Assembly (NCBI GenBank): GCA_019075925.1
Contig: JAGXAC010000003.1
Location: 1 to 47,985, forward strand
Length of the DNA: 47,985 nt
Source of the DNA: Hyphomicrobiales bacterium
Lineage (GTDB): Bacteria; Pseudomonadota; Alphaproteobacteria; Rhizobiales; Xanthobacteraceae
Reading direction: 5' to 3'
The translations under genes were made by a program, and so were the position numbers. The notes under the pieces are model-generated. The model ran no database searches and had not been told where the DNA came from. It saw nothing but the letters and a program-made list of their open reading frames with translations. Shown in pieces: positions 1 to 47,985 of this stretch (its first letter is position 1; every line of letters begins with the position of its first letter).

Positions 1-211
1 CAACCCAGGCTTCAAGGGGGTCCATAACCGATTGCCTAATTCATTTGCGCGACTCGGAGCTTTATATGACGGACGGAGAGCGACGAAAATGATCGTTAAG
101 CGACCCCGATATCTCCGCTATCCGCATCCGCCGCCATAATTGTGGCACTGTAATTGCCTGAACTCCTATCGTGCTGAGTCGTGCGTTCTGAAACCGAAAC
201 AGGAGATTGCG

Positions 212-370
212 ATGGGCAAGGATCGGGACTGGAAAGAAGAGCAAGAAACAGTGCTTGGTCGTTTGTTTAATGCACTTTTCGGTCGTTCAAACGCTACTGA
301 GGAGGATGTTCACCGGGATATCCACTGGCTGGGCACAGTGAATAAACACCTCAACGACGATGACGATTAG
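212..370 (+). CDS. Small acidic-tailed hypothetical protein (52 aa)
   Basis: I do not recognise this family. The ATG at 212 is chosen over an upstream in-frame ATG at 140 because AGGAGA lies 6 nt before it. The protein starts MGKDRDWKEEQE, has a short central amphipathic stretch (LGRLFNALFG) and ends in a run of Asp residues. It has no signal peptide, membrane segment or cysteines, so it is probably a small soluble cytoplasmic protein. A hairpin with a T-rich tail follows 18 nt after the stop, which supports a real monocistronic unit. Function is unknown. Confidence 0.6.
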   Translation: MGKDRDWKEEQETVLGRLFNALFGRSNATEEDVHRDIHWLGTVNKHLNDDDD

Positions 371-388
371 TTAGCCGAATGTGTTGGG

Positions 389-420
389 GGAAGCCGCTGC
401 ATTTTGGCGGCTTCCTCTTT
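389..420 (+). terminator. Rho-independent terminator after the 52-aa gene
   Basis: A 9-bp perfect stem (GGAAGCCGC at 389-397 with GCGGCTTCC at 407-415) encloses a 9-nt loop and is followed by TCTTT. It sits 18 nt after the stop codon of the upstream small gene. Confidence 0.65.
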
Positions 421-438
421 CGCTTAATTAAAGCAAGG

Positions 439-466
439 CGTGGATGGCCGGGATAAGCCCGGCCAA
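439..466. repeat. Short palindromic repeat, TGGCCGGG type
   Basis: An inverted repeat (TGGCCGGG at 445-452, CCCGGCCA at 458-465) lies in the context CGTGGATGGCC. The same element occurs in opposite orientation at 1352-1383. This dispersed intergenic repeat type is common in Bradyrhizobium-like genomes; that attribution is from memory. Confidence 0.6.
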
Positions 467-494
467 GAGGGCTTGGGAATGCGGAAAGCGAGCC

Positions 495-548
495 GTGACG
501 ACGGTCAGCCTCCACATCGATGCCGATGCCGGCCCGGTGAAGCAGTAA
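495..548 (+). pseudogene. Duplicated 5' fragment of the YaiI gene
   Basis: Starting at GTG 495, the first 51 nt match the start of the intact YaiI gene at 798 with 47 of 51 bases identical. They encode the same N-terminus, including the Asp-x-Asp-Ala signature, except that the Cys is replaced by Gly. A TAA stop then falls at 546-548, where the intact gene has GAG. Only this 17-codon scrap remains, so it is a duplication remnant and not a gene. Confidence 0.7.
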
Positions 549-553
549 GCGTA

Positions 554-582
554 GGGTGGGCTGAGCGCAGCACAGCCCACCC
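554..582. repeat. Palindromic repeat GGGTGGGCTG / CAGCCCACCC
   Basis: Perfect 10-bp arms at 554-563 and 573-582 enclose the 9-nt loop AGCGCAGCA. It begins just after the YaiI 5' fragment and ends 18 nt before the next gene. The GTAGGGTGGGC type of dispersed repeat is familiar from many proteobacteria. It has no T-tail, so I do not call it a terminator. Confidence 0.55.
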
Positions 583-600
583 AAAGGACGCAGTGGCACT

Positions 601-801
601 ATGGCGAAGAAAGTAAAAAGGACTAAGGCGAAACCCAGCCTAGCGGACGATATCCGCGCGAGCTTGCAGGAGGCGTTGAAATATGCGCGCGGCGAGAAGG
701 CCGACATCATCGTCCATCGCGTCGTACCGTGCGCAAGCTCTGCGCGTGAGGCGCGTCTCAAGCTTGGCCTGCCGGCAGCGAAAAATAAATCGGCCGCGTG
801 A
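601..801 (+). pseudogene. Probable truncated XRE-type antitoxin N-terminus (66 aa)
   Basis: The open frame encodes a Lys-rich start, then DIRASLQEALKYARGEK and VHRVVPCASSAREARLKLGL. That arrangement resembles the N-terminal part of small HigA/NadS-like helix-turn-helix antitoxins, which read roughly 'LxEALxHARGxx...HxVxVPDVxxIRxxxGLSQxEFA' and continue into the DNA-binding domain and an NWEQ motif. Here the frame ends with KNKSAA immediately after the GL position, so the helix-turn-helix is missing. The TGA overlaps the GTG start of the YaiI gene. It may instead be a genuine small protein of unknown function. Assignment as a decayed antitoxin is inference from the remembered family pattern. 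Confidence 0.45.
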
Positions 802-1334
802 CGACGATCAGCCTCTACATCGACGCCGATGCCTGCCCGGTGAAGCAGGAGATTTATCGCGTCGCCGAGCGGCATGCGCTCAAGGGTACCGCGCTTAAAG
901 TCCTTGTCGTCAGCAACTCACCGATCGCCGTGCCGCGCGACGTTTTCGTTGGCGGCCCGCCGGACGCAAAACCGGGGACCACTTTTGCCGGCGGCCCGCT
1001 GATCGAGCGCGTCGTCGTCGGCTCGGGCATGGACGAAGCCGACAACTGGATCGCCGAGCGCGCCGGCAAAGGCGATATCGTCATCACCGCCGACGTGCCG
1101 CTCGCCAGCCGCAGCGTGAAAACGGGCGCGACGGTGATCGCACCGAACGGCAAGCCTTTTACCGAGGACTCGATCGGCAACACGCTGGCGACGCGCAACC
1201 TGATGGATTCGCTGCGCAGCGCCGGCGAGATCACCAGTGGCCCGAAGCCGTTCGCGCCGCGCGATCGGTCGGCGTTCCTGTCCGCGCTCGATCAGGCCAT
1301 CGTCCGGCTCAAACGCGCCGGGTTCGGTGAATAG
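798..1334 (+). CDS. yaiI: UPF0178 family protein YaiI/YqxD, with an internal insertion
   Basis: This is a UPF0178 (DUF188) protein of the PIN-like nuclease fold; its physiological role is not established. The GTG start at 798 gives the family signature DADACPV at residues 9-15. [22 protein letters not shown] (residues 82-103) and FTEDSIG (121-127) are also characteristic. The family is usually about 150 residues and this one is 178. The extra length is a segment at about residues 49-67, between VPRD and IERVVVG, that looks like a local duplication (VFVGGPP and TFAGGPL). The gene overlaps the preceding short frame by 4 nt (GTGA). An extra copy of its first 51 nt lies 300 bp upstream. Confidence 0.88.
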
Positions 1335-1351
1335 CCAGGACAACCTTTATT

Positions 1352-1383
1352 CGTCATGGCCGGACCTGTTCCGGCCATCCACG
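1352..1383. repeat. Short palindromic repeat, second copy of TGGCCGGG type
   Basis: ATGGCCGGA (1356-1364) and TCCGGCCAT (1370-1378) form a perfect 9-bp inverted repeat within CGTCATGGCC...GGCCATCCACG. It is the reverse-oriented counterpart of the element at 439-466 and lies 18 bp after the YaiI stop codon, so it may fold in that transcript. Confidence 0.6.
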
Positions 1384-2006
1384 ACTTACTTAGGTCCAAA
1401 GGCGTGGATGCCCGCGACAAGCGCACGGACGCAACCGCATTTTCTATGGTCCCCTTTTCCTTGACTTTCGTCCCTAATTCAGTTACGATGTAAGAATCTC
1501 GCTCAGTGAGGGGCGTGGCCTCGAGACACACCTGGACACGGAGCGAGTGCGGTTCCTGCGGGCGGGGTTTGTCACCCCGCTCCCGGGCGGTCCGGGCATC
1601 GTCCCCTCCGGCAGCATGACCGGGGCGCGGGGTGCTCCGCTTAAGCGCGAATGACGGCGCGGGTAACGCCTGCGTGTCTCTTTTCCGTTCGCGTGAAGCG
1701 CGGCCTGGGCTGAGTTCTGGCGTTCGCTCGCCGGGGCAAGCGCCGCCGTGGGGCGCCGGAAGGCGAGCGATCCCCGCCCGGATCGCTGCCGTGCCTTCGC
1801 GGAATGAGTGGCGCAAACTGCGTACACTCGTTGGCGTGAAGCACGGCCATGGCTGGATGCGTCTTTCGGCGCTCCACCCCCTCCTCGCGGAGGCTGCTTC
1901 GTTTTCCGTTTAGTGAGCAAAGCTCGGACGCTGACGCGCCGCGAGAACGAGTCTCTGCGCTTACCTCTCCCCGCACGCGGGGAGAAGGAGCACGGACGCG
2001 CAAACG
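1384..2006. other. Long intergenic stretch without a convincing gene
   Basis: About 620 bp carry several short overlapping open frames on both strands, none with a ribosome site, a recognisable domain or normal composition. The translations are Arg/Ala/Ser-rich low-information strings typical of GC-rich non-coding DNA. A perfect hairpin (CTCCCCGC 1967-1974, GCGGGGAG 1977-1984) near the right end belongs to the CTCTCCCCGC..GGGGAGA repeat type common in alphaproteobacteria. I infer decayed or repetitive DNA. Confidence 0.5.
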
Positions 2007-2062
2007 CTTGATGCTTTGAGTCTCTTGATGTTTCGAGCCCCTTGATGCTCTGAGCCTTGATC
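2007..2062. repeat. Tandem 17-bp repeat, about three copies
   Basis: The units start at 2007, 2024 and 2041 and read CTTGATGCTTTGAGTCT, CTTGATGTTTCGAGCCC and CTTGATGCTCTGAGC. A partial fourth copy, CTTGAT, begins at 2056. The first two are exactly 17 bp and the third is shortened to 15 bp. The array lies 75 bp upstream of the small conserved gene at 2138. Confidence 0.75.
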
Positions 2063-2137
2063 CCGGCGATTTGTTTGCCGAAAATTATCCTTGCAGATTT
2101 ATTCCCGGAAACTTTCAGCGACACCAGCGAGCACGCC

Positions 2138-2287
2138 ATGATCCGCAAATTGTCGTCCGGCAAATACCGGCTCTATTCGCGCAAGAAAAACCCAAAGACC
2201 GGGCGCCGGCGCAATCTCGGCACCTTCGGCTCGCGCGCCGCCGCCGAGAAGCATGAGAAGGCGGTGCAGTATTTCAAGCGGCATTGA
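2138..2287 (+). CDS. Conserved small basic protein (49 aa)
   Basis: The ATG at 2138 begins MIRKLSSGKYRLYSRK, followed by NPKTGRRRNLGTF and a C-terminal RAAAEKHEKAVQYFKRH helix. I recognise this as a small conserved hypothetical protein of Rhizobiales. Its pattern of Lys/Arg-rich beta strands followed by a helix resembles the N-terminal arm-type DNA-binding module of tyrosine recombinases, so nucleic-acid binding is plausible but unproven. An upstream in-frame ATG at 2057 would add 27 residues of unconvincing sequence that run through the end of the tandem repeat. The ribosome site before 2138 is weak. Confidence 0.7.
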   Translation: MIRKLSSGKYRLYSRKKNPKTGRRRNLGTFGSRAAAEKHEKAVQYFKRH

Positions 2288-2616
2288 CCTTTGCCGTCTC
2301 CCTGATCTTTGCCGGCACCCTGAGGAGCGAGCCATTAGCGTTTACGCGCGTCTTCGACACGCTATCGCGAGCCTCGAAGGGCGACACCGGCATCCTTCGA
2401 GGGCCGCTTCGCGGCCACCTCAGGATGACGCCTCGTAGAATGTAGAATGACGGCAAAGAAGGCGAGCGGCCATCGATATCGCCATATTTACTGCGCGGTT
2501 CTGCCGCGCATTCACCATGTCGTCGCATCCGCGCGTAGACGCTCTTGATTGAACCAATCGGCCGCGAGACACTTCTTATAAAGGGCGATCGGTTGCCGAC
2601 CCATCGGGTGATTCAC
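2288..2616. other. Intergenic region holding a palindromic repeat
   Basis: The 329 bp between the 49-aa gene and the L,D-transpeptidase contain no gene. Positions 2315-2430 are a dispersed repeat, listed separately. The remaining 186 bp up to the ATG at 2617 are presumably the transpeptidase promoter region. I see no clear -35/-10 pair there. Confidence 0.5.
2315..2430. repeat. Dispersed palindromic element (CACCCTGAG..CTCAGGATGACG), intergenic copy
   Basis: The element opens with CACCCTGAGGAGCGAGCC and closes with ACCTCAGGATGACG. It contains GCGTTTACGCGCG internally. The same ends and the same internal 13-mer occur in the copy inside prmA (4115-4213). This is a repeat family I associate with Bradyrhizobium-like genomes; it probably folds into a long imperfect hairpin. 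Confidence 0.7.
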
Positions 2617-3459
2617 ATGCGGTTTGGTTTTGCGCTTCGGGCCTCGCTGCTGGCCGGTTCGCTGGCGCTGCCACTGGCGTCGGCGGCACGGGCCGAGATC
2701 GACGTCAATATCGACAAGACGACGCAGCGGATGACGGTCTCGGTCGACGGCACACAGCGCTACGAGTGGCCGGTCTCCACCGGCCGCGCCGGTTACGACA
2801 CGCCGAACGGCACCTTCAAGATCAACCGCATGGACGCCGACCATCTGTCGCAGGAATGGGACAACGCGCCGATGCCGCATGCCATGTTCTTCGACATGCA
2901 CGGCCATGCCATTCACGGCTTCTTCGACGTGAAGCATCTTGGCCAGCCGGTCTCGCACGGCTGCGTGCGGATCGCGCCCGATCACGCGGCGCTGCTATTC
3001 AAGCTGGTGAAGGCGGAAGGCATGCAGGAGACGAAAGTCACCGTCAGCGGCGAGGCGCCGCGCACCATGTATGCCGCACGGCGCGCGCCGGCCTATGCCG
3101 CCGGCGGCAACCCGATGCAGATCGTCCCACCCGGCTACGATCGGCGACTGCAAGCGCAGCAACAGCAATGGCAGGCGCAACAGCAGCAAATGCAGCAACA
3201 GGCGCTGCAGCAGCAAATGCAGCAGCAGGCGCAGATGCAACAGTGGCAACAGCAGCAGCAGCCGGATTCCTGGCATCAGCTGCCGCCGCAGCCGCCACCC
3301 TATGGCCAGCAACAGGCCTATGACTCGCAGGGCCGGCCCTATTACGGTCAGGCGCAGCAATATTACGGCCAGGTGCAGCAGCCGTATTATCAGCCGCAGT
3401 CCTATTACGGCCGGCCGGTCTATGTGGTGCCGCAATATTACGTGGCGCAGCCAAATTAA
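2617..3459 (+). CDS. L,D-transpeptidase (YkuD) with a Gln/Tyr-rich tail
   Basis: This is a secreted L,D-transpeptidase, a class that makes 3-3 cross-links in peptidoglycan or attaches proteins to it. From the ATG at 2617 (280 aa) there is a signal peptide at residues 1-26 with a likely AxA cleavage at ARA. The YkuD domain spans about 27-150 with HGHAIHG (95-101) and the catalytic motif SHGCVR (113-118, nucleophile Cys116). After residue 180 comes a low-complexity Gln-rich segment (up to four Gln in a row, interspersed with Met, Ala and Trp), then a Pro/Tyr/Gln-rich end with repeated YYGQ/YYGR units. The tail is not part of the enzyme fold and may contact the wall or mediate protein binding. 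An upstream ATG at 2545 would put 24 residues before the signal peptide and is rejected. Confidence 0.9.
   Translation: MRFGFALRASLLAGSLALPLASAARAEIDVNIDKTTQRMTVSVDGTQRYEWPVSTGRAGYDTPNGTFKINRMDADHLSQEWDNAPMPHAMFFDMHGHAIHGFFDVKHLGQPVSHGCVRIAPDHAALLFKLVKAEGMQETKVTVSGEAPRTMYAARRAPAYAAGGNPMQIVPPGYDRRLQAQQQQWQAQQQQMQQQALQQQMQQQAQMQQWQQQQQPDSWHQLPPQPPPYGQQQAYDSQGRPYYGQAQQYYGQVQQPYYQPQSYYGRPVYVVPQYYVAQPN
3150..3270 (+). repeat. CAG/CAA-rich low-complexity coding stretch
   Basis: Within the L,D-transpeptidase gene, CAG and CAA codons interrupted by ATG, GCG and TGG encode a Gln-rich segment. The near-repetitive DNA could slip during replication and change tail length. Confidence 0.7.
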
Positions 3460-3616
3460 TATTGACGCGCTCGCGCCGGCTTGTGGGTAAAGCCGGGATA
3501 AACCTGTGGGTCGTATCGGGATATTTCTGGCATAAGCTGCCGCCGCCGCGGCAAGCACCGTGCGACGCAGCGCGCGGATAATTGCGTGAATCGATCTGAC
3601 AAGCCCAAGCAAGATA

Positions 3617-4657
3617 ATGACTTCAGCGACCGGCCGGCAACGCGGCTCCGTCGTTGTCGGGCAGTTCACAACCACCGAACAAGCGGCGCACCGGGCGATG
3701 GAGCGCCTCGCCGAGCATTTTGCCGGCGACGATGTGGGAATCGGCCTGATCGACACCGGCAATGGACGCTGGCAGGTGGCGCTTTATTTCTCCGTCCCGC
3801 CGGAGCGAAAGGCGGTGGCGGCTGCGGTAGCGGCGGCGGCCGGAGCGAAAGCTGCGGCGGCATTGCGCTTCGCCCGCATCGCGGCGATCGATTGGGCCCG
3901 CGCCAGCCTCGCCGGCCTGGCGCCGGTCGCAGCCGGACGGTTCGTCATTCACGGTGCGCACGACCGCGCCCGCGTGCCGCCGAACCGGATCGGCATCGAG
4001 ATCGAGGCCGCGCTTGCCTTCGGCACCGGCCATCACGGCACCACGCGCGGCTGTCTCCTCGCGCTCGACCGCCTCTGCAAATTATTGGACAAACCAAAGC
4101 CTGCAAATCTTGACCGTCACCCTGAGCCGCGCGCCACGCGCGCGTTTACGCGCGCCGTCGCAACCGAGTTCACGCAGGCTGTGCCTGCAACGGGCGCGCA
4201 CCTCAGGATGACGAAAATGCGCATCCTCGATCTCGGCACCGGCTCTGGCGTGCTCGCCATTGCCGCGGCCCGCGCGCTGCATGCCCGGGTGCTGGCGACC
4301 GACATCGACCGCGAGGCGGTGCGGGTCGCGCGCGGCAACGTCCGGCACAACCGCGCCGGCGCGATGGTGGAGGTGGCGCGCGCGGCCGGCGTCACTGCTG
4401 CACGCCTGCGCGCCGGCGCGCGCTTCGACCTGATTTTCGCCAACATCCTGCTCGGGCCGCTCTTGTGTCTGGCCACGCCTCTGCGACGGCTCGCCGCTCC
4501 CGGCGCCCGCGTCGTGCTGTCCGGCCTCCTCGCCGCGCAGGCCAATGCGATCATCGCCGCTTACCGTCCGCTGGTGCTTGAGCGGCGGATCACGCTCGAC
4601 GGCTGGAGCACGCTCGTTTTCAGGCGTCACACGCGCCACGCACCCGCCGACGATTGA
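3617..4657 (+). CDS. prmA: Ribosomal protein L11 methyltransferase PrmA with an in-frame repeat insertion
   Basis: PrmA trimethylates ribosomal protein L11 using S-adenosylmethionine. The N-terminal substrate-recognition domain covers about residues 1-110. The family marker AFGTGHHGTTRG is at 134-145, SAM motif I ILDLGTGSG at 203-211, and the NILLGPL motif (usually NILANPL) near 276. The protein has 346 residues against roughly 290-310 for relatives. The excess is residues 167-199, encoded by exactly 99 bp (4115-4213) that are a copy of the dispersed palindromic element also at 2315-2430. It falls between the helix after GTGHH and motif I, which should be a tolerant surface loop. The ATG at 3617 has only a weak ribosome site. 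Confidence 0.9.
   Translation: MTSATGRQRGSVVVGQFTTTEQAAHRAMERLAEHFAGDDVGIGLIDTGNGRWQVALYFSVPPERKAVAAAVAAAAGAKAAAALRFARIAAIDWARASLAGLAPVAAGRFVIHGAHDRARVPPNRIGIEIEAALAFGTGHHGTTRGCLLALDRLCKLLDKPKPANLDRHPEPRATRAFTRAVATEFTQAVPATGAHLRMTKMRILDLGTGSGVLAIAAARALHARVLATDIDREAVRVARGNVRHNRAGAMVEVARAAGVTAARLRAGARFDLIFANILLGPLLCLATPLRRLAAPGARVVLSGLLAAQANAIIAAYRPLVLERRITLDGWSTLVFRRHTRHAPADD
4115..4213. repeat. Palindromic element inserted in frame inside prmA
   Basis: Terminal arms CGTCACCCTGAG (4115-4126) and CTCAGGATGACG (4202-4213) are inverted repeats with one mismatch position. The 99-bp length is a multiple of three, starts and ends on codon boundaries and has no stop in the prmA frame. It shares GCGTTTACGCGCG and both ends with 2315-2430. 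It resembles in concept the Rickettsia palindromic elements, which are also found inside genes. Confidence 0.8.
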
Positions 4658-4675
4658 GCCGGCTATTTATTGTTT

Positions 4676-4724
4676 GGGCATGATCTTTTCCGAAAACCGG
4701 TTTCCACTTTTCGAGATCATGCCC
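4676..4724. repeat. Inverted repeat GGGCATGATCT..AGATCATGCCC
   Basis: Perfect 11-bp arms at 4676-4686 and 4714-4724 flank TTTCCGAAAACCGGTTTCCACTTTTCG-like sequence. The GCATGATC..CGAAAACCGG..GATCATGC unit is a widespread dispersed repeat of Rhizobiales. It fills the gap between prmA and the aminopeptidase gene and ends 13 bp before that gene's ATG, so it lies in its leader. Confidence 0.7.
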
Positions 4725-4737
4725 TAAATTCGCGCGC

Positions 4738-6573
4738 ATGTTCGAAGCCCATTTCCAATCGTTCGAGGATCGTGCCGGCCGCGGCGATACCTCAGCGCGG
4801 GTGGCGGCGTTGCGGGCCGAGCTCACCCGGCGCGGCCTCGACGGCTTTATCGTGCCGCGCGCCGACCGCTTCCAGAACGAATACGTGCCGCCCGCCGCCG
4901 AACGGCTGGCCTGGCTCACCGGCTTCACCGGTTCGGCCGGACTGGCGATCGTGCTGGCGGACCGCGCCGTCCTGTTCGTCGACGGCCGCTACCAGGTGCA
5001 GGTGCGCGACGAAGTCGACGGCGCCATCTTCGCCATCGCGCATCTGGTCGACGATCCGCCGCCGGTCTGGATCGAGGCCAATCTGCCGGCCGGCGCCAAG
5101 CTCGGCTATTCGCCCTGGCTGCATACGGTGGACGGGGCCGAGCGGCTCGCCAAGGCATGTGCGGCCGCGCAGGCGGCGCTGGTGCCCGTGGACGACAACC
5201 CGGTCGATGCGATCTGGAGCGATCGTCCGGCGCCGCCGCTCGGCGCGGTGGTGGCGCACGAGCTTCGCTATGCCGGCGAAGATACCGCCGGGAAGCTCGC
5301 GCGCGTCCGCGCCGAGCTGCAAAAAACCTCGGCCGACACGCTGTTGGTCACCGACCCGCAAGCGGTCTCGTGGCTGTTCAACATCCGCGGCAACGATGTT
5401 CCGCATACGCCGGTGGTGCTGGCCTTCGCGACGGTGCCGAAAGAGGGCCGCCCGACGCTGTTTGTCGATTTGCGCAAGCTCGGCAACGAAATCCGTTCCA
5501 GCCTGGAGGAGTTCGCCGACATTCGCCCGAACGCCGCCTTCGAGCGCGATCTGGTTGCGTTGGGCGAGGCACACCGCACGGCGCGGCTCGATCCGGGCAG
5601 TTGTCCGGAAGCGATCGCCCGGCTGATTGCCGACAGCGGCGGAACGATCGTGCGCGGCGCCGATCCGATTGCGCCGTTGAAGGCCGTAAAGAATGCGGTC
5701 GAGATCGCCGGCGCCCGCGCCGCGCAGCTGCGCGACGGTGCGGCGGTGACACGCTTTCTCGCCTGGTTTGACGTGCATGCGCCGCGCGGCGAGCTGACCG
5801 AAATCGACGCGGTCGAGGCAATCGAAAGCTTTCGCCGCGACAGCGGCCTGCTCAAGGACGTTTCATTCCCGACCATCGCCGGCGCCGGTCCGAATGGCGC
5901 CATCGTGCATTATCGCGTCACGCGCAACAGCAATCGCCGGATCGTGCCCGGCGACCTGTTTCTTCTCGACTCAGGCGGTCAATACGAGGACGGCACCACC
6001 GACATCACGCGTACCGTCGCGGTCGGCAATCCGACCCCCGACATGCGCCGCAATTTCACGCTCGTGCTCAAGGGACACATCGCGGTGGCGCGCGCGATCT
6101 TTCCGGAAGGCACCACCGGCGCGCAGCTCGACACGCTGGCGCGGCAGTTCCTGTGGCGGGCGGGACTCGATTTCGACCACGGTACCGGCCACGGCGTCGG
6201 CAGCTATCTGTCGGTGCACGAAGGCCCCGCGCGCATTTCCAAGCTCGGCAGCGCGGTGCTCCAACGCGGCATGATCCTCTCCAACGAGCCCGGCTATTAC
6301 CGCACCGGCGCGTACGGCATCCGCATCGAGAATCTGATTCTGGTCGGCGAAGTGCCGGCCCCGCTCGACGCTGAAAAGCCGCTCAACGCCTTCGAGACGC
6401 TGACGCTGGCGCCGATCGACCAGCGGCTGATCGAGCCCGACTTGCTGACGGACGACGAGACCGACTGGATCAACGGCTATCACGCGCGCGTGCGCGATTC
6501 GCTCACGCCGCTGCTGGACGTGCCGACCCGAGCGTGGCTCGGCGCAGCAACGCTGACGCTCAAACCGCTTTAA
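4738..6573 (+). CDS. Xaa-Pro aminopeptidase (aminopeptidase P, M24B)
   Basis: This cytoplasmic metallopeptidase removes an N-terminal residue that precedes proline. At 611 aa it is the long, three-domain (eukaryote-like APP1) type: a creatinase-N domain at about 20-150, a second creatinase-like domain to about 320, the M24 catalytic domain at about 325-550, and a C-terminal extension. Metal ligands are visible: the two Asp in LLDSGGQYEDGTTDITRT, the His in HGTGHGVGSYLSVHEG, and the Glu residues in ILSNEPGYY and IRIENL. The gene follows prmA by 80 bp that are mostly a dispersed repeat, so co-transcription is uncertain. Confidence 0.92.
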   Translation: MFEAHFQSFEDRAGRGDTSARVAALRAELTRRGLDGFIVPRADRFQNEYVPPAAERLAWLTGFTGSAGLAIVLADRAVLFVDGRYQVQVRDEVDGAIFAIAHLVDDPPPVWIEANLPAGAKLGYSPWLHTVDGAERLAKACAAAQAALVPVDDNPVDAIWSDRPAPPLGAVVAHELRYAGEDTAGKLARVRAELQKTSADTLLVTDPQAVSWLFNIRGNDVPHTPVVLAFATVPKEGRPTLFVDLRKLGNEIRSSLEEFADIRPNAAFERDLVALGEAHRTARLDPGSCPEAIARLIADSGGTIVRGADPIAPLKAVKNAVEIAGARAAQLRDGAAVTRFLAWFDVHAPRGELTEIDAVEAIESFRRDSGLLKDVSFPTIAGAGPNGAIVHYRVTRNSNRRIVPGDLFLLDSGGQYEDGTTDITRTVAVGNPTPDMRRNFTLVLKGHIAVARAIFPEGTTGAQLDTLARQFLWRAGLDFDHGTGHGVGSYLSVHEGPARISKLGSAVLQRGMILSNEPGYYRTGAYGIRIENLILVGEVPAPLDAEKPLNAFETLTLAPIDQRLIEPDLLTDDETDWINGYHARVRDSLTPLLDVPTRAWLGAATLTLKPL

Positions 6574-6651
6574 CCCTGCCTGTTCCCGCCGCGGAACTTT
6601 TGCGATCAGGGTGCGTTTTCTCGCCGGGTTGGGATGGAGCGAGGAAACGTC

Positions 6652-6807
6652 ATGCTTGGCACTATCCTGATCATCATCTTGATTCTGCTGCTCGTCGGCG
6701 CGCTGCCGACGTGGCCATACTCGACCGGCTGGGGGTATTATCCCGGCGGCGGACTCGGACTTATCCTGATCATCGTCATTATTCTGGTCCTGGTCGGAAG
6801 AATTTGA
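6652..6807 (+). CDS. DUF3309 small membrane protein (51 aa)
   Basis: A gene of 52 codons starts at ATG 6652 after GAGGAAACGTC. It encodes MLGTILIIILILLLVGALP, a central WPYSTGWGYYPGGGLG segment and a second hydrophobic helix LILIIVIILVLVGRI. That is the DUF3309 pattern: two short hydrophobic helices joined by an aromatic/Gly turn. It is a predicted inner-membrane peptide of unknown function, often seen singly in alpha- and gammaproteobacteria. A hairpin 50 bp downstream probably ends the transcript. Confidence 0.85.
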   Translation: MLGTILIIILILLLVGALPTWPYSTGWGYYPGGGLGLILIIVIILVLVGRI

Positions 6808-6857
6808 CGACCGTCCCGCGCGGCGGGACGTTGAACGCATCATGAGTAAAGAGCGAG

Positions 6858-6900
6858 GCAATCCATCCGGCGCGGACGGGTGGATTGCTTTGTCGTTTGC
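6858..6900. terminator. Hairpin between the converging DUF3309 and ligA genes
   Basis: A 12-bp stem (6858-6869 with 6877-6888, one G-U pair) with a 7-nt loop is followed on the plus strand by a T-rich run (TTTGTCGTTT). It lies between genes that converge, so it may stop both; the minus-strand tail is less T-rich. A second 8-bp hairpin, CGTCCCGC/GCGGGACG, is at 6812-6830. Confidence 0.55.
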
Positions 6901-6911
6901 CGCAATGAAGG

Positions 6912-9059
<2,148 letters not shown>

Positions 9060-10724
9060 TCAACTCGCGGCGCGGATCAGACGCTCGGCGGCGGCGCGGG
9101 CTTCGGCGGTGATTTCGGCGCCAGCAAGCATGCGGGCGATCTCCTCGCATCGGCGCTCGGCCTTCAGTTCGGCGACGCGGGTGGCGACCCGTTTGCCTTT
9201 GGCGAGCGCATCTTTGCTGATGAGGTAATGGCGGTCGGCGCGCGCCGCCACTTGCGGGGCGTGCGTCACGGCGATCACCTGCACGCCGGAGGCGAGCCGC
9301 GCCAGCCGCACACCGATGGCGTCCGCAATGGCGCCGCCGACGCCGGTGTCGATTTCATCGAAGATCAAGGTGGGCGCCGAACCCCGGTCGGCAAGCACCA
9401 CCTTGAGCGCCAGCAGGAAGCGCGCGAGTTCGCCGCCGGAAGCAACCTTCATCAGCGGCCCAGGCCGCGTACCCGGATTGGTGCGCACCCAGAATTCGAC
9501 CCGGTCGAGCCCGTTGGGCCCTTCGGCTTCCGCCTCGATCAGCGTGGAAAATTGTGCCCGCTCGAGCCGCATCGGCTTAAGTTCGGCGTTGACCGCTTTG
9601 TCGAGCGCGGTTGCAGCGCGCCGCCGCTCGGCCGCCTGCGCCTCCGCCGCCTGCCGAAAACGCAGCAGTGCAGCCTTCGCATCCGCTTCCAGCGCGGCCA
9701 ACCGCTCCGCGCCGGCATCGATCAGTCCCAGATCGCTTTCATAGCGATGCGCCAATGCGGCGAGTTGATCCACCTGTACGTTGTATTTGCGGCCGGCAGC
9801 GCGCAGCGCGAACAAACGCTCTTCGATGCGCTCGAGTTCGGCCGGATCGTAGTCCGCCACGCGCAGCGCATGTTCGAGGTGCGTGCGTGCCTCCTCGAGC
9901 GCGGTCAAAGCGGCATCGATCGCCTTCGCCACCGGCTCGATCAGCGCTCGAGCCTGTGCCGCGCGCCGCTCCAGTCGCCGCACGGCCGTAGCGAGCGCCG
10001 GCACCGGCGATTGAGCGCCGCTGAGCGTGTCGTGCGTCGCGCGCAGATCTTCGGCGGACTTTTCCGCTTGCATCATGACGGCACGCCGCTCCGCGAGTGC
10101 GGTTTCCTCGCCGATTTGCGGCGCCAGACGGCCAAGTTCATCGACGGCATGGCGCAACCAGTCGGCTTCGCGGCGCGCGCGCTCGACTTCGGCGCGATGC
10201 GCTTCAACCGCAGTTTCGTGCGCACGCCGCTCATTCCACAACCGGCGCACCTCGGCGGCGCGGTCGTCCAGGGTGCCGAAGGCGTCGAGCAGCGCACGGT
10301 GGGTCGCAGCCTCGACAAAGGCACGCTCGTCGTGCTGGCCGTGGATTTCGACCAGTGCGGCACCGAGCGCGCGCAAAACTTGCGCGCTGACCGGCTGGTC
10401 GTTGACGAAAGCGCGCGTGCGGCCGTCGGCGAATTGCACGCGGCGCAGGATCAGTTCGTCTTCCGCCACAAGGTCGTTGTCGGCGAGCAACCGCCGCGCC
10501 GGATGATGTTTGCCGATTTCGAATCCGGCGGTGACTTGCCCCTGCTCGGCCCCCTCGCGCACCAGCGCTGCGTCACCGCGCGCGCCGAGTGCCAGCGCGA
10601 ACGCGTCCAGCAGGATCGATTTGCCGGCGCCGGTCTCGCCGGTGAGCACGGCAAGGCCGGCGCCAAAATCGATATCCAGGCGATCGATCAGGACAATGTC
10701 GCGGATGGAGAGGCGTGCGAGCAT
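9060..10724 (-). CDS. recN: DNA repair protein RecN
   Basis: RecN is an SMC-like ATPase that acts early in double-strand break repair. The 554-aa protein has Walker A GETGAGKS at 29-36, the QxHE-type motif in EIHGQHDE, a long central coiled coil (about 155-370, rich in Ala, Glu and Arg), an ABC signature region (KVASGGELARFLLALK) and Walker B LIFDEIDTGVGG, followed by VIAVTHAPQVAA. It lies between bamD (85 bp upstream) and ligA (9 bp downstream). This bamD-recN-ligA order is standard in Rhizobiales. Confidence 0.97.
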   Translation of the reverse strand: MLARLSIRDIVLIDRLDIDFGAGLAVLTGETGAGKSILLDAFALALGARGDAALVREGAEQGQVTAGFEIGKHHPARRLLADNDLVAEDELILRRVQFADGRTRAFVNDQPVSAQVLRALGAALVEIHGQHDERAFVEAATHRALLDAFGTLDDRAAEVRRLWNERRAHETAVEAHRAEVERARREADWLRHAVDELGRLAPQIGEETALAERRAVMMQAEKSAEDLRATHDTLSGAQSPVPALATAVRRLERRAAQARALIEPVAKAIDAALTALEEARTHLEHALRVADYDPAELERIEERLFALRAAGRKYNVQVDQLAALAHRYESDLGLIDAGAERLAALEADAKAALLRFRQAAEAQAAERRRAATALDKAVNAELKPMRLERAQFSTLIEAEAEGPNGLDRVEFWVRTNPGTRPGPLMKVASGGELARFLLALKVVLADRGSAPTLIFDEIDTGVGGAIADAIGVRLARLASGVQVIAVTHAPQVAARADRHYLISKDALAKGKRVATRVAELKAERRCEEIARMLAGAEITAEARAAAERLIRAAS

Positions 10725-10809
10725 AATGGGGTGCCCGGGCGGAAGAACCGGAACGGATGATAGTGATGATTCCCGGTCCTGTCGTCGGTTCTCCGCCGTC
10801 GACCGCGTT

Positions 10810-11667
10810 CTAGCCCAGGCCCTTGAACGCGCGGCTCAGCCATGACGCCTTGTTTTCGTTCGGCTCGACGCCGGCGGATTTCATCAGCCGGTAAGCGTCT
10901 TTGTACCAGGGGCTGTCGGGGAAATTGTGTCCGAGCACCGCAGCCGCGGTTTGCGCTTCATCGACGATGCCGATCGAAAGATAGGCCTCGGTCAGACGCT
11001 CCAACGCCTCCTCGACCTCACGCGTGGTTTGGTATTGCGTCACCACGACTTTGAAACGGTTGATGGCGCCGGTGAAGTCGTGCTTCTTCAGGTAGAAGCG
11101 ACCGATCTCCATTTCTTTGCCGGCAAGCTGATCGCGCGCGATGTCGATTTTTTTCTTGGCGTTGAGCGCATATTCGGTGTCCGGATATTTGCGCACCACT
11201 TCCGCAAGCGCCGATATCGCCTTGTCGGCGCGCGCCTGATCGTGAAAGACGTCCGGAATCTGGTCGTAATAGGAAACGCCAATCAGATACTGCGCATAGG
11301 CCGCGTCCGGACTGCCCGGATGCAGCGTCACATAACGTTTGGCCGCGTTGATGCAGTCATCGTATTTCTGCGCCTTGTAGTAGGAATAAGCCGACATCAA
11401 CAGCGCCTTGCGCGCCCAGTCGGAATATGGATTTTCGCGGTCGACCTGATCGAATTTCTTGGCGGCATCGTCGTATTCCTGCTTGTTGTTGAGCAGGAAA
11501 AGACCCTCGTTGTAGAGCTTATCGGCGGAGCCTTCCGGAACGGCATCCTCATCCTTGCTGAGCATGCTGCAGCCCAGAATGGGCACGGCAATCAGCAATG
11601 CCGATATGCTGGCGAGCGCATGTAGCCTACGCCCGGACCGCCACGATCCCTCTAACCACCGCATCAT
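10810..11667 (-). CDS. bamD: Outer membrane assembly lipoprotein BamD
   Basis: BamD is a TPR lipoprotein of the BAM complex that inserts beta-barrel proteins in the outer membrane. Starting at the first of two adjacent ATGs (11667; the second is 11664), the 285-aa product has a basic N-region, a hydrophobic core and the lipobox ILGC with acylated Cys33. TPR-like repeats follow (ADKLYNEGLFLLNN, SDWARKALLMSAYSYYKAQ, SPDAAYAQYLIGVSYYDQ, TREVEEALERLTEAYLSIG). The open frame extends 29 codons further upstream, but those residues precede the signal peptide and are rejected. The gene lies 138 bp after lpxC. Confidence 0.93.
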   Translation of the reverse strand: MMRWLEGSWRSGRRLHALASISALLIAVPILGCSMLSKDEDAVPEGSADKLYNEGLFLLNNKQEYDDAAKKFDQVDRENPYSDWARKALLMSAYSYYKAQKYDDCINAAKRYVTLHPGSPDAAYAQYLIGVSYYDQIPDVFHDQARADKAISALAEVVRKYPDTEYALNAKKKIDIARDQLAGKEMEIGRFYLKKHDFTGAINRFKVVVTQYQTTREVEEALERLTEAYLSIGIVDEAQTAAAVLGHNFPDSPWYKDAYRLMKSAGVEPNENKASWLSRAFKGLG

Positions 11668-11805
11668 GACCGTAATGAAAATCCCGTCCGCAGCAGCAGC
11701 ATAAGCGCCGTTCCGCCGCGCCTCACGCGGGGGCAGTATACCCGGCGACCCCAATGCTGATTAAGCCGATAATCGGCCTGGATTAAGGCAAAAAACTTAA
11801 CGAAA

Positions 11806-12771
11806 TCAAGAGATGTCGGGGCCGTAGGCCACCGTTGCGAAGCCAGCCGCAATGTCGGCATGGCCGCGAGCGCGCCGCAGCGGCTCTTCCAATTCGCTAT
11901 AGGTCCAGGCGCTCGAATCGGCCATCAGCGCCGTGACTACGGCGTGATTGAGCTTATGGCCTCCGCGTACCGACCGATACGCGGCCATCAACGGAGCACC
12001 GGCGAGCGCCAGGTCGCCGACGGCATCGACAATCTTGTGACGAACGAACTCGTCGGGAAAGCGCATTCCGTCACTGTTAAGGACCCGGTTTTCCGCCACC
12101 ACAACGGTATTTTCGAACGAGGCGCCCAGCGCGTAGCCGGCGCTCCAAAGCTTGGCCACGTCGCGCATGAAGCCGAAGGTACGCGCGCGCGCCAGATCGC
12201 GGCGGAAGAGTTGCGGCTCAATGTCGAGCGCGAAGCTCTGTCGACCAATCGGTGAATCGGCGAACTCGATCTCAGCCTCGACGCGCAGGCCGCGCCCGTA
12301 GGGGCGCAGTTCACCATAGCAGCCGTCGGCATTGACCCGTACCGGCCTCAGTACCTTGATGTACCGGCGAGCCGCCGACAGGGTTTCGATACCGGCCTGA
12401 TCGATAGCCTCGACGAAGGGCGCGGCACTGCCATCCATGATCGGGACTTCGGGACCGTCCACTTCAACGACAGCGTTATCGACGCCGAGAGCGTATAACG
12501 CAGCGAGGATATGTTCCGTGGTCGAAACCGCCGGCCCCTCACGATCGCCAAGGACGGTGGCGAATTCGGTTGCCGTCACCGAGCGAAAACTGGCCGAAAG
12601 CTGACGGTCATTCCCGCCGTCAATTCCGCCACGCCAGAAGACGATGCCGGAATCCGCTTCGGCCGGATGAAGGGTAGCAGTAACGGGGGAACCTGAATGC
12701 ACGCCGACGCCGGATACACTGACTTGCTCGCGCAGCGTCGTTTGCCTGCCGGCGTCCGTACCCCTTGTCAT
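11806..12771 (-). CDS. lpxC: UDP-3-O-acyl-N-acetylglucosamine deacetylase LpxC
   Basis: LpxC catalyses the committed step of lipid A synthesis in the cytoplasm. The start at 12771 gives 321 aa, close to the family norm, and has GAGGTG 7 nt upstream; the frame stays open 59 codons further but without similarity. Zinc and catalytic residues are visible: TTEH (His87), VDGPEVPIMDGSA, HKIVDAVGD (His245, Asp249) and GGHKLNH (His272 as general acid). It follows ftsZ across a terminator and a 290-bp leader, so it probably has its own promoter. The ftsZ-lpxC pairing is standard. Confidence 0.95.
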   Translation of the reverse strand: MTRGTDAGRQTTLREQVSVSGVGVHSGSPVTATLHPAEADSGIVFWRGGIDGGNDRQLSASFRSVTATEFATVLGDREGPAVSTTEHILAALYALGVDNAVVEVDGPEVPIMDGSAAPFVEAIDQAGIETLSAARRYIKVLRPVRVNADGCYGELRPYGRGLRVEAEIEFADSPIGRQSFALDIEPQLFRRDLARARTFGFMRDVAKLWSAGYALGASFENTVVVAENRVLNSDGMRFPDEFVRHKIVDAVGDLALAGAPLMAAYRSVRGGHKLNHAVVTALMADSSAWTYSELEEPLRRARGHADIAAGFATVAYGPDIS

Positions 12772-13100
12772 GCCCTGCACCTCATAGCCGGATCGCATTG
12801 GGCAATCGGCTAACCCCAACTTGAGCAACACGAAGGGTCTGTAAGAGGGGCCGTTCGCCAGCGGCAAGACCCCAATGCACCAAACCCCCGTTGCACGCCC
12901 CCGAAAGCGACCAGACCATACTGACCACGCACTTTCCGGCCAACTCACGGTTTCTTACCAAGTGTTACCTTTTTTGGTCGAACTTTTGCCCTTGGAATAG
13001 CCAAAACCGGCAGTCGCGGATATGCACTCTTCCGGCCGGGTAAGCGAAAGGGCATCAAGCCGAATCTATTATAAGTTATTAAATTCAAATACTTAGTTTC
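12772..13100 (-). promoter_or_regulatory. lpxC leader with a possible promoter
   Basis: About 330 bp separate the ftsZ terminator from lpxC. Positions 13061-13110 are strikingly AT-rich for this genome. On the minus strand they include a perfect TATAAT at 13073-13068. No good -35 is present at 16-18 bp; the nearest TTGAAT is only 9 bp upstream of it. If that -10 is used, the transcript has a leader of about 290 nt. The rest of the region has no coding signal. Confidence 0.3.
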
Positions 13101-13137
13101 TAAACAAAACCACGCCGCGGTCGCGGCCGCGGCGTGG
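13101..13137 (-). terminator. Rho-independent terminator of ftsZ
   Basis: A perfect 11-bp stem (CCACGCCGCGG at 13110-13120 with CCGCGGCGTGG at 13127-13137, 6-nt loop) is followed on the minus strand by TTTTGTTTA. It starts 22 nt after the ftsZ stop codon and separates the mur-fts genes from lpxC. Confidence 0.88.
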
Positions 13138-13158
13138 AACCTCAATTGGTACGATTCT

Positions 13159-14868
13159 TCAATTCGCCTGCCGGCGCAGGAAGGCCGGGATGTCGAGCTG
13201 ATCCTCCTCCACACGGTTATGCACAGGGGCCGGCCGGCCGTGCTGGTCCAGGCCCTGCGGAGCCGCGCGCTTGGCGTATTCGGAGACCGGTTCCTGGCGC
13301 GATTCTGGCCGCCCCGTGGGTCGCCCCGGCAGCCGTTCGGCCGCCGGCGGCAGGGGCGGCGCCGTGCGCGGCGCCGCCGGCGCGGCTTCCTCATCCTCGC
13401 GCCGGCCGAGACCAACCGCTGCCAAGCGCTGCAACAGGGTCATCCGCCGCCTTTCCGGGTGGTGCTCCTCGGAAAGCTCGCCGCGTCGGGCACGAATCTC
13501 GTTTTGCGCGGGAACCGGCAGTTCGTCGATGCGCGGCATGCGCGCGCGCACCGGCATCCGTTCCGGTTGCGGAGGAATAAACGCTTCCGGCTCGGGCTGC
13601 TCCGGCTGTTCCGGCTCGCTCGCCGGCGGATCCATGAACAGCGTGGGCTTCTGACCGAGCGGGCGAATGGTCACGTCGTGAGCAGACTGCGGCAGGATCG
13701 CTGCCGCCATCGCGGCTTTGGCCGATTCAATCGAGTCGTTGACCGAGGCGGGCGTCACCGGCGCCGGAGCAGCGGCGACCGGCCGGACCACTTCCGATTT
13801 CTCCACCGGCTCCGGCTGCTTGGCGGTTTCGGCGCGCAGCCCCTTGGTGACGGCCGCAATCCGCATTTCCGAATCCGCGGCCGGCGAACGTTGCGCCGCC
13901 AGGCTATGATCGATGCCGGTGGCGACGACCGAAACGCGAATGATGCCATCAAGGTTCTCGTCGAAGGTCGCACCGACGATGATGTTGGCATCCTGATCGA
14001 CTTCTTCGCGAATCCGCGTTGCCGCCTCGTCGACTTCGTAGAGCGTAAGATCGCGGCCGCCGGTGATGGAGATGAGAAGGCCTTTGGCGCCTTTCATCGA
14101 CGCGTCGTCGATCAACGGATTGGAGATCGCCGCTTCGGCGGCGGCCAGTGCCCGCTTTTCGCCCTCGGCCTCACCGGTACCCATCATCGCCTTGCCCATT
14201 TCGCGCATGACCGCGCGCACGTCGGCGAAATCGAGGTTGATCAGGCCTTCCTTGACCATCAAGTCGGTGATGCAGGCAACGCCGGAATACAGCACCTGGT
14301 CGGCCATCGCGAAGGCATCGGCGAAAGTCGTCTTCTCGTTCGCCACCCGGAACAGATTCTGGTTCGGGATGATCAGCAATGTGTCGACGCACTTTTGCAG
14401 TTCCTGGATGCCGCCTTCGGCAATCCGCATCCGCCGCTGGCCCTCGAAATGGAACGGCTTGGTGACGACGCCGACGGTGAGAATGCCGGTCTCCTGCGCC
14501 GCCCGGGCGATGACCGGGGCCGCGCCGGTGCCGGTGCCGCCGCCCATGCCGGCGGTCACGAACACCATGTGCGCACCGGACAGGTGATCGCGAATTTCGT
14601 CGATCACTTCTTCGGCTGCCGCGCGGCCGACGTCGGGTTGCGAACCGGCGCCCAGACCTTCGGTAACCTGCGTGCCCATTTGAATGATGCGCTCGGCCTT
14701 CGACATCGTGAGCGCCTGCGCGTCGGTATTTGCGACAACGAAATCGACGCCCTGGAGACCAGCGTTGATCATGTTGTTGACGGCGTTGCCGCCGGCGCCG
14801 CCGACGCCGAATACGGTTATACGCGGCTTGAGCTCACGGATATCGGGTATCTTCAGGTTGATGGTCAT
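13159..14868 (-). CDS. ftsZ: Cell division GTPase FtsZ
   Basis: FtsZ is the tubulin homologue that forms the division ring. The start at 14868 ([10 protein letters not shown]) has GAAGAGG 6 nt upstream and gives 569 aa. The frame remains open for 108 more codons into ftsA, but those residues are not FtsZ-like. The nucleotide-binding loop [13 protein letters not shown] is at 21-33, the tubulin signature GGGTGTG at 109-115, and the T7 region contains [11 protein letters not shown]. After about residue 320 comes a long Pro/Arg/Glu-rich intrinsically disordered linker of some 230 residues, ending in the conserved peptide [12 protein letters not shown] that binds FtsA. The long linker is typical of rhizobia. 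Confidence 0.97.
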
Positions 14869-14965
14869 GGTTGCCTCTTCTTTCCTGCACGGGCGCGTTC
14901 GACGCCCGGCCCCGGCCAGTCCGGCACTGGCCGTTGTGATGATTTGGTCGCGCGTCTGGGGGCCA

Positions 14966-16288
14966 TCAGAAACTTTCGCGCAGCCACTGTCCGACCCGAG
15001 CGATGTAGCCGCCCGTGCCATTTGCCAAATGTCGCCGATTGCGTGCTTCGAAATATTCGAGATGCGCCGCCTGCGGATAAACCAAAAGTCCGGTCGCTGC
15101 GGCAAATGCCGCGCCCTTGGCCGCATCCGGCAGTCCGGCAATTCCAAGCGGGCGGCCGATACGCACCGGCCGTTTGAGAACTTGCGATGCAAGCTCGGAC
15201 AATCCGGTCATCTGACTCGCGCCACCGGTAAGGATCACGCATCCGCGCGGCTCGCCGGCGAACGACGATGCCGCCAGGCGGTCACGCACCATTTCCAGAA
15301 TTTCTTCGACACGCGGCCTGATGATGTGTCCGAGCACCGACCGCGGCACGAATTGTGTCTGCTCGCGTTCATCTTCGCCGATTGGCGGCACCGTAATCAT
15401 GTCGCGTTCGTCTGATCCTCCGATCAGGACACTGCCATAAAACGTTTTGATTCGCTCGGCGTGGGCGACGCTCGTGTTTACTCCGCGCGCGATGTCAAGG
15501 GTGACGTTGTGCCCGCCCACAGCGAAACCTTGCGAGTGAACGAAACGGCCGCCAAGAAACACCGCCGTGGTCGTCGTGCCAGCACCCATATCGACGACGG
15601 CCGCGCCCAGATCGGCCTCATCGTCGGCCAGCACGGAAAGCGCCGACACGTATGGGCCCGCGACCATCGCCTCGATGTCGAGGTGACAGCGCTCCACCGC
15701 GAGCATCAGGTTGCGCGCGGCGGCGATGTCGGTGGTGGCGACATGCATGTCGACGCCGAACCGCTCGCCAAGCATGCCGCGCGGATCGCGGATGCCGTTG
15801 CCGCCATCGATGGAGTAGCCGATCGGCAGCGAATGCAGGATCGCGCGCCCCTCGCGCAAAGAGTGGCGATGACCAGCGCTCAACACGCGGGCAATATCGC
15901 CTTCGGTCACGGCGCCGCCAGCGATTTTGATTTCAGCAGCCAACAAATCGCTCGCCAGCCGGCCGGCCGAGACCGACAACACGACCGATTCAATTTCCAC
16001 CGAGGCCATACGCTCGGCGGCGTCCACTGCCTGCCGGATCGACTCTTCGGCTTGCGCCAGATTGACCACGCCGCCCGCTTTGGTGCCGCGCGCGGCGGCA
16101 TGCCCGAAGCCCACCACCTCGATGGCGTGGGTTCTGCGGGTCAACACTTGCTGCGGCGGATGCGGCCGTAATCGGGCGATCAGACAGGCGATCTTGCTCG
16201 AGCCGATGTCGAGGGCGGCGATCAACGCGTTCTTACGTGGCGAAACCGGCTTCATCTTGGGCGTAAGACCGTAAGAGAGGGCGCTCAT
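14966..16288 (-). CDS. ftsA: Cell division protein FtsA
   Basis: FtsA is an actin-like ATPase that tethers FtsZ filaments to the membrane and recruits the divisome. The 440-aa protein has phosphate-1 [13 protein letters not shown] (about 26-38), the 1C subdomain near 100-190, phosphate-2 [15 protein letters not shown], and the adenosine motif [12 protein letters not shown]. It ends in a C-terminal amphipathic helix, [11 protein letters not shown], that would anchor in the membrane. Its ATG overlaps the ftsQ stop by 4 nt, indicating translational coupling. It lies 97 bp before ftsZ. Confidence 0.96.
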
Positions 16289-17259
16289 GCGTCGCCTCCC
16301 TTTTTCTTCTTGTCCTTCGCCTTGAGGGCGTCCTCACGCGCCTGCGCCGCAGCATCCGAGAGCTGTACGCTGACCCGATCGGGCAGCCGCAGATCGACAG
16401 CGACGATGTCGCGCGAGAGAAGCTTCTTCTCGCGATCGAGCGCCACCAGCCGGTCGAGTGCCGGCGCGACGTTGCCTTCGGGCAAGCGTACGTCGATGCC
16501 ATTGGTAAGCCGAAGGTTCCAGCGCCGCTGCGCGACCAGGATCGATGCCCGCACGAGTGCGTGGATATCCGGGTAGCGATCGACGATGGCGAGGAAGTCC
16601 TTGGCCTGCCGTTCGGCACCGCGTCCGACCACGAGGGGCAAACTGCGATAGCGGTTTTCGACAAACGGTTCGAGTACGGTGCCATCGGCGGCGATGACGC
16701 TAAGGCGACCGTTTTCCTGCCACAGCGCGAAAGCTTGCCGTTCGATGACGGTAATCTGGAGCCGATCAGGATAGAGCTTGAGGATGGCCGCGTCGGCAAT
16801 CCACGGATTAGCCATCAAGCGGGCGCGTGCAGCATCGGCATCGAGGAAAAGAAGCGAGGCCCGCGCAGTCACCCCGGCGGTGGCCAGAACTTCCTCGCGA
16901 CTGACTTCCTTCGGTCCGGTCAGCGAAACAGCGGCAATACCAAAGCCAAGTGCGCTGGCAGCTTCGTCGCGGGCATCTTTCAGCCAGGCGACCACCTCGG
17001 CGGCGTGATTGCCGGCGATCACGCCGTAGCCAAGCGTGGCGGCCAGCAATAAAGCGGAAGCGGCGACACCGACGCCGGACGGCGGCGCCCGCACGATACG
17101 TGAGCGCCAGCGGCCGAAACGGCGGCGGTAATTGGTGAAGCCGGCAAAGCGGTCGAACGCGCGCGGATGCGACCGCCCGGCAATCGGCGCGCCAAGGTCT
17201 TCCGCCGCGTCTGGCCTCGACCGCGTCAGCGGTTGGTCGAGGCGTCCTCCACCATCCAT
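16285..17259 (-). CDS. ftsQ: Cell division protein FtsQ
   Basis: FtsQ is a bitopic divisome protein linking early and late division proteins. The 324-aa product has a long cytoplasmic N-terminus, one transmembrane helix at about 62-83, a POTRA domain at about 108-176 (ending in KLYPDRLQITVIERQAFALWQENG) and the FtsQ beta domain. The C-terminus is Lys-rich ([10 protein letters not shown]). The chosen start lies inside the 3' end of ddl (34-nt overlap), and an internal start is possible. The stop overlaps ftsA. Confidence 0.93.
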   Translation of the reverse strand: MDGGGRLDQPLTRSRPDAAEDLGAPIAGRSHPRAFDRFAGFTNYRRRFGRWRSRIVRAPPSGVGVAASALLLAATLGYGVIAGNHAAEVVAWLKDARDEAASALGFGIAAVSLTGPKEVSREEVLATAGVTARASLLFLDADAARARLMANPWIADAAILKLYPDRLQITVIERQAFALWQENGRLSVIAADGTVLEPFVENRYRSLPLVVGRGAERQAKDFLAIVDRYPDIHALVRASILVAQRRWNLRLTNGIDVRLPEGNVAPALDRLVALDREKKLLSRDIVAVDLRLPDRVSVQLSDAAAQAREDALKAKDKKKKGGDA

Positions 17260-18140
17260 CGCACCAGCTCGTCGAAGGTGATGCCCGCATACGCCGCAAG
17301 CTCCGGCACGAGCGAAGTTTCGGTCATGCCGGGTTGCGTATTGATCTCAAGACAGACCAGTGTTCCCGTTCCCCGATCGTCGTAACGGAAGTCCGCGCGG
17401 CTTACGCCGCGGCAGCCAAGCGCGCCGTGGGCAGCCAGACTCAATCTGCGGACTTCCTGGTAAACATTTGGTAAAATTTGCGCCGGCAGCAGGTGTTTGG
17501 AGCCGCCGGCGGCATATTTGGCCTCGTAATCATAGAAGCGTACCGTCGGCACGATCTCGATCACGTCCAGCGCGCGATCGCCAAGAACCGCGCAGGTCAG
17601 TTCCTTGCCCGGAATATAGCGTTCGATCAGCACCTTATCGCCGAACGCCCAATCGTCACGAAACAGTTCCTGCGGCGGATGCGGGTGTTGTTCGGTGACG
17701 ATAAACACTCCGACGCTCGAGCCTTCCGCCATGGGCTTGACCACGTAAGGCGGGGTCATCAGGTGCCGTTGCGCCGCTTCAAAGCGCGACGCCACCACAT
17801 CATCGGCAACCGGAATATCGGCGGCGCGGAACACCGCCTTGGCGTACCCCTTGTGCATGGCCAGCGCCGAGGCGAGCACGCCGGAGTGGCTGTAGGGGAT
17901 GCCGAGGACTTCGAGCACGCCCTGCAGGGTGCCGTCCTCGCCGGGCCGGCCGTGTAAAACGTTGAGGGCGACGTCCGGCGTGGCGGCCGTAAGGACCGCC
18001 GCCACGTCACGATTGACGTCGATTGCGGTAACCCGATAGCCGATGCGGGCCAGCGCGTCGGCACAGGCCCTGCCGGAACGCAGCGATATCTCGCGCTCGG
18101 CCGACCAGCCTCCCATCAGAACGGCGACGTGCTTGGCCAT
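17226..18140 (-). CDS. ddl: D-alanine--D-alanine ligase Ddl
   Basis: Ddl makes the D-Ala-D-Ala dipeptide that MurF adds to the peptidoglycan precursor. The 304-aa protein begins KHVAVLMGGWSAEREISLRSG, the N-terminal D-alanine site with its catalytic Glu and Ser. It continues with the ATP-grasp domain (YVVKPMAEGSSVGVF, FIPGKELTCAVLG) and the metal-binding end LEINTQPGMTETSL. It is the DdlB-type gene of dcw clusters, immediately before ftsQ, with which it overlaps. An 81-bp gap separates it from the monooxygenase gene. Confidence 0.95.
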   Translation of the reverse strand: MAKHVAVLMGGWSAEREISLRSGRACADALARIGYRVTAIDVNRDVAAVLTAATPDVALNVLHGRPGEDGTLQGVLEVLGIPYSHSGVLASALAMHKGYAKAVFRAADIPVADDVVASRFEAAQRHLMTPPYVVKPMAEGSSVGVFIVTEQHPHPPQELFRDDWAFGDKVLIERYIPGKELTCAVLGDRALDVIEIVPTVRFYDYEAKYAAGGSKHLLPAQILPNVYQEVRRLSLAAHGALGCRGVSRADFRYDDRGTGTLVCLEINTQPGMTETSLVPELAAYAGITFDELVRWMVEDASTNR

Positions 18141-18221
18141 ACCCCAGCCCGGTTCGTCAGCGATCCCCGCTGATTCGCTGGGTAACCAATAGAATCCACT
18201 ATTGGCGAAAAATCGAGAGTC

Positions 18222-19421
18222 TCAGGGCCCTTTGGCGTCCGGCTCGGCGGGTCCGTCGTAGAGCCAGGCGAGGCAGTCGAACACGTGCGCTTCGTCCCAA
18301 TCGGCAACCGTCGCGTTGCGGACGTCGCGGGCAACCCCCTCGTCGAGATGGTAGAAGTCCCAGATTGCGCGCGACTCCAGCTGGACGCGCGCGGTGCGAA
18401 GCAGTCGAGCGGCCTCGAAACGGCGGAATGCGTCGGTGAAGTTGCCGTCCGTGGTGGCGATCATCGCGCCGAGACACCAGCCGTCTTCGATCGCCATGCC
18501 GGCGCCCTGCGCCAGCGACTGCAATGGCCCGTGCGCGGCGTCGCCGAGGAGGACGACGCGGCCCCGGTGCCAACGCCGAACCGGATCGCGGTCGGATACG
18601 GCGCGCCGCCACCGCATGTCGAACATGCCGATCAGCGAACGGGCGGCGAAGTGCACATTGCGGTAGGTGTGTTCAAGCTCTGCCCTATAGGCCGTCGGAT
18701 CGCCGCGTTCCGAGTGGGTAGCGGTGCGAAACACCGCCACGATGTTAAATTCCGTCCCGTGACGCAGCGGGTAATGCACAATGTGCAAGCCCGGCCCCGC
18801 CCACAGGGTAACATTGTCGCGCGGCAAGTCGGATTTCAACTGCGCCATGGGCACGATGGTACGAAACGCCACATAGCCGCTCGGACGCGGATCGCCGTCG
18901 CCGATCAGCCTGGCGCGAAACCAAGAACTCAGTCCGTCAGCCGCGACGAGCGCAGCGCCGGAAAACGCGTCGCCGTCCTTGGTTTCGACCGCAACCTTGT
19001 CGCCCCGATCTTCGAATCCGGTCACCATCGCGTCGGAAACAAGCTCGATGGCGCCGTTCTGACGGCAGGCGTCGAGCAGGATATGGTGCAGATCAATACG
19101 GTGCACGACGATGTAAGGATATTTGAACCGCGCGCGGAACGAGACGCCAGTCGGGATGCGAACAAGCTCTTTGGCGCTGAGTGCATCCATCATTGAAAGC
19201 GCCACCGGAAAATCGGCTATCGCCAACACCTTCTCGCTGAGGCCGAGCCGGTCGAAGGCATGGAAGACGTTGGGCCCGAACTGAATGCCGTAACCGATGG
19301 CGCCAAATTGCGACGCGCCTTCGAGGACGCGCGACGGCCAGCCGTAGCGCGCCAAGGCGAGTGCCGTGGTCAGCCCGCCGAGCCCGCCGCCGACAATGAG
19401 GATGGGGTCGCGCTTCGCCAT
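18222..19421 (-). CDS. FAD-dependent aromatic hydroxylase-type monooxygenase
   Basis: This is a group A flavoprotein monooxygenase related to salicylate and 3-hydroxybenzoate 6-hydroxylases, which hydroxylate aromatic rings with NAD(P)H and O2. In the 399-aa protein the FAD-binding GGGLGG is at 11-16, the DG motif AADGLSSWFR at 161-169 and the GD motif LLGDAAHGPL at 291-300, followed by GAGMAIEDG. It sits between murB (14 bp upstream) and ddl (81 bp downstream), on the same strand and with similar base composition. Such a gene is not a usual dcw member, and no peptidoglycan role is known for the family. Its substrate cannot be read from the sequence. Confidence 0.88.
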   Translation of the reverse strand: MAKRDPILIVGGGLGGLTTALALARYGWPSRVLEGASQFGAIGYGIQFGPNVFHAFDRLGLSEKVLAIADFPVALSMMDALSAKELVRIPTGVSFRARFKYPYIVVHRIDLHHILLDACRQNGAIELVSDAMVTGFEDRGDKVAVETKDGDAFSGAALVAADGLSSWFRARLIGDGDPRPSGYVAFRTIVPMAQLKSDLPRDNVTLWAGPGLHIVHYPLRHGTEFNIVAVFRTATHSERGDPTAYRAELEHTYRNVHFAARSLIGMFDMRWRRAVSDRDPVRRWHRGRVVLLGDAAHGPLQSLAQGAGMAIEDGWCLGAMIATTDGNFTDAFRRFEAARLLRTARVQLESRAIWDFYHLDEGVARDVRNATVADWDEAHVFDCLAWLYDGPAEPDAKGP

Positions 19422-19435
19422 CCGGAAAAACTACG

Positions 19436-20356
19436 CTATTTTGGAACTCCAATCCGCTTGATCTCCCATTCGAGATCGACGCCGGAATGGTCTTTCACCC
19501 GCCGCCGCACCGTTTCGCCGAGCATCTCGATGTCAGCGGCGGTTGCACGGCCCAGATTGACCATAAAATTGCAATGCATCTCCGAAACTTGTGCGTCGCC
19601 GACGCGCAGGCCTCGGCAGCCGGCGGCGTCGATCAGTTGCCAGGCTTTGTTCGCGCCGGGCGGATTCTTGAACGTGGAGCCGCCGGTGCGGCTCTTGATC
19701 GGCTGCGTGGCCTCGCGCCTTTCAGTGACCTTGTCCATTTCGGACGCGATTGCAGCCGGATCGCCGCGTTCGCCGCGCAATATCGCCTGCGTGAAGATGT
19801 AATCGTCCGGCACGCCGCAGTGACGGTACGCATAATGCATATCGGCATTGCCGAGCACATGGATACGGCCCGATCGATCGACTGCTCGCGCCTCGACTAG
19901 GATGTCCTTGGTCTCGCGGCCATAGGCGCCGCCGTTCATGCGCAATGCGCCGCCGATGGCGCCGGGAATGCCGCGCAAGAACGACAATCCGGCGATGCCC
20001 GCCTCTTGCGCCGCGCGCGCCACCTTGACGTCGGGCACCGCCGCGCCGACGCGAATGTCGGTGTTTTCCACGGCAATCTCGCCGAAGCCGCGCCCCAGCC
20101 TGATCACCAATCCGGGTACGCCGCCGTCACGAACAATGAGATTGGAGCCAAGTCCGATCGCGGTGACTGGAATCTCGCGCGACAGATGTGCCAGCAGGTA
20201 AGCGAGGTCCGCCTCGTCGTCCGGCATGAATAAAAGCTGCGCCGGGCCGCCGACGCGAAACCAGGTCAGCTCGGCAAGCGGCTGATTCGCCATAAGGCGC
20301 CCACGCAGGGCCGGCATTTCCGCGCGCAATTCCGCGGCGGTATCGGGAAAGCTCAT
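19436..20356 (-). CDS. murB: UDP-N-acetylenolpyruvoylglucosamine reductase MurB
   Basis: MurB reduces the enolpyruvyl group to give UDP-MurNAc, using FAD and NADPH. At 306 aa it matches the short type II family. Visible elements are the FAD-binding [12 protein letters not shown] (68-79), [22 protein letters not shown] (125-146), YAYRHC (175-180), GGSTFKNP (225-232, with catalytic Ser227) and [11 protein letters not shown] (257-267). Its ATG overlaps the stop of the amidotransferase gene by 4 nt. It is the last mur gene before the monooxygenase. Confidence 0.96.
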
Positions 20357-21063
20357 ACAGCGGCTCCGACCGCCTTATCGAGCCACGCCCCCAGAATTTT
20401 TTGGCCGATCTCGCGGGTCGCCGGTCCAAGCGTGCGCGCCTGTTTGCGCAATTCGCGCGGATCGATGCCAGCCTTGGCGAGTTCGACGGTGTGTCCCACC
20501 AGCCAGCTTTCGAAGCGCGCCGGTTCGGTCTCCAGATGGAACTGCAAGGCGAGCTGGGCCGGCTTGCGCAAGAATGCCTGCACGGGACAATGCGGCGTCG
20601 ACGCCAGCCGCGCGCAGCCGTTCGGCAATTCGCAATTGTCGCCGTGCCAATGCAGGACCGGCGTGGCGCCGAGCGGAGCAAGCAGCGACTTTTGCCCGTC
20701 ACCGGTCAGGGTCAACGGCGCCCAGCCGATCTCTTTGACCGGGCCGGGCGCGACCTCGGCGTGGAGCGCCGCCGCCATCATCTGCGCACCAAGGCAAATG
20801 CCGAGGATCGGTTTGTCAGCCCGAATCCGCGCCGCCACCGCCGCGATCTCATCGGCAATAAAAGGATAGCTCGCCTGCTCATAAACCCCGATCGGACCGC
20901 CGAGCACGACGACGAGTTCGGGTTCCAGCAGCGTCGCCTCGGTGAACGGCTGAATCCCGGCATCGTGGAAGCGTACGCCATAGCCGCGCGCCGCCACCAC
21001 CGGCCCCAAGAGGCCGAGATCCTCGAAGGCGACGTGGCGCACCGCCAGACATTGTTTGATCAT
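20353..21063 (-). CDS. Class I glutamine amidotransferase (GMP-synthase-like)
   Basis: The 236-aa protein is a stand-alone class I glutamine amidotransferase, which releases ammonia from glutamine for a partner enzyme. The complete triad is visible: nucleophile Cys90 in GICLGAQ, with His176 and Glu178 in LQFHLE. The oxyanion segment [11 protein letters not shown] is at 52-62. It lacks any synthetase domain. It lies between murC (12 bp upstream) and murB (4-nt overlap), so it is translated within the peptidoglycan operon. GatD of Gram-positive MurT/GatD is also a glutaminase linked to the wall, but it belongs to the CobB/CobQ-like branch without the Glu. A wall role here is only suggested by context. 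Confidence 0.88.
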
Positions 21064-21075
21064 GCCAGAATAATC

Positions 21076-22482
21076 TCAACCCTTGGCTGCCGCCAATTCT
21101 CCCGGCAAAGCATAAGCCCATTGCGTGATCGATCCGGCACCGAGGCAGACGACATAGTCTCCCGCATGCGCCATGCCCGCGACAAGCCCGGCGAGTTTTT
21201 CCGGCGAGTCCAGCGCCACGACGTGGCGGTGGCCGTGATTGCGCAAGCCCTGTACCAGCGTATCGCGATCGATGCCGGGGATCGGCGCCTCACCCGCCGA
21301 ATAGACTGGCGCGACGATGACGGCGTCGGCATCGTTGAAGCATGTGCAGAACTGCTCGAACAAAGCGGCAAGCCGGGAATATCGATGCGGCTGCACCACA
21401 GCGATCACCTGGTCTTTGGTCGATTCGCGCGCAGCCTTCAGCACCGCCGCAATCTCGACCGGATGATGACCGTAATCGTCAATGACAGTCACTCCATTCC
21501 AGGCGCCGGTGCGAGTGAAGCGCCGCCGTACACCGCCGAAGCCGGCCAGCGCGTCGCGGATCACGTCGTCGGCAACGCCGAGTTCGCGCGCGACCGTGAT
21601 CGCCGCCGTGGCGTTGAGCGCGTTGTGACTGCCCGGCATCGGCAATGCCAGATTCTTGATTTCGCGCACGGATTGTCCGGTACGGTCGCGAAACGAAACA
21701 GTGAACAGCGACGCGCCGCCGGCATGCGAGACATCCAACAGCCGCACGTCGGCCTGCGGATTTTCGCCGTAAGTGATGATGCGATGATCGTCGATGCGGC
21801 CGACCAAGCTTTGCACCACCGGATGATCCGTGCACATCACCGAAAAGCCATAGAACGGCACATTCTCGACAAAGGCACGGAACGCGTCCTGCACTGCCTC
21901 AAAGCTCTTGAAATAGTCGAGATGCTCGGGATCGATGTTGGTCACGATGGCGATGTCGGCGGGCAGCTTGAGGAAGGTGCCGTCGGATTCGTCGGCTTCG
22001 ACCACCATCCAGTCGCCGGCGCCGAGCCGCGCATTGGTGCCGTAGGCGTTGATGATGCCGCCGTTGATCACGGTCGGATCGAAGCCGGCGGCGTCGAGGA
22101 GCGCCGCCACCATCGAGGTCGTGGTGGTCTTGCCGTGGGTACCGGCAATGGCGACGCAACTCTTGAGCCGCATCAGCTCGGCCAGCATCTCGGCGCGACG
22201 CACCACCGGTAACCGCTCCGCGCGCGCCGCAACCAGCTCGGGATTGTCGGATTTGATGGCCGAGGAGACGACAACGACTTCGGCGCCGGCAAGGTTGGCG
22301 GCAGCCTGACCGATGGCGATTTTCACGCCCTTTTCGCGCAAGCGTTTGACGTTGGCGTTCTCGGCCTGATCGGAGCCTTGCACCCGGTAGCCGAGATTGA
22401 CCATCACCTCGGCGATGCCGCTCATACCAATGCCGCCGATACCAACGAAATGCACCGGGCCGATGTCGAGCGGCAATTTCAT
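21076..22482 (-). CDS. murC: UDP-N-acetylmuramate--L-alanine ligase MurC
   Basis: MurC adds L-alanine to UDP-MurNAc. The start at 22482 ([17 protein letters not shown]) has AGGGAG 7 nt upstream and gives 468 aa. The open frame extends far upstream through murG, but that is a shadow. Motifs are the N-terminal [13 protein letters not shown] (14-26), the ATP loop GTHGKTT (114-120), [20 protein letters not shown] and [10 protein letters not shown]. The gene follows murG by 26 bp and precedes the amidotransferase by 12 bp. Confidence 0.97.
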
Positions 22483-22508
22483 GTAAACTCCCTGAGCGCG
22501 GGCAGAAC

Positions 22509-23624
22509 CTACTTGTTTGCGCGATCCGCCGCCACCTTGAGCACCAGATCGGCAAGCCGCTCGGCAGCATCGAGACGACCGACCGATCGTGCAGCGGCAG
22601 CCATATCCACGAGCCGTTGCGGCGCCGCCGCCAGCGCGGCGAGTTCGGCCGCCAGGCGCCGGGGAGTAAAGTCTTCCTGCAGCAGCCGAATTGCGCCGCC
22701 TGCATCGGCCAACACACCGGCGTTGGCGCGTTGGTCCTGATCCAAAGCATGCGGCAACGGCACCAGCATGGCGGGCCGCCCAATCGCCGAAAGCTCGGCA
22801 ACGGTGGAAGCGCCGGAACGCGCGACGATCAAATGGCTCGCGGCGATCCGGGCCGGCAGATCGGCAAAGAAAGTGGCGACGTCCGCCGCAACCGAGAGTT
22901 CGCGATAGGCGTCGCTGACTCGCTTTAAATCTTCGTCCCGCGCCTGCTGTGCGATTGCAAACCGTCGGCGCAGACCGGGTTCCAGGAGCCCGATGGCAGC
23001 CGGCACGACGTCGGCCAGGATTCGCGCGCCCTGACTGCCGCCAAATACCAGGAGATGCAGTGTGCCGCCGAAGACCGGGTAAGCCGTTGCCGCCGCCGCG
23101 ACGACCGCCGGGCGCACCGGATTGCCGGTGAGCGTCGCCTTGGCCGCAAGTTGCGGCGCGGCGCGGAAAACATCTGGAAACGTCGTGGCGATTGCAGTGA
23201 CCCGCGGCGCCAGCAAACGATTGGCGCGCCCGATGACGGCATTGGCATCGTGCACGATGGTGGGAACGCCGCGCCACGCTGCCGCCAGCACCGGCGGCAC
23301 GGTCGGATAACCGCCGAAGCCGATCACCGCCGCAGGTTTCAGCCGGCCGATCAACGACCAGCTTTGCAAAAGCCCGGTACCAAGCCCCGCCGCGGTTCGC
23401 AGCAGCGCAACCGGATTGCGGCCGCGCATCGTCGCGCTCGCGACGATGTGGACGGCCTCGTCGGCGAACGCGCCTCCATAGCGTGCAGCGCGGCGGTCGG
23501 TGGCAAGATGAACGGGAATGCCGCGCTCAGCGAGCGCCGCGGCCAATGCCTCGGCGGGAAATAAATGGCCGCCCGTGCCGCCGGCCGCGACCAGGACCGG
23601 CGCCCGGCCCGCCGTCTGTGTCAC
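22509..23624 (-). CDS. murG: Lipid II synthase MurG
   Basis: MurG transfers GlcNAc from UDP-GlcNAc to lipid I at the inner face of the membrane. The 371-aa GT28 glycosyltransferase shows the first Gly-rich loop [14 protein letters not shown] (15-28), the second, [10 protein letters not shown], a third, FGGSQGAR, and the UDP-binding C-terminal segment [23 protein letters not shown]. The ATG overlaps the ftsW stop by 4 nt, coupling the two genes. Confidence 0.96.
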
Positions 23625-24766
23625 GCCGGGCTCGCAGCGAGGATGACCTCGCCGGCGAGTTTGGCGCGCGGCCGTTCACGCGTCAGCGCCATCAACATTC
23701 CCATGCCGTATGCGAGCGAGATCAGCGACGAACCGCCGTAGGAGATGAATGGCAGCGTCATACCCTTGGCCGGCATCAGATGCAGATTGACCGCCATATT
23801 GATCGCCGATTGCAACCCGAACAGGATAGCCAAGCCTGCGGCCGCGAAGCGGATGAATGAATCGTCGTTGCGCATCGCTTTGATCAAAGCGCGGATGACG
23901 ATGAACGCAAACAAAGCAACAAGAATAAGGCAAAGCGCCACGCCGAATTCCTCGGCAGCGACCGCGAATACGAAGTCGGTATGGCCTTCGGGCAGGATGC
24001 GCTTGATCGTGCCCTCGCCCGGACCGCGCCCGAACCAGCCGCCACGAATGAACGACTCCGTTGCGATATCGACGTTGAACGTGTCGCCCGATGACGGATC
24101 GAGGAACCGGTTGATACGCTGCGCCACATGCGGAACGGTGTAAAACGCCGCGACCAGGCCGACGCCGGCGGCGGCGCCCAGTCCGAGTACCCAGATAAAG
24201 CGCATGCCGGCCATATAGAACAGCGCGCCCCAAACCAGCGTAATCAGCATCGTCTGACCGAAGTCGGGCTGAAGGACCAACAGGCTGACGACGATGACCA
24301 GCAGCGCCAGCGCAACCGTGTTGGCCGGCATATCGGGACGCTTTCCGGATTCTGCGAACAGCCACGCGATGAGAACGACAAAAGCCGGCTTGAGGAATTC
24401 CGACGGCTGAATGTTAACGCCGAGGATGATGAGCCAGCGCCGCGCACCCTTGATCTCGGGACCGAAATACGGTGTCGCCGCCACCAGGATGAGACTGACG
24501 ATGAACACGACAAGCGCGACCTTGCGAATCTCGCGCGGCGACAGGAACGAGGTCGCGATCAACACCGCCGAGGCGGGAATGAGAAACAGCACCTGACGAT
24601 CGACGAAATGAAATGGGTCGAGGCCGATGCGCGCCGCGACCGGTGGACTTGCGGCCAGACAGAGCACGATGCCGCCCAGCATCAATGCACCGAGCGCCGC
24701 CAACGTCAGGCGGTCGATCGTCCGCCACCACTCGCTGATCAGCGTCGGTTGCGCGCGCGAAGTCAA
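23621..24766 (-). CDS. ftsW: Septal peptidoglycan polymerase FtsW
   Basis: FtsW is the SEDS-family glycosyltransferase that polymerises lipid II at the septum together with FtsI. The 381-aa protein is almost entirely hydrophobic with about ten membrane helices. Conserved pieces are GARRWLIILGVNIQPSEFLKPAF, QPDFGQTMLI, the extracellular WFGRGPGEGTIKRILPEGHTDFVFA loop and the C-terminal GMTLPFISYGGSSLISL. It lies 83 bp downstream of murD and overlaps murG. Confidence 0.96.
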   Translation of the reverse strand: MTSRAQPTLISEWWRTIDRLTLAALGALMLGGIVLCLAASPPVAARIGLDPFHFVDRQVLFLIPASAVLIATSFLSPREIRKVALVVFIVSLILVAATPYFGPEIKGARRWLIILGVNIQPSEFLKPAFVVLIAWLFAESGKRPDMPANTVALALLVIVVSLLVLQPDFGQTMLITLVWGALFYMAGMRFIWVLGLGAAAGVGLVAAFYTVPHVAQRINRFLDPSSGDTFNVDIATESFIRGGWFGRGPGEGTIKRILPEGHTDFVFAVAAEEFGVALCLILVALFAFIVIRALIKAMRNDDSFIRFAAAGLAILFGLQSAINMAVNLHLMPAKGMTLPFISYGGSSLISLAYGMGMLMALTRERPRAKLAGEVILAASPA

Positions 24767-24849
24767 TGCCGTTCGCCGTTACGGGCGTCCCTAGCGGAAA
24801 TCCCCGCTTAGTCCTGGCATTGGGATGGTTTCCAGGAGATTAAGAGCCG

Positions 24850-26241
24850 TTATTTTATGCCGGGTAATGCGCGGACCAGCGCCCGGAAGGCATCGCCGCG
24901 AATCTCGAAGTTCCGGTACTGGTCGAAAGACGCGCATGCGGGCGACAGGAGCACGACCGGCTCTTTGGCCGGAGAGGATTCGGCATCGCGGGCGGCGGAC
25001 GCCAGAGCCCGGTCGAGCGTGCCATCCATCTCGTGCGGCACCGTTGCGCCTAGCGTGGCGGCGAAATCGTTGGCCGCCTCGCCGATCAGGTAAGCCTTGC
25101 GGATCCGTGGAAAAAACGTCCGCAGCGATTCGATGCCGCCGGTCTTCGGTTTGCCGCCGGCAATCCAGAAAATCTCGTCGAAACAAGCGAGGGCCTGCGC
25201 CGCCGAGTCGGCATTGGTCGCTTTCGAGTCGTTGACGAACAAGACCTTTCCGCGCCGGCCCACCTGTTCCATCCGGTGCGCAAGACCTGGAAACGAGCGA
25301 AGGCCGGACTGGATCGCCGCCGGCGTCAGCCCAAGTGCGAGTGCCGCCGCCGAGGCGCAAGCGGCGTTTTGCGCGTTGTGTAGTCCGCGCAACGAGCCGA
25401 TGCCGCCGATCTCGGCGACCAGCGAGTCCTTGCCGGCGGCGGTCCGCACGATGCGCGCATTCTCGACATGGATGCCGTCACGCAAGACCTGCCGCACGGA
25501 GACGCGTGTGACGGGTTTGCCTGCTTGCTCGCGGCGTTGCGCGACGGCGCGGCACCAATCATCGTCAACGCCGACGATGGCAGTGCCGTCACCCGGTACG
25601 CCGGTGATCAGGCGTTCCTTGACCGCCGCGTAATGCCGCATCGTGCCGTGGCGATCGAGATGATCTTCACTGAGGTTGATCAGGATACCCACCGAAGGGT
25701 CGAGCGTGGGCGCGAGATCGATCTGGTAGGACGAGCACTCGATGACGTGAACCCGGCCAGCTTGCGGCGGCGCAAGCGAAAGGATCGCAGTGCCGATGTT
25801 ACCGCCCATTTGCGCATCCATGCCGACCGAATTGACCAGATGCGCCACCAGCGCCGTCGTCGTCGATTTGCCGTTAGTGCCGGTGATGGCGACGAAGGGC
25901 GCGCCGGGGGCACTGGCGCGGCGCTCGCGGCAGAACAATTCGACATCGCCGATCACCGCCACACCGGCGGTGTGGGCGAGTTGTACGCTCCAGTGCGGCG
26001 CCGGATGCGTGAGCGGAACGCCGGGCGCCAGAATGAGCGCCGTCAGTCTCGACCAATCGATGCGGCGTAAATCGGCGGTGCGGATTCCGGCGGCGCCGGC
26101 TTTCGCAACGCTCTGCGCATCGTCGTCATAGGCGACGACATCGGCACCGCCGGCAACGAGCGCGCTGGCACTGGCCAACCCGGAACCGCCCAGTCCGAAC
26201 ACGGCGACCCTTTGTCCGGCAAAGGTGGTAACGGGAATCAC
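24850..26241 (-). CDS. murD: UDP-N-acetylmuramoylalanine--D-glutamate ligase MurD
   Basis: MurD adds D-glutamate to UDP-MurNAc-L-Ala. I choose the GTG at 26241, giving the family-typical start [20 protein letters not shown] and 463 aa. The open frame runs on to an ATG at 26370, but those 43 codons are the palindromic repeat in the leader. An AGGGGA lies 15 nt before the GTG, slightly far. ATP loop GTNGKSTT is at 121-128; [23 protein letters not shown] and the C-terminal [19 protein letters not shown] are also visible. The repeat lies between this gene and mraY. Confidence 0.94.
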
Positions 26242-26255
26242 GACGCCAACAAATT

Positions 26256-26365
26256 TTCCCCTCCCCCTTGTGGGGAGGGGTTTTGGGTGGGGGCGGGGGC
26301 CGGCGGCGCGGAGAGAGAGGACAAGCCCCCTCCCCGTCTCTCCCCCACAAGGGGGAAGGGAGCCG
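26256..26365. repeat. Dispersed double-hairpin repeat between mraY and murD
   Basis: Two hairpins bound the element: CCCCTCCCC/GGGGAGGGG (26258-26266, 26272-26280) and TCCCCC/GGGGGA (26341-26346, 26351-26356), joined by a purine-rich GGGTGGGGGCGGGG segment. A similar element lies between pntAA and pntAB at 39105-39200. It sits in the leader of murD inside the operon. Confidence 0.7.
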
Positions 26366-26407
26366 CGCATCGCGCGCAGGCGCTCCGACGAAAACGCTCA
26401 GTAAAAA

Positions 26408-27493
26408 TCATCGCAGCTTTAACGTCGACAGCCCGGCCAGCGCGAGCACAACCGAGACGATCCAGAAACGAATGACGATCTGCGGCTCGGTCCAACCGAG
26501 CTGCTCGAAATGATGATGGATCGGCGCCATTTTGAACACGCGCTTGCCGGTGAGTTTGAACGAAACCACCTGCACGATCACCGACACGGCTTCGAGTACG
26601 AATAGGCCGCCAATCACCGCCAGCACGATCTCATGTTTGGTAGCTACCGCGATCGCGCCGATCAGGCCGCCGAGCGCCAGCGAGCCGGTATCGCCCATGA
26701 AGATCGAAGCAGGCGGCGCGTTGAACCAGAGAAAGCCGAGGCTCGCGCCCAGCACCGCACCGCACAGCACGGCAAGCTCGCCGGTACCGGCCACGTAGTG
26801 AATTTGCAGGTAATCGGCAAACACTGCGTTGCCGCAGAGATAGGCGATCATGCCGAAACTCGCCGCGGCGATCATCACCGGTACGATGGCGAGCCCGTCG
26901 AGGCCATCCGTCAGATTCACGGCGTTGCCGGCGCCGATCATGATGAAGATGCCGAACAGCACGTAGAACCAACCGAAGTTGATCACCAACTCCTTGAAGA
27001 ACGGAAAAACCAGCGAGGTCGAAAACGGCAGGTGTCCGAGTTCGACCATCGCCACGCAGGCGGCTGCGGCGATTGCTGCCTCGACCAGGACCCGGGTGCG
27101 GCCGGGAAACGCGTTGTGCGTTTGGCGTGTCACTTTGAGGTAATCATCATAAAAGCCGACCATCCCGAAACCGAGGGCCACCCACAACACCACCCACACA
27201 TAGGGGTTGGTCGGATTGGCCCAGAGCAGGGTCGAGACGAGCATGCCGGCCAGGATCATCAGCCCTCCCATGGTTGGCGTTCCGGCTTTGCTGACAATGT
27301 GCGACTGCGGGCCGTCAGTGCGGATCGGCTGGCCCTTGCCTTGCAGCGAGCGCAGACGCTCGATGATCCAAGGCCCGAACAGAAAAACGAAAAGGAGCGC
27401 GGTGATGACCGCGCCGCCGGTGCGAAAGGTAATGTAGCGAAAGACGTTGAGGACAGTGAGCTTGTCCGACAGATCGACCAACCAGTAGAGCAT
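26408..27493 (-). CDS. mraY: Phospho-N-acetylmuramoyl-pentapeptide-transferase MraY
   Basis: MraY transfers phospho-MurNAc-pentapeptide to undecaprenyl phosphate to form lipid I. The ATG at 27493 ([24 protein letters not shown]) is the family start and gives 361 aa with about ten membrane helices. Conserved motifs are [14 protein letters not shown] with the active-site Asp pair, [36 protein letters not shown] and the HHHFEQLGW loop near the C-terminus. It begins 4 bp after the murF stop codon, with GAGG just upstream inside murF. Confidence 0.97.
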
Positions 27494-27497
27494 CGCC

Positions 27498-28952
27498 TCA
27501 ACCTTGTGCGGGCGCAGTTTGCAGCTTTTCACGACCCGAAGAGTCTCGGTGCAAGCGTTGCAGCGCCTTGACAATCGGTGCCATGCGGGAACCCAGCGAG
27601 CCCTTGACCATGACGGCATCGCCGGCACGGATCGCAGACAAGACCTGGGTTTCGAGCGCGGCCGCGTCCACTGCATAGCCGCCGCGGCGGCTGGCGGGAA
27701 GAGCCTGCCACAGCGCCTTCATCAGCGGCCCGCAGCAGAACACCAAATCGACGCCGTTGGCGAGCACCGGTTCCAGCAGCCCCCGATGCAGCGCCCGCGC
27801 CCGCCGCCCAAGCTCAAGCATGTCGCCGAGCACGGCGATGCGACGGCCGCGCGGGCCGATGGTCGTCTGCCCGAGCAAGGCGAGCGCTGCCGCAACGGAG
27901 GTCGGGTTGGCGTTGTAGCTTTCATCGATAACGCGAGCGCTACCGCCAGGCAGATCAATCTCGACGATGACGCCGCGTCCGCCGACCGGTTTGAATTCCG
28001 CCAGCGCCAGCGCCGCAAGGGCCAAATCGGCGCCGACCAGTACGGCGGTCGCCAGGACTGCCAGCGAATTATCGACCAGGTGGCGGCCCGGCGCGCCGAT
28101 CTTGTAGGTCAACTCGGTGCCGAAAATATCCGCTTGAACGGTGGAGCAATCCGGATGCAATGCGCATTTGATCAAGCGGGCGTCAGCGCTTGAATGTTGG
28201 CCGAAGCTGACGATGCGCGATACTCCGGCTTCGTCCGCGCGGCGTTTGAGGCGAGCGAATTGCGAATTATCGCGATTGAGGACCGCGGCACCGCCGGGCT
28301 CAAGGCCGAGAAAAATCTCGGCCTTGGCGTCGGCAATTTTGGCGAGCGTACCGAAAAACTCCAGATGCACGGGCGCCACCGACGTAATCAACGCCACGTG
28401 CGGACGCACGAGCCGCGTCAGCGGCGTGATTTCGCCAGCGTGATTCATTCCGATCTCGAAGACCGCGTAGAGCGCCCTTGCCGGGCAGCGTGCGAGCGAG
28501 AGCGGCACGCCCCAGTGGTTGTTGTAGGAAGCGACCGAGGCATGCGTCTCACCGTCTTTTGCCAGCGCTAGCCGCAACGCTTCCTTGGTTCCGGTTTTGC
28601 CGACCGAACCGGTCACGGCAATCACCTTCGCATCGGTGCGGGCTCGCGCCGCTGCCGCAAGCGCGCGCAGTGCCGCCAGCACATCGGGCACGACCAAGAG
28701 CGGCGCACCGCTCGGCAGCTCGACACCCCTGTCGGCGGCGACGACGGCGACGGCGGCGCCCGCTGCAAGCGCGCCGGGAACAAAATCGTGGCCGTCGCGA
28801 TGGTCGCCCTTAATGGCAAAAAAAGCGTGGTCGCGGCCGACGGTGCGGCTGTCGATGGAAATGCCCGACACGCCAGCCGGCAGTGCGCCTTGCCGCTCGG
28901 CGCCCATTGCCGCCGCCATTGCGTCGACGGTCCACAGCGCGGGCGCGCTCAT
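27498..28952 (-). CDS. murF: UDP-MurNAc-tripeptide--D-Ala-D-Ala ligase MurF
   Basis: MurF adds the D-Ala-D-Ala dipeptide supplied by Ddl. The 484-aa protein has the N-terminal [20 protein letters not shown] (31-50), the ATP loop [11 protein letters not shown] (114-124), [23 protein letters not shown] and [10 protein letters not shown]. Its ATG overlaps the murE stop by 4 nt. The mraY ATG follows 4 bp after its stop, so the three genes are tightly coupled. Confidence 0.96.
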
Positions 28953-30403
28953 GCGGCCAACTCCTTGAGTGCCGCGGCGACAGCCTCATGATCGCTGAAC
29001 GGCACCACCCGGTCGCCAATGATTTGGCCGGTTTCATGACCCTTGCCGGCGATCAGCAGAACGTCGCCCTGGCGCAACTCCGCAATCGCCGTGCGGATCG
29101 CCTCACGGCGGTCGCCGATTTCGACGGCACCCTGAGCGCCGCCGAGAATGGCGGCGCGGATCGCGGCGGCATCCTCGCCGCGCGGATTATCGTCGGTGAC
29201 AATGACCCGATCCGCCTTCTCGGCCGCAACCGCCCCCATCAGTGGGCGTTTACCGCGGTCGCGGTCGCCGCCGGCGCCGAACACCACGACCAGCCGGCCG
29301 CGCGCAGCGGGCCGCAGCGCGTCGAGCGCCTTGGCGAGGGCATCGGGTTTATGCGCGTAGTCAATGAAGACCGGCGCCCCGTTGCCGACACCAACCAGTT
29401 CGAGCCGGCCCTTCGCGCCGGTGAGACGTTCGAGCGCGGCAAAGACTTCGGCGGCATCGCCGCCGGTGGCAATGGCGATGCCGGCCGCCACCGCAGCATT
29501 CTCGACCTGGAATTCGCCGACCAGCGGCAGTCGCACGCGATATGTCTTTCCGCGATGTTCGAGCCGAACGTTCTGGGCAAAGCCGTCGATGGCGGTATCG
29601 ACAATACGGATGCCGGCGGCTTTGCGTCCGACAGTCAAGATCGACAGGCCGCGCGCCTTGGCTGCCGCCAGTACCGCATCGGCGTACGGGTGATCCACCT
29701 CGACGATAATCGCACCATCATCCGGCACAAGCGTTTCAAACAGCCGCAGCTTGGCGGCGAGGTATGCGGCAAAAGTCGGATGGTAGTCGAGGTGATCGCG
29801 GGTGATGTTGGTGAACGCCGCCGCGGCGAGACGTAGCCCATCGAGCCGGAATTGATCGAGGCCGTGCGAGGAAGCCTCAATAGCGAGATGGGTGACGCCC
29901 TCGCTTGCCAGCGCGTCAAGCGAGCGATGCAGCGCAACCGGGTCTGGCGTGGTCAGCGAGCCATAGGTCTCGCTGCTCGGCGATACGATGCCGATCGTGC
30001 CGATGCTGGCGGCGCGATGTCCGAGCGCGGTCCAGATTTGGCGGGTAAACGCGGCGACCGAGGTCTTGCCGCTGGTGCCGGTGACCGCTGCGACGGTTGG
30101 CGGCTGGCGGGGAAAAATCTTGGCGGCGATCAGCGCCAGGGCGCGGCGGGCATTGCCCGCACGAACGAAAGCGACGCCGGAGGGCCACGCCATGTCGGGA
30201 CGCTTTTCGGCGAGGACGGCGGCCGCGCCGGCGGCGATGGCGGCGGCAATGAATTCGTTGCCGTCGGTCCTGTTGCCGGCGACCGCAACAAAAAGATAGC
30301 CTGCCCGGATTGTGCGCGAGTCGGCGGTAACGCCGCCGACCTCGAGAGCGGCGTGGCGGGCGTCGAATTCCGCGTCGGCAGGCAAAATCTCGCGAAGCTT
30401 CAT
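28949..30403 (-). CDS. murE: UDP-MurNAc-L-Ala-D-Glu--meso-diaminopimelate ligase MurE
   Basis: MurE adds the third residue of the stem peptide. The DNPR motif (in TDDNPRGED) identifies meso-diaminopimelate as the substrate, as expected for a Gram-negative. Other features of the 484-aa protein are VTADSRTIRAGYLFVA (25-40), ATP loop GTSGKTS (109-115), SSHGLDQFRLDGL, and FTNITRDHLDYHPTFAAYLAAK with the TRDHLD signature. It starts 19 bp after ftsI and overlaps murF by 4 nt. Confidence 0.96.
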   Translation of the reverse strand: MKLREILPADAEFDARHAALEVGGVTADSRTIRAGYLFVAVAGNRTDGNEFIAAAIAAGAAAVLAEKRPDMAWPSGVAFVRAGNARRALALIAAKIFPRQPPTVAAVTGTSGKTSVAAFTRQIWTALGHRAASIGTIGIVSPSSETYGSLTTPDPVALHRSLDALASEGVTHLAIEASSHGLDQFRLDGLRLAAAAFTNITRDHLDYHPTFAAYLAAKLRLFETLVPDDGAIIVEVDHPYADAVLAAAKARGLSILTVGRKAAGIRIVDTAIDGFAQNVRLEHRGKTYRVRLPLVGEFQVENAAVAAGIAIATGGDAAEVFAALERLTGAKGRLELVGVGNGAPVFIDYAHKPDALAKALDALRPAARGRLVVVFGAGGDRDRGKRPLMGAVAAEKADRVIVTDDNPRGEDAAAIRAAILGGAQGAVEIGDRREAIRTAIAELRQGDVLLIAGKGHETGQIIGDRVVPFSDHEAVAAALKELAA

Positions 30404-30422
30404 GGCGGTTCTAAACCCCGCC

Positions 30423-32174
30423 TTACCTGCTTTCCTTAAGCGAAGCCAGTATCAGGTGATCCGCATCCGGCAAGTCCAGGCGCGGCCGGATACCGAGCAG
30501 CGGTGCGATCCGCGCCACCACTGCGCCGCCAACGGGGACGGCGTTCCAGCCGGAAGTTTTGAAACCATGGGTCTCCGGCAACACCTTGGGATCGTCGAGC
30601 ATGATCAGCAGCAGATAGCGTGGCTGGTCGGCCGGTATCACCGCCATGAAGTCGGTCAATACGCTGGATTTGGAATAGTGGCCGTTGATGACCTTATCGG
30701 CGGTGCCGGTCTTGCCGCCGATGTAATATCCCGGAACATCGGCTTTCCGTGCCGTACCTTTCTCGACGTTGAGCCGCATCAGATAGCGCATCATCTCGCT
30801 GGTTTCGGGCTTGATCACCCGTTTGCCAAGCGCACGCGCGTCTTCCGGCGTGCGCCGCAAAAAGGTCGGCGGAATGAGGAGGCCACCGTTCATCAGCGCG
30901 GCGACTCCCATCAAGGCCTGCAGCGGCGCAACCGAAAGACCGTGACCGAAGGCGATGGTGATGGTGTTGAGATCGCCCCAGTGTTTCGGCACGATGGGTT
31001 CGGCGCTCTCCGGCAATTCCGTGCGCAAACGGTCGAGCTGGCCCATCTTTTTCAAAAACGCCTTATGGGCATCGACACCCATCGCCAGCGCGGTGCGGGC
31101 GGCACCGATATTCGACGAATACGTGAAAATTTCCGGGATGGTCAGCATCCGGTTCTCGGGCTCGAAATCGTGAATCAGAAACCTGCCGACATGCATCGGT
31201 CCGTGTGCATCGAATGAAGACTTCAGCGTGAAACGGCCCGAGTCGAGCGCCATGGCGATGGTGAACGCCTTGAACGTCGAGCCCATCTCATAGACGCCGG
31301 TGGTCAGCCGGTTGATGCGAGACGGCTCGAGGGCCTCGCGCGGATTGTTCGGATCGTAATCGGGCTCCGAGACCATGGCGACGACCTCGCCGGTTCGGAC
31401 GTCAAGCACGACGCCGGCCGCAGCCAAGGCCTTGAATTTGGCGCGCGCGGCCACAAGCTCGTCGCGCAACGCGTGCTGCACGCGCAAGTCGACAGCCAAC
31501 TGCACCGGATTTTGCAACCGGTCGGTGGCCAATCCCGCCATATGCAAAGCGGCGAGCCCATGGCCGTCGAGCCACTTCTCCATACCGGCGATACCCTGAT
31601 TGTCGATATTGACGTGACCGATCAGGTGCGAGACCTCGGGGCCGTTCGGATAGTCGCGCTTGTTCTCGCGCAGGAAGCCGATGCCCGGCAGCCCCTGGCG
31701 ATAAATCTCCCGCCGCTGCTCGGGAGTGACGTCGCGCTTGAGCCAGACGAAGCCGCGTTTGGACGACAACCGCTCGCGCAATTCGGTGGCGTCGAGATCC
31801 GGCAGATCGGCGGTGAGCAGTTCAACCGCTTCATCGACATCGATCAGCCGGCGCGGCTCGGCGTAGAGCGAGGGTACCCGAACATCGGTAGCCAAGACCT
31901 CGCCGTTGCGGTCGAGGATATCAGGACGCGCAGTGGCGACCGCGTCGCCGCTGCCGACACGGTGCGCGGTGCGCCCATCCGACACCATCGCGAACATGAC
32001 GAGCCGGATCGCGATGACGGAATAGACCGCAACGAACGCAAGGATCGCCAGCCCGACCCGTGCGCGCGCCTTGGCGGCGCGGTCGACGTCACCGCCGTAA
32101 AGGAGGCCGCGGATGAACCGCCGCCGCCAGGTGTCGGGCATCTGCACCGAAACGATTTGCGTGACTGCGGTCAT
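30423..32174 (-). CDS. ftsI: Septal transpeptidase FtsI (PBP3)
   Basis: FtsI is the class B penicillin-binding protein that cross-links septal peptidoglycan. The 583-aa protein has one membrane helix at about 40-62, a dimerisation/pedestal domain, and a transpeptidase domain with STFK (Ser299 nucleophile, Lys302), SSN (353-355) and KTG (488-490). Its ATG overlaps the ftsL stop by 4 nt. It is the partner of FtsW in the same cluster. Confidence 0.97.
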
Positions 32175-32641
32175 CGGTCGAGTCGCCCGGACTTGACCGC
32201 TGGCACTTCCGCAGCCGCCGCGGCCGCCGTCTCGGCGGGCGGCGGCGGAGGCTCCGCAACCGGCCTGGTCGCGTCGATGCTGCCGGTTGTAGCCGCCGGT
32301 TCATCGAGCGTTTCGATCATGCTGCCGATCGGATCGGGACTGTCGGGATTGACCAATTGCGGCGGCCGCTCTGGCAACTGGTCGAGTGAATCGAACTGTG
32401 TCGGCCGGATCGGCTTGAGCGGCAGGAAACGTTTGGCGAGCGCTTCGATGCGCGCCGGATTGTCGAGCCTGCCCCATTCGTCGCGCAAGGCGGCGATGGT
32501 ATCGCGCTCGCGCCGGACTTCGCTGCGGATTTTGGCAAGACGCTCGGCCTGCACCGTCGAATCGAATTTGATTCGATAGACGTACGCGGCCGCCAGCACC
32601 AAAGCGCCGATAACCGCGAAGTTAAGAACGCGCAGGATCAT
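32171..32641 (-). CDS. ftsL: Cell division protein FtsL
   Basis: FtsL is a small bitopic divisome protein that, with FtsB and FtsQ, activates FtsWI. The 156-aa product has one N-terminal membrane helix ([21 protein letters not shown], about 5-25). A predicted periplasmic coiled coil ([25 protein letters not shown]) follows, then [20 protein letters not shown], a typical alphaproteobacterial FtsL segment. The last 60 residues are a Pro/Ala-rich low-complexity tail. Identification rests partly on position between rsmH and ftsI; it overlaps both by 4 nt. Confidence 0.88.
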
Positions 32642-33669
32642 GTCGCACCGTGCGCAAATTGGCCGGGCAACGGCAGCGGCGGCAAAAAAGTTTCGACCGC
32701 GCCGGAACGCGCCGCGGCTTCGGTTCGCACGGCGGCGCGGAGCTTGGCTGAACGGGCGCGCGGGTTAGCGGCGATCTCGGCTTGGTCGGGCGTTTCCGGC
32801 CGCCTCGTCAACACGCTGAAGGTCGGCGGCAGCGCTGCAACCTCGGGCCGATGTCGCGACAATGCCGGCGCGCGGCTGCGTTCGAGCAGAAATGTCTTGG
32901 CGATACGATCCTCTAGCGAATGGAACGCGACGACGACGAGCCGACCGCCCGGTTTGAGCACCTGCTCGGCGGCGGCAAGGCCATGCGCCAATTCAGCGAG
33001 TTCTTCGTTGACGAAGATACGCAGCGCCTGAAAGGTCCGGGTCGCGGGATGGATTGCGCCTTCGCGTGAACGCACGACGCCAGCGACGATCTCGGCGAGC
33101 GCCAGCGTCGTCGCGATCGGCTTGTTGACGCGCGCCCGGACAATCGCGCGCGCAATGGCGCGTGCGTGGCGTTCTTCTCCAAGCGTAAAGATGATCGCGG
33201 CCAGATCGCGTTCGCCGGCACGGGCGACGACGTCGGCCGCGCTTGGACCGTCTCGCCCCATCCGCATGTCGAGCGGACCATCGAGGCGGAAGGAAAAGCC
33301 GCGCCCCGGTTCGTCGAGCTGCATCGAGGACACGCCGAGATCGAAAACGACGCCGTCGACTTCTGCTGCGCCTCGATCCGCAACGATCGCCGCCAAGTCC
33401 GAAAAGCGTCCCTCGGCCACCTGCAGGCGGCCTGCTGCCTGTTTGACAACGTCGCTTGCTGCGGCAATCGCGCGCTGATCGCGGTCGATGCCGATGACGC
33501 GGGTCCCCGCGACGGCCAGGATGGCGCGCGTATAACCGCCTGCACCGAAGGTGGCGTCGACATAGACGCCGCCGTCGCGTAACGCGAGCCATTCGGCCAC
33601 ACGGCGGGCGAGCACGGGAACGTGACTGGCATGTCCGCCAGCGACAGCGGAGCCGTCGCTATCGCTCAT
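32638..33669 (-). CDS. rsmH: 16S rRNA (cytosine1402-N4)-methyltransferase RsmH (MraW)
   Basis: RsmH methylates N4 of C1402 in the ribosomal P site. The start at 33669 gives 343 aa beginning [20 protein letters not shown]; the frame is open 57 codons upstream without similarity. Motifs are [13 protein letters not shown] (16-28), the SAM loop [14 protein letters not shown] (38-51), [37 protein letters not shown] and [13 protein letters not shown]. It is the first gene of the cluster here. The expected mraZ gene upstream is not present. Confidence 0.95.
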
Positions 33670-34013
33670 TGCTGCCGCGCCCCAAGCAAACCTGTCGTGG
33701 CTTTCCTGCTCCCCGGCTTGCGTTTGACGGCGCGGACCCCCACCTCCGCGAGCATTCGAACGCTGCCCGATACCGCCCATAACTCGACCCGGCGCAAAAC
33801 CGGGGATGAAGAGTCTTTCTGGGACTTGATGGGCTATCATCGGACGACATGGGACGCCATCGCGCCGGCCGTGACAGGCGGACGGGCCGGTACGCTCATC
33901 GTCGATTAGCGAGGGGTAAGCTTAAGGAAAGGTTGAAGCCCGCCGCTGTGCCGTCGTTTCGCCAAGGCGGAAATTGGCTTGTCGGCGGCACGCTCTGCCC
34001 TAAAGTAGCGTTC
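33670..34013. other. Divergent intergenic region; no mraZ found
   Basis: The 344 bp between rsmH (minus) and the amidase (plus) should hold promoters in both directions. I looked for MraZ in all frames and found only short frames without its domain. On the plus strand, TTGTCG at 33979-33984 and TAAAGT at 34001-34006 (16-bp spacer) form a weak promoter candidate whose start would be almost at the amidase ATG. On the minus strand I see no convincing promoter for the dcw genes. Confidence 0.4.
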
Positions 34014-34835
34014 ATGTCCCGCCGCCCGGCGTTCGCCGCCGAATCCGTCGTTGTCGCTGAAGTTCGGCCCTCGCCAAATCATGGTGAGCGCAAGGATGGC
34101 CGGCGTCCGGACATGATCCTGCTTCACTACACCGGCATGCCCGATACCTCCGAGGCATTGGAGCGCCTGTGCACGCCGGCAAGCGAAGTGTCGGCGCATT
34201 ACCTCGTGGCTGAGGACGGCCGCATCGTGCAGATGGTGCAGGAAAGCCGCCGCGCCTGGCATGCGGGCGTCGCCTCATGGGCCGGCGAAACCGACATCAA
34301 TTCTTGCTCTATTGGCATCGAAATCGCCAATCCAGGCCACGATTACGGCTACGCGGACTTTCCCAAGCGCCAGATCGCCGCCGTGACCGCATTGTGCCGC
34401 GGCATCGCGACCCGTCATGCCATTGCGCCGCCGCGCGTCCTGGCGCATTCCGACGTCGCCCCATCGCGCAAGCAGGACCCCGGCGAAAAATTCCCCTGGC
34501 GCACACTTTACGACTCGGGCGTCGGGCATTGGGTGCCGCCGGCACGGATCGGCAAGGGCGGGGGGGCCGTGCTTGGGCTCGGCGACCGCAGCGAGGCGGT
34601 CGCGGCGCTCCAGGAAGCTCTCAACCAATACGGCTACGGCCTCACCGTGAGCGGCACCTACGATTCAGCCACCCAGGATGTGGTGACCGCATTCCAGCGC
34701 CATTTCCGCCAGGAACGGATCGACGGCATCGCCGACGAATCCACCCGCGCAACGTTGCGGGAACTGCTTGCGCAACGTGGCCGGGTCAAAAGCATCGCGG
34801 CGCGTGCCCGCGAGTTCGGCCGCCTCGCCTCTTGA
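34014..34835 (+). CDS. N-acetylmuramoyl-L-alanine amidase, AmpD-like, with peptidoglycan-binding domain
   Basis: This zinc amidase cleaves the bond between MurNAc and the stem peptide. The 273-aa protein has an amidase_2 domain at about 15-165 with zinc ligands His38 (LLHYTG), His145 (LAHSDVAP) and Asp155 (KQDPGEKFPW), plus Glu103 in GIEIAN. A PG_binding_1 domain follows at about 190-255 (SEAVAALQEALNQYGYGLTVSGTYDSATQDVVTAFQRHF). No clear signal peptide is present, so it is either cytoplasmic (muropeptide recycling, as for AmpD) or exported atypically. The start at 34014 is preferred over one 55 codons upstream, whose extension is unlike the family. It precedes rnpB. Confidence 0.88.
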   Translation: MSRRPAFAAESVVVAEVRPSPNHGERKDGRRPDMILLHYTGMPDTSEALERLCTPASEVSAHYLVAEDGRIVQMVQESRRAWHAGVASWAGETDINSCSIGIEIANPGHDYGYADFPKRQIAAVTALCRGIATRHAIAPPRVLAHSDVAPSRKQDPGEKFPWRTLYDSGVGHWVPPARIGKGGGAVLGLGDRSEAVAALQEALNQYGYGLTVSGTYDSATQDVVTAFQRHFRQERIDGIADESTRATLRELLAQRGRVKSIAARAREFGRLAS

Positions 34836-34867
34836 CCTCGGTCGCCATCGTCTCCATCCCTAGTTGG

Positions 34868-35285
34868 TCAGTCGGTCGGACGGCCGCTCCGGCAAAACCG
34901 AAAGGTTGCCGGGGAGGAAAGTCCGGGCTCCATGGACAAGCGGTGCCGGATAACGTCCGGCGGGCGCGAGCCTAGGGAAAGTGCCACAGAGAACAAACCG
35001 CCGCGGCGCGTTGCGTAACTCGCGGCAAGGGTGAAAAGGTGCGGTAAGAGCGCACCGCGTCGGCGGCAACGCCGGCGGCACGGCAAACCCCACCGGGAGC
35101 AAGACCGAATAGGGACGGCACGAAGCCTTCGCGCAGGCGAAGGTCTTCAAGGTCAGTGTCTAAACCCGCCGTCCGGGTAGGTTGCTGGAGGCGCCGGGCA
35201 ACCGGCGTCCAAGAGGAATGGTCGTCACGCATGCGGGCCGGTTGTTCGCGTGCCTTCCAGAACCCGGCTTACAGACTGGCTGGCT
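34868..35285 (+). ncRNA. rnpB: RNase P RNA, bacterial type A
   Basis: The catalytic RNA of RNase P matures tRNA 5' ends. The hallmark GAGGAAAGTCCGGGCTCC lies at about 34914-34931, with its universal partner segment near the 3' end (CAGAACCCGGCTTACAGA). I could also pair P1: AGTCGGTC at 34870-34877 with GACTGGCT at 35274-35281 (8 pairs, two G-U). ACAGAGAACAAACCGCC and GGTAAGAGCGCACCGC in the middle are also typical. The length of about 415 nt fits alphaproteobacteria. The exact ends are estimated from P1. A strong terminator follows directly. Confidence 0.95.
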
Positions 35286-35294
35286 TCTGTCTCC

Positions 35295-35337
35295 GGGCGT
35301 TCGGCGGAATCCCCGCCGGACGCCCACCAAGTTTTTG
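35295..35337 (+). terminator. Rho-independent terminator of rnpB
   Basis: A 13-bp stem (35295-35307 with 35313-35325, one G-U pair) with a 5-nt loop is followed by ACCAAGTTTTT, with the T-run at 35332-35336. It begins about 10 nt beyond the RNase P RNA. Confidence 0.88.
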
Positions 35338-35446
35338 CCTCAAGCGATCGATCATTGAAAGAATAATCGCTTGGCCTGCCGCTTCGTAGGTAATAATTCC
35401 CTCCTAACCGCCATCGGTTGCACGATTTAGAAAATTCTTCTAGGTC

Positions 35447-36490
35447 ATGCCAATGCCGATGGACCCCTTGGCTCGCTTGCCGGCCTTTTTCGCCCTTACG
35501 GGCAAACGCTGCGTGGTCGCCGGAAATGGCATGCCCGCCGCCTGGAAGGCCGAATTGCTCGCCGCCGCAGGCGCGCGCGTGGATGTGTTCGCACCGACGC
35601 CGGCGGAGGACATTCGTGCACGGGTCGCCGCGGCCGGCACGATTGCCTTGCATGAGCGCGCCTGGCAGCCGACCGACTTCGCCGGCGTCGCCATCGCAGT
35701 CGCCGAATGCGCCGGCAGCGATGAGGCCGCACGTTTCGCCGCGGCGGCGCACGCAACGGGAGCGCTGGTCAATGTCATCGACCGGCCAGCCTTTTGCGAC
35801 TTCGCCTTTGGCGCAATCGTCAATCGCTCGCCACTGGTGATCGGCATCTCCACTGACGGCGCCGCGCCAGTATTCGCTCAGGCAATCCGCGCCAGGATCG
35901 AAACGCTGATCCCCAAAAGCTTCGCGCGCTGGGCCCAAGCGGCCCGCAACTGGCGTCCGCGTATGCATGCGCGGGCCATGCCTTTCCGCGCCCGGCGCGG
36001 CTTTTGGGAGCGATTTGCCAAACGCGCTCTTGCCGCGCCCAACGTGCCACCCGATGAAACCGAGTTTACGACCCTGCTCACGAGCCAGGCGGACGCGGGT
36101 TCGGTAGTGCTGGTCGGCACCGGGCCGGGGGATCCGGAGCTGCTCACGCTACGCGCCATTCGCGCCTTGCAATCTGCCGACGTCATTCTATTCGACAAAA
36201 ACGTGGCGCCGGAAATCCTCGACTTCGCGCGCCGCGAGGCAAAAAGGATGCTGGTCGGCAAAACCGCGACTGCCACGATGGTGGCACTGGCGAAATCGGG
36301 ACGCCGCGTCGTGCGGCTGAAAGCCGGTGTCGGCCAAGCCGGTGAAGAGGCCGCCGCCTGCCGCGCCGCCGCCGTCGTGGCCGAGGTCGTTCCCGGCGTA
36401 ACGGCGACACAGCCGGCAATTCTGAAACTTCCAGAGGCGGACGTGGAAATCGCACCGATCAGTGCCGAGCAGGCCGCGCGTTGCGGCTAA
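35447..36490 (+). CDS. cysG: Siroheme synthase-like protein with degenerate methyltransferase half
   Basis: CysG makes siroheme from uroporphyrinogen III. The N-terminal precorrin-2 dehydrogenase/ferrochelatase part (about 1-170) looks intact: NAD site VVAGNGMPAAWKAELL, VNVID with Asp112, and AIVNRSPLVIGISTDGAAPV. The C-terminal uroporphyrinogen methyltransferase (SUMT) half starts well (VLVGTGPGDPELLTLRA, 222-236) but is eroded. The segment after MLVGKT is shortened, the usual RLKGGDPxxFGRxGEE reads RLKAGVGQAGEE (290-301), and the protein ends about 25 residues after VVPGVTATQ. Total length is 347 aa against about 460-480. It may keep only the dehydrogenase/chelatase activity. Three Met codons (35447, 35453, 35459) are possible starts. 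AT-rich DNA at 35338-35446 should hold its promoter. Confidence 0.75.
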   Translation: MPMPMDPLARLPAFFALTGKRCVVAGNGMPAAWKAELLAAAGARVDVFAPTPAEDIRARVAAAGTIALHERAWQPTDFAGVAIAVAECAGSDEAARFAAAAHATGALVNVIDRPAFCDFAFGAIVNRSPLVIGISTDGAAPVFAQAIRARIETLIPKSFARWAQAARNWRPRMHARAMPFRARRGFWERFAKRALAAPNVPPDETEFTTLLTSQADAGSVVLVGTGPGDPELLTLRAIRALQSADVILFDKNVAPEILDFARREAKRMLVGKTATATMVALAKSGRRVVRLKAGVGQAGEEAAACRAAAVVAEVVPGVTATQPAILKLPEADVEIAPISAEQAARCG

Positions 36491-36614
36491 CCTGGCCGTA
36501 ACGAGGTCAGTTTCCGGGATATTCCGGCATCGTTCCATCGACAAAAATCGCCTGATATCCGGTCCTTTCAGGCGTAAACAGCATATTGCGGGACCCTACC
36601 TTCGCCGACTATTT

Positions 36615-37637
36615 ATGACCTGCATGGACAGCGTAACCACACCACCCGCCGCGGACGCTCAAAAGCCCGAATCCGCACGCGCTGCCGGCTTGATCGAGGT
36701 GCGGCTGAGCGAAATCGAACCCGTCGCGCGCGACACCAACGTCTATACGTTTGTGCGCCCGGATGGCGGCGTCCTGCCGTCCTACAAACCCGGCGCGCAT
36801 ATCGACATCCATCTGCCGAACGGGCTGCTGCGCCAATTTTCGCTGCTCAATCCCGCCACCGATCCGGAGAAATACGTCGTCGGCATCAAGCTCGACGCCG
36901 CCAGCCGCGGCGGCTCACGCTACATTTTCGATCAGCTGCGCGTCGGCCACACCCTCAAGATCAGCGCGCCGCGCAATAATTTTCCGCTGGTCGAGGACGC
37001 CGAGCATGTGGTGCTGTTTGCCGGCGGCATCGGCATTACGCCGATTTGGTGCATGGCGCAGGAGCTTAATGCGCAGAACCGGTCGTGGCAGCTCCACTAT
37101 TCCTGCCGGTCTCGCGCCGATATGGCCTTCCTCGAGACGCTGAAGAAATTAGGTCCGGAGCGCGTCCATCTGCATTTCGACGACGAAGCGGGCGGCAAAT
37201 TCCTCGACGTTGCCGCCGCCATCGCTGCCGCACCGTCCGACGCGCACTTTTATTGTTGCGGTCCCAATCCGATGCTCAAGGCATTCGAGGCCGCGGCCGC
37301 CGGCCGGCCGCGCCCGCAGGTCCATGTCGAATACTTCACGCCGAAGGAAGAAGCTGCCGAGGGGACGTTAGGTGGGTTCTGGGTCGAACTCGCCCGCTCC
37401 GGCGAGGAATACTACATCCCGGAGGGGCAGAAAATTCTCGAGGTTCTGTTCCAGGCCGGGGTTGACGTCGATTATTCCTGTGAACTCGGCATCTGCGGGG
37501 AGTGCGTGACCCGGGTGATTTCGGGCATTCCGGTCCATCACGACTCGGTGCTGAGCGAGGAAGAGCAGGCGGCAAACGACAAAGTCATGATCTGCTGCTG
37601 CGGCAGCAAGAGCGAGCGCCTCGTCCTGGATATGTAG
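36615..37637 (+). CDS. Phthalate dioxygenase reductase-type oxidoreductase (FMN, 2Fe-2S)
   Basis: This is a single-chain electron-transfer flavoprotein of the PDR/VanB type, which passes electrons from NAD(P)H to a Rieske oxygenase. From the ATG at 36615 the 340-aa protein shows flavin-binding RQFSLLNP (73-80), NAD-binding FAGGIGITPI (135-144), YCCGPNPML (213-221), and a C-terminal plant-type 2Fe-2S ferredoxin domain with Cys289, Cys294, Cys297 and a last Cys in the ICCCG cluster (327-329). No oxygenase gene is adjacent, so its partner must be elsewhere. The open frame extends 51 codons upstream without similarity. Confidence 0.88.
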   Translation: MTCMDSVTTPPAADAQKPESARAAGLIEVRLSEIEPVARDTNVYTFVRPDGGVLPSYKPGAHIDIHLPNGLLRQFSLLNPATDPEKYVVGIKLDAASRGGSRYIFDQLRVGHTLKISAPRNNFPLVEDAEHVVLFAGGIGITPIWCMAQELNAQNRSWQLHYSCRSRADMAFLETLKKLGPERVHLHFDDEAGGKFLDVAAAIAAAPSDAHFYCCGPNPMLKAFEAAAAGRPRPQVHVEYFTPKEEAAEGTLGGFWVELARSGEEYYIPEGQKILEVLFQAGVDVDYSCELGICGECVTRVISGIPVHHDSVLSEEEQAANDKVMICCCGSKSERLVLDM

Positions 37638-37703
37638 TGCATCGCATTGCCCTGCGCCGGCAATTACGCTAAATCGCAAGAGGCGGATGCTTGGAGGAAG
37701 AAC

Positions 37704-37856
37704 ATGGCCGACCACGGTGAAGTCGAATATGCGACCGCGATGGGTAACGATTATCCGTCGCACGAGCAGACCTATGAAAATTTCTTGACGCTGACAAAAG
37801 GCGTCCTCGCCGCTGTCGTCGTCATCGTCGTCCTGTTGGCGGTTTTCCTCGCCTAA
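37704..37856 (+). CDS. aa3-type cytochrome c oxidase subunit IV (50 aa)
   Basis: The ATG at 37704 follows TTGGAGGAAGAAC. The peptide begins MADHGEVEYATAMGNDYPSHEQTYENFLTLTKG and ends in one hydrophobic helix (VLAAVVVIVVLLAVFLA). That is the pattern of the bacterial aa3-type oxidase subunit IV family, a single-helix peptide bound to the respiratory oxidase. In rhizobia this gene is commonly found just before the transhydrogenase genes, as here. The upstream extension of the open frame is rejected. Confidence 0.88.
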   Translation: MADHGEVEYATAMGNDYPSHEQTYENFLTLTKGVLAAVVVIVVLLAVFLA

Positions 37857-37966
37857 GCCGTGTCTTAACGGCCTCAAGCTTCGGTACGCCGGGCGCTGGC
37901 GGCGCGCGGCCTGCGGTATGGTTTTGTCTCGGACCGACGATATGCATGGCCATTGTCGGAGGAGTC

Positions 37967-39100
37967 ATGAAAGTCGCCGTTACCGCCGAGATCGATGCGA
38001 ATGAGCCGCGGGTTGCCGCCACCCCCGAGACCGTCAAGAAGCTGATTGGCCTCGGCGCCGACGTGGCGGTTGAGCCCGGCGCCGGAATTAAATCCGGAAT
38101 TCTCGACAGCGATTATGTAGCGGCCGGCGCCAGCGTGACCCAAGACGCGGTGGCCGGCGCCGACATCGTGCTCAAGGTGCGACGGCCGCTGGCGTCGGAA
38201 CTCTCGCGTCTGAAGAAAGGCGCCATCGTCGTCGCCATCATGGACCCGTACGGCCACGAAGACGCCTTGCGCGCTCTGGCCGATGCCGGGGTCACTGCGT
38301 TTGCGATGGAACTCTTGCCGCGCATCACCCGCGCGCAGGTCATGGACGTTCTTTCCAGCCAAGCCAACCTGTCCGGCTATCGCGCAGTGATCGATGCCGC
38401 TGCGGAATATGGCCGCGCGCTGCCGATGATGATGACTGCGGCCGGCACGGTGCCCGCGACCAAAGTCTTCGTGATGGGAGCGGGCGTTGCCGGCCTGCAA
38501 GCGATCGCCACCGCGCGCCGGCTTGGCGCCGTCGTCACCGCAACGGACGTTCGCCCGGCGGCGAAAGAGCAGGTTGAAAGCCTGGGCGCCAAATTCGTCG
38601 CCGTCGTGGACGATGAATTCAAGGCGGCGGAAACCGCCGGCGGCTATGCCAAGGAGATGTCGAAAGATTATCAGGCCAAACAGGCCGCGCTGGTCGCCGA
38701 GCACATCAAAAAGCAGGATATCGTCATTACCACCGCACTCATTCCGGGCCGGCCGGCGCCGCGGCTGATCTCAAGGGAAATGGTGGTGTCGATGCGGCCG
38801 GGCTCGGTGATCGTCGATCTCGCCGTCGAGCGCGGCGGCAACGTCGAAGGCGTCAAGGCCGATGCAGTCACCGACATTGGCGGCGTCAAGATCATCGGTT
38901 ACGCCAATGTGCCCGGCCGGCTCGCCGCCTCCGCCTCGAGCCTGTACGCCAAGAACCTCTTTGCCTTCCTCGAGAGCCTGATCGACAAAAAGACCAAGAC
39001 GCTGGCCGTCAACTGGGACGACGATATCGTCAAAGCGACAGCGCTCACCCGCGATGGCGCAATTGTACATCCGAACTTCAAGGCGAAGACAGCCGCGTGA
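37967..39100 (+). CDS. pntAA: NAD(P) transhydrogenase subunit alpha, part 1 (PntAA)
   Basis: This NAD(H)-binding peripheral domain (dI) belongs to the proton-translocating transhydrogenase, which makes NADPH from NADH using the proton gradient. The ATG at 37967 with GGAGGA 5 nt upstream is preferred over that at 37946. The 377-aa product shows [20 protein letters not shown], the RQD-loop region reading [12 protein letters not shown], the NAD fold [31 protein letters not shown], and [14 protein letters not shown]. The subunit is split from the membrane part, as in Rhodospirillum-type enzymes. Confidence 0.95.
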
Positions 39101-39104
39101 ACCA

Positions 39105-39200
39105 ACTCTCCTTCCCCTTTTGTCGGGGAGGCTCACGGGCGGGAGTTTATTTCAGCAAACGAAAATCCCACCCCAGTCCCTTCCCCCGCCAAGGGGGAAA
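39105..39200. repeat. Dispersed double-hairpin repeat between pntAA and pntAB
   Basis: The segment starts with TTCCCCTTTTGTCGGGGAGG and ends with TCCCCC (39182-39187) and GGGGGA (39193-39198) around a 5-nt loop. It is the same family as 26256-26365. It fills nearly all of the 116 bp between two genes of one operon. Confidence 0.65.
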
Positions 39201-39216
39201 AGAAACGGAGGGTAAA

Positions 39217-39597
39217 GTGATAACCCTGTCCATTCTCGGTCAACTCGATCTCGCGGCGGTCGCCCATTCCAGCGCGGCGGCTGGGAGTGGCCTCGTTGAT
39301 CCGTTTGTGTTCCGGCTTTCGATATTCGTGCTGGCGGTCTTTGTCGGCTATTACGTGGTCTGGTCGGTGACGCCGGCGCTGCACACGCCGCTGATGTCGG
39401 TCACCAACGCAATCTCCTCGGTCATCGTGGTCGGCGCCCTGCTCGCGGTCGGCGTCACGCTCGTTGCCAACGATGCCGGTCCAATCTGGGCGCGCGCATT
39501 CGGTTTCGTGGCGCTCGCCTTTGCCTCGGTCAATATCTTCGGCGGCTTTCTGGTGACCAAGCGCATGCTGGGGATGTTCCAGCGGAAGCAGAAATAA
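39217..39597 (+). CDS. pntAB: NAD(P) transhydrogenase subunit alpha, part 2 (PntAB)
   Basis: This small membrane subunit of transhydrogenase carries part of the proton channel. The GTG at 39217 is chosen because GGAGGG lies 5 nt upstream. The longer frame to 39097 would translate the palindromic repeat. The 126-aa product has a short N-terminus, then [50 protein letters not shown] and two further hydrophobic helices, with a basic C-terminus [13 protein letters not shown]. pntB follows after 1 bp. Confidence 0.93.
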
Positions 39598-39598
39598 C

Positions 39599-40996
39599 AT
39601 GAGCGCCAATCTCGCCGCTCTCGCTTACCTGCTGTCAGGCGTCCTGTTTATCCTGGCTCTGCGCGGCCTTTCGCATCCGGACACCAGCCGCCAGGGCAAT
39701 CTGTTCGGCATGATCGGCATGGCGATTGCCGTCGCCACCACGCTCGCCGCCCACCCGCCTTCCGACCTCACCGCCTGGGTATTGGTGCTGCTCGCCGTCG
39801 CACTCGGCGGCGGGACGGGTGCAGTCATCGCCCGGCGCGTGCCAATGACCTCCATGCCGGAACTGGTTGCCGCTTTCCACTCGCTCGTCGGCATGGCTGC
39901 GGTGCTGGTCGCCGCCGGCGCGCTTTACGCACCGGCGGCTTTCGGGATCGGGAGCGAAGGCGCGATCCACCGCCAAAGCCTGATCGAAATGTCGCTCGGC
40001 GTCGCCATCGGCGCCATCACGTTCACTGGCTCGGTCATCGCGTTCCTGAAGCTTTCCGGCCGCATGAGCGGCAAACCGATCATTTTGCCGGCGCGGCATG
40101 CCCTCAATATCGCGCTCGGCATCGCGCTCGTTGCGCTCGTCGTCTGGTTCTTCGAGGCGCAGCAGCATCTGACCTTCTGGTTGATCGCTGCCATTTCCTT
40201 CCTGCTTGGCGCGCTGATCATCGTCCCAATCGGCGGCGCCGACATGCCGGTCGTTATTTCGATGCTCAATTCTTATTCCGGCTGGGCTGCGGCAGGTATC
40301 GGCTTCACGCTCGGCAACTCGGCACTGATCATCACCGGCGCACTGGTCGGCTCGTCCGGCGCGATCCTGTCCTACATCATGTGCAAGGGCATGAATCGCT
40401 CGTTCATTTCGGTGATCCTCGGTGGATTCGGGGGCGAGGTCGCCGGCCCGGGCGGCGGCGCTGCCGAGCAGCGGCCGGTCAAACTCGGTTCGGCCGAGGA
40501 CGCGGCCTATCTGTTGAAAAACTCCTCCAAAGTCATCATCGTGCCCGGCTACGGAATGGCCGTAGCGCAGGCCCAGCACGCGCTTCGCGAAATGGGCGAT
40601 AAACTCAAAGCGGCGGGCGTCGAGGTCAAATACGCCATTCATCCGGTTGCCGGCCGGATGCCCGGCCATATGAACGTGCTGCTGGCCGAAGCCAATGTCC
40701 CCTATGACGAAGTCTTCGAGCTCGAGGACATCAATTCGGAATTCGCGCAAGCCGATGTCGCGTACGTGATCGGCGCCAACGACGTCACCAACCCCGCCGC
40801 CGAGGAAGATCCGAAATCGCCGATCTTCGGCATGCCGGTGCTGCAGGTATGGAAAGCGGGCACGGTCATGTTCAACAAGCGATCGCTTGCCTCGGGCTAT
40901 GCCGGGATCGACAATCCGCTGTTTTATCGCGATAACACCATGATGCTTCTCGGCGACGCCAAGAAGATGACCGAAGCGATCGGCAAAGCCATCTGA
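39599..40996 (+). CDS. pntB: NAD(P) transhydrogenase subunit beta (PntB)
   Basis: PntB contains the remaining membrane helices and the NADP(H)-binding domain III. The 465-aa protein has about nine helices in its first 280 residues (with IGGADMPVVISMLNSYSGWAAAGIGF). The dIII domain follows with the NADP-binding GYGMAVAQAQHALREM, AIHPVAGRMPGHMNVLLAEA, the YVIGANDVTNPAA motif and IFGMPVLQVWKA. It starts 1 bp after the pntAB stop codon. Confidence 0.97.
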   Translation: MSANLAALAYLLSGVLFILALRGLSHPDTSRQGNLFGMIGMAIAVATTLAAHPPSDLTAWVLVLLAVALGGGTGAVIARRVPMTSMPELVAAFHSLVGMAAVLVAAGALYAPAAFGIGSEGAIHRQSLIEMSLGVAIGAITFTGSVIAFLKLSGRMSGKPIILPARHALNIALGIALVALVVWFFEAQQHLTFWLIAAISFLLGALIIVPIGGADMPVVISMLNSYSGWAAAGIGFTLGNSALIITGALVGSSGAILSYIMCKGMNRSFISVILGGFGGEVAGPGGGAAEQRPVKLGSAEDAAYLLKNSSKVIIVPGYGMAVAQAQHALREMGDKLKAAGVEVKYAIHPVAGRMPGHMNVLLAEANVPYDEVFELEDINSEFAQADVAYVIGANDVTNPAAEEDPKSPIFGMPVLQVWKAGTVMFNKRSLASGYAGIDNPLFYRDNTMMLLGDAKKMTEAIGKAI

Positions 40997-41008
40997 AAGT
41001 AAACGGCG

Positions 41009-41476
41009 ATGGGTTCGGAAGACCGCTCGCCCAAGCCATCCGCCTCACGCCGTCCTGTGCGCCGGCCGGCTGCGACTTCGACGTCCTGGAAACCCAACCG
41101 CTTTGCGTTCCGCCTGATCGGAATTCCCGTGCTTGCCGTCGCCGGCGTGCTGCTTTATCGCGGGCTGCGCGATTATTTGGTGCTGCCGGAATGCGACTCC
41201 ACGCGCGCCACCAATACGCTTGCCGATATTTTCAAGCAGCTCAAGATACAGCCGCTGCACTATGAGCCAATCAAAACCATCTCGACGAGCAAGGCCGAGG
41301 TGGTCTGCAACGCGTTGCTGCCGCTGGCGGAGGGCGGCAGCGTCAACGTCGACTATCGATTCTTCTGGCAAGGCCGCACGGCGGAGATGCGCTATTCGAT
41401 CTCGCACCAGCCGGCGCAGGGATCGCCAAGTCTTAGCCCTTCGCCGGCACCTGATATGCCGCCAGGAAAGTCCTGA
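41009..41476 (+). CDS. Small bitopic membrane protein of unknown function (155 aa)
   Basis: I do not recognise the family. A basic Ser/Pro-rich N-terminus (about 1-32) is followed by one membrane helix (FRLIGIPVLAVAGVLLYRG, about 34-52). The remaining domain of about 95 residues has two conserved-looking Cys (LPECDSTRATNTL and EVVCNALLPL) and an aromatic segment DYRFFWQGRTAEMRYSIS, probably periplasmic. It begins 12 bp after pntB, so it may be co-transcribed. Its 3' end overlaps the converging TetR gene by 44 bp. Confidence 0.65.
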   Translation: MGSEDRSPKPSASRRPVRRPAATSTSWKPNRFAFRLIGIPVLAVAGVLLYRGLRDYLVLPECDSTRATNTLADIFKQLKIQPLHYEPIKTISTSKAEVVCNALLPLAEGGSVNVDYRFFWQGRTAEMRYSISHQPAQGSPSLSPSPAPDMPPGKS

Positions 41477-42086
41477 CCGCGATCCGCACGACGCGCTCGA
41501 TCTGCTCCGGGCTCGGCGCCGGTGCGAAGTTGAAAACCATCGGCTTGAACAGCTTGGCCTGAAACGATTCCATCAATTGCACGGCGGCAATTTCGACGTC
41601 GTCGATGACCAGGACGCCGGCATCGATTTGCGCGTTGAGGTAATCCGCGAGCTGCGTCATGCCGCGCTCGGGACCGCTCTCGTAGAACTTGCGGCCGATC
41701 TCGGGCATGCGATCGGCGATGGCGATGACGGTACGGATGGCCGAGGCCTTCTCCGGCCGGCACAAAAACTTGACGTACGCCGCGCCGAGCCGCGCGAGCA
41801 CGCCGCCGACGTCGTGATTGCCGGGATCGAAATCGAAGATGCCTTCCGCCTGGACATCGCATTCCTGCTCGACGATTGCCTCGAACAACTCCTCTTTGTG
41901 CTTGAAATACACGTAAAGGGTGCCCTTGGAGACCCCGGCGGCGCGGGCGATGTCGTTCATGCTCGCAGCGTCGAAGCCGTGCGCCAGGAATACCGCACGC
42001 GCTCCTTCGACGATCTGCCGCCGTTTTGCGCTGTCGTCATCCGCCGGACCGATTTGCGGCCGGCTTAACGCCGCTTGATCGCTCAT
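41433..42086 (-). CDS. TetR/AcrR family repressor of the divergent efflux genes
   Basis: This is a dimeric transcriptional repressor of 217 aa. The N-terminal helix-turn-helix is clear (RRQIVEGARAVFLAHGFDAASMNDIARAAGVSKGTLYVYFKHKEELF, about 22-68). The C-terminal ligand domain ends with a TetR_C-like segment (QFMxxF-like region and EQIERVVRIAVRTFLAAY). It is transcribed away from the EmrA/EmrB-type genes. Two matching palindromes lie in the shared promoter region, so it most likely represses both the pump and itself until an inducer binds. Confidence 0.92.
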   Translation of the reverse strand: MSDQAALSRPQIGPADDDSAKRRQIVEGARAVFLAHGFDAASMNDIARAAGVSKGTLYVYFKHKEELFEAIVEQECDVQAEGIFDFDPGNHDVGGVLARLGAAYVKFLCRPEKASAIRTVIAIADRMPEIGRKFYESGPERGMTQLADYLNAQIDAGVLVIDDVEIAAVQLMESFQAKLFKPMVFNFAPAPSPEQIERVVRIAVRTFLAAYQVPAKG

Positions 42087-42160
42087 TTTCTGGCCTGTTC
42101 AGCGTTTAGCAGCGCCCAAAGCGCCGTAAACGCTCGAAATCCCTGCATAAACTCGATCTC

Positions 42161-42189
42161 AATATATGTTGACCGAACCGTTCGGTCAA
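42161..42189 (-). promoter_or_regulatory. Promoter of the tetR-type gene
   Basis: On the minus strand a -35 TTGACC (42189-42184) and a -10 TATATT (42166-42161) are separated by exactly 17 bp. Transcription would begin near 42154, about 68 nt before the repressor ATG. The whole -35 and spacer are covered by operator 1, which implies autoregulation. Confidence 0.6.
42169..42189. promoter_or_regulatory. TetR operator 1
   Basis: A perfect palindrome with 10-bp arms around a central C (42179): left half TTGACCGAAC, right half GTTCGGTCAA. It overlaps the repressor promoter and abuts the -35 of the efflux promoter. Confidence 0.8.
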
Positions 42190-42191
42190 TA

Positions 42192-42220
42192 TTGACTTTC
42201 TGCCTCTCCCCATCTATTCA
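42192..42220 (+). promoter_or_regulatory. Promoter of the EmrA/EmrB-type genes
   Basis: A -35 TTGACT (42192-42197) and a -10-like TATTCA (42215-42220) with a 17-bp spacer lie exactly between the two operators. The predicted start near 42227 falls inside operator 2. Confidence 0.5.
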
Positions 42221-42222
42221 AA

Positions 42223-42241
42223 TGACCGAACGGTTCGGTCA
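42223..42241. promoter_or_regulatory. TetR operator 2
   Basis: A perfect palindrome with 9-bp arms around a central G (42232): TGACCGAAC and GTTCGGTCA. It has the same half-sites as operator 1, and the centres are 53 bp apart, about five helical turns. It lies 29 bp upstream of the EmrA-type ATG and should block transcript initiation. Confidence 0.8.
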
Positions 42242-42270
42242 CCCGCACGGAAGGGGCAGGAGTTCAAGCC

Positions 42271-43506
42271 ATGTATCGCAATCCCGAAAAGGACGCGTCG
42301 ACATACCCGGTCGACAAGCGTGACGGCGATATACCAAGTCACGACGCCCCGCCTCTGTCGGAAATCCAGCCGATGGCCCGGGCCCCGGAAATCGGGGCAA
42401 CGGCATCGCCGAATCGGCCACCGCGATCGAACCGCCGCCGGCTCGCCTTCGGCGCGCTGGCCGCGGTCGTGCTGAGCACGGCGACATGGTTCGGGCTCAA
42501 CTGGCTGATCGTCGGCCGCTTCATGGTCTCGACCGACGATGCCTATGTGCAGGCCCACAATACGACGCTCGCCGCCAAGGTGTCCGGCTATCTTTCCAAT
42601 ATTGCCGTTACCGACAATACGCGCGTGCGTGCCGGCGATGTGATCGCCACCATCGATGATGGCGATTACCGGCTGGCTGTCGATTCTGCCCGCGCCAAGG
42701 CCGCTACCCAGGAAGCCACCATCGCGCGCATCGGCCATCAGATCATCGCGCAGCAAGCCGCGGTCGAGCAGGCCAAAACCCAACTCATTTCCGCGCAAGC
42801 GGCGGCCACCCGCGCCGAACTCGAACTCGAACGGCAGAAACTCCTGGTTGCTCGCGACGCATCGAGTCGGCAGTTGCTCGAGCAGGCGCAAGCGAACCGC
42901 GATCAGGCCGTCGCCGGCGTTCATGGCGCGCAGGCCGCCATCGAATCGGCGGCGGCCAACGTCGACGTCCTCAAAGGTCAGCAGCAGGAGGCCGCCGCGA
43001 CACTCGATGAGCTCAAGGCCTCGCTCGCCAAGGCCGAGCGCGATCTGTCCTTTACGGTCATCCGCGCGCCGATCGACGGCGTGATCGGCAACCTTGCCAT
43101 GCAGACCGGCGACTTTGTGCAAACCGGCCAGCGATTGGCCAGCGTGGTGCCGCTCGACGACGTCTATGTCACCGCCAACTTCAAGGAAACCCAGCTCGCA
43201 CGGCTGCAACCCGGCCAACTGGCCGTGATCGCCGTCGATGCCTTGCCGGAACATTCGATCCAGGGGGTGATTGAGAGCTTCTCGCCGGCTTCAGGCGCTG
43301 TATTCTCGCTCCTGCCGCCGGACAACGCGACCGGCAACTTCACCAAGATCGTGCAGCGGCTGCCGGTACGTATTCGCGTACCCGCCGCGATCGCTCGCGA
43401 AGGCCTGTTGCGTCCCGGCCTTTCGGTGGTGGTCAGCGTCAATACCAAGCCGGGCGCAGCCGTCGCGGAGACTGATGCGCCGGCGCAGCACACCGCCGTG
43501 CGCTGA
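42271..43506 (+). CDS. HlyD/EmrA-type membrane fusion protein
   Basis: This is the periplasmic adaptor of a drug efflux pump. The 411-aa protein starts at ATG 42271 with AGGAG 7 nt upstream. It has a 55-residue cytoplasmic N-terminus, one membrane helix (about 58-82) and the EmrA signature RFMVSTDDAYVQAHNTTLAAKVSGYLSNI, a lipoyl domain half. A coiled-coil hairpin (about 140-260, rich in Ala, Gln and Glu) follows, then the second lipoyl half FTVIRAPIDGVIGNLAMQTGDFVQTGQ and the beta-barrel (YVTANFKETQLARLQPGQ). It is followed by its transporter after 20 bp. No outer-membrane channel gene is nearby. Confidence 0.92.
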   Translation: MYRNPEKDASTYPVDKRDGDIPSHDAPPLSEIQPMARAPEIGATASPNRPPRSNRRRLAFGALAAVVLSTATWFGLNWLIVGRFMVSTDDAYVQAHNTTLAAKVSGYLSNIAVTDNTRVRAGDVIATIDDGDYRLAVDSARAKAATQEATIARIGHQIIAQQAAVEQAKTQLISAQAAATRAELELERQKLLVARDASSRQLLEQAQANRDQAVAGVHGAQAAIESAAANVDVLKGQQQEAAATLDELKASLAKAERDLSFTVIRAPIDGVIGNLAMQTGDFVQTGQRLASVVPLDDVYVTANFKETQLARLQPGQLAVIAVDALPEHSIQGVIESFSPASGAVFSLLPPDNATGNFTKIVQRLPVRIRVPAAIAREGLLRPGLSVVVSVNTKPGAAVAETDAPAQHTAVR

Positions 43507-43526
43507 AATCGACGCCGAGAACGGCG

Positions 43527-45113
43527 ATGGCAAACGCAACGACGATGACGTTCCCGCTCCCGGCAATCGCCGCACCGGCGGTTGAGCGGGTCGATCCGAT
43601 GCGCATCATCGCCTTCCTTGCCATGTGCTTCGGCATGTTCATGGCTTTTCTCGACATCCAGGTCGTGTCCGCTTCGCTTGCGGAGATTCAGGCCGGGCTT
43701 GCCGCGTCGAGCGACGAGATCACCTGGGTGCAGACGTCCTATTTGATGGCGGAGGTGGTCGCCATTCCCCTGTCCGGCTTTCTGTCGCGCGCGCTTGGCA
43801 CCCGGATCATGTTTGCCGGCGCCGCCGCGGGCTTCACCGTTGCCAGCTTGATGTGCGGGCTGTCCTCAACCATGAGCCAGATGATCGTCTGGCGAGCGCT
43901 GCAGGGCTTTATCGGCGGCGGCATGGTGCCGACGGTGTTTGCGTCCGCCTACATCGTCTTTCCGCGTCGCTTGCAGCCTGTGATCACGCCGATGATCGGG
44001 CTGGTGGCGACGCTAGCCCCAACCATCGGTCCAACTGTCGGCGGTTATCTGACCGACATGATGTCGTGGCACTGGCTGTTTTTCATCAATGTCGTTCCCG
44101 GTATCGTGGTGACGATGGCGGCGATCGCGCTGATCGATTTCGACAAGCCGGATTTGCCGCTGTTCAGGCATTTCGATGTTGTCGGACTGATCTTCATGGC
44201 GCTGTTCCTCGGCGCACTCGAATACGTTCTGGAAGATGGACCGCGTTACGACTGGTTCGAGGATTCCACCATCGCTCTCGCCGCCGCGGTTTCGGCAAGT
44301 TCGGCAGTCATCTTCTTTGCCCGCGTGCTAACCGCCCGCCAGCCGATCGTCGATCTGCACACCTTCAGAGACCGTAATTTCGCGGTCGGCAGCATGTTTT
44401 CATTCGTGCTCGGGATCGGTCTGTACGGACTGACCTATCTTTATCCGGTGTTTCTCGACGAAATCCGCGGCTTCAATGCGCTGATGGTCGGCGAGACCGT
44501 GTTCGTGTCCGGGGCGGCGATGTTCCTCACCGCACCGATCGTCGGGCGGTTGATGAGCAAAATCGATCCGCGACTGATGCTGGCCCTGGGATTTACCATC
44601 GTCGCGTTCAGCAATTGGCAGGCGACCTACATCACCAAGGATTGGGATTTCACGGAGCTTTTCCTTCCACAAGTCCTGCGCGGCTTCGGCATGATGTTTG
44701 CGATCGTGCCGATCACCAGCATCTCGCTCGGCACGCTGGCGCCCGAACGGCTCAAGAACGCTTCGGGGTTGTTCAACCTGACGCGCAATCTCGGCGGCGC
44801 CGTCGGGCTCGCCGGTCTCAACACGGTGCTGAACAAGCGCATCGATCTACACCTTGAACGGCTACACGAATCGATCACCTGGTCGCGCCAACCGGTGGTC
44901 GAGATGCTCAATAACCTCGCCGCCCGCATCCCAGGTTCGGATGCGCACGATATCGCGCTCAAGCAGCTCTTTCTGTTCGTTCGTCAGCAGGGAATCGTGA
45001 TGGCCTTTGCCGACGTTTTTCTCTTGCTCTGCTTGCTGTTCGTCGCATTTGCGCCGTTCGTCTGGCTCATGCGCCGGCCGCCGCCGGCGAATGCCGAAGT
45101 GGCCGCGCATTGA
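43527..45113 (+). CDS. EmrB/QacA-type MFS multidrug transporter (DHA2)
   Basis: This is a proton-driven drug exporter with 14 predicted membrane helices in 528 aa. Conserved DHA2 pieces are FLDIQVVSASLAEIQAGLAASSDEITWVQTSYLMAEVVAIPLSGFLSRALGTR (motifs D1 and A), RALQGFIGGGMVPTVF (motif B) and LAPTIGPTVGGYLTD (motif C, antiporter signature). It works with the EmrA-type adaptor encoded just upstream and is presumably controlled by the TetR repressor. Its stop is 46 bp before the converging hydantoinase gene. Confidence 0.94.
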   Translation: MANATTMTFPLPAIAAPAVERVDPMRIIAFLAMCFGMFMAFLDIQVVSASLAEIQAGLAASSDEITWVQTSYLMAEVVAIPLSGFLSRALGTRIMFAGAAAGFTVASLMCGLSSTMSQMIVWRALQGFIGGGMVPTVFASAYIVFPRRLQPVITPMIGLVATLAPTIGPTVGGYLTDMMSWHWLFFINVVPGIVVTMAAIALIDFDKPDLPLFRHFDVVGLIFMALFLGALEYVLEDGPRYDWFEDSTIALAAAVSASSAVIFFARVLTARQPIVDLHTFRDRNFAVGSMFSFVLGIGLYGLTYLYPVFLDEIRGFNALMVGETVFVSGAAMFLTAPIVGRLMSKIDPRLMLALGFTIVAFSNWQATYITKDWDFTELFLPQVLRGFGMMFAIVPITSISLGTLAPERLKNASGLFNLTRNLGGAVGLAGLNTVLNKRIDLHLERLHESITWSRQPVVEMLNNLAARIPGSDAHDIALKQLFLFVRQQGIVMAFADVFLLLCLLFVAFAPFVWLMRRPPPANAEVAAH

Positions 45114-45159
45114 TCGCCGATGGATGCGGCACGTTTTACGATAGCGGACCGGAAGACGG

Positions 45160-47985
45160 TCAGAAGTCTCGCGCAGAGCCGCCATCGCGTTTGCCGTAAC
45201 CGCCGGCCGTCGGCGACTGGATGATGATCGCCTCGCCTGCATCGATCACGGTGGCATCGCAGCCGGCCAGTTGTTCCAGATGGCCGTCCTTGCGCCGCAC
45301 CCAATTTTCGCCGAGCTGGCCGCTTTCCCCACCGGCCAGCCCGAAAGGCGGCACCCGGCGGTGGCCGGACAGGACGGTACATTCCATCTGCTCGAGAAAA
45401 CGAATGGTGCGAACAATGCCGTCTCCTGCACTCCACCGGCCGCGTCCGCCCGATCCTTTGCGGATGTGAAAATCCTCGAGCAGCACCGGATAGCGGAACT
45501 CCAGGATTTCCGGATCGGTCAACCGCGTATTGGTCATGTGGGTATGCACGGCGTCGGTGCCGGGAAAGCCGGGGCCGGCCGGCGAACCGGAGCAGATCGT
45601 CTCGTAATATTGGTAGCGTTTATTGCCGAAGTTGAGATTGTTCATGGTGCCTTGCGCCGCCGCCATGGCGTCGAGCGCACCGAACAGGCAGTTGGTCACC
45701 TCCTGCGACGTCTCCACGTTGCCGGCGACGACCGCGGCGGGAAACTCCGGCGACAGCAGGGACTTTTTCGGAATGATGATGCGGATCGGGCGCAAGCAGC
45801 CGGCATTCATCGGAATGTCGTCATCAACCATGACCCGGAACACATAAAGCACGGCGGCGCGTGTCACCGGCTCCGGCGCATTGAAATTATTCGGCTGCTG
45901 CGGGCTGGTGCCGGTGAAGTCCACCGTCGCCTCGCGCTTCTTCTTGTCGACGACGATCCGCACCTGGATGACCGTCCCCTGATCCATTTCGGCGGTAAAA
46001 TGCGAATCGTGCAAACGATCGATGACGCGGCGGACGCTCTCCGCCGCGTTGTCCTGAACGTGCTTCATATAAGCGCGCACCACCGGCAGACCGAAATGGC
46101 GCACCATCTTGCGCAGCTCGGCGGCGCCTTTTTCATTGGCGGCAATCTGCGCCTTGACGTCGTTGATGTTCTGCACCGGGTTGCGCGCCGGGAAGCGTCC
46201 ACCGGTCAACAGCGCATAAATCTCCTTCTCCCGAAAACGGCCGCGCTCGACGAGCCGAAAATTGTCCATATAGACGCCTTCCTGCTCAATCGTTGTTGCG
46301 TTCGGCGACATCGATCCGGGCGAGATGCCGCCAATGTCGGCGTGATGGCCGCGCGCGGCGACCCAGAACAGGATTTTGTTCCCGTCAAACACCGGCGTGC
46401 AGACGGTGATATCGGGCAAATGCGTGCCGCCGTTGTAGGGGGCGTTGATGGCATAGACGTCGCCCGGCCGTATCGCGCCGCGGTTCTCGCGAATGATCGT
46501 CTCGACCGCCCGGTCCATCGAGCCGAGATGCACCGGCATGTGCGGCGCGTTGGCGACGAGCGAGCCGTCGCCGGAGAATACCGCACAGGAGAAGTCGAGC
46601 CGCTCATTGATGTTGGTCGAATATGCAGTGTTTTGCAGCGCGACGCCCATCTGCTCCGCTATCGACATGAACAGGTTGTTGAACACTTCCAGCAGGACCG
46701 GATCGGCGCGGGTACCGACGGCATGGGCGCGAACAAGCTTCCGTGCCCGCCGCAAGACCAGGTGATTCTTGCCGGTCAGCGCGGCCTGCCAGCCCGGTTC
46801 GACCACCACCGTCTGGTGCGGCTCAATGATGATCGCCGGTCCATTCACTTTGTGGCCGAGCGAAAGCGCGTCGCGCAGATACACGCCCGCCTTATGCCAT
46901 TTGCCGCCGGAGAAAAAGCGCGTGCGCCGCGCAGGCCTGGGGAGCTTCGTCCGCGTGGTCTTGCGCGTGGCTTCCCGAAACGTCGCACCGCCGCCGACGG
47001 CTTCAACCGATGCCGCTTCGATGACGAGCTTCTTGTCGCGGTCGATAAAGCCGAAGCGCGCTTTGTGCGCACGCTCGAAGGCCGATTGCATGCTTTTAAG
47101 CGGCCCGAACGGCACCTCCAGCGACGTATCGGTGCCGGCATAGCGGACGTGCGCGCGCCGGTGCAGCGCGACTTTACCGGCGGCGACGCCTTGGCCCACT
47201 ACTTCCTCGATCGCCGTCCGCGCCAAGCCGCGCACGGCGCCGGCAAGCGCGGCGTAACCCTGCTTGCCGAAAGGTTCCTCGATCGCTTGCTGGCGTACGC
47301 TGCGGATGTCGGCAAGTCCCATGCCGTAGGCGGACAACAGCGATGAGAACGGGTGGATCAGCACCCGCGTCATGCCGAGCGCATCGGCGACCAGGCAGGC
47401 ATGTTGACCGCCGGCTCCGCCGAAGCAGTTGAGCACGTAACGGGTGACGTCGTAGCCGCGCTGGACGGAAATCTTTTTGATCGCATTCGCCATGTTCTCG
47501 ACGGCGATCTTGATGAACCCGTCGGCGACCTGTTCCGGCGAACGGCCATCGCCGATGTCGCCCGCAAGCGAGGCAAAGGCGACGCCGACAGCGTCGGCGT
47601 CGAGTGCCTGGTCCTGATCCGCCCCGAAAATCCTCGGAAAGAAATCGGGGATCAACTTGCCGACCATCACGTTGGCGTCGGTGACGGCGAGCGGCCCGCC
47701 CCGGCGATAGCATTTCGGTCCGGGATTGGCGCCGGCCGAATCGGGACCGACCCGAAAGCGCGCCCCGTCGAAATGCAGGATCGAACCGCCGCCGGCGGCC
47801 ACCGTGTGGATCAGCATCATCGGCGCACGCATGCGCACGCCGGCGACTTCCGTCTCGAACGCGCGCTCGTAGCCGCCGGCAAAATGCGACACGTCCGTGG
47901 ACGTGCCGCCCATGTCGAAGCCGATCAGCCGATTAAAGCCCGCCTGGCGGCCGGTTTCGGCCATACCGACGACGCCGCCCGCTGG
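45160..47985 (-). CDS. Hydantoinase A/B fusion (5-oxoprolinase-type), partial at its start
   Basis: This is an ATP-dependent cyclic-amide hydrolase of the HyuA/HyuB family, which includes 5-oxoprolinase, N-methylhydantoinase and acetophenone-type enzymes. The frame is open to the window edge, and the sequence begins [16 protein letters not shown], so about 250 N-terminal residues are missing. The HyuA part shows [25 protein letters not shown] and [18 protein letters not shown]. The HyuB part begins at about [25 protein letters not shown] and includes [52 protein letters not shown] and the end [11 protein letters not shown]. The fused order is that of 5-oxoprolinase, but the substrate cannot be fixed from sequence. 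Confidence 0.92.

Follow-up and report, generated by a model that had tools for sequence, protein, structure and literature searches.

In-frame palindromic repeats, by arm sequence of unrelated superfamilies, at a single loop of the methyltransferase PrmA

Introduction

Palindromic repeats that lie in frame within genes are known, in the accessible portions of the literature mostly as single scattered cases, and the classic case is that of the Rickettsia palindromic elements (RPE), palindromes of ~100–150 bp that occur in frame in genes of conserved proteins, with one RPE-decorated protein, a guanylate kinase, reported to be active (PMC2229807 and PMC3733652, as available in part). A 2013 report (PMC3733652) found copies of CGTC- and GTAG-tagged REPs within genes of several species. 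Its accessible text suggests that loop insertions may be neutral and states that repair genes are among the REP targets, that loops other than the usual one are allowed in the Bradyrhizobium CGTC-1 repeat, and that different REPs occupy about the same recB site in two Xanthomonas species. Bradyrhizobium and Rhodopseudomonas contain numerous copies of the palindromes Br-REP1 and Br-REP2, which in the available part of their description are reported as intergenic (PMC5082802).

Here, we describe a palindromic element that lies in frame in prmA, the gene for the ribosomal protein L11 methyltransferase, and inserts of the same and of other kinds at the same loop in relatives. The mode is that of the RPE (available parts of PMC2229807 and PMC3733652), as intergenic copies exist alongside in-frame copies in prmA and in an imuB-like gene, but here several unrelated repeat families use one landing site. 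With Br-REP1 and Br-REP2, the element shares its abundance and probably a related host, whereas by eye their printed consensus is unlike the arms described here, and they are placed in intergenic regions (PMC5082802, available part). Since intragenic REPs and RPE are already published, the single insert in our window is a known kind of thing, and the view of the first-pass annotation of this DNA, that gene-internal copies are not recognised for such repeats, is superseded by the CGTC and GTAG cases of 2013 (PMC3733652, accessible text). That unrelated families use one and the same loop repeatedly, and in several genera, is beyond the published reports that we found; in that accessible text, multiple REPs at a single site are mentioned only for recB in the two Xanthomonas species, and a search of literature drawn mostly from outside subscription journals returned no report of palindromic repeats at this prmA site.

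Results

The window, that is, the whole stretch of 47,985 nucleotides that was analysed, is contig C229 of a 3.55-Mb genome (G000; 282 contigs, 88% complete). Positions 3617–4657 of its plus strand encode PrmA (346 residues; PF06325, E = 5.9e-47), and this open reading frame is the sole prmA match in the genome at E up to 1e-20. The gene is interrupted yet in frame, as the best stretch of model NF001784 covers residues 17–155 and the other PrmA models fall within residues 194–338. Between the GTGHH helix and SAM motif I lies a CGTC-tagged palindromic element of 99 bp (4115–4213, plus strand), referred to as class A in the following and recognised by its arms, its fold, its copies in the genome, and its absence in the relative G003. 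Its ends are near-complementary, with the left outer arm CGTCACCCTGAGC at 4115–4127 on the plus strand and the right outer arm at 4201–4213 on the minus strand (CCTCAGGATGACG when written on the plus strand), and the segment with two further bases per side folds with −58.5 kcal/mol (z = −5.1 against 200 shuffles). A codon of the reading frame starts at 4115, and the 99 bp correspond to 33 stop-free codons (RHPEPRA...HLRMT) that leave prmA intact. The first-pass annotation of a dispersed, codon-aligned, and stop-free palindromic repeat within the prmA frame is thus upheld by arms, fold, and genome copies; its figure of 33 added residues holds for the element itself, whereas the loop is 37 residues longer than that of G003 (52 versus 15).

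A further copy of this class lies between genes at 2313–2430 (no strand assigned), evidenced by paired arm matches and by a blastn match to the left half. This copy had been noted at 2315–2430, and only its start had to be corrected, as the arm begins at 2313. Both copies contain the 13-mer GCGTTTACGCGCG as an exact match (2338–2350 and 4142–4154), as had also been noted; allowing two mismatches, the 13-mer was found 7 times with 8.8 matches expected, which is not above chance, and the 13-mer alone is therefore little proof. A scan of window positions 1800–4800 with Rfam gave no known RNA family at the prmA site.

In the AlphaFold2 model of the insert-bearing PrmA (mean pLDDT 83.6, pTM 0.72), the blocks of the insert region (residues 161–200) are coil with a pLDDT of 40–61, located between a helix (140–158) and a strand (202–206). 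Blocks 91–100 and 131–140 are also weak (58 and 50), the latter containing the GTGHH motif, and together with the pTM they make the model less certain than its mean pLDDT implies. Solved PrmA structures were the top Foldseek matches, their query TM-scores being only ~0.5. On this model, the insert is best read as a disordered loop of PrmA.

Throughout G000, the arm pattern CGTCAYCCTGAGG is matched 72 times at up to one mismatch, compared with 2 matches of the reversed control, in agreement with a terminal CGTC tag. The matches form 47 loci, namely 25 outward-tagged (CGTC) pairs and 22 single arms, and some of the single arms are chance matches within ordinary genes. By eye, a CCTCGAAGGATG...CATCCTTCGAGG core can be made out in many of the ~100-bp pairs, which form nested palindromes, while the prmA copy has the outer arms without this core, and folds of the 25 paired elements have long outer stems and nested hairpins. 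Several traits are shared with the CGTC REPs as they are described in the accessible text of PMC3733652: the terminal CGTC, the paired arrangement, the abundance in alphaproteobacteria, the mostly intergenic position with some in-frame gene-internal copies, and repair genes among the targets. In that text, most units form head-to-head dimers; here, the pairs at 25 of the 47 loci are tagged outward, and the ‘head’ end of that text may differ from the outward end. The CGTC REPs are further characterised there by an unpaired tail of 3 bp, mostly CCA, and by the lack of an associated transposase gene. Unlike those REPs, which have a stem of 8–9 bp and a loop of 4–5 bp, the element has longer arms and a nested interior (same text). 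The short stem–loop unit was not seen when the folds of the 25 paired elements were inspected by eye, and we therefore do not file the element as a member of the CGTC REP superfamily.

A repeat that codes by design was rejected, since among the paired elements lengths that are multiples of three are not in excess (9 of 25, with the two other remainders accounting for 7 and 9) and since mononucleotide shuffles contain more open frames than the elements do (2.8 versus 2.2 of six per element). The frame in use is the most hydrophilic open frame in only 8 of the 13 testable cases. Reading frames that continue through the element with at least 20 codons on either side number 39 and occur at 26 of 46 loci, with the 47th locus being at a contig end and outside this count, and with single arms given an assumed span of 103 bp. 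The Pfam scan covered 20 of these 39 frames besides prmA; 18 were left aside, including those on C161 and C238, which by eye are chance arm matches in ordinary genes. In a CoA transferase and an AMP-binding reading frame, the element sits before the Pfam domain and is therefore probably outside the gene, and a PAS_4 match that overlaps the single-arm locus L224 was below the family cut-off and was set aside. Two clear gene-internal copies were thus found among the frames scanned, one in prmA and one in an imuB-like gene, and G000 may contain more.

The prmA gene was matched in 18 of the 20 genomes of the same genus (g1) and in 376 of 391 genomes of the family, many genomes being fragmentary assemblies; among the matches listed, at least 16 inspected genomes carry repeat-type in-frame inserts at the prmA loop: 8 of the 18 in the same genus, and at least 8 in other genera. 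Reading of peptides and DNA gave four classes. Class A is found in G000, G018, G010, and G015, and class B (PCKGEGRGGG...PTRLA.ARRPPPFRGR) in G005, G014, and G009, with a shorter insert in G016 that looks like half a class B copy. Class C (IPPLKGEG...RGRDKK or close) is present in six genomes of genus g58 (G283, G332, G338, G314, G334, and G232) and in one of genus g62 (G132), and class D in one of genus g44 (G062). Hairpins of the CCTCCCC...GGGGAGG type are common to classes B, C, and D, which may represent one superfamily, and class A is unrelated to these by its arm sequence; judged in this way, two or more unrelated repeat superfamilies are represented among the inserts. A hairpin pair of the CCTCCCC...GGGGAGG superfamily also exists in the window at 26258–26363 (no strand assigned; pattern match at 26260–26278, ends by reading). 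Class B was considered as a likely source in G000 and rejected, since this genome has only 7 B-type palindromes.

The loops of 14 other carriers fold with −64 to −127 kcal/mol, and the short copy of G016 with −29 kcal/mol. In g58, where prmA was matched in 41 of 43 genomes, 30 loci were inspected, and the two motifs are 62–83 residues apart in six of them, 35 in one that was assigned to no class, and 20 in the other 23, with 20 being the commonest spacing seen in the family. Four genomes (G119, G184, G080, and G079) have a spacing of 38–42 residues without any recognised repeat, and length alone is therefore no proof of an insert. The comparison of PrmA from relatives, which had been proposed in the first-pass annotation, showed that the insert is absent from G003 and from nine other genes of the same genus. 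That annotation had named two outcomes as speaking against it, namely relatives whose sequence there is unrelated but equally long, and an alignment in which the segment is ordinary PrmA sequence. Unrelated sequence of similar length was indeed found, but it is itself a palindromic repeat, and this widens the finding and does not refute it; the alignment says otherwise than ordinary PrmA sequence, as the insert is missing in relatives.

A PrmA tree was calculated from 77 sequences with the loop left out of the alignment, and its support is moderate, with 27 of 73 inner branches being weak. G003 is the nearest sampled relative and is joined to G000 with an SH-aLRT of 99. The insert class changes at least 13 times on this tree when gain and loss are weighted alike; such counts cannot separate gain from loss, and an old insert with subsequent losses and replacements is possible for some cases. 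One clade unites the class A carriers G018, G010, and G015 with the class B carrier G009 and the insert-free G002. The loop has 11 residues in all 8 named tree rows, which is also usual in the inspected family rows, and 17 of the 23 tree rows of g58 have exactly 11 residues beside six carriers. Among the 10 genes of the same genus without recognised insert, one has a loop of 24 residues and 8 have loops of 13–16 residues (L037–L040, L043, L044, L046, and L052). It is possible that these loops of 13–16 residues are scars of lost inserts.

The rest of the gene and its neighbours served as controls. With rare inserts defined as columns that are filled in less than 15% of the rows, none of the 69 family rows has a rare insert of at least 8 residues elsewhere in the aligned prmA core (loop removed), and three named rows have 8-residue rare inserts elsewhere in PrmA. 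For the downstream peptidase gene, the 12 other full-length copies in the same genus deviate from the matched query length by no more than 3 residues, and for ligA, none of the 9 other full-length copies is more than 2 residues longer, while some are shorter by as many as 11. Partial matches were excluded, as were two peptidase matches with an identity of just 43%. Both PrmA motifs are in one frame in all 18 genes of the same genus and in all 30 inspected genes of g58. The frame is not preserved in every genome, since in the prmA of G183 (genus g8, L165) the loop is longer, with no palindrome by eye, and a frameshift precedes motif I, which reflects either a sequencing error or a broken gene. 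At the residues of GTGHH and SAM motif I, 38 aligned sequences do not vary at all, including 13 from insert carriers. In the domains on either side of the loop, our own script gave dN/dS values of 0.18–0.42 for 9 pairs that include an insert-bearing gene and of 0.07–0.45 for 4 pairs that do not. As far as sequence comparison can tell, the constraint on the rest of PrmA looks unchanged by the insert.

The second gene-internal copy in G000 (L203:1037–2707, minus strand, contig C85) is in a gene with the Pfam domains IMS and DUF6504, an architecture that we take to be imuB-like. The class A element makes up residues 369–402, between the two domains, and this was the only one of the 20 scanned reading frames besides prmA with domains on both sides of the element. 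The gene was matched in 18 of the 20 genomes of the same genus and read in 17. By reading of peptides, the first linker contains class A in G000, a degenerate version in G017, and the repeat-like peptide SHPSPASGGGS.WG in G004 and G006, and the second linker contains repeat-like peptides in G005, G014, G017, and G019. The imuB-like gene seems to follow the same pattern as prmA.

The abundance of repeats was compared in 35 hand-chosen genomes with statistics that ignore kinship. Class A carriers have 10.7–43.8 arm copies per Mb, compared with 1.6–24.5 in 14 other genomes of the same genus (p = 0.004), and B-type palindromes are more abundant in the 12 carriers of classes B, C, or D than in 23 other genomes (p = 0.003; p = 0.14 within g1 alone). 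The abundance in carriers fits a role of supply.

Discussion

We consider it probable (about 80%) that tolerated in-frame insertions of non-autonomous repeats in a permissive PrmA loop explain the recurrence of inserts at this site. A dispersed, non-autonomous, CGTC-tagged palindromic repeat would have been inserted into prmA by trans-acting machinery, most simply after the split from G003, and it would have stayed with the frame kept and in a loop that tolerates extra residues. The insert is presumably translated, its effect is likely near-neutral, and the events probably took place in this order. More generally, palindromic repeats would insert widely, with the gene-internal survivors being those in frame in tolerant loops, and in this family, repeats from two or more unrelated superfamilies would have entered the same loop on several occasions. 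Unrelated superfamilies at one loop point to tolerance of the site and abundance of repeats, not to the target choice of one mobile element. The first-pass annotation had called the element domesticated, which would imply a gained function and says more than the data, as the evidence fits toleration.

Other explanations have to be weighed against this. It is hardly credible that the segment is an ordinary PrmA loop that is by chance long and palindromic in this lineage, without any insertion. The loop length does vary unaided, as seen in the four genomes with a spacing of 38–42 residues, but dozens of other G000 loci contain matches to the arms, the loops of other carriers fold strongly as well, and the commonest spacing in the family is only 20 residues. 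PrmA is dispensable in E. coli, and prmA might accordingly be decaying, with inserts accumulating in a gene of no further importance; this is very improbable in view of the invariant motifs, which include those of 13 carriers, of dN/dS values that lie clearly below 1 and differ little between pairs with an insert and pairs without, and of the lack of rare inserts elsewhere in prmA.

A single old ancestral insertion, followed by repeated loss and by replacement through exchange among repeat copies, would agree with the 13–16 or 24 residues—instead of 11—of insert-free loops in the same genus, as if these were remnants, and with the clade in which three class A genes are accompanied by a class B gene and an insert-free one. 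We nevertheless regard such a history as rather unlikely, as by reading there is no arm sequence common to classes A and B, which makes homologous exchange between them unlikely, and as in g58 the majority of tree rows have exactly 11 residues beside the six carriers. Retention for an effect on the mRNA, where a strong hairpin would slow down translation, prevent decay, or adjust the downstream gene and the added residues would be a by-product, is improbable, too: the folds are very stable, and RNA roles have been proposed for REPs (PMC3733652, accessible text), but the frame is kept in all genes inspected in two genera, many relatives have no insert at the site, and unrelated palindromes occupy the same place.

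Tolerated insertion thus remains our preferred reading, and a wider version of it, to which we would give slightly less than even odds, is that the PrmA loop before motif I and the linkers of the imuB-like protein are standing landing sites, where repeats keep arriving, are replaced, and feed lineage-specific disordered loops. If true, repeat DNA would continually supply otherwise conserved enzymes with new disordered loops that are specific to a lineage. With unrelated repeats at one site, close relatives with and without insert, and neighbouring genes as controls, the prmA locus amounts to a natural replicate experiment, with which one can address the question of whether repeats in loops are only tolerated or contribute to protein evolution, and the effect of an insert is measurable on an enzyme with a simple assay, the methylation of L11.

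Two further features of the window flank prmA. An L,D-transpeptidase (YkuD) encoded at 2605–3459 has a long glutamine-rich stretch with runs of the QQQMQQQ type, and shortly 3′ of prmA, at 4677–4723, there is a further inverted repeat, GGCATGATCTTTTCCGAAAACCGG ... CGAGATCATGCC, which is present as one copy within the window at up to 3 mismatches.
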